A stretch of 52,676 bases of DNA from a virus: positions 1 to 52,676 of the IMG/VR virus record IMGVR_UViG_3300009551_000057; one strand, written 5' to 3'. Numbering within the stretch: position 1 is the stretch's first letter; every line of letters starts with the position of its first letter. Shown piece by piece: positions 1-52,676 of this stretch. The position numbers and the translations under genes are program-made. Under the pieces are notes generated by a model. The model worked only from the letters and a program-made list of their open reading frames with translations. It had not been told where the DNA came from and made no database searches.

Positions 1-192
1 CCCGAGCTGTCCTGCCCCCACCCGCCTAGTTAAACCGGGGTGCCGCCAGGAGCTAGCCAGACTGCGGCAGGCTGCGTTATGTGGCACAGCTAGCTGCAGC
101 ACCACGCCCGGCACGATGCGCACGTCCTGCCGCATCCTGCGCGATCGCGATCGGGTCGGGACCGGTACCCACCTGGGTATATTTACACCCCG

Positions 193-216
193 CCTCGCGA
201 TCGCGATCACGCGAGG
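193..216. repeat. Inverted repeat, 7-bp arms
   Basis: CCTCGCG at 193-199 pairs perfectly with CGCGAGG at 210-216 across a 10-base loop that itself contains GCGATC. It lies just right of the AT-rich island and could be a protein-binding site or hairpin. Confidence 0.5.
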
Positions 217-219
217 ACT

Positions 220-260
220 GTGTCTCGTGAGACACGCTCGGAACGTGTCTCCTGAGACAC
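220..260. promoter_or_regulatory. Two matching operator-like palindromes
   Basis: GTGTCTCGTGAGACAC at 220-235 and GTGTCTCCTGAGACAC at 245-260 have identical 7-base arms around a 2-base centre and are spaced 25 bases centre to centre. Two identical dyads at a fixed short spacing upstream of an early operon are typical of binding sites for a dimeric repressor or activator. The cognate protein is unknown; the HTH gene at the far right is one candidate, but its own upstream repeats are different. Confidence 0.6.
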
Positions 261-282
261 GATCCGCGATCTCGAAGCCCTC

Positions 283-336
283 GCGATCACGCGCGGGTGA
301 TCGCGATCGTGCGCACGCGATCACGCACGGGTGATC
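283..336. repeat. Iteron-like direct repeat pair
   Basis: A 20-base unit occurs at 283-302 and again at 317-336 with 19 of 20 bases identical (one G to A change) and a 34-base period. Each unit contains GCGATCAC and ends in GGGTGATC, and further GATC words fill the gap. Iterons near a replication origin or a tandem operator are both possible. Confidence 0.5.
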
Positions 337-471
337 ACGCACGTGATCGCACGCGCCCGGGCACAGTTTGCGCTCCTGCGCATGCGCGCGATCCCTCGGC
401 GGTGCGGTGGCACGCGACGTGTCGCGACGTGGCTAGCCACGGGATCGCGCGCGAGGCGGTTGGATCGGCTC

Positions 472-837
472 ATGCATTTGGATTTTCGCATGCCGACGAA
501 CCTCACCCCCTACGCTGCTCCCAACACCACGTACGCGGCCATGCCGCACATCGACTGCATCGGCGGTAACCGCCGCCCGCTCACGCTGGACGGCATCCGT
601 GCCGCCGCCGCGGCACTCGAGGTCCTGCCCGAGCCGCACCGCATCACGCGGCTGGCCGTCGAGCTCGACATGGCGATGACCATGGACCCCGCGGCCCAGC
701 GCCGCTACCAGGAGATCTACGGCCGTGCCTGGACGCCGGTCAGCCTCGAGGCTGACGAGCTACCGCCCGAGACGGTCGACGCCGAGTCCACTCGGGCCGG
801 CACCTCGGCATGCACCCCGAGTAGCAAGCGCCGCTAG
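472..837 (+). CDS. Hypothetical early protein
   Basis: First gene of the rightward early region, about 121 residues, not recognised. The start at 472 follows a GAGGCGG purine block; an ATG at 490 is an alternative. Longer upstream readings would run through the repeat-rich control region and are unlikely. The protein has a mixed helix-forming centre and a Ser/Thr/Lys/Arg-rich tail. It stands alone, followed by a nested hairpin and the leader of the next gene. Confidence 0.6.
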   Translation: MHLDFRMPTNLTPYAAPNTTYAAMPHIDCIGGNRRPLTLDGIRAAAAALEVLPEPHRITRLAVELDMAMTMDPAAQRRYQEIYGRAWTPVSLEADELPPETVDAESTRAGTSACTPSSKRR

Positions 838-854
838 CCCCACCCCACCCCAGA

Positions 855-956
855 GCCCGAGACTGCCGGAATACTCCGGTCCCCTCGGGCGTAGATCTTC
901 CGCGGGACGGGCCGAATCTATGCTCGTGACGCCCCACCAACCAGACAGGAGACCAG
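855..956 (+). promoter_or_regulatory. Hairpin leader E
   Basis: A nested stem-loop: GCCCGAG (855-861) pairs with CTCGGGC (884-890), and inside it CCGGA (866-870) pairs with TCCGG (875-879). It is followed from 909 by a segment starting GGGCCGAATCTATGCTCGT and ending in ACAGGAGACC before the ATG at 957. A near copy of that second half starts at 1801 in front of another gene. This is a structured 5' leader or processing signal; there is no T-run to make it an obvious terminator. Confidence 0.55.
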
Positions 957-1313
957 ATGACCCTCGCCACCGAAGCCACCAACGCCCTCGCCTGTGCCGA
1001 CACCGCCGCCGCTGCCTGGCTCGTCGGCCGCGCTGCCACCGTCGCCCCCTGGGCGGGGTCGCGCAAGTACTACCTCTGCGACCTCGTGCCCGTCGAGGTC
1101 CTGCGCTCGCGTCGTGTGCAGAGCGTGCTTGCCGCGCTGCACCGAGACGGGTTCGTGGTGCTGTCCCGAAACGACCTGTGCGGACCAGAAGATTACCAAC
1201 GCCGCCAGGACAGCGCGGTCCCGCTGGATCCGGGCGGGGACCTCGATGGGGCCATGGCCTGGCACTTTCTGGACCTCACCCGCCCCGGCCCGATGCAGTG
1301 GCAGGTGGGCTAG
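957..1313 (+). CDS. Hypothetical early protein
   Basis: 118 residues, not recognised. The start is well supported by ACAGGAGACC just upstream. An Ala-rich helical N-terminus is followed by a segment around residues 45-75 (KYYLCDLVP, then LAALHRDGFVVL) that could be a small winged-helix-like fold; that is only a guess. It stands alone between two hairpin leaders. Confidence 0.7.
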   Translation: MTLATEATNALACADTAAAAWLVGRAATVAPWAGSRKYYLCDLVPVEVLRSRRVQSVLAALHRDGFVVLSRNDLCGPEDYQRRQDSAVPLDPGGDLDGAMAWHFLDLTRPGPMQWQVG

Positions 1314-1411
1314 CACCCACCGGGCCGCGAGGCCCCCAGGGCGTCGAGCTCGTCTCGGCCCTCTGGGGACACCGCCGCCAGCGCAACCCCTACCAGACCA
1401 GGAGATCCCGT
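1304..1411 (+). promoter_or_regulatory. Hairpin leader with three stems
   Basis: Three successive stems lie in front of the gene at 1412: GGTGGG/CCCACC (1304-1309 with 1316-1321), GGGCC-GCGA-GGCCC (1322-1335), and CCCAGGG pairing with CCCTCTGGG (1335-1341 with 1359-1367, one bulge). The third encloses GTCGAGC, a word seen in other leaders. ACCAGGAGA is the ribosome site. Overlap with the end of the preceding gene is slight. Confidence 0.5.
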
Positions 1412-1726
1412 ATGCCCACGCTGCTCACCGTCACGTCACCCTACCGTGCTCCCCGCGTTCTCCGCGACGCGGGTAGCCTGGCCCATAACATCCGCGTCGA
1501 GGACCCCTTCCAGCACCCCGGTTGCGCCCGCACCGCCGCCGAGGTGGCGCGCGAGCTGGCCACCGTCGAGCATGGGCGGTTGCTCGCGAGGATCCGCCGC
1601 TGGGTCGCTACGCACTCCCCCGGCGACGACGCGATCGTGACCGAGCGCGGCGTGGAGTGGTACGACGGCTACGAACGGCACTGCGTGAGCACGTTCGAGG
1701 AAGCCCGCGACGCGCTGGGGTACTAG
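1412..1726 (+). CDS. Hypothetical early protein
   Basis: 104 residues, not recognised. The start follows CCAGACCAGGAGATCCCGT, a clear ribosome site shared in style with the neighbouring early genes. The C-terminal half (ARIRRWVATHSPGDDAIVTE, then WYDGYERHCVSTFEEARDAL) looks like a compact alpha/beta domain. It is a single-gene unit flanked by structured leaders. Confidence 0.7.
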   Translation: MPTLLTVTSPYRAPRVLRDAGSLAHNIRVEDPFQHPGCARTAAEVARELATVEHGRLLARIRRWVATHSPGDDAIVTERGVEWYDGYERHCVSTFEEARDALGY

Positions 1727-1732
1727 CCCCAC

Positions 1733-1844
1733 GCCACCCAAGGAGGTGGCGCCCGTCGAGCATCGAGCCATCTCGGTGCTGGCCGGACCCTGCATCCCCC
1801 GGGCCGAATCTGTGCTCGTTGACCCCTACCAGACAGGAGACCCC
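1733..1844 (+). promoter_or_regulatory. Hairpin leader A
   Basis: GCCACC/GGTGGC (1733-1738 with 1745-1750) is followed by GCCCGTCG, then a 9-bp stem (1759-1767 with 1772-1780, loop CCAT, one G-U pair), then GGCCGGACCC. The last part (from 1801) repeats the distal half of leader E. The flanks GCCCGTCG and GGCCGGAC recur in leaders B and C around stems of quite different sequence. Confidence 0.65.
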
Positions 1845-2180
1845 ATGCCGCCCGTCCACACAACGCACCGCGCCGTCATACGGCAAGTGGTGCTCAACAT
1901 CTCGCTGACCCTGGAGGGCCAGGAGCTGCTTGCCGCCGCCGTCGCGCTCGGTGCCGCCAAGAGCCCCCGGGGCCTGGTCATGTGGTGCAACGCCTACCAG
2001 AGCGACAATCGCAAGCCCGCCGCGATGCGGGCCGCCGCCGTTGAGCTGGGCAAGCTCGTCGTCGAGACGATCCTCGCCGGTGCCGAGTGGGACCACGACC
2101 ACGAGCGCGGCACATGCTCGATCTGCCAGACCCTGGCCGGTCACCCGCCGGAGTTCCTCCGGGGCGACGTGGAGCCCTAA
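1845..2180 (+). CDS. Hypothetical early protein
   Basis: 111 residues, not recognised. The start is set by AGACAGGAGACCCC directly upstream. Mostly helical; a CSIC pair and DHDHERG near the C-terminus (residues about 83-95) could bind a metal. Stands alone after leader A; the next gene starts 64 bases on. Confidence 0.7.
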   Translation: MPPVHTTHRAVIRQVVLNISLTLEGQELLAAAVALGAAKSPRGLVMWCNAYQSDNRKPAAMRAAAVELGKLVVETILAGAEWDHDHERGTCSICQTLAGHPPEFLRGDVEP

Positions 2181-2219
2181 TACTTCATCGCCGATTAAAT
2201 ACTCGCTCAACCCTACCAG

Positions 2220-2240
2220 CCCTACCAGCCCTACCAGGAG
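2220..2240 (+). repeat. Triple CCCTACCAG repeat at ribosome site
   Basis: Three tandem 9-base CCCTACCAG units run into GGAGAACC in front of the ATG at 2245. The same CCTACCAG word precedes the ribosome sites of the genes at 1412 and 1845, so it is a shared early-leader element amplified here. Confidence 0.5.
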
Positions 2241-2244
2241 AACC

Positions 2245-2535
2245 ATGCGTCACCTCGTCGGAATCTTGCTCTCGCTGTCCTGTCTCGTCATACCCGGACC
2301 ATCTTCGGCCGATCCCGCTTCCGCCCACAAGCCCGACGGCCACCGCCGCGCGCTGATCACCCGCGCCCAGCTGGCCGCGCTCGCGGCCGAGACCAAGGCG
2401 GTCAAGGCCGAGAAATCGGCCGCCCGAGCCCGAAGCAAAGCGGACAAGGCGATCGCCTACCTCCACTGCGTCGAAGACCAGGACGTCTCCCTCGACGATG
2501 GCAGCGTCGTCGAGAACTGCACGGGGGCGGAGTAA
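2245..2535 (+). CDS. Small exported coiled-coil protein
   Basis: 96 residues. Residues 1-23 form a signal peptide (MRHLVGILLSLSCLVIPG, then SSADP), so the product is probably exported. Residues about 40-75 are an Ala/Lys-rich heptad-like helix (AALAAETKAVKAEKSAARAR). Two Cys in the tail could form a disulfide. It shares the A of TAATG with the next gene. Function unknown; a periplasmic early protein is unusual and might act on the envelope or in superinfection exclusion (inference). Confidence 0.7.
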   Translation: MRHLVGILLSLSCLVIPGPSSADPASAHKPDGHRRALITRAQLAALAAETKAVKAEKSAARARSKADKAIAYLHCVEDQDVSLDDGSVVENCTGAE

Positions 2536-2999
2536 TGGCGGCGGTCGCCGAACTCGTCCGCATCGCGTGCGACATCGCCAGCGGATCCTCGCGCGATGAT
2601 CATGCGACGGCGATCAGCACGGCCGCCAGCTGGCGCCGGTGCAACGCCCGGGGCAACGGCCTGGAGGCGTACCGTCGGGCCCTGTCGCCTGGCACCAGCT
2701 GGCGCTTCGTGACCAGCGAGCGACTGCCCCGAGGCACGTACCGCGCCTCGGACCGCAACATCACGCTCCGCGGCCCGGTGTATCCGGGCGACCTCGTGGC
2801 CGACTTCGACCGCCGCCTCAGCGGCGGAGCGTCGGATGGCGCGGCGCAGCACGACGGGCAGATCGGCCTCGTCATCTCCGCGGGCGCCGACGGCGCGGAG
2901 ATCGTCTGGATGACATCGGCGAGGCAGAAGGACGGCACGGTCCGCGTGATCCTGCCGACCGGCGCCCACCTCACCGTGGCCGGACCGGAGTGGCGATGA
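2535..2999 (+). CDS. Hypothetical protein
   Basis: 154 residues, not recognised, translationally coupled to both neighbours (TAATG before, ATGA after). The N-terminal half is helical and basic. The C-terminal half alternates short strands (GQIGLVISAGADGAEIVWM, then GTVRVILPTGAHLTV) and looks like a small beta-barrel. Confidence 0.7.
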   Translation: MAAVAELVRIACDIASGSSRDDHATAISTAASWRRCNARGNGLEAYRRALSPGTSWRFVTSERLPRGTYRASDRNITLRGPVYPGDLVADFDRRLSGGASDGAAQHDGQIGLVISAGADGAEIVWMTSARQKDGTVRVILPTGAHLTVAGPEWR

Positions 3000-3250
3000 T
3001 GGGCGGGGCTCGGCAGTGTGAGTGTGAGTGCGGCGCGTGGAGCGGAGAGCGATGTGCGTACGTCGGCCCCGCCGCTGACATGTGCACGGTCGAGTTCATG
3101 CTCGCGCACCTCCGGGCCTCGCACGAGGCCGCGGGGAACCGCGGCGTCTACCCGCGCAACGGCGCGGTCCGCATCCGCGTCTCCGCGCAGTGCGTCGAGC
3201 GGATGCTCGACGACGATGGGGAATGGGTTACGGTGGAGTTAGCTGTCTGA
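2996..3250 (+). CDS. Small Cys-rich protein, possible zinc finger
   Basis: 84 residues; the start overlaps the previous stop in ATGA (an ATG three bases on is an alternative). The N-terminus has CECECGAWSGERC and a further Cys at about residue 29, followed by FMLAHLRASHEAAG, where the His residues could complete a zinc site. The C-terminus is a short beta segment. One of several early mini-proteins with Cys pairs. Function unknown. Confidence 0.65.
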   Translation: MMGGARQCECECGAWSGERCAYVGPAADMCTVEFMLAHLRASHEAAGNRGVYPRNGAVRIRVSAQCVERMLDDDGEWVTVELAV

Positions 3251-3253
3251 TCC

Positions 3254-3358
3254 GGCGCGCCTCGCGCGCCTCTGCTCCGGGCCTCGCGCCCGGCCCCATT
3301 GGGCGCCACATCGGCGCCACAACATCACAGCCCGCTCGAGCGGGCGGAAGGATCTGCC
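3254..3358 (+). promoter_or_regulatory. Hairpin leader G, four stems
   Basis: Four perfect stem-loops occur in 92 bases: GGCGCGC-CTC-GCGCGCC (3254-3270), CCGGGC-CTCGC-GCCCGG (3277-3293), GGCGCC-ACATC-GGCGCC (3302-3318) and GCCCGC-TCGA-GCGGGC (3330-3345). GGAAGGATC is the ribosome site. The second stem contains the same GGGCCTCGCGCCC as leader C. Confidence 0.6.
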
Positions 3359-3703
3359 ATGACCACGACGACCATGACCACGATCGCGACCTACCAGACC
3401 GGCCCTCGCGCGGGCCAACAGCTCGCCGCGGCGCGCGCCGCGAACCGCCGCGAGTGTCTGATCGGCGAGCTCGCCGATCGCCACGCCGAAAGTGATGGCG
3501 ACATCCAGGAGCTGCGTTGCCGCGATGAGGGGCACCGGGGGTGCCGGTGCGCCGACCGCGTCGAGGATGAAACGCGCTCGTGGGCCTGGCACGTGTTCGG
3601 CCGTCTGCCAGTCGAGCGGCTCGAGGCGGAGCTGTGGGCGCCGCTGCGCCGCGAGCCCGACCCCCGGATTCCGGTGGTCGCCTCCAACCCGGAGTGGCGT
3701 TGA
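3359..3703 (+). CDS. Hypothetical protein
   Basis: 114 residues, not recognised. Starts after GGAAGGATCTGCC. Thr-rich N-terminus, then a helical Arg/Ala-rich segment and a Cys/Arg patch (LRCRDEGHRGCRCADRVEDE, residues about 52-71) that could chelate metal. Coupled by TGATG to the next gene. Confidence 0.7.
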   Translation: MTTTTMTTIATYQTGPRAGQQLAAARAANRRECLIGELADRHAESDGDIQELRCRDEGHRGCRCADRVEDETRSWAWHVFGRLPVERLEAELWAPLRREPDPRIPVVASNPEWR

Positions 3704-3900
3704 TGCTGGCCACCCTCGTCATCCTCCTGGGCATCCACGTGCCCACCGAGCCTGAGGGGCCCGGCGAGCTGCACGGCTACATGCACGAGATGTGCAGCTT
3801 CCTCGTGTACTCGATGGTCGCGCCGCCCCCGTGGCCGGAGTTCGAGGATCCGCCGATTGGCGTGGCCCTGTCCGGTCTCTTCTGCGAGGAGTCCTGGTGA
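3703..3900 (+). CDS. Small membrane or exported protein
   Basis: 65 residues. Begins with a hydrophobic stretch (MLATLVILLGIHV) and has a second apolar segment at residues about 33-43 (FLVYSMVAPPPW). Shares single-base TGATG overlaps with both neighbours. Unknown function, probably envelope-associated. Confidence 0.6.
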   Translation: MLATLVILLGIHVPTEPEGPGELHGYMHEMCSFLVYSMVAPPPWPEFEDPPIGVALSGLFCEESW

Positions 3901-4133
3901 TGTCGGACGAATTCAGCGAATTCAGCGGCTACCATGACTGCCCCTGCCGTGATTGCTTCGAGATCGCCATCGGCTGCCACATCGACGAGGACGGCGAGCA
4001 GCACGACGAGATCCCGGGGCTGTGCCACGAATGCCAGGAAGCGGGCTGCTCGCTCGACGGCGACGAGGACTGTCAGGTTGAGTACGACGAACCCGAGGTT
4101 GAGTCCGAGGACGACGAACCCGAGGAGCGGTAG
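3900..4133 (+). CDS. Small acidic Cys-rich protein
   Basis: 77 residues, very acidic tail (EVESEDDEPEER). Cys pattern CPCRDC near residue 13 and CHECQEAGC near residue 41 suggests one treble-clef or zinc-ribbon site. Coupled to the upstream gene by TGATG. DNA-mimic or adaptor roles are imaginable from charge and size, but nothing specific can be claimed. Confidence 0.65.
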   Translation: MSDEFSEFSGYHDCPCRDCFEIAIGCHIDEDGEQHDEIPGLCHECQEAGCSLDGDEDCQVEYDEPEVESEDDEPEER

Positions 4134-4139
4134 CACACA

Positions 4140-4239
4140 GGGCCGTGGTGCCCACCGAGTTCGCCGCGCGGCAGTGAATTCGGTAGACCTCACGGAATTC
4201 GATTTATCAGTCGGGCGTTCGATCGCCCAGGAGGTACGC
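4140..4239 (+). promoter_or_regulatory. Hairpin leader H
   Basis: GGGC-CGTGGT-GCCC (4140-4153) abuts a 9-bp stem ACCGAGTTC/GAATTCGGT (4154-4162 with 4176-4184, one G-U) whose loop holds GCCGCGCGGC. A third stem GGGCG-TTCGAT-CGCCC lies just before the ribosome site AGGAGG. This is the same order (short GGGC/GCCC stem, then a longer stem, then the ribosome site) as leaders B, C and D. Confidence 0.6.
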
Positions 4240-4602
4240 ATGTCGAGTCTCGCTCTCCAGTCTCTCGCCGACTACATCACCCCCATGTCCCTGCTCGCCA
4301 CCGCGCGGTCGCAGGGCATCACAGCGTTGGGTCTCAAGCCGTCCCCCGGCTGGCCCTGCAAGATCTTGCTCTCGTCGCTCGTCGCGCCGGTGTTGCACAT
4401 GCGATCGACGCAGCGCCGCTTGCTGCAGCTCCTGCGCAGCGGCGGCATCGCGCTCACCCGCATCGACGAGGGCTCCTGTCCGGGCCTCATTCCGGGCGCG
4501 CGCCGAGCGGCGTGGTTGGCGTCGCGGTTCCGCTACGACGGCATCGTGTGGGACTCGATCGCATGGGATGGTGCCCTCCTGTCCGGCGGGAGCGTCTGGT
4601 GA
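4240..4602 (+). CDS. Hypothetical protein
   Basis: 120 residues, not recognised. Strong AGGAGG ribosome site. Helical N-terminal half, then a domain containing LLRSGGIALTRIDEGSCPGL and WLASRFRYDGIVWDSIAWDG. First gene of a three-gene coupled cluster (GTGA overlaps). Confidence 0.7.
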   Translation: MSSLALQSLADYITPMSLLATARSQGITALGLKPSPGWPCKILLSSLVAPVLHMRSTQRRLLQLLRSGGIALTRIDEGSCPGLIPGARRAAWLASRFRYDGIVWDSIAWDGALLSGGSVW

Positions 4603-4769
4603 GCCACGCCGTCATCCTCCTGATCGACCAGTTCCGGGCGCGCCACACCGCGCTGCGCCTGCAGGCCGATGTGATGCTGACCCGCACTCGCCACGATGTG
4701 CGGCGGAACGCTGAGACGCTCACCGCGGCCGATCTGGCGTGGTTCCGCCGCCCGGTGGGTGCGCCGTGA
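4599..4769 (+). CDS. Hypothetical small helical protein
   Basis: 56 residues beginning with GTG that overlaps the preceding TGA. Predicted to be one or two long amphipathic helices (LLIDQFRARHTALRLQADVM). Coupled by GTGA to the next gene. No recognisable family. Confidence 0.6.
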   Translation: MSHAVILLIDQFRARHTALRLQADVMLTRTRHDVRRNAETLTAADLAWFRRPVGAP

Positions 4770-5065
4770 CCACCGCGTTGCGCGTATCCCGTCTCGCGGC
4801 GCGCATCAAGACGGCAACCGAGGCAAGTGATATGCTCGTGCAAGGGCAGGCCGCGATGGTCGAGGCCATGCGCGCGCTTTTCAAGGCGCGTGTGACGCGC
4901 TGCAGCCGCTCATGCAGGGGCTGGTTCGTCGACGTCGATGTGGGCCCAACGCGGTGCGACGAGTGCGCGATCACCAACGGCTACGATCACATCGTGGCCG
5001 ACCGCGACGTCGCGCTCTTGCCCGAGGCCGATATAGCCTGGCGCAAAATCCAGGAACAATCCTGA
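4766..5065 (+). CDS. Cys4 mini-protein, copy 1
   Basis: 99 residues, GTG start inside the previous stop. N-terminal helix, then RCSRSCRGW and CDEC (residues about 48-73) forming a probable CxxxC/CxxC metal site, and a C-terminal ALLPEA helix. The gene at 11150 encodes a clear paralogue with RCSPTCRGW, CDPC and the same ALPEA end. The Cys spacing suggests a zinc-binding adaptor; function unknown. Confidence 0.7.
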   Translation: MTTALRVSRLAARIKTATEASDMLVQGQAAMVEAMRALFKARVTRCSRSCRGWFVDVDVGPTRCDECAITNGYDHIVADRDVALLPEADIAWRKIQEQS

Positions 5066-5071
5066 CCGCGA

Positions 5072-5144
5072 GGGCGTTGTGCCCGTCGATCCGACGAAGA
5101 AATTCGTCGGTTGGCCGGACCCAATACCAAGGAGACGCACGCCA
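5072..5144 (+). promoter_or_regulatory. Hairpin leader B
   Basis: GGGC-GTTGT-GCCC (5072-5084), then GTCGAT, then a perfect 8-bp stem CCGACGAA/TTCGTCGG (5091-5098 with 5103-5110) closed by a GAAA tetraloop, then TTGGCCGGACCCAA and the ribosome site AAGGAG. GAAA is a GNRA loop, a hallmark of selected RNA structure. Confidence 0.7.
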
Positions 5145-5960
5145 ATGTTCGAGGCACGCACCAATCACGAATCCTGTCCTGTCCGCATCATGTACACCGA
5201 GGTCCTCACCGGTAGCGTGATCCACGCCAGCGAGCTGGACACCCGCCTGTGGGGCCTGCGTCCGGTGCGAGCGCTGGCCGTCATCCGGTGCACCGAGTTC
5301 AGTGCCTGCTCAGGGACGACCGTGGAGCGAAGCAACTATCGGGTCATCCTCGGCGACTGCTGCGAGGGCGCGCACAGGCCGGGTCTGGTGCAGATCTGCG
5401 GCTCGCACGGCTACCAGGCCCTGGCGTACGACGCCACGCTTGGCCCGGTTCCGGCCGATGAAGAGCTTCGAGAGTGGCTGGAATTCGTCGCCCGGTATCC
5501 GATCATCGACGACGACGACCACAACGAGTTGGAATCGTATCTCGAGTACGAGGCGTGGGACGACCACGGCCAACATGACTTCGAGCGCGCGATGATTGCA
5601 CTCATGGATGCGGACATCGACATGGAACACGAACACGAGGCCCCGGATCTCGACGGGAAATCCGCGATCCATATGACCCCAGCGGACTCTGCGGAATCCG
5701 GGACATGGGCGCAGCTTTGGCGCGATCTGTGGTTGGTCGGCGCCCACGAGTTCGGCATCAACGGCGGACCCGGATTCGCTATCGAAAGCGGCGGCTCGGT
5801 CAATTTCTACGTCGAAGAATGGATCCGCGCCGCCCGGGCTATGCACTCGGCCGTAAATGCGGCCGGATACACTCGCGCGGGTCAGCGGGTGCACCGGATC
5901 AAGCTGTACGGGAAGATCCTCGAAATCGCCGAGGCCTGCCGAATCTCTGCGGGCAAGTAG
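5145..5960 (+). CDS. Conserved-looking phage protein, unknown function
   Basis: 271 residues. The start at 5145 follows CCAAGGAGACGCACGCCA; the frame stays open upstream through leader B, but that stretch is structured RNA. The N-terminal third has several Cys (CTEFSACSG, GDCCEGAH, QICGSHG), then an acidic middle (IIDDDDHNELESYLEYEAWD) and a C-terminal helical domain. I have a faint impression of similar proteins in actinobacterial phages but cannot name a family. Confidence 0.75.
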   Translation: MFEARTNHESCPVRIMYTEVLTGSVIHASELDTRLWGLRPVRALAVIRCTEFSACSGTTVERSNYRVILGDCCEGAHRPGLVQICGSHGYQALAYDATLGPVPADEELREWLEFVARYPIIDDDDHNELESYLEYEAWDDHGQHDFERAMIALMDADIDMEHEHEAPDLDGKSAIHMTPADSAESGTWAQLWRDLWLVGAHEFGINGGPGFAIESGGSVNFYVEEWIRAARAMHSAVNAAGYTRAGQRVHRIKLYGKILEIAEACRISAGK

Positions 5961-5976
5961 ATATCCACCCATCCAG

Positions 5977-6055
5977 GGGCCTCGCGCCCGTCGAGCCGCC
6001 ATCTCCCATGGCGGCTGGCCGGACGCAACGTCCAAAGAAAGACAGGATTATTCAA
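5977..6055 (+). promoter_or_regulatory. Hairpin leader C
   Basis: GGGC-CTCGC-GCCC (5977-5989), then GTCG, then a perfect 9-bp stem AGCCGCCAT/ATGGCGGCT (5994-6002 with 6008-6016, loop CTCCC), then GGCCGGACGCAACG and GACAGGATTATTCAA before the ATG. Stem sequence differs completely from leaders B and D while the flanks are kept. Confidence 0.7.
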
Positions 6056-6376
6056 ATGTCAGAAAACCACGACGACACGATCCCGCTAGATCCGACCAAG
6101 GTTCAGCTTCGCAAGGTCCCGCCGCCCGACCCAAAACAGGTCGCGGAACTCACCAAAGCGTTCAACAACGCAATCCGCGCCGCCGAGGCGTCTGGTGTGT
6201 GGCCGGCTGTCGTGCCGCAGTCCAGGGACGCGATGACCCGCGCGACCATCGAGTTCGTGGCCGCCGCCTTCGGGGGGGTGGGGTGGGAGATGAACATCTC
6301 ACCCGCGAACCTATCGGCGCGGGCGCTGATCTGGCACCCCGCCGCCGCGCGCGGCACGCTGAGGCCCGGAGAGTAG
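6056..6376 (+). CDS. Hypothetical protein
   Basis: 106 residues, not recognised. Preceded by leader C and a weaker AGGATT ribosome site. A Pro-rich N-terminus (KVPPPDPKQ) leads into a helical domain (LTKAFNNAIRAAEASGVW). Stands alone between two leaders. Confidence 0.7.
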   Translation: MSENHDDTIPLDPTKVQLRKVPPPDPKQVAELTKAFNNAIRAAEASGVWPAVVPQSRDAMTRATIEFVAAAFGGVGWEMNISPANLSARALIWHPAAARGTLRPGE

Positions 6377-6382
6377 GCACGA

Positions 6383-6455
6383 GGGCCTTGTGCCCGTCGA
6401 TCGCCAGAGACATCCTGTCTCTGGAGTCGCTGGACCCAAGGACAGGAGCACTGCG
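6383..6455 (+). promoter_or_regulatory. Hairpin leader D
   Basis: GGGC-CTTGT-GCCC (6383-6395), then GTCGAT, then a perfect 9-bp stem CCAGAGACA/TGTCTCTGG (6404-6412 with 6416-6424), then a CTGGACCCAAGGACAGGAG flank. Same order and flanks as B and C with a third unrelated stem sequence. Confidence 0.7.
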
Positions 6456-6476
6456 ATGGACAGGAGCACTGCGATG
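6441..6476 (+). repeat. Perfect 18-base duplication of ribosome site and start codon
   Basis: GACAGGAGCACTGCGATG occurs twice in direct succession (6441-6458 and 6459-6476). Each unit carries its own GGAG and ATG, and because 18 is a multiple of three both ATGs are in the same frame. Confidence 0.9.
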
Positions 6477-7925
6477 TCAGACACAGAGGACGATTTTTTC
6501 AGCATGATCGAGGTCGATGCCCCGGCGCCGGCCGGAGGTATGCTGGCGGCACCCCGCCAGATCCCGGCGCCAGCACCTTCGCCGGCGACTTCGCCAGCAC
6601 CTTCGCCGCTGGCCGCGATCGCGGCCGAGTCGAGCGCCAACGCGGCCGCGACCGGCATCGGATCGCGGGCCGGTGGCCAGCTGCGCGCGGTGGGGTTCGC
6701 GAACGCGGACGGCTACATCCAGGCCCTCCGCAACGGCGTTCCCACCGCCACCTACGTGGCCTACCTCGAGACGCTGCGCGCCCGCTTCGGCATGACGACT
6801 GCCGATCTGCAGGCGCTCTCGCTCCCCCCGCCCATGGCCGAGGTAGATCTCCCCGTGGGCGCCGGCATCACCCACACGCCCACCGGGCCGAGCGTGTTCG
6901 ACCGCCCGGCGGCAGAGCGCAAGTTCACCGTCGGGGCCCAGCCGACGCAGACCGTGGAGCGGGTTGTCCAGCTGTCGCCCACCCAGCTCGTCGCCGGCGC
7001 GGCGGCCGAGGGCTCGCACGCCATCGTGGCGTGGGAGGGCACGTCGGGCCTCACCCTCGGCACCCTGCGCGCGGCGCTCGATCGCATTGGGCTCGGCGAT
7101 TGGGCCCCCTCGTCGCCGTCCGCCCGCGCTCAGGCCGGCGTCGCGCTGCAGGCCCTGAGCGCCAAGGGCTTCGTGGTCCGGGCCGCCCGACGGTCCCATC
7201 TTCCCGGACTGGATACCAACCACCACGTGTGGTCGGTCGGACGGGTGCATCACCTGGTCTCCAACGAAGTCGGTGCCGAGTTTGGCAAGCTCAACGCCCG
7301 ATTCACGCTCGCTGGCGACAAGCTGTCCTACGTCGGCGACGCGTCCATCGGCGCGCCGGTCGTCGCCGCTTTCAGCGCGGCGCTCGCCGCCGAGACGCTC
7401 AAGTCCAGCGACGTGACCGGATGGCTGGGGCGCAGCCTGTCGATGCGCTGTCGCGCCGTGCGGTTCGGCGCCATGGGCTGGCTGGTCCCGTCGCGCCACG
7501 TCGCGACCGCCCGGAAGCTCGTCGAGGCAACCCGCTCAACGGGGTTCGGCTCGGGCTGGGTCACCGGCCTGCCCGTTGCGACGTCCGACGATCTGCGGGC
7601 TGGCATCGCCGGCGCGCTGCGCGAGGAAGCGAGCGGCCTACTCGCGCGACTGGCGACCGAGAACGCGGCGGCCGAGAGCGGCAAGATCGGCGAGCGTCGC
7701 GCCCAGACGTTCCTGCGCGACATGCGCGAGGTCGGCGCTCGCGCCTTGGCGTACGCCGCGATCCTGGGCGACGAGCTCGTCGCCTCGGTGCGTTCCGACG
7801 TGCGCACCGCCATCGCCCAGCTTGAGAGCTATCTCGGCGACGACTACACCGGCATCGGCGCGCGCTTTGACGCGGTCTGGCAGGAGATCGCCGACGACGT
7901 CAAGCGCACGGGGGATGTGCTGTAG
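6456..7925 (+). CDS. Large early protein of unknown function
   Basis: 489 residues from the first duplicated ATG or 483 from the second at 6474. Residues about 1-65 are acidic then Pro/Ala/Ser-rich (disordered linker). The rest is an alpha/beta domain including TSGLTLGTLRAALDRIGL and AMGWLVPSRHVATARKLVEA, ending in long helices (residues about 370-485). I do not recognise it securely. It is the largest early gene apart from the lipoprotein and has its own leader. Confidence 0.75.
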   Translation: MDRSTAMSDTEDDFFSMIEVDAPAPAGGMLAAPRQIPAPAPSPATSPAPSPLAAIAAESSANAAATGIGSRAGGQLRAVGFANADGYIQALRNGVPTATYVAYLETLRARFGMTTADLQALSLPPPMAEVDLPVGAGITHTPTGPSVFDRPAAERKFTVGAQPTQTVERVVQLSPTQLVAGAAAEGSHAIVAWEGTSGLTLGTLRAALDRIGLGDWAPSSPSARAQAGVALQALSAKGFVVRAARRSHLPGLDTNHHVWSVGRVHHLVSNEVGAEFGKLNARFTLAGDKLSYVGDASIGAPVVAAFSAALAAETLKSSDVTGWLGRSLSMRCRAVRFGAMGWLVPSRHVATARKLVEATRSTGFGSGWVTGLPVATSDDLRAGIAGALREEASGLLARLATENAAAESGKIGERRAQTFLRDMREVGARALAYAAILGDELVASVRSDVRTAIAQLESYLGDDYTGIGARFDAVWQEIADDVKRTGDVL

Positions 7926-7928
7926 GTC

Positions 7929-8001
7929 GAGCGCCGCGCTCGCGGAGCCTCGGAAACATCCGAGGCTGTACGAGCGTTACGCTCAGACAGGAGCGCTAGA
8001 G
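7929..8001 (+). promoter_or_regulatory. Hairpin leader F
   Basis: Three perfect stems in a row: GAGCG-CCG-CGCTC (7929-7941), AGCCTCGGA-AACA-TCCGAGGCT (7946-7967) and GAGCG-TTA-CGCTC (7972-7984), followed at once by AGACAGGAG. The outer two share identical arms with different loops, so alternative pairing between them is possible. Confidence 0.65.
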
Positions 8002-8502
8002 ATGATAACTGCCACCCTAAAGTCCGTCACGCCCGGCGATATCCGGGCCATGCTAGCCTGCTACTCCGACGAGCGCGTCGCCCAGCTGTGGGCGGGCCGC
8101 GAGCGCCTCGCCGCACGCGATATCATGTCGCTCGGGATCCCGGCGCACGATCGCGTCTGGTGCCTAGTGAGGATGTTGAATGCCCCAGGACGCGCGGCGT
8201 TCGCTCAGTGGTGCGCGGATCGCGCATCGAATGCCCCCACTATCCCCGGCGCCAACCGGGCCACCCTTTCAGCCTTTGCTGCAGCCAGCGCCCGCGACTA
8301 CGCCGAGGTCGTTATCGCCGGAGATGTCACCGCTGCGCCCAAGGCCGCCGACTACGCCATTGAGGCCGCCGACTACGCCGTCGACGCCGCTTGCGGTTGG
8401 GCCTCCTACGATAACTATGAATATTGCGCCGACGCCGAACGCACCGTCGAGCGTCGGGTACAGCTGAATGAGCTCGTCCGCATGATCGAGGCGAGCGAAT
8501 GA
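8002..8502 (+). CDS. Ala-rich helical protein, paralogue of the gene at 9498
   Basis: 166 residues. Contains HDRVWCLVRMLNAPGRAAFA (residues about 48-68) and a repeat-like AADYAIEAADYAVDAA helix at about 113-128. The gene at 9498 has the counterpart DDRLWVLCGAL in the same place and another A/Y-rich helix. The style recalls helical-repeat putative immunity proteins (Imm5-like), from memory only. Starts after AGACAGGAGCGCTAGAG and is coupled by ATGA to the next gene. Confidence 0.65.
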   Translation: MITATLKSVTPGDIRAMLACYSDERVAQLWAGRERLAARDIMSLGIPAHDRVWCLVRMLNAPGRAAFAQWCADRASNAPTIPGANRATLSAFAAASARDYAEVVIAGDVTAAPKAADYAIEAADYAVDAACGWASYDNYEYCADAERTVERRVQLNELVRMIEASE

Positions 8503-8729
8503 CCGCCGAGAGTCTTACCGTGCTAGACATCGCTCGCGTGCTCGAGATCGCCACTGCCCGGCGCGACCGCGTCATGATCGTCACCTGCCATGTCGCCGCG
8601 CCGCCGCCCGAGGTGTCCCTGTCTCGCGACAGCATCCGCGCGGCCGTCGAGCGCGCTCGACGGCGCGTGGTCAACGCCATCAACGACAACTACCTCGGCA
8701 TCCCCGAGGAAATCGAGGACCGGAAATGA
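8499..8729 (+). CDS. Hypothetical protein
   Basis: 76 residues, not recognised, coupled by ATGA on both sides. A short strand-forming segment (DRVMIVTCHVA) is followed by a basic helix (AAVERARRRVVNAI). Part of the eight-gene coupled cluster from 8002 to 11652. Confidence 0.65.
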   Translation: MTAESLTVLDIARVLEIATARRDRVMIVTCHVAAPPPEVSLSRDSIRAAVERARRRVVNAINDNYLGIPEEIEDRK

Positions 8730-9301
8730 TCGAGCAAGCACACGGCGACGCACTGCATCCACCCACGGCAACCGCCACATTCAGCGATGACGAGCTGCAT
8801 CGCTACGAGCTGACTCGCCTGGTCACGCCTGACGATGGCGCCCCGGCGCGCCTGCCTGGCGCCTTCGCGCTGTTTTGCGGGCTGAATCCCAGCACCGCCA
8901 ACGCATTCAAGCTGGATCCAACGTGCATCAGAGAGACCGGATTCACCCGCCGGTGGGGGTTCGGCGAATACCGCAAGGTCAACGCCTACGGCTGGCGCGC
9001 CACGCTCCCGGCCGATCTGTGGTCGGCCGGCAGGGCCGGACAGGATATCGTCGGCAACGATAACGACGAGATGGTTCGTCGCAATCTCGAGCGCCTCAAG
9101 CGCGATGGCGGCGTGGCTATCGCGTGCTGGGGCACGCACGCCAAGACCCATCGCGTCGTCCGCCTGGTCGAGCTTGCCGAAGCCGCCGGCGTCCAATGGC
9201 AATGCTTCGGAACCAATAACGACGGCAGCCCCAAGCATCCGCTCTACCTGCCCGGCAGCACCCAGCCCCAGCCGTGGATTCCGCCCTGGAGGCTTCCATG
9301 A
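8726..9301 (+). CDS. DUF1643 family protein
   Basis: 191 residues. The family signature is clear: LNPSTAN (residue about 52), DPTCIRETGF, RRWGFGEYRKVNAYGWRAT, then GNDNDEM, IACWGTHA and the C-terminal HPLYL. DUF1643 proteins are scattered in bacteria and phages and their biochemical role is not settled as far as I know. Length is typical. ATGA overlaps couple it to both neighbours. Confidence 0.9.
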   Translation: MIEQAHGDALHPPTATATFSDDELHRYELTRLVTPDDGAPARLPGAFALFCGLNPSTANAFKLDPTCIRETGFTRRWGFGEYRKVNAYGWRATLPADLWSAGRAGQDIVGNDNDEMVRRNLERLKRDGGVAIACWGTHAKTHRVVRLVELAEAAGVQWQCFGTNNDGSPKHPLYLPGSTQPQPWIPPWRLP

Positions 9302-9501
9302 TGAAGCTCGGCGTCTACATCGCGATCGCGGCCACCGTGTGGTTGTTCTCGATCGTCACGCCATCGGCGGCGCCGCGCCATCCAAAGTGGCGCTACATCG
9401 GAAAGGAACGCGTCCCGTGGGAGCATGACGTCGACGCCCACGAATGGGAAGAGTTCGAGCACTCAGTCGACGAGTGCATTCCACCACAGGAGACGAAATG
9501 A
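9298..9501 (+). CDS. Small membrane-anchored or exported protein
   Basis: 67 residues. Residues 4-24 are hydrophobic (LGVYIAIAATVWLFSIVTPS), acting as a signal anchor or signal peptide, followed by an aromatic, charged domain (WRYIGKERVPWEHDVDAHEW). Coupled by ATGA to its neighbours. Function unknown. Confidence 0.65.
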   Translation: MMKLGVYIAIAATVWLFSIVTPSAAPRHPKWRYIGKERVPWEHDVDAHEWEEFEHSVDECIPPQETK

Positions 9502-10115
9502 TCACCAAGGGATTGCTTAGCGAATGGGACGCGTGTTGGTTCAGCGATGGAAATGACGGCGATGCGCTCTGGGCAGCCGCCGTCGGCGACCGCACCGAGG
9601 TATCACCCCGCGAGGCCGCCGGGATCGAGTCCGTGTCGCTCGACGATCGGCTGTGGGTGCTGTGCGGCGCGCTGTGGCACCGGTCGGAATCGGCCGCGCG
9701 CACGTTCGCGATCGACTCCGCCGCGATGGTATCGCATCTCGCTGGCCGCCCGCAGGATCAGACGGAGCACGCGCGACTGATCGGCGATCTGCGCCGCATC
9801 TACGCGATGCCCGACTTCGCGGAACAGCGAATCGCGCGCACGCGCTGGTCCGCCGATATCGCCCGTTGCGCCGCCGCGCTCGCCGCAAACAACCCCACCA
9901 TCTGGGAATACGCCCGCGCCGCCTGGATCTCCGCAGAAAATGCTATTTTCACCGCAAACGCCCATCTCACCGCCGGCGCAGCCGCCAGGGCAATCGCTCT
10001 CGCCGACGATGCCGGCCTTACGACGGCCTTCAGAACCATCCGGGACGCCGAGCTGCGCAAGGCGATCGATCGCGCGCTCGTCGCGCTCGGCCCCGACGCG
10101 GATGGGTGGTCGTGA
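9498..10115 (+). CDS. Ala-rich helical protein, paralogue of the gene at 8002
   Basis: 205 residues. DDRLWVLCGALWHRSESAAR near residue 50 aligns by eye with the matching segment of the 8002 product, and both have a downstream Ala/Tyr-rich helix (IWEYARAAWISAENAIF here). About 40 residues longer than its paralogue. Unknown function; see the note on possible immunity-protein-like folds at 8002. Confidence 0.65.
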   Translation: MITKGLLSEWDACWFSDGNDGDALWAAAVGDRTEVSPREAAGIESVSLDDRLWVLCGALWHRSESAARTFAIDSAAMVSHLAGRPQDQTEHARLIGDLRRIYAMPDFAEQRIARTRWSADIARCAAALAANNPTIWEYARAAWISAENAIFTANAHLTAGAAARAIALADDAGLTTAFRTIRDAELRKAIDRALVALGPDADGWS

Positions 10116-10336
10116 GCAACTCGCCGTGGCTCACCAGCGTGGGCGGCCGCTGCGCGCACTGCGGACAGGAGGGGCACCGTGCGAAGCACGGCAATTGTTC
10201 TCCTGTCCATCGCGCAGCCCTGCGAGTCATCTCTGGCGAGCTGACCACCCAGGAGGCCGCCGAGCGGTTCGGCGTCAGCAAGCAATCCGTGTCGGAGGCG
10301 GTGCGCAGGGCCCGCGCCGGCAAGGTGCCCCCGTGA
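10112..10336 (+). CDS. Zinc-knuckle plus helix-turn-helix protein
   Basis: 74 residues, GTG start within the previous TGA. Residues 14-29 carry CAHCGQEGHRAKHGNC, a C2HC-type metal site. Residues about 40-72 form an HTH (ELTTQEAAERFGVSKQSVSE) with the expected turn and a basic recognition helix. A small DNA-binding regulator or adaptor is likely. Coupled by GTGA to both neighbours. Confidence 0.75.
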   Translation: MSNSPWLTSVGGRCAHCGQEGHRAKHGNCSPVHRAALRVISGELTTQEAAERFGVSKQSVSEAVRRARAGKVPP

Positions 10337-10512
10337 GCCGGCTGGCCAGCATCGGCCACGAGCCGGCGCCGCGCGGATACCGCGGCGTGGTCGTGGTCAA
10401 CCACGAGATCATCCACCGTACGCCGGAGACGTCGGTCGTGGAGTACGCCCGTGCCAGAGCCCGCGCATGGGCTGGACGGAGGGGCTACGAAACCGGCAGG
10501 GGTGCTCCGTGA
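10333..10512 (+). CDS. Hypothetical small basic protein
   Basis: 59 residues, GTG start overlapping the HTH gene's stop and a GTGA junction into the next gene. Arg-rich, with a short strand (GVVVVNHEIIH) and a helix (VVEYARARARAWAG). Not recognised. Confidence 0.6.
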   Translation: MSRLASIGHEPAPRGYRGVVVVNHEIIHRTPETSVVEYARARARAWAGRRGYETGRGAP

Positions 10513-11150
10513 TAGACTACGATTATCTCATTGACAATCGCTCCGACCCCGACATGCGGTCTGTGTTGGAAGACGCTGATATCACCGCGGGCCGACGCGT
10601 GACTCGTCTCGGGGTCGCACTTTGGGCCGTCGGTGACGACGTCGTCGCCGTCGACGACGACATCGACGCCAACGACGTCGGCATCGTCGCCGACGTCGTC
10701 GACGGCGACGACGACGCCGTCGGCGACGACGACGGTGATGTCGTCGGCGCCGCCGCCGACGCCGTCGACGACGACGCCGTCACCGACGGCGCCGCCGACG
10801 ACGCCGTCGGCGAACTTGCGGAACCACTGACCACGGAGACAGATATGAGAGACGGATTAAAAATCATCCAGGTTCCCGGACGTTATTCTTGGGCCGTGAC
10901 TCGGGTTGGATGGTTGCGCCGCGTATCTGGAGACGAGTGGGAGATCGTGGGTGCGCGTACCATCGTGCGCACCGGATCGCCTCGCACTCTGGATAGCCTC
11001 GCCGCCCATGGCCCGGGGCGCGACCATCGCCTCAGTGCTATCTCCGAGGCTTCAGAGGAAATCCACCGACTGGTCATCCGTCGTTCCATTCCGGCCAACG
11101 AGGCGGCGTGGCTCGAGCATTGCCCAATGCCAGCCGGCTGGGTCAGGTGA
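10509..11150 (+). CDS. Composite ORF spanning an Asp/Ala/Val repeat; possible fusion of two genes
   Basis: As read, 213 residues. Residues about 1-40 look like a normal domain, residues about 41-101 are encoded by a GAC/GCC/GTC tract and are almost only Asp, Val, Ala and Gly, and the last 101 residues start at an internal ATG (10845) that has its own CGGAGA ribosome site. In another frame the tract ends at a TGA (10828-10830), 14 bases before that ATG. It may therefore really be two genes joined by a frame change in the repeat. The C-terminal domain (WAVTRVGWLRRVSGDEWEIV) is not recognised. Confidence 0.5.
   Translation: MIDYDYLIDNRSDPDMRSVLEDADITAGRRVTRLGVALWAVGDDVVAVDDDIDANDVGIVADVVDGDDDAVGDDDGDVVGAAADAVDDDAVTDGAADDAVGELAEPLTTETDMRDGLKIIQVPGRYSWAVTRVGWLRRVSGDEWEIVGARTIVRTGSPRTLDSLAAHGPGRDHRLSAISEASEEIHRLVIRRSIPANEAAWLEHCPMPAGWVR
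10630..10812. repeat. GAC/GCC/GTC trinucleotide low-complexity tract
   Basis: About 180 bases made almost entirely of GAC, GTC, GCC and GGC words. Because GAC and GTC are reverse complements, the tract is self-complementary in many registers and can fold into hairpins; it also lacks stops in most frames. Such DNA is prone to slippage and to sequencing or assembly error. Confidence 0.85.
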
Positions 11151-11455
11151 TGAGACCCGGGCGCACGCCGACCGCGGCGTCAATCCTCCGGTCTCGCCAG
11201 GCCAATGCGGAACGTAAATTCTCCGACGCCTGCACGGCAAAGGCGGAGGCGCTCAGAACGTTGATGTTCAACCGTATCTACCGTTGCTCGCCCACATGCC
11301 GCGGCTGGACGGTCAACGCCGATCTCCTGGTCGTGGAGCTATGCGACCCATGCATCAAGGGCAGTGGGCTGCAGAGCCTGGTCGGAGACGCCGACGCGGC
11401 GGCGCTGCCGGAAGCCCGGGAGGCGGTGGCCCGCATGCTGCGCGGCGGCACATGA
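11150..11455 (+). CDS. Cys4 mini-protein, copy 2
   Basis: 101 residues; ATG shares its A with the previous TGA. RCSPTCRGW and CDPC (residues about 44-65) match the 4766 product in spacing, and both end with an ALPEA helix. A probable metal-binding fold, duplicated within the genome. Coupled by ATGA to the next gene. Confidence 0.7.
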   Translation: MRPGRTPTAASILRSRQANAERKFSDACTAKAEALRTLMFNRIYRCSPTCRGWTVNADLLVVELCDPCIKGSGLQSLVGDADAAALPEAREAVARMLRGGT

Positions 11456-11652
11456 ACACCAAGCCCTACGACACCCACCACCGACGCCTTGTCAAGCGGA
11501 TGAAGCGTCGCTATGTGAGGCGCCTCGATGCCGTCATGCGCGGGCGTCACGACATGGAACATTCAGACAGGAATGTTCGGGCACTCATCCGCGCTACCCG
11601 AGACCTGGGAAACGCGATTTTTGCTGCGGTTCTCCGACTCCAGCAAAATTAG
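11452..11652 (+). CDS. Hypothetical basic helical protein
   Basis: 66 residues, strongly basic N-terminus (HHRRLVKRMKRRYVRRLDAV) followed by an amphipathic helix. Could bind nucleic acid; no family recognised. Last gene of the 8002-11652 coupled cluster. Confidence 0.6.
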   Translation: MNTKPYDTHHRRLVKRMKRRYVRRLDAVMRGRHDMEHSDRNVRALIRATRDLGNAIFAAVLRLQQN

Positions 11653-11693
11653 CTTGCGTGATCCGGTATCGGCAATTAGCGTAGCGAGCGCCT

Positions 11694-11756
11694 GATGACC
11701 AGGACAGGAATAGTCCCTGGTCATCGCGCGTCACCTACGGCGCAAAGGAGTCGACG
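11694..11756 (+). promoter_or_regulatory. Hairpin leader I
   Basis: A perfect 10-bp stem GATGACCAGG/CCTGGTCATC (11694-11703 with 11716-11725) with a 12-base loop containing ACAGGA, followed by AAAGGAG in front of the ATG at 11757. The ribosome-site-like ACAGGA inside the loop is a decoy or remnant. Confidence 0.6.
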
Positions 11757-12092
11757 ATGAAGATGTCAAAGCCCGGACCGACAGATCTCGAGTACATGGT
11801 GGTGACGTGCACGCCGGCCTCGACGGAGGTGGTGTTCCTGGAGCACGAGTTGGACGCGATCGAGGAGGCGACCGCCGCGCTCAAGCCGCGCACGAGCACG
11901 TACGTCGGCCTGGTTCTAGCGCAGGGCGAGAACCTCGTGCGTGACCGCGCCGGCGTGATCACCGTGGCGCTGCGCATGACGCCCGAGCAGCGACGCGGCC
12001 TATCGGAGATCGGGGTCAGGGGGCTGCAGGCAATCGAACTGCACCTCAAGGCCAGGATCGTGGAGTACCTCGACAAGCTGGCTCAAATATGA
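11757..12092 (+). CDS. Hypothetical protein
   Basis: 111 residues, not recognised. Strong AAAGGAG ribosome site. A strand-rich N-terminal half (EYMVVTCTPASTEVVFLEHE) and helical C-terminal half (LQAIELHLKARIVEYLDKL). ATGA-type overlap into the next gene. Confidence 0.7.
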   Translation: MKMSKPGPTDLEYMVVTCTPASTEVVFLEHELDAIEEATAALKPRTSTYVGLVLAQGENLVRDRAGVITVALRMTPEQRRGLSEIGVRGLQAIELHLKARIVEYLDKLAQI

Positions 12093-12298
12093 GCAGCATG
12101 CACCAGCCGATGCTTGAGGCCATCCACCCGACCGAGGCGGTGCGCACCCAAGTGACGCCGCCCTCCATCCCGTGCATGTGCCCGAGTGATGACCGCGTGG
12201 TCGCCATGGAGTACGCAGCTCCGACTGGCGTCAAGCACGGCAGATGCGCATGCGGTGGGGTGTTCACGACCGGAGGAGTGGCTATTGCTGCGCGATAG
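12089..12298 (+). CDS. Small Cys-pair protein
   Basis: 69 residues. CMC (about residue 29) and CAC (about residue 53) lie in short turns (IPCMCPSD; GRCACGG), suggesting a metal-binding or disulfide-linked fold. Coupled to the 11757 gene. Function unknown. Confidence 0.6.
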   Translation: MSSMHQPMLEAIHPTEAVRTQVTPPSIPCMCPSDDRVVAMEYAAPTGVKHGRCACGGVFTTGGVAIAAR

Positions 12299-12386
12299 GC
12301 TGCTCGCGGACCTCTCAGCAAGAGCGGTGCACCTTCGCGTTCGCCGAAGAGATGATGCTGTTCTGGGCCGGTGTCGCCCAGAATAA
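12285..12386 (+). CDS. Possible 33-residue protein with TTG start
   Basis: A short frame begins with TTG after GGAGGAGTGGCTA, an excellent ribosome site that otherwise has no gene, and overlaps the end of the preceding gene. The product is an Arg/Leu/Asp-rich helix. Low confidence because of size and the rare start. Confidence 0.3.
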   Translation: MLRDRLLADLSARAVHLRVRRRDDAVLGRCRPE

Positions 12387-12404
12387 AAAGTAGCGAGTAC
12401 CTCT

Positions 12405-12463
12405 TGGCGTCGAGGCTCGACGCCAGCGGGTGCCACCTACAAGCAAGGTGGAAGGAGATAAGG
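12405..12463 (+). promoter_or_regulatory. Hairpin leader J before the lipoprotein gene
   Basis: TGGCGTCGA-GGC-TCGACGCCA (12405-12425) and CCACCT/AGGTGG (12433-12438 with 12446-12451, 7-base loop), followed immediately by AAGGAGATAAGG and the ATG. An AT-rich patch (AGAATAAAAAGTAG) just upstream could hold a promoter -10. Confidence 0.6.
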
Positions 12464-14701
12464 ATGAGTCGACTGAATGCAGGATGGATGTTGGTGCTGG
12501 CGGCCGCCGCGTGCGGTACCACCAGCGCAGATGTGGGAGATGATGATGCGGCGATCTCCGATCGCCCGGCGGAGGTATCGAATCCGCTATGCGACTGGCC
12601 GCAGCAGTTCGGCGTGCCGAGCCACACCGGCCGGGCGTGCCCGGCGCAGCATGGCCTGACGGTGGTTGCGGCCCTCGTGTCCGACGAGGACGCGCAGGCC
12701 GAGAACGCGTTCAACGGCTTCTTATCGATCCACGAGGGCGCCGTGGTGACGTCTGGATCCTACGTCGTGATGCCGCACTCGCAGGGCTGGACGGATCCGG
12801 TGGAGATCACCGACCCGTCGACGAAGACGTACGACGTGCAGGTGTTCCGCTGGGATCCGAGCGTCGACGCGCCGAACCGCGCGCTCGACTACTTGTACAC
12901 GCTCCCCGCGAGCTGGGAGCCCGTGGACCGGGCGGTCCAGAGCTTCGGCTACCTCACCAACGGCTACGTGCAGGTCTTCCAGCCCGTCGTGAGCGGCTCG
13001 CAGCTCTACGTGCCGGCCTCCTCGGGCCGCGTCGAGCGGCGCGATCTCGCGACCGGCGCACTGATCGCGACGATCGATCCGTTCGCCGGTACCGCGTTCT
13101 CCGGCGATCCCAAGCTCACGCAGATGGGTGCGCTGTCCATCAGCCCGAGCGGCAAGATCTACTACACCGCGCTCGCCCATCCGCTCGGCGTCAACCCGAA
13201 GGGTCGTGACGCGCGCGGCGCGTGGCTCGTCGAGGTGGACCCGACGACCAACACGGCGCGGCGCGCCGACTGGTCGCTCATCGCGAGCAAGACGCTCGGC
13301 ATTCCGACGTCGACGGACCAATGCCTCCGGCCGTTCTTCCTGTTCGGCCGCAAGCCGACGGGACCGGATGACCATTCGAACCGGTCGGCCTGCGGCGCTC
13401 AGCAGCCGGCGATGAATTCCCCCGTCGCCTTCGACGGCATCGGAAACATCGTCGCGCTCTCGTATGGCACGAGGGAAATCTCGGCGGCCTTCCTGATCCG
13501 CGTCAGCGCGGCGACGCTCGCTCCGATTCAGGCGTACGATTTGCGCGGCCGGATGCTCCATGGCTGCGGCGTCCGCCTGGCCTTCGACGAGCCCGATACC
13601 GACTGCGCGATCATCACCGCCAATGGCACGCGCAACGTCGGGTTCGACCCCGACCTCAACTCTCCGGTCGGGTTCCAGGCAATGGGATTGATGGATGGCA
13701 GCCCGACCGTGGCACCCAACGGCGACCTGGCCGTCTCGGGCTACGATTCGGGGTTCTCGTTTTTGGGCGGCTACGACAGCCGCGGCGGCACGATCTCGTT
13801 CACCGCGAGCGGGGCGCTGCGCGCCGTAAACTCTGTCTTTGGCTGGGAGGTCACCAACGCCGTGCAGGCCGCGCTCACGCCGGGCGGAGGGTTCACCTAC
13901 GTATCGGACAGCCAGCTCTACAGCGAGTTCGATCTCAGCATTGCGCGCTGGTCTCCGACCTTTGACGTCCTGTCTCAGGCGCGTCTCGACATCCAGCCCG
14001 GGCCGGCCATCGACTGGCTCGACACCCAGGTCGCCATCAACATCGATGGTAGCTACTGCGGCGTCAACGGGATGGGCGTCTTCGCATGCTTTGACGGCAC
14101 CGGGGCGCTCGTCGAATCCGTCGACCTGCTCGGCGCCGATGCGCTGCCATACAGCATCGAGACGCTCTCGAACCACATCTCGCGGGACCGTGCCGGCACG
14201 TACTACGTGAACTACGGCGGCATCATGTGGATCATCGCCGGCGGTGGCGGCGGCCGCGCCCACGCAACGCTCGCGCCCACCGTTGGCCAGGCGGCGCAGC
14301 ATGCGCTCGGTCGGGCCGCCAAGGCCGCGCGGGCTCGCTCGGATGCGCCGCCGGCGCTGGCGGAGCTCGACGTCCCCCGTTCCGATCTCGTCAGCATCCC
14401 CGACGAGCTACGCCTCGTCCGGCCGTCTTCGGTGTGCGGGATACCGACCAAATGCCAGCCCTACATCGCCATCGTCAACGGCAACGGCGAAATCGAGGTG
14501 AGCAAGGCGCCGCTGTCCGACGCTATTTGCGATGCCGCCTGCGGTTCGCTGGAAGGCCGATGCCCGGCGCCGAACACCCTCGGCGCCTACCTCAGCTGCT
14601 CCGACAAGTGCTTGACGCTGGGTGACTTCACCGCCACGTGCATCGCCAATTGCGTCAACAGCATCCGCACGTCCTGCCAGACCGGGAGCGGGAACCTGTG
14701 A
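12464..14701 (+). CDS. Large secreted lipoprotein, beta-propeller-like
   Basis: 745 residues. Residues 1-17 are a lipoprotein signal ending in LAAAAC, so the mature protein would be lipidated at Cys17. The following acidic linker (DVGDDDAAISDRP) is typical of surface lipoproteins. Residues about 100-600 contain repeated short strands (SGSQLYVPASSGRVERRDLA; APNGDLAVSGYDSG) that suggest a PQQ/WD-like beta-propeller. The last 100 residues are Cys-rich (CDAACGSLEGRC; CSDKCLTLGDF; CIANCVN), probably disulfide-bonded. No virion role is evident; it reads as host-surface cargo. Its stop overlaps the RiPP precursor start. Confidence 0.85.
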   Translation: MSRLNAGWMLVLAAAACGTTSADVGDDDAAISDRPAEVSNPLCDWPQQFGVPSHTGRACPAQHGLTVVAALVSDEDAQAENAFNGFLSIHEGAVVTSGSYVVMPHSQGWTDPVEITDPSTKTYDVQVFRWDPSVDAPNRALDYLYTLPASWEPVDRAVQSFGYLTNGYVQVFQPVVSGSQLYVPASSGRVERRDLATGALIATIDPFAGTAFSGDPKLTQMGALSISPSGKIYYTALAHPLGVNPKGRDARGAWLVEVDPTTNTARRADWSLIASKTLGIPTSTDQCLRPFFLFGRKPTGPDDHSNRSACGAQQPAMNSPVAFDGIGNIVALSYGTREISAAFLIRVSAATLAPIQAYDLRGRMLHGCGVRLAFDEPDTDCAIITANGTRNVGFDPDLNSPVGFQAMGLMDGSPTVAPNGDLAVSGYDSGFSFLGGYDSRGGTISFTASGALRAVNSVFGWEVTNAVQAALTPGGGFTYVSDSQLYSEFDLSIARWSPTFDVLSQARLDIQPGPAIDWLDTQVAINIDGSYCGVNGMGVFACFDGTGALVESVDLLGADALPYSIETLSNHISRDRAGTYYVNYGGIMWIIAGGGGGRAHATLAPTVGQAAQHALGRAAKAARARSDAPPALAELDVPRSDLVSIPDELRLVRPSSVCGIPTKCQPYIAIVNGNGEIEVSKAPLSDAICDAACGSLEGRCPAPNTLGAYLSCSDKCLTLGDFTATCIANCVNSIRTSCQTGSGNL

Positions 14702-14925
14702 AGAAGACGCTAAGTCTCCGCAGGGAGGTTATTCGGTCGATGACCGCGCGCGAGCTCAAGATGGCTGCTGGCGGGACGGTCCACGACTCCGACCAGCCGG
14801 CGTGCGAGCTCAGCGACACCAGCGTTCCGAGCTTCGCGACTCCGGCGTGCGGCACCGCGTTCACATGCGGAATCCACTCGCTTTGTGGATGCAACGGCGA
14901 CTCTCAGCTTTGCCATCTGCCGTAG
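14698..14925 (+). CDS. Lanthipeptide-like RiPP precursor peptide
   Basis: 75 residues, GTG start overlapping the lipoprotein stop (GTGA). The N-terminus KKTLSLRREVIRSMTARELK followed by MAAGG matches the leader style of class I lanthipeptide and double-Gly precursors (L-x-L-K/R-x-E ... L-T-x-x-E-L ... GG). The predicted core, residues 27-75, holds 6 Cys (36, 51, 57, 63, 65, 72) and 11 Ser/Thr, suitable for thioether rings or disulfides. No LanB, LanC, LanM, protease or transporter gene is visible in the window, so any modification would depend on the host. Alternative: a small exported Cys-rich protein. Confidence 0.7.
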   Translation: MKKTLSLRREVIRSMTARELKMAAGGTVHDSDQPACELSDTSVPSFATPACGTAFTCGIHSLCGCNGDSQLCHLP

Positions 14926-14952
14926 CACGCCGTGTAGCCTTGTGCTGCATGT

Positions 14953-14982
14953 GACCGGAGATCTTGCGTTGGATGTCCGGTC
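14953..14982 (+). promoter_or_regulatory. Hairpin enclosing a start codon
   Basis: GACCGGA (14953-14959) pairs with TCCGGTC (14976-14982); the 16-base loop exposes the ATG at 14973, and GGAG (14957-14960) lies mostly within the left arm. Folding would bury the ribosome site of the next gene. A smaller stem AGCAC/GTGCT lies just upstream. Confidence 0.45.
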
Positions 14983-15320
14983 GTGAGATCACCCCCGACA
15001 TGGCAAACACCACCCATGTCGGCAAGGCTCGGATCTGCAACTTCATCGTCACCCGCAGCGACGGCAGCGTCGACGCGACCACGCCGGCCGCCGTCGGCGT
15101 CGGGAATCCCAACAACCTGAGGGCCACCATGAACCCGGACAACCCGCGGCAGTTCGCCGTCGTCGCCCTGGCCGAGACCCCGGGCATCAACACCACCGTG
15201 ACCTGCAACGGGCACTCGGCGTCGCTGCTGGTCACGGTGGTGGCCGCCGAGGGTCCCGACCTCGCCGGCGTGTCGATCGGATCGCCCGGCGACGAGGTCG
15301 ACCCGCCGAGCTGGGCCTAG
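14973..15320 (+). CDS. Hypothetical small beta-rich protein
   Basis: 115 residues from the ATG at 14973 (GGAG 12 bases upstream), or 106 from an ATG at 15000; the start is uncertain. It alternates strands (RICNFIVTRSDGSVDATTPA; FAVVALAET; ASLLVTVVAAE) and could be an Ig-like fold. It ends convergently with the exonuclease gene, the two sharing one CTAG as stop codons. Function unknown. Confidence 0.65.
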   Translation: MSGREITPDMANTTHVGKARICNFIVTRSDGSVDATTPAAVGVGNPNNLRATMNPDNPRQFAVVALAETPGINTTVTCNGHSASLLVTVVAAEGPDLAGVSIGSPGDEVDPPSWA

Positions 15321-16567
15321 GTCCGCTTCGGCTTGAACGGACGCACGACCTCTTCTGTCGTCGTCGTGAGTCCGCCGGCGTCCTCGATCTCCTTGAGTAG
15401 GAGGTCCAGGGCGCCGGTTTTGTTTTTGGTCGTGAACTTCTCCTTGGTCCCCTTGTGGTCTGCCACCAGGCGCTCGATCGCCGCGATGGGGACCTTCACC
15501 TTTGCCGCCGCGCGCGCCTTCTGGGCGCCATAGCGCGCCTCCAGGACCTGAAGCGCGACTGCGCCGTCGACGTCACGCTCGTTGCGCAGCGTCCGCCCCA
15601 GCACCCGGCCGTCGGGGAGCGGGATGTCCTCGTGCCAGGCCGCCCTGGAGATCTCGGCCTTCATCTCGGACAGCATGTCCGAGATGCGCTCGATGGCCAG
15701 GTACGCCACGCCGGCGCGCTCGACGGAGAGGACCGGCCCCGACGACCTCACCAGCTCGATGTCGTTGCTGATCGACAGCCCCAGCTTGACGAGCTCGGTC
15801 GGCAGCTCCCGGATGAGACCCACCGTACCGGGACACGATCGCCGCGCGGAGCAGTAGGCGCAGTGATCTCCCACCACGGTCGGGACCTCGAGCCCATTCG
15901 CCCATTGCATGGTGTACTGCTCAACCAGGTCGAAGACCCGCTCGAACTGGTCGGCGGCGTCGGCGAGGTCCCAGCCGTCGAGCGTGTCGCGCACGGCGTA
16001 ATGCGTCCCGTCTTCGCGAAGATGGAACAGCTCGGCCACAACGGAGTCAGCCTTGGTCAGCGAGGCGACGCAGAGCGCCCCCATGAGCGTCTGGCCAAAC
16101 TGCCCCGGCCGAGGGTAGCGCGTGCGGCCAAACTTCCAGTCCCCGACGTACCCCTTGATCCCCTGGGCGGCCGCGGCCTCGTGCCCGATCAGATCGTACG
16201 TGCCAGCGATCTCGTCGTCCGTCGGCGGATTGGGCAGCGTGTCGTAGTCGCGGTGTCCGAGGTTGCGGCCCAGCTCGCGCGCGGTCCGCGTCCTCACGTT
16301 CCAGGCGACCGCCACCTCGGTGGATAGGTGCGTCGGCAAATCGTCCAGAGGGAGCACCGCGCAGTAGCGGCGGAACTCCTCGGGGACCAACGCGAGCGCG
16401 TAGTCAACGCCCTCGATGCCGATGTGCTCGAGGAACTGGTGGATCGCCTTGCCGCGGTTCCGCACCCATTCGGAGCGCTGATCCGCGTTGAGGTCGACGA
16501 CGCCCGGGAGCACGGCGCTCGCCGGACACTTCCACACGCGGTGCCACTTCGATGCGGTCGGCTTCAC
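15317..16567 (-). CDS. PD-(D/E)XK exonuclease (Cas4/AddB-like)
   Basis: 416 residues, GTG start in the previous stop. The N-terminal WHRVWKCPASAVLPG resembles phage DUF2800-type nucleases. His43 (GKAIHQFLE), Asp125 (GTYDLIG) and Asp143-x-Lys145 (VGDWKFG) give the PD-(D/E)XK active site. CAYCSARRSC near residue 235 plus Cys14 fits the iron-sulfur or zinc staple of Cas4-like nucleases. Paired with the RecT-like gene in the same operon, it should supply 3' single strands for annealing-type recombination or genome replication. Confidence 0.8.
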   Translation of the reverse strand: MKPTASKWHRVWKCPASAVLPGVVDLNADQRSEWVRNRGKAIHQFLEHIGIEGVDYALALVPEEFRRYCAVLPLDDLPTHLSTEVAVAWNVRTRTARELGRNLGHRDYDTLPNPPTDDEIAGTYDLIGHEAAAAQGIKGYVGDWKFGRTRYPRPGQFGQTLMGALCVASLTKADSVVAELFHLREDGTHYAVRDTLDGWDLADAADQFERVFDLVEQYTMQWANGLEVPTVVGDHCAYCSARRSCPGTVGLIRELPTELVKLGLSISNDIELVRSSGPVLSVERAGVAYLAIERISDMLSEMKAEISRAAWHEDIPLPDGRVLGRTLRNERDVDGAVALQVLEARYGAQKARAAAKVKVPIAAIERLVADHKGTKEKFTTKNKTGALDLLLKEIEDAGGLTTTTEEVVRPFKPKRT

Positions 16568-16956
16568 CGTGGCCCCCTCTCCCCCATCACCGGCTCCGAC
16601 AGATCGAATTGCGGTGGTTCCACCCTGAGCATTCCGGTCAGGTTGAAAACCATGAAGTTTCTGGATTTCTCCAGTCCAGATCGCATCTCGATCTCCATGC
16701 CGCTAGAGATCCGCGGTCCGCACAGAATGATGCCATCACAGTAGCGGATCACCGTGATGGCATCATCAATGCCGGCCTGGCGATGCGCCGGGTTGCTGTC
16801 GTCATCGCCGGACAGGATGCTCGCGATCCAGGGCGCGATCACGGTGTGGTGCGGCCACGTCTTGCGGGCCCACGCCAGCCAGCGCAGCGCGCGGGCCACG
16901 TTCTCAGTGACGTCGCCCGCCACGGGGTGTGCGAGGTAGAACAGCGGCCGGGTCAT
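16564..16956 (-). CDS. DUF4406 / nucleoside deoxyribosyltransferase-like protein
   Basis: 130 residues. The N-terminus FYLAHPVAGD, the middle HRQAGIDDAI and IRYCDGIILCGPRISSGMEI follow the Rossmann-like fold of DUF4406 and nucleoside 2-deoxyribosyltransferases, where S/P-x-G-M contacts the sugar. Such phage proteins may salvage nucleotides or NAD-type metabolites. ATGA/GTGA overlaps place it inside the recombination operon. Confidence 0.75.
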   Translation of the reverse strand: MTRPLFYLAHPVAGDVTENVARALRWLAWARKTWPHHTVIAPWIASILSGDDDSNPAHRQAGIDDAITVIRYCDGIILCGPRISSGMEIEMRSGLEKSRNFMVFNLTGMLRVEPPQFDLSEPVMGERGPR

Positions 16957-17165
16957 GCGTCACCCATGAGATCCTCAGCATCGACCGCTCGGGCTAGCTC
17001 GCAAGCCCGCTTGATCTCGCCATCGGTGGATCGAGACAGGATGGTCTCCAGAGTTTGGTCCATCGTCGCCAGTCCCATGACCGACCTGGCGGCCTCTAGC
17101 TTGACGAGCGTCGATTCGCGCAGCGCGATGCGCCGGTAGCGCGGGCCGCGGTTCCCGCGGCTCAC
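16953..17165 (-). CDS. Possible ribbon-helix-helix protein
   Basis: 70 residues with GTG start overlapping the RecT gene stop. RYRRIALRESTLVKLEAARS followed by MGLATMDQTLETIL fits the strand-helix-helix pattern of RHH repressors. Frames extending further upstream would overlap the RecT gene and are unlikely. It may autoregulate this operon or modulate recombination; low-to-moderate certainty. Confidence 0.55.
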   Translation of the reverse strand: MSRGNRGPRYRRIALRESTLVKLEAARSVMGLATMDQTLETILSRSTDGEIKRACELARAVDAEDLMGDA

Positions 17166-18382
17166 GGGAGCTCGGCCTTCCGCTTGGCGAAGATCTCCCG
17201 CATCGAGGCCGCTTCCTGCGGGCTGGCGTGCCGCTTCGACCAGGCGACCCAGATGGGCTTGCTGTCGTCCAGGTGGGCCTGAGTCCGGCAGGCCGCCGCC
17301 CACGCCTTGAACGCGTCGAAGGACTTAGCCTCTGGGATGACCGGCGCGCGCACCTCCTCAGGCGCCGCCTCCTCGCCGAAGTCTTCGACGGGATCCGGCG
17401 CCGGGGCAGAACTGGAGGTCGCCGTAGTCGTAGAGCCGGGAGAACCCGACGAGGTCGACGTAGGCGCGGCCGTCGAAGAATCGTCGGGGGTCGAAGGGCG
17501 GGCGGCCGCCGCAGCAGCCTCGGCCGCGAGGCGCTCGTCCATCTTGCGGCGGGCCTCGTCGATGGACGCCTGAAGGCGATCCTCCTTCTGCTGCATCGTC
17601 TCGTGCGGCCTTTCAGCCGGCGGCGGCGTGCGCGGCGGACGCGTCACCCGCTGGTGATCGGTGACGCGCGGCTGCTGATCCCGTCGAGGCGTCGCGATGC
17701 TCTCGGGGGCCGGCTTGGTCTCGGCCTTGGGCGCCGGAGCCTCCGGATCCACCGGAGCAGCGGGAGGCGGGACCGAGGAGAACGCCGGCTTGTCGGTGTA
17801 CTCCGCGTCGATGAAGTCCCCATCATACGCCTCCTCGACGGACACGAGACCGGAGACGATATCCGGCCAGAGGATGCGGCAGATCTGCCCGGACCCGCGG
17901 GCGACCAGCATGTCCGCCGGGTGGTGCACCCAGTTGTGCTTGCTCATCAGCCCGGCCGCCCGGGCCCGCTCGATCGTCCAGGTGATCTCCAGCTGAGCAC
18001 GGCCGCGGCGCTTGCCGCGCCACGTCGCCCGCTGCGGCGTGGTCTCGATGAGATCCAGGACCTCGCACAGCGGCGACCGGAGGATGATCGCCCGCTGCCC
18101 CTCGGCCGATAGCCGAGGAATGCCCTCGACGATGTGATAGAGGCGGAGCGACTGCATCGGGGCGAGCCCTAGCTCGGCGCCCGCCATGATCACTACGGCC
18201 ATGTTGACCGGCTGCCCCCGATACGCCGTGGGAATGATGCCGGATGTGGCCAGCGCCCGCGTCAGATCCATCACCTCGCCGAACGTCCTGGGCACGATCG
18301 GCATGGGGTCATGCGCACCCGCCTCCATGCGGCGGATGGCGGTCTCCGGGTTGTACGCAACGATCTCTTTGCCTTCAGCCAT
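17162..18382 (-). CDS. RecT-like single-strand annealing protein
   Basis: 406 residues. Residues 35-185 carry RecT family features: AVVIMAGAELGLAPMQSLRL, then YHIVEGIPRLSAEGQRAIIL, the IERARAAGL region and HPADMLVARGSGQICRILWP followed by a VSVEEA acidic end. Residues about 190-330 are Pro/Ala/Ser/Thr-rich (disordered), then a C-terminal helical domain (FKAWAAACRTQAHLDDSKPI). It anneals complementary single strands with the exonuclease encoded at the end of the operon. First gene of the leftward recombination operon. Confidence 0.85.
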   Translation of the reverse strand: MAEGKEIVAYNPETAIRRMEAGAHDPMPIVPRTFGEVMDLTRALATSGIIPTAYRGQPVNMAVVIMAGAELGLAPMQSLRLYHIVEGIPRLSAEGQRAIILRSPLCEVLDLIETTPQRATWRGKRRGRAQLEITWTIERARAAGLMSKHNWVHHPADMLVARGSGQICRILWPDIVSGLVSVEEAYDGDFIDAEYTDKPAFSSVPPPAAPVDPEAPAPKAETKPAPESIATPRRDQQPRVTDHQRVTRPPRTPPPAERPHETMQQKEDRLQASIDEARRKMDERLAAEAAAAAARPSTPDDSSTAAPTSTSSGSPGSTTTATSSSAPAPDPVEDFGEEAAPEEVRAPVIPEAKSFDAFKAWAAACRTQAHLDDSKPIWVAWSKRHASPQEAASMREIFAKRKAELP

Positions 18383-18406
18383 TTGAATCGATCTCCATGC
18401 GCCGAG

Positions 18407-18436
18407 TTGACTTGGGCGCTCACCCTCTGTACTAAT
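18407..18436 (+). promoter_or_regulatory. Strong sigma70-type promoter
   Basis: TTGACT (18407-18412), a 17-base spacer, then TACTAA (18430-18435) in a rare AT-rich patch. The expected transcription start (about 18442) falls 2-4 bases before the GTG at 18445, so the first mRNA may be nearly leaderless. It drives the rightward replication genes and lies between divergent operons. Confidence 0.7.
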
Positions 18437-18444
18437 TTTTTAGC

Positions 18445-18693
18445 GTGCCGTCTACCCCACTGCTGCCACCGGATGCTGACGAGCTCCCAACGAAGATGGA
18501 GCAATGGTATCTCGCGTGCCTCGGCGCCTGGGTGGAGCACTACGGCACGCTGCCCAGCGTGCCGCAGCTCAGCGACTGGCTCGGCAAGTCGGGCACGGCG
18601 ATCCGCAGTGCCCTGCTGGCCCTCGAGGCCAAGGGCTACACGCGGCGGGACCCGCGTGGCTACTTCTATCCTGTCCATGGAGGTGAAGCATGA
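18445..18693 (+). CDS. Winged-helix DNA-binding protein
   Basis: 82 residues, GTG start. Residues 30-75 read as a winged helix: YGTLPSVPQLSDWLGKSGTA, recognition helix IRSALLALEAKGY, then wing RRDPRGYFYP. Similar to LexA N-terminal or GntR-type domains. No ribosome site is visible and the promoter is immediately upstream; ATG at 18496 is an alternative start. First gene of the replication operon; a regulator or initiator is likely. Confidence 0.7.
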   Translation: MPSTPLLPPDADELPTKMEQWYLACLGAWVEHYGTLPSVPQLSDWLGKSGTAIRSALLALEAKGYTRRDPRGYFYPVHGGEA

Positions 18694-19112
18694 CGGCTAA
18701 GGCAAACATCAACGAGCTCATGGCGGCCGTGTCGAGTAAGCATCACGACCTGATCGTGTCCGTCGCCAAGTCGTCGGTCGACGGCGACCCGGCCCGGGTG
18801 GTGGCGCTCACCGCCGAGTACCTCACCGCCATCGCCGGCATGCAGCCGCTTCGCAGTCGGGCGGGCGTGGCCGTCGACGCCGCATTGACCGCGCTCGTGC
18901 GCCAAGCGGCCGACGAGGGGCTGATCGACGACGCTCGGGACAATCCTCCGGTGAGCAGCGACGTCCTGCGCCTCCGGCAGTTGCTGCGCGAGAGCCGTTC
19001 GGAGCTCATCGCGGTGCGTCGCAAACTCTCCGACGAGCTAACGGGAGTCCGATCGGAGCTGCGCGACGCGACGGATACCATCGCCAGCCTGATCCGCAAG
19101 AGCGCCGGCTGA
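18690..19112 (+). CDS. Hypothetical coiled-coil protein
   Basis: 140 residues, GGAGGTGA ribosome site and ATGA overlap. Helical throughout, with a C-terminal coiled coil (LLRESRSELIAVRRKLSDEL). Immediately upstream of the primase, so perhaps a replication accessory factor or loader (inference). Not recognised. Confidence 0.7.
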   Translation: MTAKANINELMAAVSSKHHDLIVSVAKSSVDGDPARVVALTAEYLTAIAGMQPLRSRAGVAVDAALTALVRQAADEGLIDDARDNPPVSSDVLRLRQLLRESRSELIAVRRKLSDELTGVRSELRDATDTIASLIRKSAG

Positions 19113-19117
19113 TCCCC

Positions 19118-20314
19118 ATGTCCAGGTTCGACCGCGATACGGTGGTTGCCGAGCTGCGCGCAGAGGACGTAGCGGCACACCTCGGCATCAAGGGGCAATG
19201 GCGCGGCCGCTGGATGCGCACCAACCGGTGCGCCGAGGCGGACCACGGGTCCGACGCGTTCGCGCTGGCCCGCGATGGGATGTGGCATTGCCACGCCTGC
19301 GACACCGGAGGGGATCTCCTGTCCCTGATTGCGCGCGGCGAGCGGATGGACCTATCTGGCGACTTCCCTCGGGTTCTTGAGGTCGCGGCGGCGATCGCCG
19401 GCGTGGCGCCGGATGATGACTTCGGCCCGGCGCCGCGCCCGGCGCCCAAGGCTCGCCCCGCCCCGCCCCCACTGAAGCCCTGGTCCGAGCGCCTCAGGCT
19501 CGCCACCCGCCGGGCGGCATGGGTGTGGGATCACCTGTACGAGGGCGAAATCCTCGTCGCTCCCTACCTCAGGACGCGGGGCCTCGATCCCGCTGCCGTG
19601 CTCCGGCGTGAAGAGATCCGCTGCACCCCGCTCCGCGGACCGCGCCCGACCGCGCAGGACTCGGAGGATCTACGCCGGCTATGGGCGACGATGGCCCACA
19701 TGGCGATCGCGATTCCTGTCCGGGATGTCACCCGCGGAGCCTTCACCGACATTCGTGTGCGACGCATGGAGCCATCCCCGGGCCAGCCGAAGATCATCGG
19801 CATGCTCGGCGGCGTCACGGTGCAACCCGAGACCGGCGGATGGCCGGCGCAGCTGGCCGGGTGTTACGGTCACCCGGAAGAGATCGACGGCGATTCGGTC
19901 GTGCTGGTCGAGGGCGCCATGGACTACCTCACGGGCCTACAGATCTTCCAGAGCGCTCAGGTCCTGGGCGCCACATCGGCTGGCGACATGCCGCTCCTCG
20001 CCGCGCATGCCGCGCGCAAGCTGGCGGCGCGGGACGATGAGTCCGTGCTCATCATCATCGAGCAGAACGACCCGCCGCGGCGAGCTCGTGATGGTCGCGC
20101 GCTCGTCGGAGCTGCCGACGTCTCGGTCAACGAGTTACCGAACAGCGCCGCCAAGACCGCGCTCCGTCATCTTGGCCCGCATCGCGTGAAGCGCATCCTC
20201 TGCCGGGTTGACGGGCGGGACGACATCAAGGACCTGAACGACCTGCTGTGCGCGGGCGTCGATGTCCGGGTGAAGGTTGAGAGCTTCAGCGCGCCCGAGC
20301 CGCAGGATGGCTGA
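19118..20314 (+). CDS. DnaG-type primase
   Basis: 398 residues. A CHC2-type zinc finger uses Cys38, His43, Cys58 and Cys61 (HCHACDTGGD). A TOPRIM core follows with VVLVEGAMDYL (Glu265) and LIIIEQND at about 311-318 where the usual D-x-D is E-x-x-D, a mild divergence. Pro-rich linker at 104-120. It makes RNA primers for phage replication and overlaps the helicase gene by 8 bases. Confidence 0.85.
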   Translation: MSRFDRDTVVAELRAEDVAAHLGIKGQWRGRWMRTNRCAEADHGSDAFALARDGMWHCHACDTGGDLLSLIARGERMDLSGDFPRVLEVAAAIAGVAPDDDFGPAPRPAPKARPAPPPLKPWSERLRLATRRAAWVWDHLYEGEILVAPYLRTRGLDPAAVLRREEIRCTPLRGPRPTAQDSEDLRRLWATMAHMAIAIPVRDVTRGAFTDIRVRRMEPSPGQPKIIGMLGGVTVQPETGGWPAQLAGCYGHPEEIDGDSVVLVEGAMDYLTGLQIFQSAQVLGATSAGDMPLLAAHAARKLAARDDESVLIIIEQNDPPRRARDGRALVGAADVSVNELPNSAAKTALRHLGPHRVKRILCRVDGRDDIKDLNDLLCAGVDVRVKVESFSAPEPQDG

Positions 20315-21629
20315 ATTCGACGAGGAAGACTTCGGCTCCGGCGACGAGCCCGAGATGGGGATCGTGGTCCCGTTCCCGGGGATGCGCGTCAACGACCGGC
20401 TAGCCGAGGCGTGGGCCAAGGAGGTCGCGCGCCGCAACCAGGCCAACAGGACGAGCTACATATTCCCGTCTCCGGCGCAGATCGTCGACACGATCATGCG
20501 CAAGCGAACGCTTCCCGTGCTCGGCTGGCCGGCCAGCTGGCCGCGCCTGGCGGCCCGCGCTCGGCTTTACGCCGGCGACGCGATGTCGATCGCTGGTCCC
20601 AAGGGCGGCGGTAAGACGTCATTCGCGATCCAGATCGCCCGCGCCAACATGGGAGATGGGATACCGGTCATCTGGGTGGGGCTCGACCTCGACGACTCGC
20701 AGATCACGGTGCGCGTCATCGCCAATCAGCATGGCGTGCACACCAAGGAGATCCGCGAGCACTGGCCGCGGCAGCGCATCGACCACGCGATCGCATCGTT
20801 CGCCGACCTATGGCACTTCGCCGACCGGCACATCGACGTCGACCGCCAGATCGCGTCCATCATGGACGTCGTATCCATCACCAAGGCGATCTATCGGCGC
20901 CCGCCGGTGGTGGTCGTCGACTACCTGGGCAAGCTGACCGCTCTCGCCGCCATGAGCGCCGAGGTTCGGCGCAGCACGATCCAGGTCGTCAGCCAGCTCC
21001 AACAGCTCTGCCTGCACGAGGAGTTCTTCCTCATCCTGCTGGTGCAGACCAGCCGCGCCAACGAGATGAAGCTCGTGGGGCGCGAGGACTTCGACTCCGC
21101 CACTGACGCCATGGGCATGGCGAGCGACGCCAGCGCGGTGGAGGCGGAATGTCGCGTACAGCTGGCCCTGGCCGTGTTCAAGGCCGACGACGCTCCGCGG
21201 CTCGACAGCCACGTGCTCTGCAGCAAGAGCAACGTGGGGCTCGAGGGCCGCGAGGGCTTCAGCTTCGCCAAGGCGGGCGGCGTATGGGGCGAGCTCGACT
21301 ACCTACCGGCCACGCCGAGCCAGGTCAAGGCGGAGGCCGACAAGGACAAGCGCGACAAGCACCGCGCGGGACCCGCGCGGTCGCCGGTGGAGGTGCGCTC
21401 GGACATCAACGCGGCGAAGGCTGGAGACGCTGCGGCGCTGCGGCGCGCCGCGATCCTCGCTGCCATCCGACGGCACGGCATGCTCGGCATGGAGCTGCGC
21501 GCCGTCAGGCAGATTCACGGCGCCGGACGCGGCCCGGCCGTCGTGCAGGCGCTCAACGAGCTGGAGGCCACCCAGCTCATCGAGCGCGTAGGTCACAACA
21601 AGTGGCGAGCGATTCTGGGGCAGACATGA
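20307..21629 (+). CDS. RecA-fold replicative helicase / AAA ATPase
   Basis: 440 residues. Walker A GPKGGGKT (97-104), Walker B VVVVDYLGKL (Asp205), then SQLQQLCLHEEFFLILLVQT as the sensor strand, as in DnaB/RepA-like hexameric helicases. The N-terminal 90 residues contain an acidic region. The C-terminal 80 residues resemble a winged helix (ILAAIRRHGMLGMELRAVRQ). It follows the primase with overlapping ends, forming the primase-helicase pair. KaiC/RepA-like alternatives cannot be excluded. Confidence 0.8.
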   Translation: MAEFDEEDFGSGDEPEMGIVVPFPGMRVNDRLAEAWAKEVARRNQANRTSYIFPSPAQIVDTIMRKRTLPVLGWPASWPRLAARARLYAGDAMSIAGPKGGGKTSFAIQIARANMGDGIPVIWVGLDLDDSQITVRVIANQHGVHTKEIREHWPRQRIDHAIASFADLWHFADRHIDVDRQIASIMDVVSITKAIYRRPPVVVVDYLGKLTALAAMSAEVRRSTIQVVSQLQQLCLHEEFFLILLVQTSRANEMKLVGREDFDSATDAMGMASDASAVEAECRVQLALAVFKADDAPRLDSHVLCSKSNVGLEGREGFSFAKAGGVWGELDYLPATPSQVKAEADKDKRDKHRAGPARSPVEVRSDINAAKAGDAAALRRAAILAAIRRHGMLGMELRAVRQIHGAGRGPAVVQALNELEATQLIERVGHNKWRAILGQT

Positions 21630-21662
21630 CACACATCGTCAACGGCAAGTTCGGCGGCATCC

Positions 21663-21887
21663 ATGGCTAGTATGTCTCCTATGGGTAAACGAAAGTCCAT
21701 CGACAAGGCGCGTTATGGCGCCATGTGCGTGCCGGGTCGTGCCGAAGATGGCTCCGACTCCGCGTGGTTTGTGGCGCCCGTTGGGCGTTATTACAGACCG
21801 GGAACCGCGATCTACATTGGAGACGGCGAGACGGCCCACGAGCGCGCGCGCAAGCGCGCGTCGCGTCTCAACGCTCGGAGTCGCTAG
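21663..21887 (+). CDS. Hypothetical small basic protein
   Basis: 74 residues, not recognised; starts at 21663, 21672 or 21681 are all in frame. Contains an aromatic strand segment (SAWFVAPVGRYYRPGTAIYI) and an Arg-rich helical end. Its stop is immediately followed by the GTG of the next gene. Confidence 0.6.
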   Translation: MASMSPMGKRKSIDKARYGAMCVPGRAEDGSDSAWFVAPVGRYYRPGTAIYIGDGETAHERARKRASRLNARSR

Positions 21888-22736
21888 GTGTCTGCGGACT
21901 TCGCAATCGACGGACCGGCATACATCTCGTTTTCCGGCGGTCGGACGTCGGGCTACATGCTGCATCGCATTCTCGTTGCTCACGGCGGTAGGCTGCCGCG
22001 CGACGTTCACGTTTTGTTCGCCAACACCGGCGACGAGATGCCAGAGACCCTTGATTTCGTACGCGATTGCTCTGAGCGCTGGGAAGTCCCGATCAACTGG
22101 GTCGAATATTACCTGACGCCGGACGACGAGCCGTCCTACGAGATCGTCTCCTACGATTCAGCGTCGCGCGATGGCACTCCGTTCGATCGCTACTTGCAGC
22201 ACGTCGAGCGCCTCACGGCAGCCAAGGGTAACGAGCCCTACCTGCCGGGGCCCGGCAACAGGTTCTGCACGACCGAGTTGAAGATCCGCGTGATGAAGAA
22301 GTGGATGCTCGCCTTCGGATACGAGCACTGGACGAACATCGTTGGAATTCGCGCTGATGAGCCGAAGCGCTGGCGCAAACTCAACCGCAACCCGCCAGAG
22401 CGTTGGGAGGTCGATCTGCCCCTTGTGGACGCTGGCGTGTCCGTTGACGACGTGCGCGAGTTCTGGGGTCGGCAGAAATTCGACCTCGGTATCGCCGGTG
22501 ACTGGGAGGGTAACTGCGACGCGTGCCATCTCAAAATGCCATGGAAGGTCGCGCGTGTGTTTCGCGATCACCCAGAGCGTGCGCAGAAGTGGCTCGATCG
22601 CGAGGCGCGTGCAGGCAAGACGTTTCGCCCTCGCGGCCCGAGCATCGCGCAGCTCGTCGCGCTCTCGCAGGAACCAGAGCCCTCGGTCGTCGAGAGCGAT
22701 CAATTCGAGATCCAGTGCACCGGATGTACGGATTAG
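21888..22736 (+). CDS. PAPS-reductase-like PP-loop protein
   Basis: 282 residues, GTG start with GGAG 7 bases upstream. The PP-loop is SFSGGRTSGYM (residues about 14-24), then FANTGDEMPETLDFV and a C-terminal NCDACHLKMPWKV with further Cys (RFCTTEL). This is the N-type ATP pyrophosphatase fold of PAPS reductases and DndC/CysH-like enzymes found in many phages. The true substrate (sulfur transfer, nucleotide or DNA modification) cannot be told from sequence. No Dnd partners are present. Confidence 0.85.
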   Translation: MSADFAIDGPAYISFSGGRTSGYMLHRILVAHGGRLPRDVHVLFANTGDEMPETLDFVRDCSERWEVPINWVEYYLTPDDEPSYEIVSYDSASRDGTPFDRYLQHVERLTAAKGNEPYLPGPGNRFCTTELKIRVMKKWMLAFGYEHWTNIVGIRADEPKRWRKLNRNPPERWEVDLPLVDAGVSVDDVREFWGRQKFDLGIAGDWEGNCDACHLKMPWKVARVFRDHPERAQKWLDREARAGKTFRPRGPSIAQLVALSQEPEPSVVESDQFEIQCTGCTD

Positions 22737-22737
22737 T

Positions 22738-22914
22738 CTATGTGCCTTGGGAGGTGCCGCCGCCTCCGTGTCCCCTCACGGGCCCGCGGTCGCTGTTGAT
22801 GGTCCGGTAGTCCTCGAGCTGCAGCCGGAGGTTGTCGTCCTCCACCTGCCGCAGGCGCTCGCGGTGGGCGAACAGGAGGTTGATGTTTGCGGGCGGTGGG
22901 ATCGCGCTGGCCAT
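22738..22914 (-). CDS. Small protein with short coiled coil
   Basis: 58 residues on the minus strand starting at 22914. LLFAHRERLRQVEDDNLRLQ is a credible short coiled coil, followed by a Gly-rich tail. Its stop lies one base from the stop of the PAPS-reductase-like gene. The ribosome site is weak, hence modest confidence. Confidence 0.5.
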   Translation of the reverse strand: MASAIPPPANINLLFAHRERLRQVEDDNLRLQLEDYRTINSDRGPVRGHGGGGTSQGT

Positions 22915-22939
22915 GGCCAGGGGTACCACGAAAAGAACA

Positions 22940-22973
22940 GACCCCGGCGAGGTACACGGGACTCGCCGGGGTC
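22940..22973 (-). terminator. Rho-independent terminator for the leftward gene at 23009
   Basis: A perfect 12-bp GC-rich stem GACCCCGGCGAG/CTCGCCGGGGTC (22940-22951 with 22962-22973), 10-base loop. Read on the minus strand it is followed by TGTTCTTTTCG, a short U-rich tract. It sits just beyond the stop of the 23009-23314 gene. Confidence 0.7.
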
Positions 22974-23008
22974 GGCCCCGCATGGAGGTACGCGGTGCAG
23001 ACAGGATG

Positions 23009-23314
23009 CTATTCGCTGGGCGCCGGGACGTCAAGCCCGAGCTCGATGGCGTGAAGCCAGCAGATGCGACGTCCACCGACCAGGGTCACCATCGTCATCG
23101 AGCAGCGATCTTTGTCCGGCAGGGGCATTACGCACCCGCCTACCGGCAGGTACTGGCCGGGGTACGACCAGACCGGAGATGACGTCGGAACGGTGTTGTT
23201 CACCTCGACGACAACAACGCCGGGAGGCGCCTTCGCGATGACGGCGCGTGCCTCGCTTAGGTTGCCCGCGGCGGCAAGGAGAACTGCGTCCTTCAGGTAC
23301 TGCTTTTCGCTCAT
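23009..23314 (-). CDS. Hypothetical protein with own promoter and terminator
   Basis: 101 residues. A helical N-terminal half (LKDAVLLAAAGNLSEARAVI) and a strand-rich half with two Cys (GGCVMPLPDKDRC). It is a single transcription unit on the minus strand within an otherwise rightward stretch, with a promoter whose -10 lies in a palindrome, so regulated separately. Possibly a lysogeny or control gene. Not recognised. Confidence 0.7.
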   Translation of the reverse strand: MSEKQYLKDAVLLAAAGNLSEARAVIAKAPPGVVVVEVNNTVPTSSPVWSYPGQYLPVGGCVMPLPDKDRCSMTMVTLVGGRRICWLHAIELGLDVPAPSE

Positions 23315-23329
23315 AGACGACCATCATAT

Positions 23330-23364
23330 CCATGTGTCTATACATGGCAAGCTTTGTTTGACAA
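23330..23364 (-). promoter_or_regulatory. Promoter with -10 inside an 18-base operator palindrome
   Basis: On the minus strand TTGTCA (23364-23359), 16-base spacer, TATAGA (23342-23337). The -10 lies within CCATGTGTCTATACATGG (23330-23347), an imperfect dyad with seven of nine complementary pairs, one further G-T and a mismatched centre. A repressor binding here would block the gene at 23009. The divergent RHH-like gene starts 38 bases away. Confidence 0.6.
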
Positions 23365-23384
23365 CAGCCGCATCGCGATCCACC

Positions 23385-23771
23385 ATGTCGGACATGCGAG
23401 CAAAGAAGCCCACAAAGAAAAAGGCCGGCAAGGCCAACAGGAATCGAACCGATCGGAGTATCGGGTTCCGCATGACGGCGGAACAGCTGGACCGGTTCGA
23501 GACGGACCGGGCGGAGTACCGGGCGGAGGCTGCCCCCGACTTGGATATCGGCCAAGGGGCCTACGCCAAGATCGCCGCACAGCACTTCTGGACGACCCGG
23601 TCGAACCTGGGCCTGGAGCGCCTGGAGCATGGCGCGCTTCTGGGGGTCCTGTCCGAACGCCTGACCAAGGTGATGGACATGATCGATCCGTCCTCCGAGG
23701 CGGCGCTCGAGGACGCCATCATCGAGCTCCGGTCGGTCGTTGATCGGATCGACGGGGAGCGTGCGCGATGA
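23385..23771 (+). CDS. RHH-like DNA-binding candidate
   Basis: 128 residues. Lys-rich N-terminus (RAKKPTKKKAGKANR) then RSIGFRMTAEQLDRFE, the strand-plus-helix signature of ribbon-helix-helix proteins, followed by a helical C-terminal domain (ALLGVLSERLTKVMDMIDP). Divergent from the 23009 gene across a palindromic operator, so it may be the regulator acting there (inference). Coupled by ATGA to the next gene. Confidence 0.6.
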   Translation: MSDMRAKKPTKKKAGKANRNRTDRSIGFRMTAEQLDRFETDRAEYRAEAAPDLDIGQGAYAKIAAQHFWTTRSNLGLERLEHGALLGVLSERLTKVMDMIDPSSEAALEDAIIELRSVVDRIDGERAR

Positions 23772-24109
23772 ACGACGCGATCCCCATGTGGATTTTCCTG
23801 GTGGTCGTCGCGATCGATGCCGGGTTGTGGGGCCTGCTCTATCTGCTCTATCGCCGGAAGGCACGCCGGCATCTCGAAGTTGTCGATCGCCTCACCCGCG
23901 ACCTCGGCGATGCGAACAGGCGGATCATCCGGCTGCGCGAGAACCTCCTCGTGCGGCGCGGCGAGATCGCGCTGGGCGGAAACGCCGTTGCCCCGTTCAA
24001 GGCGATCCAAATCGGGACCGCCGACTCCAAGGGCAACATCGTTGCCCTGTTCGGGACCGACAAGACCGACAACGGCAACAAGAACGGAGGCGGCAATGGC
24101 GCTCGATGA
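23768..24109 (+). CDS. Single-pass membrane protein with coiled coil
   Basis: 113 residues. Residues 7-28 form one transmembrane helix (MWIFLVVVAIDAGLWGLLYL) followed by a basic coiled coil (RHLEVVDRLTRDLGDANRRI) and a Gly/Asn-rich tail. Architecture is like an inner-membrane spanin or holin accessory, but it is far from the lysis cassette. Overlaps the next gene by 14 bases. Confidence 0.65.
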   Translation: MNDAIPMWIFLVVVAIDAGLWGLLYLLYRRKARRHLEVVDRLTRDLGDANRRIIRLRENLLVRRGEIALGGNAVAPFKAIQIGTADSKGNIVALFGTDKTDNGNKNGGGNGAR

Positions 24110-24503
24110 CATCCTTCGCTGTCGGGACAGCAGCCCGGCAAAGTTCTCCGTCAGCATGGGAGACGCCAAGAACAACGCGGGCCCGCTGATCGAGGTCACG
24201 AGGGGAATGGCGATTGCGATCGCCCAGATGGTGGCGGAACACCTCAGGATGGGTACCGGTGACTTCCATCTCGCCGGCGAAGACTGCGTCGACGACCTCA
24301 TCTTGATGGCTGTTGCAGCGTTCGTCTCGCGCGTGTTGTCGACGTCGAACAACTGGACGCCCGAAGGTTTCGCTCAGCTCATCCGACTGTTCGACGCCGA
24401 CAACACGCCAGAGGACCTGTCGATCGCCCGGGCCGTGCAGGACGCCGCAGGGCCTGTGCCGTGCCCGTGCCCGAGATGTCAGGCCAAGCGGGGGCAGGCG
24501 TGA
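24096..24503 (+). CDS. Hypothetical protein, tandem paralogue 1
   Basis: 135 residues, start at ATG after GGAGGCGGCA. The central segment LMAVAAFVSRVLSTSNNWTP and following FAQLIRLFDADNTPEDLSIA aligns with the next gene's product. CPCPRC near the C-terminus could bind metal and is absent from the second copy. Function unknown. Confidence 0.65.
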   Translation: MALDDILRCRDSSPAKFSVSMGDAKNNAGPLIEVTRGMAIAIAQMVAEHLRMGTGDFHLAGEDCVDDLILMAVAAFVSRVLSTSNNWTPEGFAQLIRLFDADNTPEDLSIARAVQDAAGPVPCPCPRCQAKRGQA

Positions 24504-24814
24504 AGGCGCCCAGCAATGATGGGCTCGTGCTGATGCACCAAGCCAGCATCGCGATCCTGAACCTGTTCCGCAAGGTGATGGCGTCGGCCCAGGAAGCCAT
24601 CGCGGAGTCCGGTCCTGCGTTCGCGGCAGAAACGGCGCCGGCCGAGGATTACGCGATGTGGGTGATGATCTGCGCGATCGGGCGCTGCATCGAGGCGACG
24701 GGCGGAAGCTGGACTCCGCAACTGTTCGCAGCGGCGCTGGCGCACGTCGACCAGTCCAACCCGAACAGCACTCTCTCGCGGGCGCTGCGCGCTCGACCTC
24801 TACCGAGCACCTAG
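24500..24814 (+). CDS. Hypothetical protein, tandem paralogue 2
   Basis: 104 residues, GTG start in the previous TGA. WVMICAIGRCIEATGGSWTP and FAAALAHVDQSNPNSTLSRA match paralogue 1 over about 50 residues by eye, so the pair arose by tandem duplication. Ends convergently with the lysozyme gene, the two stops sharing one CTAG. Confidence 0.65.
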   Translation: MKAPSNDGLVLMHQASIAILNLFRKVMASAQEAIAESGPAFAAETAPAEDYAMWVMICAIGRCIEATGGSWTPQLFAAALAHVDQSNPNSTLSRALRARPLPST

Positions 24815-25509
24815 CCCGCGATCAGCGCCGACGCGCCGCCCTTGAGGACGAGCGCGCTGATGTCCATCGGGCCGATCGGCGTGGTCGACGGGTAGCCGTG
24901 AAGGAGGCTATCCACCTTGCCTCCGCCGGATAGCCCGCAGTACTGCCACAGGGCCAGGGAGGCGAGGTCCCATCCGATGCGCTGGTAGACCTGCGCCGGC
25001 AGCGTCTCGGTGTAGCGGGCGATGTACAGCCAGCGGCACCCCATGCGGTCGGTGATGCCGAGGTCGTAGAGCCAGCTGCCGCCGTAGAGCATCACCCACT
25101 TCCCGGTGAGCTGTCGGATTCTTTCGACGAACCTCGACACGCAATCGATCACCTGGCGCGCGGTAACGCTGGTGCGCTGCCCAGCGCGCTCGACGTCAAC
25201 CACGAAGACGTCGCGCGGGCCAAACCCGCCGGCGCGCGCGAGCGCCTTAAGGAAGAACTCGGCCTGGGCATCGGGCGACTGCACGACGTCGATGTAGTGG
25301 TACGCGCCGCGCAGCCAGTCGGTGCGCGCCGAGTGCGCGCCGGCGAGCTCGACCAGGCGCCACTGACCGCCGAACCACGTGCCGCCCGAGTAGTAGGTGC
25401 CCTGGGTCGCCTTGATGATCGCGCCTGACCATGGCGCGCCGGCGGAGGCGAGCGCGTTCCAGTTCTTTGCCCCGTCGCCCTCGTATACGTCGACGATGAG
25501 CGGGTCCAT
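24811..25509 (-). CDS. GH25 family endolysin (muramidase)
   Basis: 232 residues. DVYEGDGAKNW at the N-terminus (Asp7), AIIKATQGTYY, AYHYIDVV and the catalytic FVVDVER (Asp105, Glu107) are diagnostic of glycoside hydrolase family 25 lysozymes, which cut the MurNAc-GlcNAc bond. No signal peptide is visible, so release depends on the upstream holin. Its start overlaps the holin stop in TGATG. Last gene of the late operon. Confidence 0.9.
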   Translation of the reverse strand: MDPLIVDVYEGDGAKNWNALASAGAPWSGAIIKATQGTYYSGGTWFGGQWRLVELAGAHSARTDWLRGAYHYIDVVQSPDAQAEFFLKALARAGGFGPRDVFVVDVERAGQRTSVTARQVIDCVSRFVERIRQLTGKWVMLYGGSWLYDLGITDRMGCRWLYIARYTETLPAQVYQRIGWDLASLALWQYCGLSGGGKVDSLLHGYPSTTPIGPMDISALVLKGGASALIAG

Positions 25510-25949
25510 CAGGCCGCGCTCGCGCTCGAGTTCTTCTCCGCCTGAACGCCGGGCAGGTGGTCTTTGAGCCACTCCCAGATGCCGGCCGACGCCGCCGACG
25601 TCGACAGCGCCGTCGCGAACAGCGCCAGCGTGATGGGCGCGCTGACCGCGAACGCTGCGCCCAGCGTGCCCGACAACGCGATCGCTAAGTTGAGGGCCAT
25701 GCCGCCGAATGGTGTCTTGAACCAAGACCACAGCGCGCCGGCCCAGCGCCGCAGCGGATACGTCAGCCCTACGAGCACGAGGCCGACGACGGGCTCCCAC
25801 GCCTTCGAGGTCACGGCGGCCCAGAGGAGCTTCGCCCAGGCCGCGGCGTCGGTGTCAGGGGACGGGATGTCCGTTGCCGCTAGGGCCGAGGCGGTCATCA
25901 GCACGAGCATCAGGACGGGCCAGGTCAAGAGACGGTTGATTCTCTGCAT
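25509..25949 (-). CDS. Holin-like membrane protein
   Basis: 146 residues with an N-terminal signal-anchor (LLTWPVLMLVLMTASALAA) and two more hydrophobic helices (WEPVVGLVLVGLTYPL; LNLAIALSGTLGAAFAVSAP), ending in a polar tail. Position between spanins and lysozyme supports a holin. Length is on the long side for a holin. Confidence 0.7.
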   Translation of the reverse strand: MQRINRLLTWPVLMLVLMTASALAATDIPSPDTDAAAWAKLLWAAVTSKAWEPVVGLVLVGLTYPLRRWAGALWSWFKTPFGGMALNLAIALSGTLGAAFAVSAPITLALFATALSTSAASAGIWEWLKDHLPGVQAEKNSSASAA

Positions 25950-26265
25950 GCCCAGAGGGATCGCACGCTTTCCGGTCCTGGTACAGACCGGAAAGCGTGG
26001 TCAACAGCTGGGCCAGCCGAATCGCGTCAGCCGGTGCGAAACACACCGATCCCGCGCCGAATGCGGCGGCGCATCGCACACCATCCGCCAAGACAGGACG
26101 CTCAGGCAGTACGGGGAGGGACGGCGGGCATGGGCTGGGTCGATCGACCATCACCGGGGTTGGGACCGGAATCCTGACCGGAACCTCCACCGTCCGGGTA
26201 CAGGACGCCGATGGCACCCCCGACAAGAATGTCACCAGCAGGGACACCAGCCTTAGCGAGCGCAT
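25855..26265 (-). CDS. Rz1-like outer-membrane spanin lipoprotein, overlapping Rz
   Basis: 136 residues, starting at 26265 inside the Rz-like gene in a different frame. Signal LRLVSLLVTFLSGVPSASC is a weak lipobox (Cys at about residue 22), followed by a Pro-rich stretch (VPVRIPVPTPVMVDRPSPCP) typical of Rz1. The nested arrangement is the best evidence. It is longer than most Rz1 proteins, and the part beyond about residue 100 overlaps the holin gene. Confidence 0.65.
   Translation of the reverse strand: MRSLRLVSLLVTFLSGVPSASCTRTVEVPVRIPVPTPVMVDRPSPCPPSLPVLPERPVLADGVRCAAAFGAGSVCFAPADAIRLAQLLTTLSGLYQDRKACDPSGHAENQPSLDLARPDARADDRLGPSGNGHPVP
25964..25999. repeat. Perfect 14-bp stem-loop in the lysis cassette
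   Basis: CACGCTTTCCGGTC (25964-25977) pairs with GACCGGAAAGCGTG (25986-25999) across an 8-base loop. It lies between the Rz stop and the holin start, within the distal part of the Rz1 frame. There is no T-run, so it is more likely to slow translation or decay, or to set expression of holin relative to spanins. Confidence 0.6.
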
Positions 26266-26530
26266 CCACGAGAGCCTGCCGCTGTCGGCGCTCGTTGTCC
26301 AGCTGGGCCTGAAGCGCCAGCGCTCGCTCGCTCGCGACCGCAGCCTGAGCCTCGGCGGCCGTGGCGCGGGCGTTTGCAACGAACGCCTGCGTGGTCGCCG
26401 CGCTCTCGCCGGCCCGCGCCTTCTCCTCCTCTGAGACCGCGGCCATCGCCTCGCCGCGGGACCGCCAAGCGAAGAACCATCCGAGGGCGCCGGCGAGGCC
26501 GGAGACGAGCAGCGCGATCACGTCGAACAT
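26102..26530 (-). CDS. Rz-like inner-membrane spanin
   Basis: 142 residues. Residues 2-22 form a transmembrane helix (FDVIALLVSGLAGALGWFFA), residues about 30-92 a long Ala/Glu/Arg coiled coil, then a Gly/Pro-rich end. This is the topology of an i-spanin, and the overlapping lipoprotein frame supports it. Confidence 0.7.
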   Translation of the reverse strand: MFDVIALLVSGLAGALGWFFAWRSRGEAMAAVSEEEKARAGESAATTQAFVANARATAAEAQAAVASERALALQAQLDNERRQRQALVDALAKAGVPAGDILVGGAIGVLYPDGGGSGQDSGPNPGDGRSTQPMPAVPPRTA

Positions 26531-26539
26531 GAACCGAGC

Positions 26540-26890
26540 CTAGCACCGGCTGGCGAGCATCGAGCTCACGATCGCCCAGACCCCGGTCAGGATCGCGGCG
26601 AGCTTGAGCAGGACCTGGCGTCGCGCGGCGCCGGACGCCTTGCGCTCCACGATCTCCGCGAGCGCGTTCGCCTTGCGGATCTCGAGCTCGGCGGCGGCAT
26701 TCGCAGCCGCCTGCGCCGCCGTGCGCTCGTACGAGGAGACCAGGATGCCCATCTGGCCCTCGAGCTTGGCGACGTCCTCCCGCAGGTCACCTACGGTGTC
26801 CTCGAGCACCGACATCCGAGCTGAGGAGCGAGACTCGCTCGACTCCGAGGTTGACCTACGTCCGCCGCGCCGGTCTGCTGGATCGCCCAT
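26540..26890 (-). CDS. XhlA-like coiled-coil plus C-terminal membrane helix protein
   Basis: 116 residues from ATG 26890 (GTG 26893 also possible). A basic N-terminus and a long coiled coil (SVLEDTVGDLREDVAKLEGQ) are followed by a C-terminal hydrophobic helix (LLKLAAILTGVWAIVSSMLA). This matches XhlA-type holin-associated proteins in layout. First gene of the lysis cassette; function inferred from position. Confidence 0.6.
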   Translation of the reverse strand: MGDPADRRGGRRSTSESSESRSSARMSVLEDTVGDLREDVAKLEGQMGILVSSYERTAAQAAANAAAELEIRKANALAEIVERKASGAARRQVLLKLAAILTGVWAIVSSMLASRC

Positions 26891-26955
26891 CACCGCGTGG
26901 TACAGCGACTCCGCGGCGGCATCAACTGGCAGATGTATGCCGCGTATCGATGCGG

Positions 26956-27693
26956 CTATCGACGGTAGCGCAGGTACACGTCACCGACATGCAGGACCTG
27001 GCTGGCTCCGGTCGCGGCGAGCTGGATGTTGACCCAGACCACGGCGTTCTCCGGGATGGCGACGTCACCGTCCGTGGTCAGCTCGAACGCGGACCAGGCC
27101 GCCGCCTGGTTGCTGACCCCGCTGCCTTCCACGGTGTTCGTGCCGGCGATGAGAGATCCACCGCCGACGTCGCCGAGCGGGTAGTAGCCGATCCCCGCGG
27201 ACCAGTCGACGACGCCGTCGCCGTACACCTCGATGGCCGCGCCGACCACGACCTGATCGCTGTCGACGTTGATGCGCCCCCAAAAGTTGTTCAGCTTGTT
27301 GCCCGCGTCGGTCGTGAACCTCCAGACCGGCACGAGGCCGGAGCCTGGCGCCTGGACCAGGACGGGCGGCGTGACGCCGGAGGTCGAGCCGATATCCACC
27401 CAGCACGCTGGGAACGATTGGCGGAGCCGCTCGGTCTGCCGATCTCCGACATTCATGTCCTGCAACCTGTTGAGGAGCTCCGGCGGGACGGGGTCGCCGA
27501 GAGCGATGGTGAGGTCTCGGGATTCTGGCAATGCCATGTCGCAGCCTTTCTTGCGCGGCGGGGCCGCGTCGATCGCCTGAGCGTCGGGGTTGGCGTCACG
27601 CTGGACGCCGGCGTCCAGCGTGACGGATGCGTCCGGCCGCTCGCCCACCGGGGCCGAGCAGGCGACGAAAATCAGAGCGAGCAGCGCCTTCAT
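26956..27693 (-). CDS. Lipoprotein encoded at the end of the tail operon
   Basis: 245 residues. MKALLALIFVAC gives a short lipoprotein signal (Cys12, -3 residue is Phe, which is less usual). Residues 13-48 are a PDA-rich linker (VGERPDASVTLDAGVQRDAN), as in Myxococcota lipoproteins. The rest is a beta-rich domain ending VLHVGDVYLRYRR. Its ATG overlaps the stop of the gp48-like gene, so it is co-translated with baseplate genes. Either a virion/fibre protein that only mimics a signal, or a lipoprotein made late that blocks receptors, as T5 Llp does. Confidence 0.75.
   Translation of the reverse strand: MKALLALIFVACSAPVGERPDASVTLDAGVQRDANPDAQAIDAAPPRKKGCDMALPESRDLTIALGDPVPPELLNRLQDMNVGDRQTERLRQSFPACWVDIGSTSGVTPPVLVQAPGSGLVPVWRFTTDAGNKLNNFWGRINVDSDQVVVGAAIEVYGDGVVDWSAGIGYYPLGDVGGGSLIAGTNTVEGSGVSNQAAAWSAFELTTDGDVAIPENAVVWVNIQLAATGASQVLHVGDVYLRYRR
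27594..27625. repeat. 32-base perfect palindrome in the lipoprotein gene
   Basis: Bases 27594-27609 are exactly reverse complementary to 27610-27625 with no loop; the centre is GCCGGC and the outer ends CGTCACG and CGTGACG. It encodes SVTLDAGVQRDA, the linker just after the lipobox. Perfect dyads this long within a coding region are rare by chance. Confidence 0.9.
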
Positions 27694-29672
27694 GGGATCC
27701 CCATGTAACCACCCGTCGGCGTGATGCCAATGAGGCTTTTGTCGTCTCCGGCCACAAGCACTGGCGTCTCGGTGAAACCGATCTGCACGAATGCATGCTT
27801 CAGACCGGATAGCACAGTCCGAATTCCGGCCGCATCTGGCGCGGCGCCGAGGGCCGTGGAGTCCAGGAACACGTACGCCTGGAACGGCCCGTGCCCGTTG
27901 CCGTCGCGCAGCACGATCTCGTCGAAGCTAGCGATCGGCGTGGTCACCGTGCCGCCGAAGCTGCGCAGGTACGGGCCGCCCTGGTTGACCGCCGGAGAAA
28001 ACGCGATGTCAGCGCTGTCGGCGAACCCGGCGATGCCGGAGGTCGTCGACCATGCGATGCGCCACACCCCAGGCGCCGCCCTGACCTGGTAGAGGTGCAG
28101 CCATAGCGCGGCCGGGTTGGCTCCGAAGGTGTTGCGAACAACGACGCCCTGCGACACGCCTGACAGGAATAGCTCGGTCACCAGCTTGAACGTCCCGCCG
28201 TCATCGCGCAGGCCGGCCAGGATGTAGTTGCGAAGGCCAGCGTCCGCGAAGAATACGCCGGCCTCGCCACCGGGGTGCGGCGTCGAGAACACCGTCTTGG
28301 CGACGATGTGCGCGTCGGGGCCGCCGCCGGCGAGCGGCATCGTCATCCTGTGCCAGCGCTCGGCCACGCGGCCATCGAACGTGAAGTCCCCCGATGCTCC
28401 GGGCGGCAGGCATCTCGCTGCACCGGACACGATCGACCACGACGAGCTGTCCGGCTGCATGAACCAGCGAACCGGGTCAGGGCCGGGCGACGTGGCGAAG
28501 TCCTCGAAGATCGTGTCGGAGAACGTGACGAAATGCAGATCGTCGACGTCGGCGTCGATGAGGTCGGAGATCGCGTCGATCACGCCATCGCGCGATGAGC
28601 CACGGCGCTGACGCAGCCGGGACAGGACGCGCGCCCGTCGCTCCTCGGTCGAGAGCGCCGGCTTGGGAACGAGCCGACACAGCGTTTCCCAATCGTCGAG
28701 GACCTGGCCGTACGCGCGCTGCGGCAAGAAGTTGGACCGCATCTCCTCGATCGACGCGGCCGCCAGGCCAAGCGCCTGCCCGATGAACCTGAGCTCGCGC
28801 TGCACGTCGCTGCCGGGATCTTGCGGCTGCGGAAAGCCATCGTCGTGCATCTCGAGGATGAGCTGCTGTCCAAGCGGCTGGTACCGCGTGATGCGCAGCC
28901 AGGTCGCCTCGACCTCCTCCAAGCAAAGCACGCGACCCACCAACATCACCTCGTCGATCTTGCCGGCGAAGAAGTGGCCATCGCTGCCCTGGTGGCGGGT
29001 GCCGATCTGGATCGCGCCCGTGGTGCCGCCGCCGATGCCGCCATCGGCCGACGCGACCGTCCCCACCAGGATGTCACCGACGTAATAGCGCAGCTCCACC
29101 GAGGTCGGCGAGATCCATCTCCTGGTGGCGGTCAACATCGTGTAGCCCCTCGGCAGCGTGACCGTGGCGCCGGCCTGCACGTGGATGGTGCCGCCGACGT
29201 CCTGCCAGACCCACCGCAGGCTAGCCGTGTTGCTTGCGGCATCGACCACGGCGAGCTCGAGGGCGAAGCACAGCCGCTCGGCCGACGACGTACCGAGCCC
29301 GCGGGAGATGATGTTCCCGCCCTGTCCCGATGCCGCCTGCAGCGTGCCATCCCAGAACACGATCGCCTGGATCGTCATGTCGCGCGTGAGCAACGTCGCG
29401 CCGCTCTCGCGATCGCGCGCCCCCAGCCCGGTCGACAGCACGGGCTGGAAGTCGCGCGCCATCCCAACCGCGCCCGACACGACCGTGGGCATGGCCAGGG
29501 CGCCTCCGGTCAGGGCCGGATCGAGATCGTCGAGCACCCGGCCTTCGTCCTGGGGGAACGCGTCATCGTCGCTCTCGTCGAACCGCACCACCAGGATTGC
29601 GGCGGCGTCGTAGAGCCCCAGCGCGCCCGGCGGATCGAACGCGATCGTCTTGTCGCCGCCCGCCGCCATCAC
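27690..29672 (-). CDS. Mu gp48-like baseplate protein fused to beta-sandwich domains
   Basis: 660 residues. Residues about 25-255 look like a concanavalin A/LamG fold (TIQAIVFWDGTLQAASGQGG; HFFAGKIDEVMLVGRVL). Residues about 280-385 match the gp48/YmfQ (DUF2313) baseplate region (YGQVLDDWETLCRLVPKPAL; RRARVLSRLRQRRGSSRDGV). A second beta domain and a short C-terminal domain follow. It probably caps the baseplate and carries a carbohydrate-binding face. ATGA-coupled to gp47. Confidence 0.7.
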   Translation of the reverse strand: MMAAGGDKTIAFDPPGALGLYDAAAILVVRFDESDDDAFPQDEGRVLDDLDPALTGGALAMPTVVSGAVGMARDFQPVLSTGLGARDRESGATLLTRDMTIQAIVFWDGTLQAASGQGGNIISRGLGTSSAERLCFALELAVVDAASNTASLRWVWQDVGGTIHVQAGATVTLPRGYTMLTATRRWISPTSVELRYYVGDILVGTVASADGGIGGGTTGAIQIGTRHQGSDGHFFAGKIDEVMLVGRVLCLEEVEATWLRITRYQPLGQQLILEMHDDGFPQPQDPGSDVQRELRFIGQALGLAAASIEEMRSNFLPQRAYGQVLDDWETLCRLVPKPALSTEERRARVLSRLRQRRGSSRDGVIDAISDLIDADVDDLHFVTFSDTIFEDFATSPGPDPVRWFMQPDSSSWSIVSGAARCLPPGASGDFTFDGRVAERWHRMTMPLAGGGPDAHIVAKTVFSTPHPGGEAGVFFADAGLRNYILAGLRDDGGTFKLVTELFLSGVSQGVVVRNTFGANPAALWLHLYQVRAAPGVWRIAWSTTSGIAGFADSADIAFSPAVNQGGPYLRSFGGTVTTPIASFDEIVLRDGNGHGPFQAYVFLDSTALGAAPDAAGIRTVLSGLKHAFVQIGFTETPVLVAGDDKSLIGITPTGGYMGIP

Positions 29673-31195
29673 GCCCTCCTGACGATCACCGGGCCGGGCG
29701 TCACGTAGTGGATCTGGCCGTCATTGGGGAATGCGTCGTCGATGCTGTCGTAATCCGCCGCCGGAGACACGATGGTGGCGTTCCGCACCCCGGCCTTGTA
29801 CATCGCGATCTTGTAGATCGTCGACACGAGGAGAGATCCGGACCAGGTCCCATATCTGCCGGCCGGGTTCGCCGCGCCGATCCCGTCAGCCAGGATATCG
29901 AGCCCGACGATGGACGGGCCGTTGGGGTTCGACGGCGCCGCCTGTCCCTCGGTGATGGCCACCAGGCCGCGGCCCGCATAGACGTTCTCGCCGTTCAAAT
30001 GCGCGACGATAGCGTCGCGCACCGGCTTGACCAGCGGGCCGCCCGAGTAGATCAGGTCGCCTACTTGCGGCGCGTTCGTCGGGGCGGACTCCAGGATCAC
30101 CTTGTCGGCGGCGCTGATGCTCTCGATCTTGATCTCGTGCCCATCCTGAGATCCCGGCGTGGACACGGCGTCCAGGATCAGACGGTGTCCGGCGCGCAGC
30201 GAGGTCGGAAGCGGGATCGAGAACTGCAGCTCTCGCGTCGTTCCGTTCCACGACGCCACCGTCGGTCCGTCGTCATCGATCCAGTCGAACTGATAGGCCG
30301 CCGAGCCGTTGGTCTGCAACCGGATCTCCACACGCTGCGGGTCCGGCACCGTGAGCAGCACCCGCAGGGAATCGCCGCTGAGCTGCAGCGGCACCTTGCT
30401 CGCGATGTACGCCTTGACGGTGGCGCGATCGTCGACCGTCAGCGCACGCGCCGACCCGGACGCGTTGTAGAACGCGGCGACGTCCACCGTGCCCCTGCCG
30501 GCGCGATCGCCGTACGCGTACGCCTTGGCGACTGACGCCAGGCTCTCGATCGCCCAGTTGACGAAGTCGCCCTGGCTGCCGCCCGACCTCGAGCCTGAGA
30601 ACGTGTCGACGACGCGGCTGCGATAGCTGCCATATTGCTCGTCGTCGAAGCCGTCCTCGTCCAGGTCGAGCTGTAGGACCACGTTGGGCTGGATTCCTGG
30701 GATCGAAGACAAGAATCGCAGCGTCTCGCCGGCCTTGAGCCTGGTGGACGATCCGGTGCTCACCGCAGCGATATCCACGTCGACGAACCCGTCCGGGTCC
30801 CCCAGGATTCCAGGGATGGTGGCGGTCTCGCCGAGCTGGAAGATGAGCCCGCTGGCGTCGTGCACCAGCTGATTACCCGACGCGGCGCTGGACGCCGCCG
30901 AGCCGCGCACGCGGCCGGCATCGCTCTTGCGGGCTCCGGTCGCGCCCTTGCGTTCCACGCCGGTGGCAATCCCCCAGTCGTTGATGGGCTTGCCGTCGCC
31001 GGCGGTCAGCACATGGACGTCGCGCTGTGCGCTGTCCACGTGGAAGTGCAACTGCGTCACGGCGCCGGACAGGAATGTGGTTTTCTTGCCGTGGTAGCTC
31101 CGGCGGCTGCCGAAGTTTAGGCCGGGGAACAGTGACTTGGCCAGGGCGACCAGGCGGGCCCTGGTCGTGTCGAGGGACGGGATTACGAATGGCAT
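29669..31195 (-). CDS. Mu gp47-like baseplate J family protein
   Basis: 508 residues from ATG 31195 after an AGGTGATCC ribosome site. N-terminal region LARAxx-type helix, AASSAASGNQLVHDASGLIF and FLSSIPGIQP, then DEQYGSYRSRVVDTF and GGSQGDFVNWAIE fit the baseplate J/gp47 family, which forms the wedge arms. The C-terminal part includes PVRDAIVAHLNGENVYAGRG. Somewhat longer than Mu gp47. Confidence 0.8.
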   Translation of the reverse strand: MPFVIPSLDTTRARLVALAKSLFPGLNFGSRRSYHGKKTTFLSGAVTQLHFHVDSAQRDVHVLTAGDGKPINDWGIATGVERKGATGARKSDAGRVRGSAASSAASGNQLVHDASGLIFQLGETATIPGILGDPDGFVDVDIAAVSTGSSTRLKAGETLRFLSSIPGIQPNVVLQLDLDEDGFDDEQYGSYRSRVVDTFSGSRSGGSQGDFVNWAIESLASVAKAYAYGDRAGRGTVDVAAFYNASGSARALTVDDRATVKAYIASKVPLQLSGDSLRVLLTVPDPQRVEIRLQTNGSAAYQFDWIDDDGPTVASWNGTTRELQFSIPLPTSLRAGHRLILDAVSTPGSQDGHEIKIESISAADKVILESAPTNAPQVGDLIYSGGPLVKPVRDAIVAHLNGENVYAGRGLVAITEGQAAPSNPNGPSIVGLDILADGIGAANPAGRYGTWSGSLLVSTIYKIAMYKAGVRNATIVSPAADYDSIDDAFPNDGQIHYVTPGPVIVRRA

Positions 31196-31199
31196 GGGA

Positions 31200-31709
31200 T
31201 CACCTCTGCTGTAGCAGCAGGTTAACAGGCGACCCCGACGCGAGGTCACGCCATGAGGTCGATACGACCTGCGTCCCGTTCTGGTCGACCAGCGGGGCGC
31301 CGTGCTCGTCGCGCACCGCGACGCGCGCATTTGCGAGCACGCCTTCGGTCGCCAGGTCGGCCATGACGCGCTCCGTCTCGGCCCGCAGGACCTCGGGCGT
31401 CAGCGGATCGCCGGACCGGATGAGCGACTTGATGGCGGTGCCATGGCTCGGGTCGAACGGGCTGGCAGCGAGCTCGACCTCAAGCGCGACGAGCACGATG
31501 CTCCGGCTATCGGCGGTCTCGGCCCATTCCCCGTTGTCGGTGCGGACGTAGTCCAGTGTGATCGGGTCGATCATCTGATCGTACTGGCCGCTCGCGCCCT
31601 GCGCGATGGTCGGGTTGAGATTGCCCAGCGCGCTGCCGCCGGTGCTTGGCAGGAAGCTGAAGCCAGACCCGAACGGCGACGGGAACGGGAACGGTAGACC
31701 GGTGCTCAT
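31200..31709 (-). CDS. Mu gp46-like baseplate protein
   Basis: 169 residues. A Phe/Pro/Gly-rich N-terminus (GLPFPFPSPFGSGFSFLPST) precedes the gp46 core DPITLDYVRTDNGEWAETAD, LVALEVELAASPFDPSHGTA and a C-terminal strand pair. The gp46 core is a baseplate wedge component. The extra N-terminal tail is unusual. Coupled to the adhesin gene by ATGA. Confidence 0.75.
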   Translation of the reverse strand: MSTGLPFPFPSPFGSGFSFLPSTGGSALGNLNPTIAQGASGQYDQMIDPITLDYVRTDNGEWAETADSRSIVLVALEVELAASPFDPSHGTAIKSLIRSGDPLTPEVLRAETERVMADLATEGVLANARVAVRDEHGAPLVDQNGTQVVSTSWRDLASGSPVNLLLQQR

Positions 31710-33214
31710 GCTGCCCCCAGGGGATAGAACTTGACGGTGCCGGCGTTGCCGGCGGCACCGGCGTTGCCGGTGCCCTGCGCGACACCGCCGGTGCCGCCGG
31801 GGCTCTGGGTGGTCAGGTTGCCCGGCTGGGCGGCGCCGCCGTAGCCAACGAACAGGATCCCACCGCCGCCACCACCGCCGCCGGCCGCGTTCGATCCGAT
31901 GGCGCCGACGCCCGCGCCGCCCGCGCCGCCGCGCGCCTCAATCACCAGGGTGCCGCCCGAGCCCAGCGTCCGAATGCCGACGACGCCGACGCCCGCGCCG
32001 CCGCCGCCGCCGCCGCCGGCGGCGATCCCCACGGTGCCGGCGCCGCTGCCGCCGCTGCCGCCGCCGCTGACGATGCCGGGGTTGGACATGCCGATCTTGG
32101 AGAACAGCGCCTGCGTCCAGGTGAGGATGTCGCCGAGCGAGGCGGCGTAGGTGTTGGCCACGCCGCCGCCGGAACTACCCGCGGCCGTGGGACTCGAACC
32201 GCCGCCACCGCCCGCGCCGCCCTTTACGGAGTTTGACCAATTGCTGGCCTGGTTGCCGGCCTGACCAGCGTTCTGGATCCCGCTTGGCCCGGCGGCGGAG
32301 GTGCAGCCCTGCGGATTGGTGCCCAGCGCGGCGCCGCCGGTCGACGTCGCTCCGGGGTTGCCATTGTACTTGATGGTCGCCGTCCCCGACGCCGGAGGCG
32401 TGACGGTGCCGGAGAAGAACAGCCGGAATCCGGTATGAACGCCGGCCTGCGTCTGATCGAGCTCGACGCCAGCGCTGAAGGTGGCGTTGCGGAACGCGCA
32501 CTCGCGCTGCGCGGTATAGACGCTGCCGGCGCGCGTGTATCCGGTCACGGCGGTGGCGCCATCGAAGACGGCGTCTCCGTCGCTGCCGTCGCCAAATCCG
32601 CCGACGCTCTGCTGCAGCATCGCGAGAACCTGCGACGTGGTCAGGTCGATCGGCGCACCGGTGCTGCCGGTGTTGTTGCCCTTGAGCGTGTTCGCCGCCA
32701 TGGTGGCCAACTTCGCATTCGTGACGGTGGCGCCGGTCAGGTCTGCGCCGCTGCCCGTCGTGGCGATCGTTGCCAGGCCGAGCATCGTTCTGGCCGTCGC
32801 AACCGACACATCGCTCGGCGCCGCGCTCCCACCGGTGCTGTTCGCCTTGAACGTCGTGGCCGCCATCTCGGCGAGCTTGCTGTTGCTCACCGCGCCGGCA
32901 TCGACCGTGAACACCGTGCCGCCGCTGCTGACCACGATGTCGCCCTTGTCGCCGTCGGTCAGGCCCGCGCTCCCCGCGGCCAGGGCGGTGACGCGGCCGC
33001 GGGCATCCACAACAACGGTGGCTAGGGCATAGGTGCCCGGCGCCAATCCCGCCGCCACCCATTCGCGCAGATCGAGCGCGGCTTGGCGCAGGATGTTGTA
33101 GTCGGCGGAGCGCACGTATTGATCGGGCGCCGTGTCCGCGGTGCTGGCGGGGGTCCCGTCCCAATTGGTTTTGGGCCCCGGGATGTCGGTCTCGTCATCT
33201 ACGAAGTGGGTCAC
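31706..33214 (-). CDS. Glycine-rich tail fibre / adhesin
   Basis: 502 residues. After an N-terminal attachment region come two related repeats, KLAEMAATTFKANSTGGSAA and KLATMAANTLKGNNTGSTGA, a common tail-fibre motif. Residues about 320-500 are dominated by poly-Gly runs (GGAGGGGGSS; GGGSGGSGAGTVGIAAGGGG) like the polyglycine-II sandwich of phage S16-type receptor-binding tips. It is inserted between the gp45-like and gp46-like genes, where Mu has none. Host-recognition role inferred. Confidence 0.8.
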   Translation of the reverse strand: MTHFVDDETDIPGPKTNWDGTPASTADTAPDQYVRSADYNILRQAALDLREWVAAGLAPGTYALATVVVDARGRVTALAAGSAGLTDGDKGDIVVSSGGTVFTVDAGAVSNSKLAEMAATTFKANSTGGSAAPSDVSVATARTMLGLATIATTGSGADLTGATVTNAKLATMAANTLKGNNTGSTGAPIDLTTSQVLAMLQQSVGGFGDGSDGDAVFDGATAVTGYTRAGSVYTAQRECAFRNATFSAGVELDQTQAGVHTGFRLFFSGTVTPPASGTATIKYNGNPGATSTGGAALGTNPQGCTSAAGPSGIQNAGQAGNQASNWSNSVKGGAGGGGGSSPTAAGSSGGGVANTYAASLGDILTWTQALFSKIGMSNPGIVSGGGSGGSGAGTVGIAAGGGGGGGAGVGVVGIRTLGSGGTLVIEARGGAGGAGVGAIGSNAAGGGGGGGGILFVGYGGAAQPGNLTTQSPGGTGGVAQGTGNAGAAGNAGTVKFYPLGAA

Positions 33215-33246
33215 GCGCCGGTGGTATCCGATCGCCCGATGCCCGT

Positions 33247-33888
33247 CTACTCGACCTTTGCGACCGTCGTAAGATAGCCACTCGACCCGCTCTGAAACGC
33301 TGCCACGGCCACATCGAACTGGGCGACGGCCGCAACGAGCGCCGGGGTCGCCGCGTTCGACGGATCGGCAACCGGCTTGATCGCGACCGCATACGTGCCG
33401 ATGGCGTCGGCGAGGAACTTCAACGAGTCGATCAGCTGATCCTCGGAGCCCCGGTAGGTCTGACCGCGCAGCGTGCTCTCGACTGGACCGGCCGCGCGGA
33501 TCTCGACCGTCGTGTTCTTTCGTACTCGCACGGTCGCCGTGCGGTTGAAGATCGCGGTCTCGTCATCGTCCATGTCGTTGGCCATAGCGCGGCGGCCATC
33601 CTCATCGCGCGTTCCGACGATGACGGGATTCTGGGCGCCGCCAATGAAAGCCACGATCGCCTCGGAGTTGGCGCCGGCCTTGGGCCGCGAATGGAACCCG
33701 ATGTTGCCGAACACCTCTGCGGTGAAGCTCTCCGGGGTCCGCGAGTCGAGCAGGAGGTGCCCGAGCAACTGCCAGAACGCCCCCGAGGTCAGCTTGACGG
33801 CCATCCGGCGGATCATGCCGGCGACCGCGCGCGCCTCGGTCCCGCTCTGCCGGCGAACCTCCTCGGTCGTATCGCTCGTCTTGCTCAT
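33247..33888 (-). CDS. Mu gp45-like baseplate spike protein
   Basis: 213 residues. The pattern VAGMIRRMAV, FGNIGFHSRPKAGANSEAIV, FIGGAQNPVIVGTRDEDGRR then ETAIFNRTATVRVRKNTTVE is that of gp45/gpV OB-fold and beta-helical spikes that pierce the membrane. The C-terminal part (DQLIDSLKFLADAIGTYAV) is helical. ATGA overlaps the gpP-like gene. Confidence 0.8.
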   Translation of the reverse strand: MSKTSDTTEEVRRQSGTEARAVAGMIRRMAVKLTSGAFWQLLGHLLLDSRTPESFTAEVFGNIGFHSRPKAGANSEAIVAFIGGAQNPVIVGTRDEDGRRAMANDMDDDETAIFNRTATVRVRKNTTVEIRAAGPVESTLRGQTYRGSEDQLIDSLKFLADAIGTYAVAIKPVADPSNAATPALVAAVAQFDVAVAAFQSGSSGYLTTVAKVE

Positions 33889-35024
33889 AGCACCACCTCG
33901 GTCCCGGTCGGAACCATGTTGAGGGTCGTGACGTCTCCTGTCTCTCTGTCGAACGAGTAGGAGCACGTTGAGATCCAGTAGGTATCATCGATCCCGATGT
34001 CGTCGTAGATGACGCGGGCCACCGTATCCGTCGCGTACACCGTGGGAGCCCCGCCGGAGAGCGCCTGGCCGAACCCGCTCATCTCGACGGTGACCACGTG
34101 GCGATGGTAGTCGCGCCGCGCCTGCTCCTGCGCGGCAACACGGGCCGCGTCGTTGAAGCTGTCGAAGCTTCTCTCGGGCATGAACAACCGCTTGGGATGG
34201 TTGAAGTCGCGTCCCGTCCCGTCAATGCGGTTGAACGGGTTATCGAACGCCACACCTCGGTTGTCGGTGACGTTGGTCCCGAAGTTGGTGTCGCTCTGGC
34301 CGCCGACTCCAGCAACCATGATCATCGAGTACCGCTCGCCGTCATCCTCGGTGACGTGCAGATCGTGCGCGTTGGTCCGGATCGGGTTGTCCGGTCCTGT
34401 CGCGGCGAACAGGTACTGAGGATCCTGCGCCTGGTTGGGCTTGCCGACGAACAGCTCGCGCCCGTCGGCGGAGCTGAACACCACGAGCCCGGCGCGCGAC
34501 GCGATCTCGTGAATCACCTGCCAGCGCGATTCTCCCGGGTGAACCTTGCCCTGTCGCGGCACTCGCACGTTGATCGTCACCACCGGTTCCGTGGTACCGG
34601 CCACCCGCTTACCCTTGCCGCGGCGGAGGATGCGGTTGCGCGAGTTGTCGATGGTGACGGCGCCGAACCATGGCGACGCCAGCCGCTTGATGGCCTCCAC
34701 CACCGACATCCCGGTGTAGTTGATCGCGGGCGCGGACTCGTCGATCAGACGGCCGACCCGGTCGCGTCCCTGGATCTCCAGGGTGCCAGCCTTTGCTCGG
34801 ACGAACCGACGATCGACGAAGCCGTCGATCAGGGTGACGCCATCCGCCTGCACGGTGACGCGAGCGTCTCTGCGCAAGGCGTTGAAGGCGCGCTGCGTGA
34901 CCGGGATCCGCAGCACGAACGTGTCGGCGGCGTGGATGCACGAGCTGAAGATGTTGCCCGACAGCCATCCGCCAACCTCCTGGCCCTCGACGATCACTGT
35001 CACACGCGAAGCCCCGATGGTCAT
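33885..35024 (-). CDS. Mu gpP-like baseplate hub protein
   Basis: 379 residues from ATG 35024. VTVIVEGQEVGGWLSGNIFS, RDARVTVQADGVTLIDGFVD and IQGRDRVGRLIDESA are typical of gpP/gp27-like hub proteins, with the LysM-like loop GESRWQVIHEIASRAGLVVF. It forms the hub ring on which the spike sits. ATGA overlaps on both sides. Confidence 0.85.
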   Translation of the reverse strand: MTIGASRVTVIVEGQEVGGWLSGNIFSSCIHAADTFVLRIPVTQRAFNALRRDARVTVQADGVTLIDGFVDRRFVRAKAGTLEIQGRDRVGRLIDESAPAINYTGMSVVEAIKRLASPWFGAVTIDNSRNRILRRGKGKRVAGTTEPVVTINVRVPRQGKVHPGESRWQVIHEIASRAGLVVFSSADGRELFVGKPNQAQDPQYLFAATGPDNPIRTNAHDLHVTEDDGERYSMIMVAGVGGQSDTNFGTNVTDNRGVAFDNPFNRIDGTGRDFNHPKRLFMPERSFDSFNDAARVAAQEQARRDYHRHVVTVEMSGFGQALSGGAPTVYATDTVARVIYDDIGIDDTYWISTCSYSFDRETGDVTTLNMVPTGTEVVL

Positions 35025-36283
35025 AGCTGAGCCGGCCTGGACGGCATAATGTAGCTGCCGACGTCCAGCCACCCCGGGGTGGCGATGTCGTTGAGCTGCA
35101 TGATCTGGCGCGCGCGCTCCTGCGCCAGATCTCCGCCGTAGATGCGCGCCGCGAGGGGCAGCAGCGCCGTCTGATTGACGACGCGCATCGTGAACACCGA
35201 AGGCGTGTTCGCGAGCACGGCCTCGGCCGCGGCGCGCACGGTGTCGCCCAACGTGATCGCCGCGATGAACGCCGGGTACATCCTGACATCGAGCTCGAAC
35301 CCGCCGACGTCGATCATGGTCGCGATGCTATCCGAGATCCGCGCGGTGTCGATGAGGACCTGGCGAGACGGGACATCGTCCGTCTGATTCCAGCCAGACA
35401 CCGTCGCGCGAGCGTCGGCCGTGAGGGCGGCGCTCGCGTAGGCAAACGCGAAGGCGTCGGCACTGGCGAACCCGACGGCGTTTGCTACGGCCGTCGCCTG
35501 AGCCACGGCTCGAGCGGAAGCGTAGGCATTGGCGAACGCCGTGGCGGAGGCCGACGCAGCCGCGGTGGCGGATGCCGTCGCCGATGCGCTCGCGCTGGCT
35601 GAGGCGCTCGCTGAGGCGCTGAGGGTCACGTCGGCGGAGATGTTGGCGCTCACCCCGATGTTGATGTTGGCGCTGAGCGACGCCGAGATACCCAGACTGA
35701 CGGGCTTCAGGAAATCGAGCGAGTTCGCTGCCGAGGCGGGCAGGCCGATACCGTCGGAGCGGAGCTGCTTGTCGAGCGTGTCGGCGGCCTGAAGCACGGC
35801 GGTCTCTCCGGCGATGCCGCCGACCCCGGGCGAAAGGGGGGAGACCGGCTGTGACTCGATGTCCGGGATGAACTCGCAGGTCGCGGTTGCCACAGAATGC
35901 TCGTCGATCCGCGGGTCGAAATCGCCCACGACCGCCCAGAAGTCGCCGAGGAGCGGATGAGACAGGAGTCGACGCTCTCCGAGATCCACGGCCTGCTGCA
36001 TGCGAATGATCTTCTCCGCCGGCGTCTCGTCCTCTCCTGGGAAGATGTCGAACAACAGGGTCATCCGCGTGCGCCGCGTGCGCCGCCCGTGGTCCTGGAC
36101 GGGATGCACGTCGCCGGAGGCCAGGTCGTGCACGACCTGGGTTCGGCCGCCCTCCCACGTGCAATCGGATGCGTACAACTGGATGTCCCCCCAGGACGTT
36201 GCGAACAGGACGCCGAGCCCGCCGTCGGCATTTTGGCGAGGCGTCGACGCAAGACCAACGCGTGAATCGAGAACGCCTGGCAT
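35021..36283 (-). CDS. Mu gpN-like DNA circularisation / tail protein with Ala-Ser repeat
   Basis: 420 residues. Residues 20-150 match the DNA circularisation N-terminal domain (RRTRRTRMTLLFDIFPGEDE; LLSHPLLGDFWAVVGDFDPR). Residues about 194-294 are an unusual run of alternating small residues (LSASASASASASASATASAT, then FANAYASARAVAQATAVANA). The C-terminus (LNDIATPGWLDVGSYIMP) resembles tail protein X/LysM. A tail component of the hub. Confidence 0.8.
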   Translation of the reverse strand: MPGVLDSRVGLASTPRQNADGGLGVLFATSWGDIQLYASDCTWEGGRTQVVHDLASGDVHPVQDHGRRTRRTRMTLLFDIFPGEDETPAEKIIRMQQAVDLGERRLLSHPLLGDFWAVVGDFDPRIDEHSVATATCEFIPDIESQPVSPLSPGVGGIAGETAVLQAADTLDKQLRSDGIGLPASAANSLDFLKPVSLGISASLSANINIGVSANISADVTLSASASASASASASATASATAAASASATAFANAYASARAVAQATAVANAVGFASADAFAFAYASAALTADARATVSGWNQTDDVPSRQVLIDTARISDSIATMIDVGGFELDVRMYPAFIAAITLGDTVRAAAEAVLANTPSVFTMRVVNQTALLPLAARIYGGDLAQERARQIMQLNDIATPGWLDVGSYIMPSRPAQL

Positions 36284-38074
36284 CTACTTGCTCCTTGCGG
36301 GATCAACGCGAGCGGTTTTCCCGGGAGTGAATCCAACCTGAACCAATGCATCGCGGAACGACTGGGTCATCTGCTTTTGCATCACCGGATCCATACCGGC
36401 AACCGATCGCCCACCATAGGACTCGAAGCCCTCGAACCCCGATTTGCTCGATGAGGTCCGGCCGCTCGACTCAACCATTTTATCCACTATCTCCTGTCTC
36501 GCCTCGCGGAGCACGCGCTGGATTACGTCCTGCGGTATCTTCATGTTATCGAGGTACCGGCCGCCGGCCCATTTCGCGCCCGCGGAACCCGGCGCATCGG
36601 ATGACGAGTACACCGCCAACACGGCGCGCTTCGTCGCCGCATTGCTCGCCTTGCCTTCGGGTCCAATGACGGACTGGATATCGTTTGCCGTTTTTTCATA
36701 CGCCGTGAAGTCCTCGCCGAGCATGGTCAGCGCCTCGGCCACGGTCTTCCCTTGCGCCATCTTCTGCGAGACGTAAACTCCGCGATCCTCTCCCGCAATC
36801 TCGAACGCGTCCCGATACGGGTTGTTGTTCACGTTGTGCTGAAACACGCCTCGGATCGCCTGGCCGGTTCCGTACAGTGCCCCCAGGGCGTCACCCAGCT
36901 TGCCGACCCCCTCGACGAGCGGACCGATCTTGTCGGTGATACCTTCAAACGCGGCGACGAATTTCTCGATGCGCTCCGGTGTGAACGCCTCGGCGATCGC
37001 GTTCTTCATTTTCTCCATCGCGATCGCCATGCGGCCGGCCGCGCTCTCCGTATACGTCGCCAGGTCCTTGACGACCACGCCGTTAGCGCGGCCGGCCGCC
37101 TCCAGCGAGGCCAATCGAGTGGGGGCCTCGGCGATGAGCTCGAACGTCCGCCACGCCTCGCTGCGACCGAACGACTTGATCAACGCCTCGATGTCCTTGT
37201 TGAGCGGCGATTTCTTGATCTGATCCATGATGTCGCTGAGCTCTCGGAGCTCCTTCTTCGATCCCTTCTTGAACACGTGGATTCCGTGGGCCTCGAATCG
37301 CGAGGCGTGCCGCTGTAGTCCGGCCATCAACCGGATCATTCCGGTCGCGGCCTGCGATGCCGAATCGAAACCGTCGCGCGTCACCTGGTACATCGCGCCC
37401 AGCTGAGTGGCACCCTCGCGCCCCGTGACGCCGAAGCGCGCAAAGATGGGCATCATCCCAGAGAACTCGGCGGCCATTTGCTTCGCCTCGATGGCGCCCT
37501 CCTTCGCCTGGTTGATCAGGCCCCCCATCGTATCCTCCATCTGATCGTCGGCGATCTTCATCGAGCGAGTCAGCTGGTACATCATCCCGGCCAGGTCGGC
37601 GCCGGTCGCCTCCGATGCCTGTCCTGTCCGGGCGAGGATCTTCATCTTCTCGATGCTGGTGTTTTGCGCACCGGCCAGGTCGACGTACGCGCGGGCGCTG
37701 TCCAGGACCACGCTGGCATCGATTCCCGTCGCGGCTGCGGTCTCACGGGCGGCTCGCGCGATCTCGTTGAGCTGAGCAGGGGTTTGCTTCGCCGCGATCC
37801 CGAAGCGCACGAGCTTGTCGTTGAAGTCGAAAACCTTCTTCCCCTGATCGACAAGCATGTCGATGCCACGCACCGCGTAGCTGCCGACCACGGCGCCGGC
37901 GGCGACCGCCATCCAGTTGCGCTTCTTGTTCTCCTGGGGGGCCATCCCGATCCCGGAGAGCGCGTTCTTCGCGTTCTTCGCGAAGTTGGCGAGGAAGCCC
38001 GCGGCGCGCTGCAACCCAGAGGGGAGCTGCGACGGGTTGGCGACGATCCTTACCTCGGCGACGTTGTTGCTCAT
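36284..38074 (-). CDS. Tail tape measure protein
   Basis: 596 residues, long helical, with a hydrophobic segment WMAVAAGAVVGSYAVRGIDM (residues about 54-73) and typical tape-measure motifs (AAATGIDASVVLDSARAYVD, GAMYQVTRDGFDSASQAATG). It lies directly after the frameshifting chaperone gene and sets tail length; about 600 residues suggests a shortish tail by the usual length rule. Confidence 0.85.
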   Translation of the reverse strand: MSNNVAEVRIVANPSQLPSGLQRAAGFLANFAKNAKNALSGIGMAPQENKKRNWMAVAAGAVVGSYAVRGIDMLVDQGKKVFDFNDKLVRFGIAAKQTPAQLNEIARAARETAAATGIDASVVLDSARAYVDLAGAQNTSIEKMKILARTGQASEATGADLAGMMYQLTRSMKIADDQMEDTMGGLINQAKEGAIEAKQMAAEFSGMMPIFARFGVTGREGATQLGAMYQVTRDGFDSASQAATGMIRLMAGLQRHASRFEAHGIHVFKKGSKKELRELSDIMDQIKKSPLNKDIEALIKSFGRSEAWRTFELIAEAPTRLASLEAAGRANGVVVKDLATYTESAAGRMAIAMEKMKNAIAEAFTPERIEKFVAAFEGITDKIGPLVEGVGKLGDALGALYGTGQAIRGVFQHNVNNNPYRDAFEIAGEDRGVYVSQKMAQGKTVAEALTMLGEDFTAYEKTANDIQSVIGPEGKASNAATKRAVLAVYSSSDAPGSAGAKWAGGRYLDNMKIPQDVIQRVLREARQEIVDKMVESSGRTSSSKSGFEGFESYGGRSVAGMDPVMQKQMTQSFRDALVQVGFTPGKTARVDPARSK

Positions 38075-38078
38075 GGCG

Positions 38079-38299
38079 TCAGTCCTTCCTGAACGCCGTG
38101 TTGACGATCCGTCTCGTCGTGGCGCCCGGCGACTGCGCCGGCGTTGAGGCTACTGCGGATTCTCCGGGAGATCCAAGGATTCCAGATCCGATTCCCCAGG
38201 CGAGGACTTCGGTGTCGGTGAGCTCAGCTGAAGGGCGTCCGTAGAAAGCAGCCAGAGGGACAGCCTCTGAACACCGGCAGCCATGAATGACATCCCGTC
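38079..38299 (-). CDS. -1 frame extension of the tail assembly chaperone
   Basis: After the A9 run at 38308-38300 (codons F-K-K-K in frame), the -1 frame reads AGACGG and stays open with no stop for 73 codons to a TGA at 38081-38079, five bases before the tape-measure ATG. The encoded segment includes AVPLAAFYGRPSAELTDTEV and WGIGSGILGSPGESAVA and ends TTRRIVNTAFRKD. A -1 slip would yield a protein of about 248 residues, as for lambda G/GT and Mu gp41 fusions. Confidence 0.75.
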
Positions 38300-38824
38300 T
38301 TTTTTTTTGAACGCCTCGACGAGCTCCTTGGCGTCATCATCGGACAGGAGATCAGAGACGGGATCCAGGCGCTGGCGGATGTCCTGGTAGATGTTGCCGG
38401 CCGCGATCAGGAGATCGTCGTCGACGCCCATCCATTCCTCGGTCGTGCCGAACTGCTTGGCGTGGTCGTCCGGATCGCGCACGGCGATCGCGAGCTGGCG
38501 CGCCCAGCGCTCCAGGTTGATGCTGTTCGTCCACATCGGCGTGAACGGGATACCGAGCCTGGCCATCTCCGCGATGACCGCCGACTCGACCTGAGCCGAT
38601 TCAGCGTGTCCCACCAGGCGGACGAAGGCGCGGCCGATCCCGGGGAGCTCGACGTACTCCCCGCGGGCGCCAGCGCTGCGCCAGCGCGCGAGCGGGGTGT
38701 CCTGCCCTGCCGCAGCGACCGCGCCCGCTGGGATGCCGCCCGGAGCATGGGCAACGCCTCCGACCGCGCCCGCTGGGATGCCGCCGGCGGCGACCCTGCC
38801 GCGATGCTGCGCGAGCTTGCTCAC
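38150..38824 (-). CDS. Tail assembly chaperone, in-frame product
   Basis: 224 residues. A duplicated GGIPAGAV motif near the N-terminus, then helical domain (MARLGIPFTPMWTNSINLER; VDDDLLIAAGNIYQDIRQRL). Position between tail tube and tape measure is diagnostic. It contains a run of nine A at codons 173-175 (K-K-K) suitable for -1 slippage. Its start overlaps the tube gene stop. Confidence 0.75.
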   Translation of the reverse strand: MSKLAQHRGRVAAGGIPAGAVGGVAHAPGGIPAGAVAAAGQDTPLARWRSAGARGEYVELPGIGRAFVRLVGHAESAQVESAVIAEMARLGIPFTPMWTNSINLERWARQLAIAVRDPDDHAKQFGTTEEWMGVDDDLLIAAGNIYQDIRQRLDPVSDLLSDDDAKELVEAFKKKDGMSFMAAGVQRLSLWLLSTDALQLSSPTPKSSPGESDLESLDLPENPQ

Positions 38825-39222
38825 GAGCGCGTGACCCCGAGGCAGGCCATCGAGATCGTGTCCTCCCAGTTGCCCTCGGCGTCCATCTTCGAGTCGATCT
38901 TCGAGATGCGGCAGGCGAACGACTCACGAAACCCGCCCTGTTCATTGACGACCGTCAGCGTAAACGTGGCGTACGAGTTGTTGACGATGAACCAGTCTAC
39001 CTCGGGCGTGCGGCCGACCTGGCGATACGAGGTCGCGTCGATCTCGAAGCCGCCCTGCTTGCGCCGGAACCCCGCGCCACGCTCGACGCCGATCGCGAGC
39101 ACGACCTCGGTGCTCCGGCCGTCCTTGATGTCGAGGGACTTGATCTTGAGCAACTTGAGCAGGGCCGCGCCGGCGCCGCTCACGTTGATGAAGAGTTCTC
39201 CTTGTGATGCAACGTCGCTCAT
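38821..39222 (-). CDS. Tail tube protein (Mu gpM-like)
   Basis: 133 residues; two parallel beta segments (GRSTEVVLAIGVERGAGFRR; TLTVVNEQGGFRESFACRIS) and length fit a contractile tail tube subunit. Directly downstream of the sheath gene, which has the same order in Mu. Forms the inner tube the sheath contracts around. Confidence 0.85.
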   Translation of the reverse strand: MSDVASQGELFINVSGAGAALLKLLKIKSLDIKDGRSTEVVLAIGVERGAGFRRKQGGFEIDATSYRQVGRTPEVDWFIVNNSYATFTLTVVNEQGGFRESFACRISKIDSKMDAEGNWEDTISMACLGVTRS

Positions 39223-39224
39223 GA

Positions 39225-40691
39225 TCAGCCTCCGATCTGTATGTTGTGGACCCAGGCGATCTGACCGAGCGGGACCACGGCATGGTAGGGCAGCTGGACG
39301 TTGTTACGCCCGATGGTGACGGCGTCGTGCTCCAGCTGCATCGCCTGCACGTCGCTCTCCACGTGGCGCTTGCTGATGACGCCGGCATCGGCCTCGGCAC
39401 GAAGGATGGACGCACCGAGATCCAGGATGAGCTGATCCGTCGTCTCGTCCTGGGGGACGCCGTCTTGGTTGGTGTCCGGTCCGAGCGCCAGAGCGGTGGC
39501 GATGTCGAGCTGGATCGCCAGGGAAACGCCGGTGCGCGATACGGCGATGTCCCGGTTGCGGTCATCGGGGACGCCGCTGGTGGTCGTCTTACTCGTCACC
39601 AGGCGCTCGATCTTGACCGCGTTCTGCGTCACGGCGCCCGAGCTGTCGATGATGCCGTTGAGGACGGTCAGGCCGGCAGCGATTCCGGTCTCGACCTCGG
39701 GGCCGGTGTACCAGGTCCCCTGGGTCGGAGGTGACAGCGGGATCTTGGCGCCGTTGTAGCCCGCGTTGGGGCGCTCGCTCGAGAACACCCGCATGGCCAC
39801 AGCGGTGGCGATCTCGCCCGCGGTGCTCAAGCAGCCCTCCATGTTGGCGATGATCGTCGATTGATGGTTGGCGGCTGCGGCGAGCGCGGTCGCGGTTCCC
39901 AGCGTGCCCATCTCGCCGATGAAGTAGTACCCCCACGTCTTGCTGCTGACGCTCCAGCGGACCGCCAGGTCCAGGAGAATCTCGGCGATGTCGGCCGCGG
40001 CATGGTTCGAGAGCACGATGCCCTCGTAGCGCTGCGGCGACAGCGCGTCGAGCGCCGGCTGATGATCGGCCACGCCGGCGCCGACCACCGTGTTTGCGAT
40101 CGCGACGGACACGCCGGCGACCTGCTGCAGCACGGTGACGGCAATATCCTTGCCGTTGACGCCCTTGTGCGGGTGCGTCAGCGTGACCACGTTGGTCGCC
40201 ACCGTCGGGACGACGGGGAGATTATCCTGTCGCTTCTTGAGCTCGTTGCTGATCGCGGTGGCCACGGTGTTCTGAACGTCGCCGCTGCGCACACCGACGT
40301 TGAACACGCGACCGGCGACGGAGATGACGACGTTGCCATCCGTGGTCGCGGTTCCGGTCACCGTTGCCGTCTTGACGTTGGCGGTCCCGCCGCTCGGCTC
40401 GACGACGGCGACGGCGCGAACGCGAGGGCCGCGGCCGAATAGCTGCGAACACTCGTACGCCTTGCGGCAGTCGATCGCGAGCTCGCTGCCCACGCCGAAC
40501 AGCGCATCGGTCGTGGTCGCGTCGGACGCCTCGTAGATCACGCCGGGCGTCGCCGTCCCGGCGGAGCTCATCGTTCCGATGATCGCGATGGTGAGCGGGA
40601 CCGAGACGATCGCGTTGGAGGCGCGCAGGTAGTTGAACTGGTGAAACGTCGACGGACGGTTGATGTTGCTCGGGACGTTCGTCGTGATCAC
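39225..40691 (-). CDS. Tail sheath protein (Mu gpL-like)
   Basis: 488 residues. N-terminal NVPSNINRPSTFHQFNYLRA, internal IAIIGTMSSAGTATPGVIYE, QLFGRGPRVRAVAV and C-terminal handshake region (IGRNNVQLPYHAVVPLGQIA) fit Mu-type sheaths. It implies a myovirus morphology. Coupled to the upstream gp38-like gene by ATGA. Confidence 0.9.
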   Translation of the reverse strand: MITTNVPSNINRPSTFHQFNYLRASNAIVSVPLTIAIIGTMSSAGTATPGVIYEASDATTTDALFGVGSELAIDCRKAYECSQLFGRGPRVRAVAVVEPSGGTANVKTATVTGTATTDGNVVISVAGRVFNVGVRSGDVQNTVATAISNELKKRQDNLPVVPTVATNVVTLTHPHKGVNGKDIAVTVLQQVAGVSVAIANTVVGAGVADHQPALDALSPQRYEGIVLSNHAAADIAEILLDLAVRWSVSSKTWGYYFIGEMGTLGTATALAAAANHQSTIIANMEGCLSTAGEIATAVAMRVFSSERPNAGYNGAKIPLSPPTQGTWYTGPEVETGIAAGLTVLNGIIDSSGAVTQNAVKIERLVTSKTTTSGVPDDRNRDIAVSRTGVSLAIQLDIATALALGPDTNQDGVPQDETTDQLILDLGASILRAEADAGVISKRHVESDVQAMQLEHDAVTIGRNNVQLPYHAVVPLGQIAWVHNIQIGG

Positions 40692-40972
40692 TTGCCACCT
40701 CCCAACCGCGAAGCCCGCGCCGCGAGCGCCGCCTCGAGATCATCGGGGGCGGCGGCCGCCGATGGGCCCGACACCGCCCCCGCGTCGAGGTCGCACGGGA
40801 TCAGATCACCGCGCGCGATCGCGCGCCGGATGGTCTGGCTGAAGCGCACGCGCTTGACGACCCCGGCGACGGCCTTCGTCGGGTGGCCGCCGGGGTCGGT
40901 CCCGTCGTTGGGGTGGATCGGCGTCAGGCGACCGGGCGGCGCCGTGACGGTGATGTGGGTCGGGATGGCCAT
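40688..40972 (-). CDS. Mu gp38-like (DUF2635-like) small protein
   Basis: 94 residues, slightly long. VRFSQTIRRAIARGDLIPCD resembles the W-R-R-x-x-x-G-D-L end of DUF2635, and the position just upstream of the sheath matches Mu gp38. Role unknown; likely tail assembly. Confidence 0.6.
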   Translation of the reverse strand: MAIPTHITVTAPPGRLTPIHPNDGTDPGGHPTKAVAGVVKRVRFSQTIRRAIARGDLIPCDLDAGAVSGPSAAAAPDDLEAALAARASRLGGGK

Positions 40973-40984
40973 TGTCGGATGCTC

Positions 40985-41674
40985 CTACAGTTGGGTGTCA
41001 ACGTCTACTGTCCGAGGGTCGACGGGGGCGTCGGGCGGAACGGTCTCGTTCTGGGCCGGGGTGTTGCGCCAGTAGACCTCGGTCAGCGGATCCGGCGGCG
41101 TCCTCCACTCCCTGCCCTTGCCGAAGATGGGGGCCGGCGTGAACAGCTTGACTCTGTACTCCTGAACCCAGATCGTCATCGGCTCGGCGGTCGCCAGCTC
41201 GCGCTCGCGCACGATCCGGATCTGCTTGACCGTCGTCTTGGTGGCCTGCGGATACCTCCCATACATGAGCTCGAGGGCGTGCTCCATCATGATGTGGAGT
41301 CCCGGATCGGCGTGGTCGTTGGCGCGCGCGACGTTGTCGGGTGCGTGACGTCCGGTGTAGCGATCGCGCTGGTGGCCGGATGCGAAGTACAGGATGAGCT
41401 CGACGGTCGAGAGCGCCTCCTGGGCGCCAACACCCGTGACATCGAACTCGCGCGTGCCGGTGGCCACGGCGATGCCCGGCGTGGCCTTCAGCGTATCGAT
41501 CAGGTGGCCGATCCCGAGGTCCTCGTCGGTGTAGGTCCGCACCACCCCGCCGAAGCTCGTCAGCGATCTGAGGTACCCGTTGGGGTACTTCATCGGCGCG
41601 AGGATCTGCAGCGCGGCATCGATCAGGATGGTGCGCTGCGGGCGCGGCTCCTCGGTGTCGAAGATGTGCGACAT
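40985..41674 (-). CDS. Mu gp37-like protein (DUF1834)
   Basis: 229 residues. LTSFGGVVRTYTDEDLGIGH, ALSTVELILYFASGHQRDR and the C-terminal VKLFTPAPIFGKGRE fit the gp37/DUF1834 family, thought to be a neck or tail-terminator component. The C-terminus is extended by about 30 acidic, Pro-rich residues. Confidence 0.75.
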   Translation of the reverse strand: MSHIFDTEEPRPQRTILIDAALQILAPMKYPNGYLRSLTSFGGVVRTYTDEDLGIGHLIDTLKATPGIAVATGTREFDVTGVGAQEALSTVELILYFASGHQRDRYTGRHAPDNVARANDHADPGLHIMMEHALELMYGRYPQATKTTVKQIRIVRERELATAEPMTIWVQEYRVKLFTPAPIFGKGREWRTPPDPLTEVYWRNTPAQNETVPPDAPVDPRTVDVDTQL

Positions 41675-41675
41675 C

Positions 41676-42131
41676 CTAGAACCCCTGCCAGCGCTTGATC
41701 ATCGCGCGCTCGAAGATCTCCCGGGCGCGGTCTGCCAGCCATTTCGATATCCAGAAGAACTGGCGCTGCGGGAGAATCGATCCATGCCCGACCACCGTGG
41801 GCCCATCCTGATGCGCCATCGACCATGGCACGCGGGACCTGATCAGCAGGAAGTCGCCGGTGATCTTCGTGAGCCGAGCCATCGGCAGGCGCCCGAGGAT
41901 CTGGCGGTTGCGGCGCTTGCCGCTGCGGGCGTAGCGTTTCAGCGTGGTTGACGCCAGGAACGGCCAGGCGCCCTTCGGGCCGCGCATCCGGTTGCGGTGG
42001 TCCCGCTGGTCGCGCAGCGCGGGCGGCTTGATCTCGTAGAAGGCATCGCGAAAGTCGCGACGCCCCATCAGGCGCAGCTTGTTCGCGATGCCCTTGAATT
42101 CGACGATGCCCTCGATCGCTACAAGCGCCAT
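41676..42131 (-). CDS. Virion morphogenesis protein (Mu gpG-like)
   Basis: 151 residues, very basic. RDFRDAFYEIKPPALRDQRD, PFLASTTLKRYARSGKRRNR and SILPQRQFFWISKWLADRAR match the phage virion morphogenesis family (gpG, tail completion S). In Mu this gene lies before the protease; here it is between gp36-like and gp37-like genes, a rearrangement. Confidence 0.75.
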   Translation of the reverse strand: MALVAIEGIVEFKGIANKLRLMGRRDFRDAFYEIKPPALRDQRDHRNRMRGPKGAWPFLASTTLKRYARSGKRRNRQILGRLPMARLTKITGDFLLIRSRVPWSMAHQDGPTVVGHGSILPQRQFFWISKWLADRAREIFERAMIKRWQGF

Positions 42132-42587
42132 CTAGATGAACCCCTTCAGCCTGCAGCGCGAGATCTCGAGCGAGCTGTCGCGCGGCGCCGCCTTGTCGTT
42201 GACGATGCTCGCCTTCACCGGCGTGGGCTCGATGCCGAGCGAGATGGTGCCGCGAGAGACGCCCTGCAGCCACTCGCGATCGATTTCTTCCGCCTTCTGA
42301 TCGTCGTACATCGGCTGACCGCGGTAGCGGTTTCTCCGCAGGATGCGAGCGGCCATGCTCGCCGACAGCTCCGATACCACATCGGGCACCGGGCTGAGCG
42401 GGACCGCGTAGCGGTGCCCGACGTAGGAGTCGATCACGCCGTCCGCGCGCTTGATCGCGTCGGCCACGACCAGGGCCACGCCGGCGCCGTTGTCAACCTC
42501 CGCCGTATCTTCGAGATCGGCGAGCTGCACGAGGTTGACGGAGCCGCCGACCGCGGTCTGGACCTGGCTTTGCGTCGAGTAGGCCAT
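42132..42587 (-). CDS. Mu gp36-like protein (DUF1320)
   Basis: 151 residues. AYSTQSQVQTAVGG, VVADAIKRADGVIDSYVGHR and YRGQPMYDDQKAEEIDREWL are the DUF1320 pattern; gp36 is a head-tail connector protein. One base separates it from the gpG-like gene. Confidence 0.85.
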   Translation of the reverse strand: MAYSTQSQVQTAVGGSVNLVQLADLEDTAEVDNGAGVALVVADAIKRADGVIDSYVGHRYAVPLSPVPDVVSELSASMAARILRRNRYRGQPMYDDQKAEEIDREWLQGVSRGTISLGIEPTPVKASIVNDKAAPRDSSLEISRCRLKGFI

Positions 42588-42590
42588 CGG

Positions 42591-43184
42591 CTACTTCTTG
42601 GCGGGCGGCGGCCCGAAGTCCTCGGCCGCCTCGCCGGCGGGCTTGGCGCCGGCGGCTTGGCCCGCCGGGATTCGCGACGGCCGGCCGTCGCCCTTGTCCG
42701 GCGCGTTCATGCGCGCATCGCGCAGGCGCTTTAGCTCCTCGCGGGTGGTCTTGAGCTCCTCCTCGACGGCGCGGGTTTGCGCGCGCAGCGCCTCGACATC
42801 ACGATCGTCGAGATCCTGGGCGCGGTGGTGGACATGGAGCGCGGCGTCCTCGAGCAGGCGCTCCGCACCCTCGATGCCGACGACGTACACGCCGGAGCGC
42901 TGCATCTCCGCGATCTCGGCGTCCGGCAGATCCCTGATCTGAACGGCGACGCGGGGGTTGTCCTTTTCGAACTTCAGCCCCGAACGCGTTCGGCGCGGTA
43001 CCGTCCGGTCGAGCGACACGTAGAACGTATCGCCGTCCTTGGGGACCGGATGCCCGGCGCGCCGGTTGTCGCGATGCAGCCGAGCGCGTTCGCGGCGGGC
43101 GTTCTCCGCGCTGATCTTGGCGTGGCGCGCCTCCTCGATCTCGAAAGGCGTGGGCGGGAGGTCGTCGAACATCTTCGGATCCAT
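42591..43184 (-). CDS. Positional equivalent of Mu gp35
   Basis: 197 residues from ATG 43184 (AGGAG six bases upstream; ATG 43190 sits against the ribosome site). FYVSLDRTVPRRTRSGLKFE and AVQIRDLPDAEIAEMQRSGV suggest a gp35-like core, flanked by a long basic coiled coil (RAVEEELKTTREELKRLRDA) and a Pro/Ala-rich end. Head-associated protein of unknown role. Confidence 0.6.
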   Translation of the reverse strand: MDPKMFDDLPPTPFEIEEARHAKISAENARRERARLHRDNRRAGHPVPKDGDTFYVSLDRTVPRRTRSGLKFEKDNPRVAVQIRDLPDAEIAEMQRSGVYVVGIEGAERLLEDAALHVHHRAQDLDDRDVEALRAQTRAVEEELKTTREELKRLRDARMNAPDKGDGRPSRIPAGQAAGAKPAGEAAEDFGPPPAKK

Positions 43185-43267
43185 GGTCATCTCCTGGGTT
43201 GGTGGTGGATGGGCGCATCGCCGGGCGTCCGGCCCGGCCCGCTCGCGGCGGGCGTGGAGCGCGTGCG

Positions 43268-44374
43268 CTAGGCGCCGGGTCCGCCGACGATCTCCTGGGG
43301 GAGGCCGTAGGCGGCGCCGTCCTCGGACTCGATGCCGTAGAGGTACTTTCCCGTGCGGAAGGTGAACTCGTCGTCCCCCTTGTCGACGGCCAGGAACTCC
43401 ACGTCCCGCTTGATCTGCAGCATGATCGCCGAGGACCCCTCGGGAATCAGGAACCACTCGAGCCCGGTCAGGGTGACCGTGGTTCCGAACATGCTGTAGG
43501 TCGCGCCGGCGGTGATCCACTCGGAGCAGTACGGGATCGCCGTGCCCTTGTCGAGGTTGGTCTGGGTCTGGCCGACGATGTTTTCCTGCTGCAGCACGGT
43601 CCGAACCGCGTTGCGGTTCGAGGGGCCGTGCACCAGGTAGAGCTGTCGACCGCGCGCCGGCGCGAGCGGCAGGCCGTTCTCGTCCTTCATCGACAGGAAC
43701 AGGTTCCACGCCGATTGGTACGTCGTCGCAGAAAACGCGCCGGTGACCTTGTTCGAGTAGGTCGCGCCGGTCCCATTGCCCAGGAACGTGTGATCGGTGT
43801 CGATCAGGTTCTGGCCGTCGTACGTGGTGCCGAGCGCGGTGCCCTGCAGGCCGGCGATCAGCATGCAGATGTACATCTCGTCGAGGTGCCACTGGTAGCT
43901 GTCGCCCAGGCTGTTGATCTTGCCCTTGTACAGCCCGAACTCGTCGTTCAGGATGTCGCCCTTCGGGACCATGATCGAAGCCTCGTGGGGGCGGGTGGCG
44001 ATGGTCAGCGCTTCCCCGCGCAGCATCGACACCACCTTGTCGCCTTCCCACACGCGCATCTTCGGCAGGCTGTCGAGCCACATCTCCCTGTTAAGGAGCT
44101 TGTTGGTCCGCAGCATCATCGCGAACCGCTGATGCAGGCCATCGGCGCGCTGCAGGCGGTTGTTGAGCATCGTACCGAAGCCGATGTAGGCGGCCTCGAT
44201 CTTCGCCGCGTCGGGCGAGGAGCCGCCCTGCCGGACGCCGGACAGGCGCGACATATAGCGCGCGATCTCCTTGGAGCCGCGCGCGCGGATGAGGCTGCGA
44301 TCGACGGACTCGTCGTGGAGCCCGTGGAGCGAGCCACGGTTGTACGGACGGGAGATCTGTGAACGGAGGATCAT
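43268..44374 (-). CDS. Major capsid protein (Mu gpT-like)
   Basis: 368 residues. REMWLDSLPKMRVWEGDKVV, IMVPKGDILNDEFGLYKGKI, and YDGQNLIDTDHTFLG are clear marks of the gpT/HK97-fold major head subunit family. Sits directly after the decoration gene. Confidence 0.9.
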   Translation of the reverse strand: MILRSQISRPYNRGSLHGLHDESVDRSLIRARGSKEIARYMSRLSGVRQGGSSPDAAKIEAAYIGFGTMLNNRLQRADGLHQRFAMMLRTNKLLNREMWLDSLPKMRVWEGDKVVSMLRGEALTIATRPHEASIMVPKGDILNDEFGLYKGKINSLGDSYQWHLDEMYICMLIAGLQGTALGTTYDGQNLIDTDHTFLGNGTGATYSNKVTGAFSATTYQSAWNLFLSMKDENGLPLAPARGRQLYLVHGPSNRNAVRTVLQQENIVGQTQTNLDKGTAIPYCSEWITAGATYSMFGTTVTLTGLEWFLIPEGSSAIMLQIKRDVEFLAVDKGDDEFTFRTGKYLYGIESEDGAAYGLPQEIVGGPGA

Positions 44375-44386
44375 GTCATTGTCTCC

Positions 44387-44818
44387 TTAGGCCGCCGCGA
44401 TCTTGGCCTGGGTCATGTCGACCCAGACCCCATCGGCATCGACCTCGGTGATGTACCCGCCGATGATGTCGTTGGTGGTGGTGGCCGCCTTGCTAACGGT
44501 CTGGTTGTCCAGCACCGTGCACGGCTGGCCGACGTCGGCGGCCGTGATCGTGCCGTCGTTGCCGAGGTTGAAAATGCCGCGCTCCACGACGATCCGGCGA
44601 TCGCCGGCGGCGTAGTCGGCGGCCTGGCAGGCAAGCCCCATGACCACGTGCGTCGCCGTGTCCGCCCCGCGGACGGCGCCCGCGGACGGCGTCGCGACCG
44701 ACACGATCGTGCCGATCGGAATCGCCGCGGCTCCGGTAGCCGTGGTCGCCAGATCGAGGACGATCTGCCGGATCGGGCCGCGCTTCTTGGTGTTGCGGTC
44801 GAGCGAGGTGGCCGCCAT
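44387..44818 (-). CDS. Capsid decoration / cement protein (DUF2190-like)
   Basis: 143 residues. A small beta-rich protein with PIGTIVSVATPSAGAVRGAD, GQPCTVLDNQTVSKAATTTN and a C-terminal GVWVDMTQAKIAA, in the style of head-stabilising proteins next to capsid genes. ATG shares its A with the TGA of the protease-scaffold gene. Confidence 0.75.
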   Translation of the reverse strand: MAATSLDRNTKKRGPIRQIVLDLATTATGAAAIPIGTIVSVATPSAGAVRGADTATHVVMGLACQAADYAAGDRRIVVERGIFNLGNDGTITAADVGQPCTVLDNQTVSKAATTTNDIIGGYITEVDADGVWVDMTQAKIAAA

Positions 44819-45348
44819 CAGCGACCTCCATCGAGCGCCAGGTGGCCGCTCGCGTAGCGCTCCATGTCCTCGACTTTGATGCCGAGCTGTTCGGCAACAT
44901 CGTTGAGGTATGGGTTGTCCTGCGGGGCGAACGATCCGACGGGGACGCGGGCCGGTTCGCCGACGCCGAGCGACGCCGCGCGGCCGCCGAGCCGGATGGT
45001 CGGCTCCATCTCGGCGAGCTCGGCCTCGAGCTCGGCGATCCCGCCGTCGCGCGCGATCCGTCGGAGGCGGGTCTCGCGGAGCGAGGGGGCCGGGTTGCCG
45101 TTCTCGTCGCGGCCCCGGCGCAGCCGGCCGTCATCGTAGGCGCGCTCGATGAGCGCGTTGACGCGCTGATCGAGCACCGCGCCGGTAGCCGCCCGAAGCG
45201 CGGTCTGCGCCTGGACCAGCTCCGCTCGGACGCCGTCGGCCGCGACCGCGCGCTGGCGGAGGCTCTCGACCGCCGCCAGAGCACGATCCTCGTCGCCGTC
45301 TTCCAGTGCCGCCAGCCCTAGGGCGGCGGCGAGTCGTGCGAATTTCAT
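44818..45348 (-). CDS. Nested scaffold protein from internal start
   Basis: The in-frame ATG at 45348 is preceded by AAGGAGAATCAGACG, a better ribosome site than the start of the full gene. The product (176 residues, beginning MKFARLAAALGLAALEDGDE) equals the helical C-terminal part. This is the layout of lambda C/Nu3 and Mu I/Z, where an independent scaffold is needed in excess of protease. Confidence 0.7.
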   Translation of the reverse strand: MKFARLAAALGLAALEDGDEDRALAAVESLRQRAVAADGVRAELVQAQTALRAATGAVLDQRVNALIERAYDDGRLRRGRDENGNPAPSLRETRLRRIARDGGIAELEAELAEMEPTIRLGGRAASLGVGEPARVPVGSFAPQDNPYLNDVAEQLGIKVEDMERYASGHLALDGGR

Positions 45349-46092
45349 CGTCTGATTCTCCTTGGGTCTCGTTCTCGTTCTGGGTGGTAGTTGCAGTTCG
45401 GCGGCGAGAGCCGCCCTGACATCGTTGATGCTCGTTCCCTTGACGGCCGGGATGGACACCCCGCTCGTCTCCTTGCCCTCCCACGCAGAGAACTCGTATT
45501 CGGCGATCTTGGACTTTCCGTCAACCATCACCTTGTCGCCGGGCCAGCATTCGCAGCTGTCGCGGCTCAGTACATCGCACCCGTGCGCGGTGCAGAGCAC
45601 CGGGCCGAGCGGGCGCCAGCCGATGGAGAACCGGTCGAGCGTCCCGTCGAGCACAGAGATCGCGGCCTCGGGCTTGACCACTTCGATGGTCTGCTCGAAC
45701 GCCACGCGCGTCTTGGTCTCATCGACCAGCTGCGACCGCAGGATGGTGCCCTTGCGGTAGGTGTGATTGTAGGTGTTGTGGTCCATCAAGAACGGCTGGC
45801 TCGCGAACGTCCGCGCCTGTGGATCGAGATCGCCGCCGAGCCGCAGGAAGTTGGCGTTCGACACGCCGGGCTGCTGCTTGAACGTCCGCGCCGTGATGGT
45901 CAGCTGGGCGTGCTTGCCGCCGCGAATTTGGTCGATGAGCTCGTAGCGCTTCGCCTTGGCATCCAGGTCTCCGGGCTCCGAGCGCAACGACGTCAGGCCC
46001 TTGATGCCGTCGATTCCGATGTCGCCCAGGATGCCGCCGACGACGAAGTCGGAGCGGAGCGCCGTGATGATCTTGTTCTCGCCATCTCTCAT
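44818..46092 (-). CDS. Prohead protease fused to scaffold
   Basis: 424 residues. Residues about 60-170 are protease-like (PFLMDHNTYNHTYRKGTILR with His; FEQTIEVVKPEAAISVLDGT; LDRFSIGWRP), as in Mu gpI-type and HK97-type proteases. CTAHGCDVLSRDSCECWPG is an unusual Cys cluster. Residues about 250-424 are a helical scaffold (DQRVNALIERAYDDGRLRRG; RIARDGGIAELEAELAEME). An internal start at 45348 would release the scaffold alone. Overlaps the portal stop (ATGA). Confidence 0.8.
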   Translation of the reverse strand: MRDGENKIITALRSDFVVGGILGDIGIDGIKGLTSLRSEPGDLDAKAKRYELIDQIRGGKHAQLTITARTFKQQPGVSNANFLRLGGDLDPQARTFASQPFLMDHNTYNHTYRKGTILRSQLVDETKTRVAFEQTIEVVKPEAAISVLDGTLDRFSIGWRPLGPVLCTAHGCDVLSRDSCECWPGDKVMVDGKSKIAEYEFSAWEGKETSGVSIPAVKGTSINDVRAALAAELQLPPRTRTRPKENQTMKFARLAAALGLAALEDGDEDRALAAVESLRQRAVAADGVRAELVQAQTALRAATGAVLDQRVNALIERAYDDGRLRRGRDENGNPAPSLRETRLRRIARDGGIAELEAELAEMEPTIRLGGRAASLGVGEPARVPVGSFAPQDNPYLNDVAEQLGIKVEDMERYASGHLALDGGR

Positions 46093-47423
46093 TTTCGCTT
46101 GTCCTCTCTGGCGTGTCCGGGATCGGGCGGGTCGGTCGGGGAGAATTTCACCTCGTCGTCCGGACCGCTCGGCTCGCGAAGATTGAACTCCTCGTAAATC
46201 TGCGCCTTGGACAGCGGGACCGCCTGACCGAGGATCTCGAGGGTCTGGGCGCGCTGCAGCTCGTCGCGCGCGATCTTCATCTTGATGCGCGGTGGCGCCG
46301 CGCGGTCGAAGCCGTTCCACGCGACGAACGTCTGGCCGATGCTCTCGGAGAACGACGCTTCGAACCGCGTGGCATCGCGGCGCTTCATCTTGAACGCGCG
46401 CGACTCGTGCACCGTGGCGGCGTTGTAGCTGCCGGCTCCCGTCGAGCTCACGTCGGTGTTGAGCGTGCCGCCCGTGATGAGCATGGTCAGCTGCGCCGCG
46501 CAGATCTTCATGATCTGCGGGTAGACCGTCGAGGAATCCCCGCCGCGCGCGGTCTCCTTGATCACCATCTCGGTGAGGTTGGACAGGACTGCGTATCCGT
46601 CCTGTCCGATGGCCTTGACCGCATCCTCGAGAGCAGCGCGGGACGCGCCGCCGGAGCCCTCCTCGTAGTAGCCGATCGCCATCGGCATGCCGAACATGTC
46701 GGCGAAGATCTGAAACTGCTTGAACCCGGTCAGCGCGAACAGGATCCACCAGGCGCACGAGCGCATGAGCCCGGCCGCGAACGGGTTTCGATGGTAGTAG
46801 AACGTGCAGCTCCAGAGCCCGGCCGTGAGCTCGATGAGATCGAATGTCGACTTGTCGCCGTCGATGAGCCACAGCTCATGCGCGCGCGTCGCGGACGGGG
46901 CCGCGAACCGGCGTTGCGCGACCAGCTCGAAATCCGTCGGGATGATGAGTTTGTCGACGGAGTCCCACACCAGGTTGGTGCAGGCGTAGCCAAACGGAAC
47001 CGCGGTGAGCTGGTGCTCGATGTGCTTGCGAAAACAGCCGTTGCCCTGCAACACCTCGTTAAGGGCGTCGGCGGCGATTCGGCTCGGCTTGTCGTCGCGC
47101 CCGAGCGGCGGCAGCACGGCGAAGTCGCAGCCCGCCACATCCTCATTCCGCTCCGCGAACATGCCGCGCGCCTCCGGGTAGCGCTCGAGCAGGTCGTCGA
47201 ACATGTCCATCATCCGCGTCGGGGCGCCGTCCTCGGCGAGACGGTAGTAGGACAGCAGCGCCTCGACGGTCAGGCCGATCGCCGGGTGCGCGTTGAAGGT
47301 CTGCATCCCGCGAGGGTTATCGGCGGCCACCTGGCGGCGCAGCCTCGACGGGCCGAGCTCGCGCCCGTACTCGTCGAGGAGGGCCGGGACGCGCAGCTTG
47401 GGCCGCGACGTGAGCCTACTCAA
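46089..47423 (-). CDS. Portal protein (Mu gp29-like, DUF935)
   Basis: 444 residues from a TTG at 47423 that overlaps the terminase TGA; longer frames would run into the terminase gene. NPRGMQTFNAHPAIGLTVEA, MMDMFDDLLERYPEARGMFA and CDFAVLPPLGRDD are strong gp29/DUF935 marks, with later IFADMFGMPMAIGYYEEGSG and TDVSSTGAGSYNAATVH. It forms the head vertex ring. The Mu gpF-like minor head gene that normally follows is missing. Confidence 0.85.
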   Translation of the reverse strand: MSRLTSRPKLRVPALLDEYGRELGPSRLRRQVAADNPRGMQTFNAHPAIGLTVEALLSYYRLAEDGAPTRMMDMFDDLLERYPEARGMFAERNEDVAGCDFAVLPPLGRDDKPSRIAADALNEVLQGNGCFRKHIEHQLTAVPFGYACTNLVWDSVDKLIIPTDFELVAQRRFAAPSATRAHELWLIDGDKSTFDLIELTAGLWSCTFYYHRNPFAAGLMRSCAWWILFALTGFKQFQIFADMFGMPMAIGYYEEGSGGASRAALEDAVKAIGQDGYAVLSNLTEMVIKETARGGDSSTVYPQIMKICAAQLTMLITGGTLNTDVSSTGAGSYNAATVHESRAFKMKRRDATRFEASFSESIGQTFVAWNGFDRAAPPRIKMKIARDELQRAQTLEILGQAVPLSKAQIYEEFNLREPSGPDDEVKFSPTDPPDPGHAREDKRK

Positions 47424-49159
47424 AGGCCCCTCACCCGGCCACCACGCGGCCGGGCGTGCGCCGGCCGGAACGTTCCTGGCGCCTGAAGGGGCGCCAGTCC
47501 GTTTGGTTTGGTGGTCACGGGTGGGGTGGTGCCAGATCTGTAGATTCTTGGGAAGAGGCGAACGATCGGATAGCTTGCCGCGTCGCCCAGGTGGGCCGCT
47601 TCGTGCGTCCGGCTTGGCTTGCCGTGCACGGTCGGCCATTCCCGGATCGCCTTGCAGGTTCTCGGACAGCGGTCGGGATCCAGGAACAACCGGCGCTTGA
47701 GGTCGGCGTTTTCGATGAGCGACGTGAACGAGCGCGCGCGATCGATCACGTCAGGGTTCTTGCGCTGGAAGCGGCGAGACGGCGGAACGATGTGCGGGTA
47801 GCCGGACGAGCGAATGATGTCGAACGAGCCCTTGCCCTGCCAGGTCGGCGGTGGGCTATCCACTGAGCGGCGCCGTGTGTGCTGGTACTGTCCGGTCGCG
47901 TCCCCGACGAGCAGCGTCGTAGCGGGGTCGTATTCCTTGCGGAACAGCTCGACGCACAGCGCTTCCTCGTCACCGCCATCCAGTACGACCTCGTCGACAC
48001 CCCACACGACCACGGTTTCGTCATCGATCGCGCCAGTCCGGGGGGCGAAGACGCGATAGACGGGACCGCCGATGTGAGGATGAACCTGGAAATCCAGGCC
48101 GACGATGTTGATCAGGCCATCGCCTTCCTCGTGCATCTCGAGGAAGATGGACGTCACGTCCTCCCAGTTCGGATCATCCGGTCGCGGCATCGGCCGCTCG
48201 TTGCCGACGGGCGTCCGATCCCAGTTGTAGGCCACGTTCGTGGCGTCGCCGAGGAACTCGCCCAGGACCTCGATTCGGAATGTTCTCCGGTCAACCTCGG
48301 CGTGGAGCGCGAACAGCGAGTGCCGGTTGATGTGCGGGTTGTCGAGCGGATTGAAGTGGAAATAGACCGACTGACGCTTGCCGCGCTGCGCCTCCGCCGC
48401 GAAGTCAGCGACCCATTGCTGATCCTTTGCCTGGACAGGAGGATTGGCGCATACCAGAACCAGACCGGAATGGTCGGATATGGCACCGCGCGCCACCACG
48501 TAGACTCGGTGGGCTTGCTTCTGCCCTTCGTTGAGCAGGACGAAGTTGGCCTCGCCCTTCTTGATCGCGTCCGGATCGGCGCCGACGTAGGCGCTCTTGA
48601 GCATGATCGCCGACCCGTTGACGAGCTCCCATCCGTCGGCCTGGGTCTCCCGGGAGACCCAGCGCGGATCCAACAGGACCGACATGTAGCGCCGGACCTC
48701 GTCGTGATCCTCGTCGGTCGGGTTCACGATCCAAACGATCGACCCCGGAAACTGGATCGCGTAGATCGCGCAAAACACGTTCGCGAGCCAGGTCTTGCCC
48801 GCGCGGCGCCCGCCGGCGAGCATCGCCGAGTACGCCTCGTCCGGGTTCGTGGATACGATCTCGTCTTCGTCGCTCGGCGGAGGCGGCGGATCGTTGCGGC
48901 GGCCGGCATGGACGCCGAGCCATGTACGGAACCACCGCACGGCCGCGACCTGGCCGGGGTGCGGCTGCACGGTGACCGCGGTGACCGCGTCGCCGTCGTA
49001 GTCCCCGAGCAAGTTGTCCCACAGGCCGCCGACGGACAGGACGATTTCGCCATCGACCTCGATGTCGAGCCGCATGTCGACGAGCGCATCGCCGTCGCGC
49101 GTCCGCTCGCGCCGGATGCGCTCGATGATCTCCGCCTCGGTCTGGCGAGATCTAGCCAT
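47420..49159 (-). CDS. terL: Terminase large subunit
   Basis: 579 residues. ATPase: Walker A AGGRRAGKT (115-123) and Walker B FVLLNE (206-211), where Asn precedes the catalytic Glu in place of the usual Asp. Nuclease: acidic residues in IVGLDFQ (Asp356), LLVGDATG (Asp419) and HLGDAASY (Asp525). The last 45 residues are a Pro/Arg-rich extension. It translocates DNA into the capsid and cuts it. Confidence 0.9.
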   Translation of the reverse strand: MARSRQTEAEIIERIRRERTRDGDALVDMRLDIEVDGEIVLSVGGLWDNLLGDYDGDAVTAVTVQPHPGQVAAVRWFRTWLGVHAGRRNDPPPPPSDEDEIVSTNPDEAYSAMLAGGRRAGKTWLANVFCAIYAIQFPGSIVWIVNPTDEDHDEVRRYMSVLLDPRWVSRETQADGWELVNGSAIMLKSAYVGADPDAIKKGEANFVLLNEGQKQAHRVYVVARGAISDHSGLVLVCANPPVQAKDQQWVADFAAEAQRGKRQSVYFHFNPLDNPHINRHSLFALHAEVDRRTFRIEVLGEFLGDATNVAYNWDRTPVGNERPMPRPDDPNWEDVTSIFLEMHEEGDGLINIVGLDFQVHPHIGGPVYRVFAPRTGAIDDETVVVWGVDEVVLDGGDEEALCVELFRKEYDPATTLLVGDATGQYQHTRRRSVDSPPPTWQGKGSFDIIRSSGYPHIVPPSRRFQRKNPDVIDRARSFTSLIENADLKRRLFLDPDRCPRTCKAIREWPTVHGKPSRTHEAAHLGDAASYPIVRLFPRIYRSGTTPPVTTKPNGLAPLQAPGTFRPAHARPRGGRVRGL

Positions 49160-49607
49160 CGCGGCGGATGGGGATCACTTTCGCGCCCTCGGGGGCGGGC
49201 GGGCGCGGCTCCGACTTGGCCGCCGCCTTGGCCCGCTTGCGGTCCTCGATTTGGCGCTGGTGTTCCCGGATGAGCCGTGTAGCGTCGTAGCGCATCGCGT
49301 CGGTCGTGTGCTTGGCCGCCGAGTCAAGGATGGCGCGGATCTCCTTGCGCCGGGTCGCGTTGCTGAGGCCCACCTCCATCATGGTCTCGTACGCCTGGCG
49401 CATCAGGAGTTCGCGCGCCCAGGATGATGCCTGCATCGGATCGGCTGGAGGTGGGCCGAGGGCCGCCATGCTCTCGGGGACCGGCTCAGGCCTGTCGCGG
49501 ATGGACGCCGGGGCCCTTGGCTTCGCCGGGGCGGAGGGCGGAGCGGAGCCGAAGTCGTCGGCGTCTTCGCTCTCAGCGCCGGGCGGTAGGCGTGATCTCC
49601 TGGGCAC
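49152..49607 (-). CDS. Putative terminase small subunit
   Basis: About 151 residues from a GTG at 49607; an ATG at 49694 would overlap the previous gene by 122 bases and is less likely. A Pro/Ala/Ser-rich N-terminal tail is followed by a helical core (ARELLMRQAYETMMEVGLSN; HTTDAMRYDATRLIREHQRQ) and a basic end. Identified mainly by position before TerL; no sequence match claimed. Confidence 0.55.
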   Translation of the reverse strand: MPRRSRLPPGAESEDADDFGSAPPSAPAKPRAPASIRDRPEPVPESMAALGPPPADPMQASSWARELLMRQAYETMMEVGLSNATRRKEIRAILDSAAKHTTDAMRYDATRLIREHQRQIEDRKRAKAAAKSEPRPPAPEGAKVIPIRRDG

Positions 49608-49830
49608 CTTCGAATTCTTCGGCGGTTTCTTCCCAGTCCGCAAGTCCCTCGGCGAACCGGGCGACGTACACCAATCCTGTCTCTCCCAGCGCATCGAGGA
49701 CCCGATCCAGTCGCCGGAGATCGGCCGAGTTCAGTCGATTGACCAGCAATACCACTCTGTTACGTATGCGCTGGATTTCCTCGACCGCATTAACGACCGC
49801 TTGCGCCCCGGGCGGTACCGGATGGCTCAC
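49573..49830 (-). CDS. Hypothetical helical protein
   Basis: 85 residues, GTG overlapping the upstream stop (GTGA). Helical (AQAVVNAVEEIQRIRNRVVL; RRLDRVLDALGETGLVYVAR) with an acidic C-terminus. A small packaging or regulatory accessory protein is possible. Not recognised. Confidence 0.65.
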   Translation of the reverse strand: MSHPVPPGAQAVVNAVEEIQRIRNRVVLLVNRLNSADLRRLDRVLDALGETGLVYVARFAEGLADWEETAEEFEGAQEITPTARR

Positions 49831-50066
49831 AGGCCGCGCTTCTTTTTGCTGCGCTCCCGCTGATACAGCGCGCACACCTCGGCATGCAGCCGCCTTGCGG
49901 GCATCGCCGGCCCGGATTTCCCGGCCTGGACCACTGAGATAACCTCGGACTCCAGCGTGACCAGGGAGCTCCCGATCCGGGCGATCTGCACCGATCGTTT
50001 GCAGTCCCGGCAAGTAGCTCGCCCCCCGGATGACAGCGAGCTCGGCGGCATCATGGACATGGTCAC
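49827..50066 (-). CDS. Small Cys-pair protein
   Basis: 79 residues. RATCRDCKRSVQIARIG and a later Cys (AEVCALYQRERSKKKRG) could form part of a zinc site; the tail is strongly basic. Clear start at 50066 followed by GTGA coupling. Unknown function. Confidence 0.6.
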   Translation of the reverse strand: MTMSMMPPSSLSSGGRATCRDCKRSVQIARIGSSLVTLESEVISVVQAGKSGPAMPARRLHAEVCALYQRERSKKKRGL

Positions 50067-50085
50067 CTCTTGACCGGAGACCGTA

Positions 50086-50571
50086 TCACGGATTGCCGGG
50101 GGCGTCGAAATCCTCGAAGTCCGCGTCCCCCTCGGGCGGGTCGGGATCCTCCCCCGCGGGCTGCGGATCGCCTTCGGGGATGTTCCCCTTCGCGTCGAGG
50201 AAGCTCTCCTGGAGCTCCTCGGCGGTCGCCGTGCGCGGGTCGCCGACGTATTCGCCCGTCTCCTTGACGATCCGAACGACCTCGTTGCCCCGCGTGAGCC
50301 AGTCCTGCACGGTCATGTCGGCGCGGCGGACCTTTCCGCGGTCGACACGCCGGCATTCGGAGATCTTGGCGTCGATCTCGGCGATCTCGGCCTTGAGCGC
50401 CTTGGACGCCTGGCTCGCGAGATCGATCTTGCGCTCCTTTTCGTCGAGCAGCGACATGATCTGATCGCGGTTCTCGTCGATCTCAGGGACCGTTAGCCTA
50501 CGATCCACTGTTTGCTTGCGCTCGCCGAGCATGCGAACCAAATCTCCGGTCTTCTTTTCTTTCTTGCTCAC
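50086..50571 (-). CDS. Coiled-coil protein
   Basis: 161 residues. A central coiled coil (LDEKERKIDLASQASKALKA, IAEIDAKISECR) and a helix-rich region (WLTRGNEVVRIVKETGEYVG), then an acidic Pro-rich tail. It overlaps the upstream gene's stop (ATGA). Not recognised. Confidence 0.65.
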   Translation of the reverse strand: MSKKEKKTGDLVRMLGERKQTVDRRLTVPEIDENRDQIMSLLDEKERKIDLASQASKALKAEIAEIDAKISECRRVDRGKVRRADMTVQDWLTRGNEVVRIVKETGEYVGDPRTATAEELQESFLDAKGNIPEGDPQPAGEDPDPPEGDADFEDFDAPGNP

Positions 50572-50972
50572 ATCAGCCTCTTTCGTTGTAGTGGATCGAC
50601 CACGTCGACACGTGTATCGGCGCGGTTGTCGCTGTTCCAGCGGGGGTCACTAACGCTCGACACGCCGGTTTCCGACGGAAATACGGTCGGAACCGAATCC
50701 TGGGTGTCGGTCCAATCATCGATCAGCGCCACGAACGTCCACCGCTCACCGACTCGGGTGATACGTCCGCGTTCCCCTGTTCCTACTGTGACGATCTCGC
50801 CGACATGCTGGTCGCCCAGAACCATCTTGCAGCCGAACAGCGGTCCGCCCGGGCGCCACACATGCCCGACGCCATCGCAGCGTCGGCACATCGACCACGG
50901 ATCGGCCGAGTTGCGGCCGACGCCGGTGCAGTCGGGGCAGAACATCTGAGCCGGGCAGAGGTTCAACGCCAC
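50568..50972 (-). CDS. DnaJ-type zinc protein
   Basis: 134 residues from GTG 50972 (TTG 50966 or ATG 50945 are alternatives). CPDCTGVGRN and CRRCDGVGHV give two CxxCxGxG motifs, the DnaJ central zinc module, followed by an SH3-like strand region (HVGEIVTVGTGERGRITRVG). Probably an adaptor or chaperone-like protein of unknown target. Confidence 0.65.
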   Translation of the reverse strand: MALNLCPAQMFCPDCTGVGRNSADPWSMCRRCDGVGHVWRPGGPLFGCKMVLGDQHVGEIVTVGTGERGRITRVGERWTFVALIDDWTDTQDSVPTVFPSETGVSSVSDPRWNSDNRADTRVDVVDPLQRKRLM

Positions 50973-51217
50973 TCCAGGATGTAGTGACGCTCGCGCGGCT
51001 CGCCCCAGCGCAGCGCATACGCGCGCTGACCGCCGATCTTCATCGATCGCTTGCGGTCGGCGTCCATCCCAAGGTGCTTTTTGCACTTCTTGGCGGGCTT
51101 CCCGATGCGGTTGATGGCCACCGGCTGGTCGCACGTGTCGCATAGGCCATTCGCACTGTGACGCGCGCGTAGCTTCCTCTTGGCCTTGGATGACGCTTTT
51201 CTCTCCTGGGGGGTCAT
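50963..51217 (-). CDS. Small zinc-ribbon-like basic protein
   Basis: 84 residues, basic N-terminus (RKASSKAKRKLRARHSANGL) then CDTCDQPVAINRIGKPAKKC and KKH, a CxxC-x14-C-x2-H metal site common in small phage proteins. ATGA coupling on its upstream side. Confidence 0.7.
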   Translation of the reverse strand: MTPQERKASSKAKRKLRARHSANGLCDTCDQPVAINRIGKPAKKCKKHLGMDADRKRSMKIGGQRAYALRWGEPRERHYILEWR

Positions 51218-51408
51218 GGAAGGAGTTCTACCTCATACACGAGCATGTTGGTGTCAAATCCTGGCACCGGAGACGCGCAACTCCTGTCCGCGTCAAGCCG
51301 GCAGGATTCGGCAGGGCGGACGGTGGCGCCTTGCTCGTCGATTTCGATCAGGAGAACGCGGCTCTTGACTCCGGGCGGGTTACTGATGACGAGTCGGATC
51401 GTTATCAT
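51214..51408 (-). CDS. Hypothetical small beta-rich protein
   Basis: 64 residues made mostly of short strands (ITIRLVISNPPGVKSRVLLI; NMLVYEVELLP). Overlaps both neighbours by four bases. Not recognised. Confidence 0.6.
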   Translation of the reverse strand: MITIRLVISNPPGVKSRVLLIEIDEQGATVRPAESCRLDADRSCASPVPGFDTNMLVYEVELLP

Positions 51409-51896
51409 CGCTTGGCCCCATCGTCATCGACGAGCCTGGATATCGAGATCCAGGCACCCTCTCTGCCGGGTTCGGCGTACAGCTTCTTGTGACCGGAGAT
51501 CGCGATCCGGCTGTCGTCATCGAACACGATGCCGGTCAGGTCGTCCTCAGTCGACCGCAGCAGCTTGGACCCGTCGGGCTTGCTGATGTGGTACTTCGGC
51601 GCGTCCCCGCGGACGGCCCCGGCGAACTCGCCCTTCACTACGAAGTGTTTCCGCGGACGAGCCATGTAAAAGAGCACGTGGATCATCAGCGGCTCGTTGA
51701 TGAACATCAGGCGATCGGGATATCCGGCCGCGGCCATCGCGGCTGCCGCGGCGGTGCGCACAGCTCCGGTCCACGACGCGAGCTTGTCGCGGTTGATGGC
51801 GGACCCCGCGGGCATCGCGCCTTTGCCGGTTCCTTTGTAGCTGCCCTTTGGGGCCGGCTCACCCCGGACCCAGATCTTGATCTCTTTCCTGTCCAT
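51405..51896 (-). CDS. RusA-like Holliday junction resolvase
   Basis: 163 residues. IWVRGEPAPKGSYKGTGKG, a variable centre, ARPRKHFVVKGE, KYHISKPDGSKLLRSTEDDL and IVFDDDSRIAISGHKKLY are the ordered motifs of RusA; the conserved Asp residues in EDDL and FDDD form the metal site. It resolves branched DNA before packaging, consistent with the RecT/exonuclease module. Overlaps the HTH gene by 38 bases. Confidence 0.85.
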   Translation of the reverse strand: MDRKEIKIWVRGEPAPKGSYKGTGKGAMPAGSAINRDKLASWTGAVRTAAAAAMAAAGYPDRLMFINEPLMIHVLFYMARPRKHFVVKGEFAGAVRGDAPKYHISKPDGSKLLRSTEDDLTGIVFDDDSRIAISGHKKLYAEPGREGAWISISRLVDDDGAKR

Positions 51897-52413
51897 GATT
51901 GGATAGCCTATCGTGCAGCGCTGACAGACCGGAAATAACTTGCGGGCCGCTCTCCCAGGGCGGCAGCCCGAGGACCTCCAGCGCCGCGCAGAGCTCGCAC
52001 GGGGGCGCGCCCGGTTGGCGGTCGCAGCTGCACAGCGCATCCGGCGGCTCGATGCTGACGAGCAGGGTCAGCACTTCGACCAGGGAGCGTTGCATGCGAT
52101 CGTGTCGGCGGGCCTTGTCGCGCTGCTCGTTCTTGGCCCGCCAGCGATCGCTGTTCCGTGCGTTGAACGGCGAAGCCGGCAGCATGTGCCACGCCGCGAT
52201 CAGTTCGGCGGCGGTCGGCGTGGTCGCGTCGGACAGCGCGAACATCCGAACCAGGCGATTTACGCGCTCGAGCGACATGACCTTGTGCCCGGTCAGCTCG
52301 GCGTTCGCGTAGCTATTAGGCAAAACTCCTATGGCCTTGGCTACCTCCTTGCGGGTCATGCCGGACGCCTCTCTGGCCTGACGGAGAATCATCGGAAACG
52401 AGCGATCTTTCAT
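51859..52413 (-). CDS. HTH transcription regulator (Cro/C1 type)
   Basis: 184 residues. Residues about 7-60 are an HTH_3 domain: ILRQAREASGMTRKEVAKAI, recognition helix around NSYANAELTGHK and ERVNRLVRMFAL. No LexA/S24 cleavage domain, so not a classical C1. The C-terminal half is helical with a Cys cluster (CSCDRQPGAPPCELC). Its upstream DNA carries long inverted repeats. It heads the leftward late block and may regulate itself or lysogeny. Confidence 0.8.
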   Translation of the reverse strand: MKDRSFPMILRQAREASGMTRKEVAKAIGVLPNSYANAELTGHKVMSLERVNRLVRMFALSDATTPTAAELIAAWHMLPASPFNARNSDRWRAKNEQRDKARRHDRMQRSLVEVLTLLVSIEPPDALCSCDRQPGAPPCELCAALEVLGLPPWESGPQVISGLSALHDRLSNHGQERDQDLGPG

Positions 52414-52419
52414 GTGTCG

Positions 52420-52472
52420 TTCACCATGGGTATGGGGATGAATATTTTCTCCTCCACTATACCCATGGTGAA
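52420..52472. promoter_or_regulatory. Inverted operator pair upstream of the HTH gene
   Basis: TTCACCATGGGTAT (52420-52433) and its exact reverse complement ATACCCATGGTGAA (52459-52472) flank 25 bases of AT-rich DNA that includes AATATTTT. Each arm contains CCATGG. Perfect 14-base arms at this position are best read as operator sites for the HTH protein starting at 52413. No clear promoter pair could be assigned. Confidence 0.7.
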
Positions 52473-52676
52473 GACGGAGGAGGCGTTTTCATCTAGCGCA
52501 TGTACATTTTTTTCATGTGTTTCTGCACAGCCTTCATCTGTTCACTCCCCCTCTCACCCCTCACAGAGTGAGGGTGAGAGAGGGGGGAGGGGTGATGGAG
52601 GAGACCCACACAGCAATTGTGTAGGTCGGTCCATGTCGCATTGGCATGACCAATTTTTGCGAAACCAACGCCCGAG
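52473..52676. other. Right non-coding end
   Basis: About 200 bases without a convincing gene. It holds the C/G-rich stem-loop, T-rich stretches, and ATTGG-CATGA-CCAAT (52640-52654) followed by TTTT, which resembles a weak terminator on the plus strand. Together with bases 1-471 this would form one non-coding control region if the molecule is circular. Confidence 0.45.
52546..52592. repeat. Large C/G-tract stem-loop near right end
   Basis: CCCCCTCTCACCCCTCAC and GTGAGGGTGAGAGAGGGGGG form a long imperfect stem around a 3-base loop, with bulges in the C and G runs. It lies in non-coding DNA beyond the operator pair; could be a terminator of opposing transcription, a packaging or attachment site, or an origin structure. 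Confidence 0.5.

What the first reader, a model, noticed from the sequence alone, without database searches (positions are those of the whole stretch)
14698..14925. Orphan lanthipeptide-like RiPP precursor on a phage
The 75-residue product has a leader with L-x-L-R-R-E, M-T-x-x-E-L and a GG end at residues 25-26, and a 49-residue core with 6 Cys and 11 Ser/Thr. That is the precursor style of class I lanthipeptides and related double-Gly peptides (established family knowledge). No modification, protease or export gene is visible here. A phage might supply a substrate for host RiPP enzymes, make an antimicrobial for its lysogen, or titrate host machinery.
Basis: partly seen in the sequence, partly recalled or inferred. 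Interest (0 to 1): 0.85.

Follow-up and report, generated by a model that had tools for sequence, protein, structure and literature searches.

The report
Phage-carried orphan lanthipeptide-type precursor gene
A bacterial virus carries the gene for a small peptide whose front end matches the tag that soil bacteria use to mark peptides for conversion into ring-bearing lanthipeptides, but none of the enzymes for doing so was found in the virus; at least ten other viral DNA pieces carry similar lone genes, so viruses may repeatedly borrow their hosts' peptide-making machinery.

Summary
The 75-residue ORF at 14698-14925 (GTG start, 4-bp overlap with an upstream lipoprotein gene) has an LxLx[K/R]x5[L/M]...GG leader of 26 residues and a 49-residue core with 6 Cys and 11 Ser/Thr. 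NCBIfam lant_leader_L1a matches the leader over the model's whole length, but below cut-off (15.4 vs 22 bits). A profile I built from 20 leaders of Kofleriaceae-order myxobacteria scores it 19.0 bits; the next non-overlapping window ORF reaches 4.4, and the best of 159,633 shuffled ORFs 14.2. Those myxobacteria carry up to dozens of such precursors per genome, some beside LanB, LanC and a C39 export peptidase, most not; verified LanB-side precursors also miss the NCBIfam cut-off. The gene sits in a complete-looking myophage genome (no lanthipeptide enzyme found) and is absent at that spot in a related phage. A motif scan of IMG/VR found ten more contigs with such genes (six further precursor types), one type under purifying selection. 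Best reading: a phage-borne orphan substrate for host class I lanthipeptide machinery acting in trans. Host, modification and function are inferred. Phages with whole bacteriocin clusters are known; recurrent solitary precursors look like a new variant.

The parts
14698..14925 (+). 75-aa precursor gene (GTG start, TAG stop)
   Evidence: leader profile hit
14698..14775 (+). leader, residues 1-26, L-x-L-x-R-x5-M ... A-A-G-G
   Evidence: NF038153 aligned 1-26 to model 1-32/32, 15.4 bits; DNA motif match 14710-14774, none expected by shuffling
14776..14922 (+). core, residues 27-75, 6 Cys and 11 Ser/Thr, net charge -5 by K/R/D/E count
   Evidence: no convincing full-length homologue of the core found
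12464..14701 (+). predicted lipoprotein (745 aa from inferred ATG), Cys-rich C-terminus; its TGA overlaps the precursor's GTG by 4 bp, suggesting translational coupling
   Evidence: no Pfam/NCBIfam/PDB/phage/Myxococcota homologue
15000..15320 (+). 106-aa ORF of unknown function downstream of the precursor
   Evidence: no Pfam match
15317..16567 (-). PDDEXK_1/DUF2800 nuclease, right phage flank, conserved in related phage G001 (39% identity)
17162..18382 (-). RecT-like annealing protein, phage flank
6390..7925 (+). 511-aa protein, nearest left gene conserved in G001 (45% identity)

Best explanation
The gene encodes an orphan precursor of the class I lanthipeptide LxLxKx5L/GG-leader type, carried by a myophage as cargo. 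Most likely working: the phage makes the peptide, coupled to translation of the upstream lipoprotein gene; LanB of the host (probably a Kofleriaceae-type myxobacterium with many scattered precursors) recognises the leader and dehydrates core Ser/Thr; LanC closes thioether rings with the six cysteines; a host C39 peptidase-ABC exporter cuts after Gly26 and secretes the product. The phage thus adds one more peptide (antagonism or signalling) to the host's pool without carrying the enzymes. Shown: the leader, its family, the link of that family to LanB/LanC/C39 in myxobacteria, failure to find the enzymes in the window, recurrence on other viral contigs. Inferred: host, expression, modification, export, benefit.
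For: Leader profile 19.0 bits against 4.4 for the next non-overlapping window ORF and 14.2 for the best of 159,633 shuffled ORFs. Full-length but sub-threshold NF038153 match; precursors lying beside LanB or LanC in host genomes also score below its cut-off (19.8, 16.2, 11.3 bits). In the order of a Kofleriaceae MAG, 10 of 35 genomes carry leaders above cut-off, up to about 15 or more per genome; LanB in 19/35, LanC in 15/35; all 10 leader-positive genomes have LanC against 5 of 25 others (Fisher 1.6e-5, not corrected for kinship), and 15 of 36 leaders lie within 10 kb of LanB/LanC. One locus has leaders, LanB, LanC and a C39-ABC exporter. The other 21 leaders have none within 10 kb on their contig, so orphans are usual in the likely host clade. 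Ten further IMG/VR contigs carry such precursors, six types; type a shows 9-15 synonymous against 1-6 non-synonymous codon changes and lies by a major head gene. Phage L195 carries kinase-WD40 plus precursor; its kinase is 49-58% identical to kinases at leader/LanC loci of this clade. Literature: LxLxKx5L-GG class I leaders with C39 proteases (PMC7268733).
Against: NF038153 cut-off not reached. Arg replaces the motif's Lys and Met its last Leu. No homologue of this core, so no selection test for this very gene. No host assignment: the phage head protein has no match in the 35 genomes of the order and only about 24-33% identical ones in 14 of 379 Myxococcota. No integrase family found, so lysogeny is unproven. 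The other phage contigs were read only in part, so LanB/LanC elsewhere on them is not excluded.
Confidence: 0.66

Rival explanations
1. Decoy: the phage peptide competes for host LanB/LanC (or the exporter) and so blunts a host lanthipeptide that acts against phages.
For: An anti-phage lanthipeptide has been reported in Streptomyces (reviewed in PMC12360287). A solitary leader-bearing substrate is what a decoy would need; recurrent carriage by unrelated phages fits an arms race.
Against: No anti-phage lanthipeptide is known to me in myxobacteria. A decoy would not need a Cys/Ser/Thr-rich core, yet most phage types keep one, and in type a the core is nearly invariant.
Confidence: 0.12
2. Export-only peptide: the GG leader serves a C39 exporter and the core stays unmodified or forms disulfides, a bacteriocin-like secreted peptide.
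For: GG end and six cysteines; the exporter family recognises GG leaders in general (established knowledge).
Against: The leader carries the class I LxLx[K/R]x5[L/M] element, not just a GG, and its family is tied to LanC presence.
Confidence: 0.12
3. Another RiPP type with a similar leader, for example an rSAM-modified GG peptide (TIGR04149-like).
For: Phage type a scores only on TIGR04149 (16.8 bits, below cut-off); some host leaders hit both models.
Against: The window peptide hits only lant_leader_L1a among RiPP models. rSAM enzymes were not searched at host leader loci.
Confidence: 0.07
4. Chance ORF or decayed fragment.
For: GTG start, no homologue of the core.
Against: GC3 pattern of a coding frame, 4-bp overlap with the upstream gene, leader score far above shuffles.
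Confidence: 0.03

Closest known systems
Class I lanthipeptide precursors with LxLxKx5L leaders ending in GG (NCBIfam NF038153 lant_leader_L1a; PMC7268733)
   Same: Leader layout, GG cleavage site, short Cys/Ser/Thr-bearing core
   Different: Sits on a phage, no LanB/LanC/LanT found in the window; Arg for Lys and Met for Leu in the motif; below the model's cut-off
Phage-carried bacteriocin gene clusters (Dragos et al. 2021, as cited in PMC7616364 and PMC10452541; sublancin on SPbeta from my own knowledge)
   Same: Phage cargo for a ribosomal peptide product
   Different: Those surveys detect clusters by antiSMASH; here a lone precursor with no enzyme found beside it
Prochlorosins and other precursors encoded far from their synthetase (PMC7268733)
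   Same: Many leader-sharing substrates modified in trans by few enzymes
   Different: Class II, cyanobacterial, Nif11-type leaders, chromosomal
Anti-phage lanthipeptides of Streptomyces (reviewed in PMC12360287)
   Same: Lanthipeptides in phage-host conflict
   Different: Host-encoded complete clusters; here the phage holds the precursor

Membership tests
Class I lanthipeptide precursor (LxLxKx5L/GG type) | Leader motif L-x-L-x-K-x5-L | tested here: met
   L5-S-L7-R8-R9-x5-M15: met only with conservative changes, R for K and M for L; R at that place is common in host leaders, M is not
Class I lanthipeptide precursor (LxLxKx5L/GG type) | Gly-Gly at leader end | tested here: met
   G25-G26; GG kept in all phage leaders found (fixed by the search pattern there) and in most host leaders, two of which end GA
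Class I lanthipeptide precursor (LxLxKx5L/GG type) | Core with Cys and Ser/Thr able to form (methyl)lanthionine | tested here: met
   6 Cys, 11 Ser/Thr in 49 residues
NCBIfam NF038153 lant_leader_L1a | Score at or above curated cut-off of 22 bits | tested here: not met
   15.4 bits, E 0.015, full model length; host precursors beside LanB or LanC also fail it
Class I lanthipeptide biosynthetic gene cluster | LanB and LanC encoded nearby | tested here: not met
   None found in the window; present in genomes carrying the leader family
Class I lanthipeptide precursor (LxLxKx5L/GG type) | Product contains dehydrated residues and thioether rings | not testable with these tools
   needs mass spectrometry
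rSAM-modified GG peptide TIGR04149 | Match to TIGR04149 | tested here: not met
   not reported at E<=1 for this peptide

The most novel reading that the evidence does not exclude
Phages of myxobacteria and relatives recurrently carry solitary lanthipeptide precursors as cargo, using the host's LanB/LanC/C39 system in trans to make phage-specified modified peptides (weapon, signal or counter-defence), a class missed by cluster-based surveys because no enzyme sits beside the gene.
Probability: 0.5. Interest if true: 0.82.

Novelty: new variant of a known kind. Interest (0 to 1): 0.66.

Why it matters
If true, phages can add to the products of a host's peptide-modifying pathway by carrying about 200 bp of DNA. 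It would make phage traffic a possible source of the orphan precursors scattered in myxobacterial genomes, give a ready test of trans-acting LanB specificity, and connect the new field of lanthipeptides in phage defence with a phage-side player.

Tried and rejected
Direct homologue searches with the 75-aa peptide (IMG/VR, phages, 379 Myxococcota) gave only noise-level matches; single-sequence search is too weak for such leaders. The upstream lipoprotein has no relative in phages, IMG/VR, GTDB contigs or 379 Myxococcota genomes, none in the PDB, and its AlphaFold model without alignment is useless (mean pLDDT 36); I do not interpret its fold. CueP metal-binding matches (E 0.03-0.05) rejected as chance: far below cut-off. 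One IMG/VR scan was wasted on a pattern one base too long; corrected and checked, rerun. Alignments of leaders were too divergent for the search for related loci. Linking the phage to a host by its head protein failed. The NF038153 search of 13 myxobacterial genomes at E<=0.01 was empty and uninformative; the order-wide search at E<=10 was informative. A phylum-wide leader profile search found clear full-length leaders only in G270 and G314; most other matches cover only part of the profile inside long ORFs.

Full report
What is there. The ORF at 14698-14925 on the + strand is as described: 75 aa, GTG start, leader MKKTLSLRREVIRSMTARELKMAAGG and core TVHDSDQPACELSDTSVPSFATPACGTAFTCGIHSLCGCNGDSQLCHLP with 6 Cys and 11 Ser/Thr. 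The GTG overlaps the TGA of the gene upstream by four bases (GTGA), an arrangement typical of translational coupling. That gene encodes a predicted lipoprotein with a Cys-rich C-terminal part and no relative found anywhere. Codon-position GC (0.57/0.55/0.79) supports the frame.

The genome. The window is one IMG/VR record of 52,676 bases with TerL, portal, major head, tail sheath, tape measure, baseplate, RecT, primase, DnaB, RusA and a GH25 endolysin: a contractile-tailed phage. A relative, G001 (51,346 bases), is collinear with it and runs across the join of the window's two ends, so both look like circularly permuted, near-complete genomes. At the matching place no relative of the lipoprotein or the precursor was found in G001, while genes on both sides (window 6390-7925 and 15317-16567) are conserved. 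The pair is therefore cargo inside a phage genome, not host flank. No integrase family appears among 61 ORFs scanned with Pfam (the PHROGs list is cut at 25 of 47 families), so the life style is open.

The leader family. NCBIfam NF038153 (class I lanthipeptide leader L1a) aligns residues 1-26 to its full 32 positions with 15.4 bits, under its cut-off of 22. To judge this I reached myxobacterial genomes through an MglA probe and searched the order of a Kofleriaceae MAG: 23 of 35 genomes have some match at E<=10, 10 have matches above the cut-off, and one genome (G405) has 25 matches, more than a dozen above cut-off, scattered over its contigs. They mostly read M-K-K-x(n)-K-L-x-L-x-R-E-T-V-R-x-L-x4-L-x-x-V-A-G-G, followed by short cores, nearly all Cys-bearing. 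A profile from 20 of them gives the window peptide 19.0 bits; the next window ORF other than its own N-terminally extended version reaches 4.4, and the best of 159,633 ORFs from 200 shuffled windows 14.2. Precursors next to LanB or LanC in those genomes score 19.8, 16.2 and 11.3 bits on NF038153, also below cut-off, so the miss is a limit of the model.

The machinery. In the same order LanB (PF04738) is in 19 and LanC (PF05147) in 15 of 35 genomes. All 10 genomes with above-cut-off leaders have LanC, against 5 of 25 others (one-sided Fisher 1.6e-5, kinship ignored), and 15 of 36 such leaders lie within 10 kb of LanB or LanC. Locus L168 holds leaders, a LanC, a complete LanB (N and C domains) and a C39 peptidase-ABC exporter with an HlyD-like partner. 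The remaining 21 leaders have no such gene within 10 kb on their contig: orphan precursors are common in this clade, though contigs are fragmentary. The literature describes this leader type (LxLxKx5L, often GG, with C39 proteases) for class I precursors of Bacteroidetes (PMC7268733). A search across 379 Myxococcota species found clear full-length matches only in G270 and G314, the latter of the same order, so within the phylum the family looks concentrated there; this is the main, indirect, pointer to the host. The type also occurs in Bacteroidetes, so a host outside Myxococcota is not excluded.

Recurrence on phages. A DNA pattern for the motif matches the window once, at the leader, with none expected by shuffling, and among fetched loci matches only leaders. 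In IMG/VR it and a variant found ten contigs. All ten encode a short ORF with a Met start, basic residues, the motif and GG, and, apart from one cut off by the end of the data, a core with cysteine: type a on four contigs (core FIPDPTTAATDGNNGCPSEATGCHTGLSGCGSC or near), type b on two, and four single types. The pattern fixes the motif but not the start, the core or the stop. Type a pairs differ by 9-15 synonymous and 1-6 non-synonymous codons, so it looks like a real, selected gene; on L194 and L200 it lies near a major head gene and on L196 on the same contig as a Mu F-like gene. L198 is on a contig with a portal gene, L199 with a baseplate gene, L202 with a tape-measure-like protein. L197 has its precursor directly downstream of a PDDEXK/DUF2800 nuclease next to RecT, distant relatives of the same genes beside the window's precursor: two different phages hold such a gene at the same module. 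On L195 the gene follows a Ser/Thr kinase-WD40 protein whose kinase is 49-58% identical to kinases at leader/LanC loci of the Kofleriaceae-order genomes. No LanB, LanC or C39-ABC was found in 234,567 bases of phage DNA read here (some of it overlapping), with positive controls detected.

Judgement. Family membership of the leader is well supported (about 0.85). That the peptide is modified by host LanB/LanC and exported by a host C39 system is the best explanation (0.66) but rests on inference: no host is assigned and no chemistry is shown. A decoy role against host lanthipeptides is the most interesting rival; anti-phage lanthipeptides exist in Streptomyces (PMC12360287).

Novelty. Phages with bacteriocin clusters are known (Dragos 2021, cited in PMC7616364 and PMC10452541), found with cluster detectors. 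A large RiPP survey removed putative viral contigs before analysis (PMC11118758). I found no paper on solitary lanthipeptide precursors on phages, in a library that lacks most subscription journals. I rate it a new variant of a known kind.

Noticed in passing
L195 3551-7298 and L199 1-787: Two viral contigs carry a Ser/Thr kinase-WD40 protein (1187 aa as called in L195) directly followed by a GG-leader precursor, resembling kinase/LanC/leader loci of Kofleriaceae-order genomes.
   Followed up: partly
L197 10070-11667 (minus strand): Precursor starts within about 10-20 bp of the end of a PDDEXK/DUF2800 nuclease gene next to RecT, the same module that flanks the window's precursor, in a distantly related phage.
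   Followed up: partly
Host loci L100, L101, L102, L103, L121, L122, L135, L168, L173: Ser/Thr kinase and/or WD40 proteins lie beside many GG-leader precursors in myxobacteria; may only reflect how common such genes are there.
   Followed up: no
L199 12548-12627 and L193/L194/L196/L200 just upstream of the type a precursor: An element of about 75-80 bp, 86-89% identical, is shared between two otherwise different phage types.
   Followed up: no
G405, G392, G415: Single myxobacterial genomes hold many scattered lanthipeptide-type leaders and up to 10 LanC genes (G405).
   Followed up: partly
window 21888-22736 and 16564-16956: Phage PAPS-reductase-like protein, and a small protein resembling nucleoside 2-deoxyribosyltransferase/DUF7768 (assignment of the latter to this ORF is my inference from the pooled scan).
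   Followed up: no
window 26956-27693: Second predicted phage lipoprotein, with weak relatives at the same place in related phages G001 and G002.
   Followed up: no
L014 (BNCN01000011.1): A record titled Comamonas sp. KCTC 72670 encodes a 99% Myxococcus-like MglA; the genome is probably mislabelled or contaminated.
   Followed up: no
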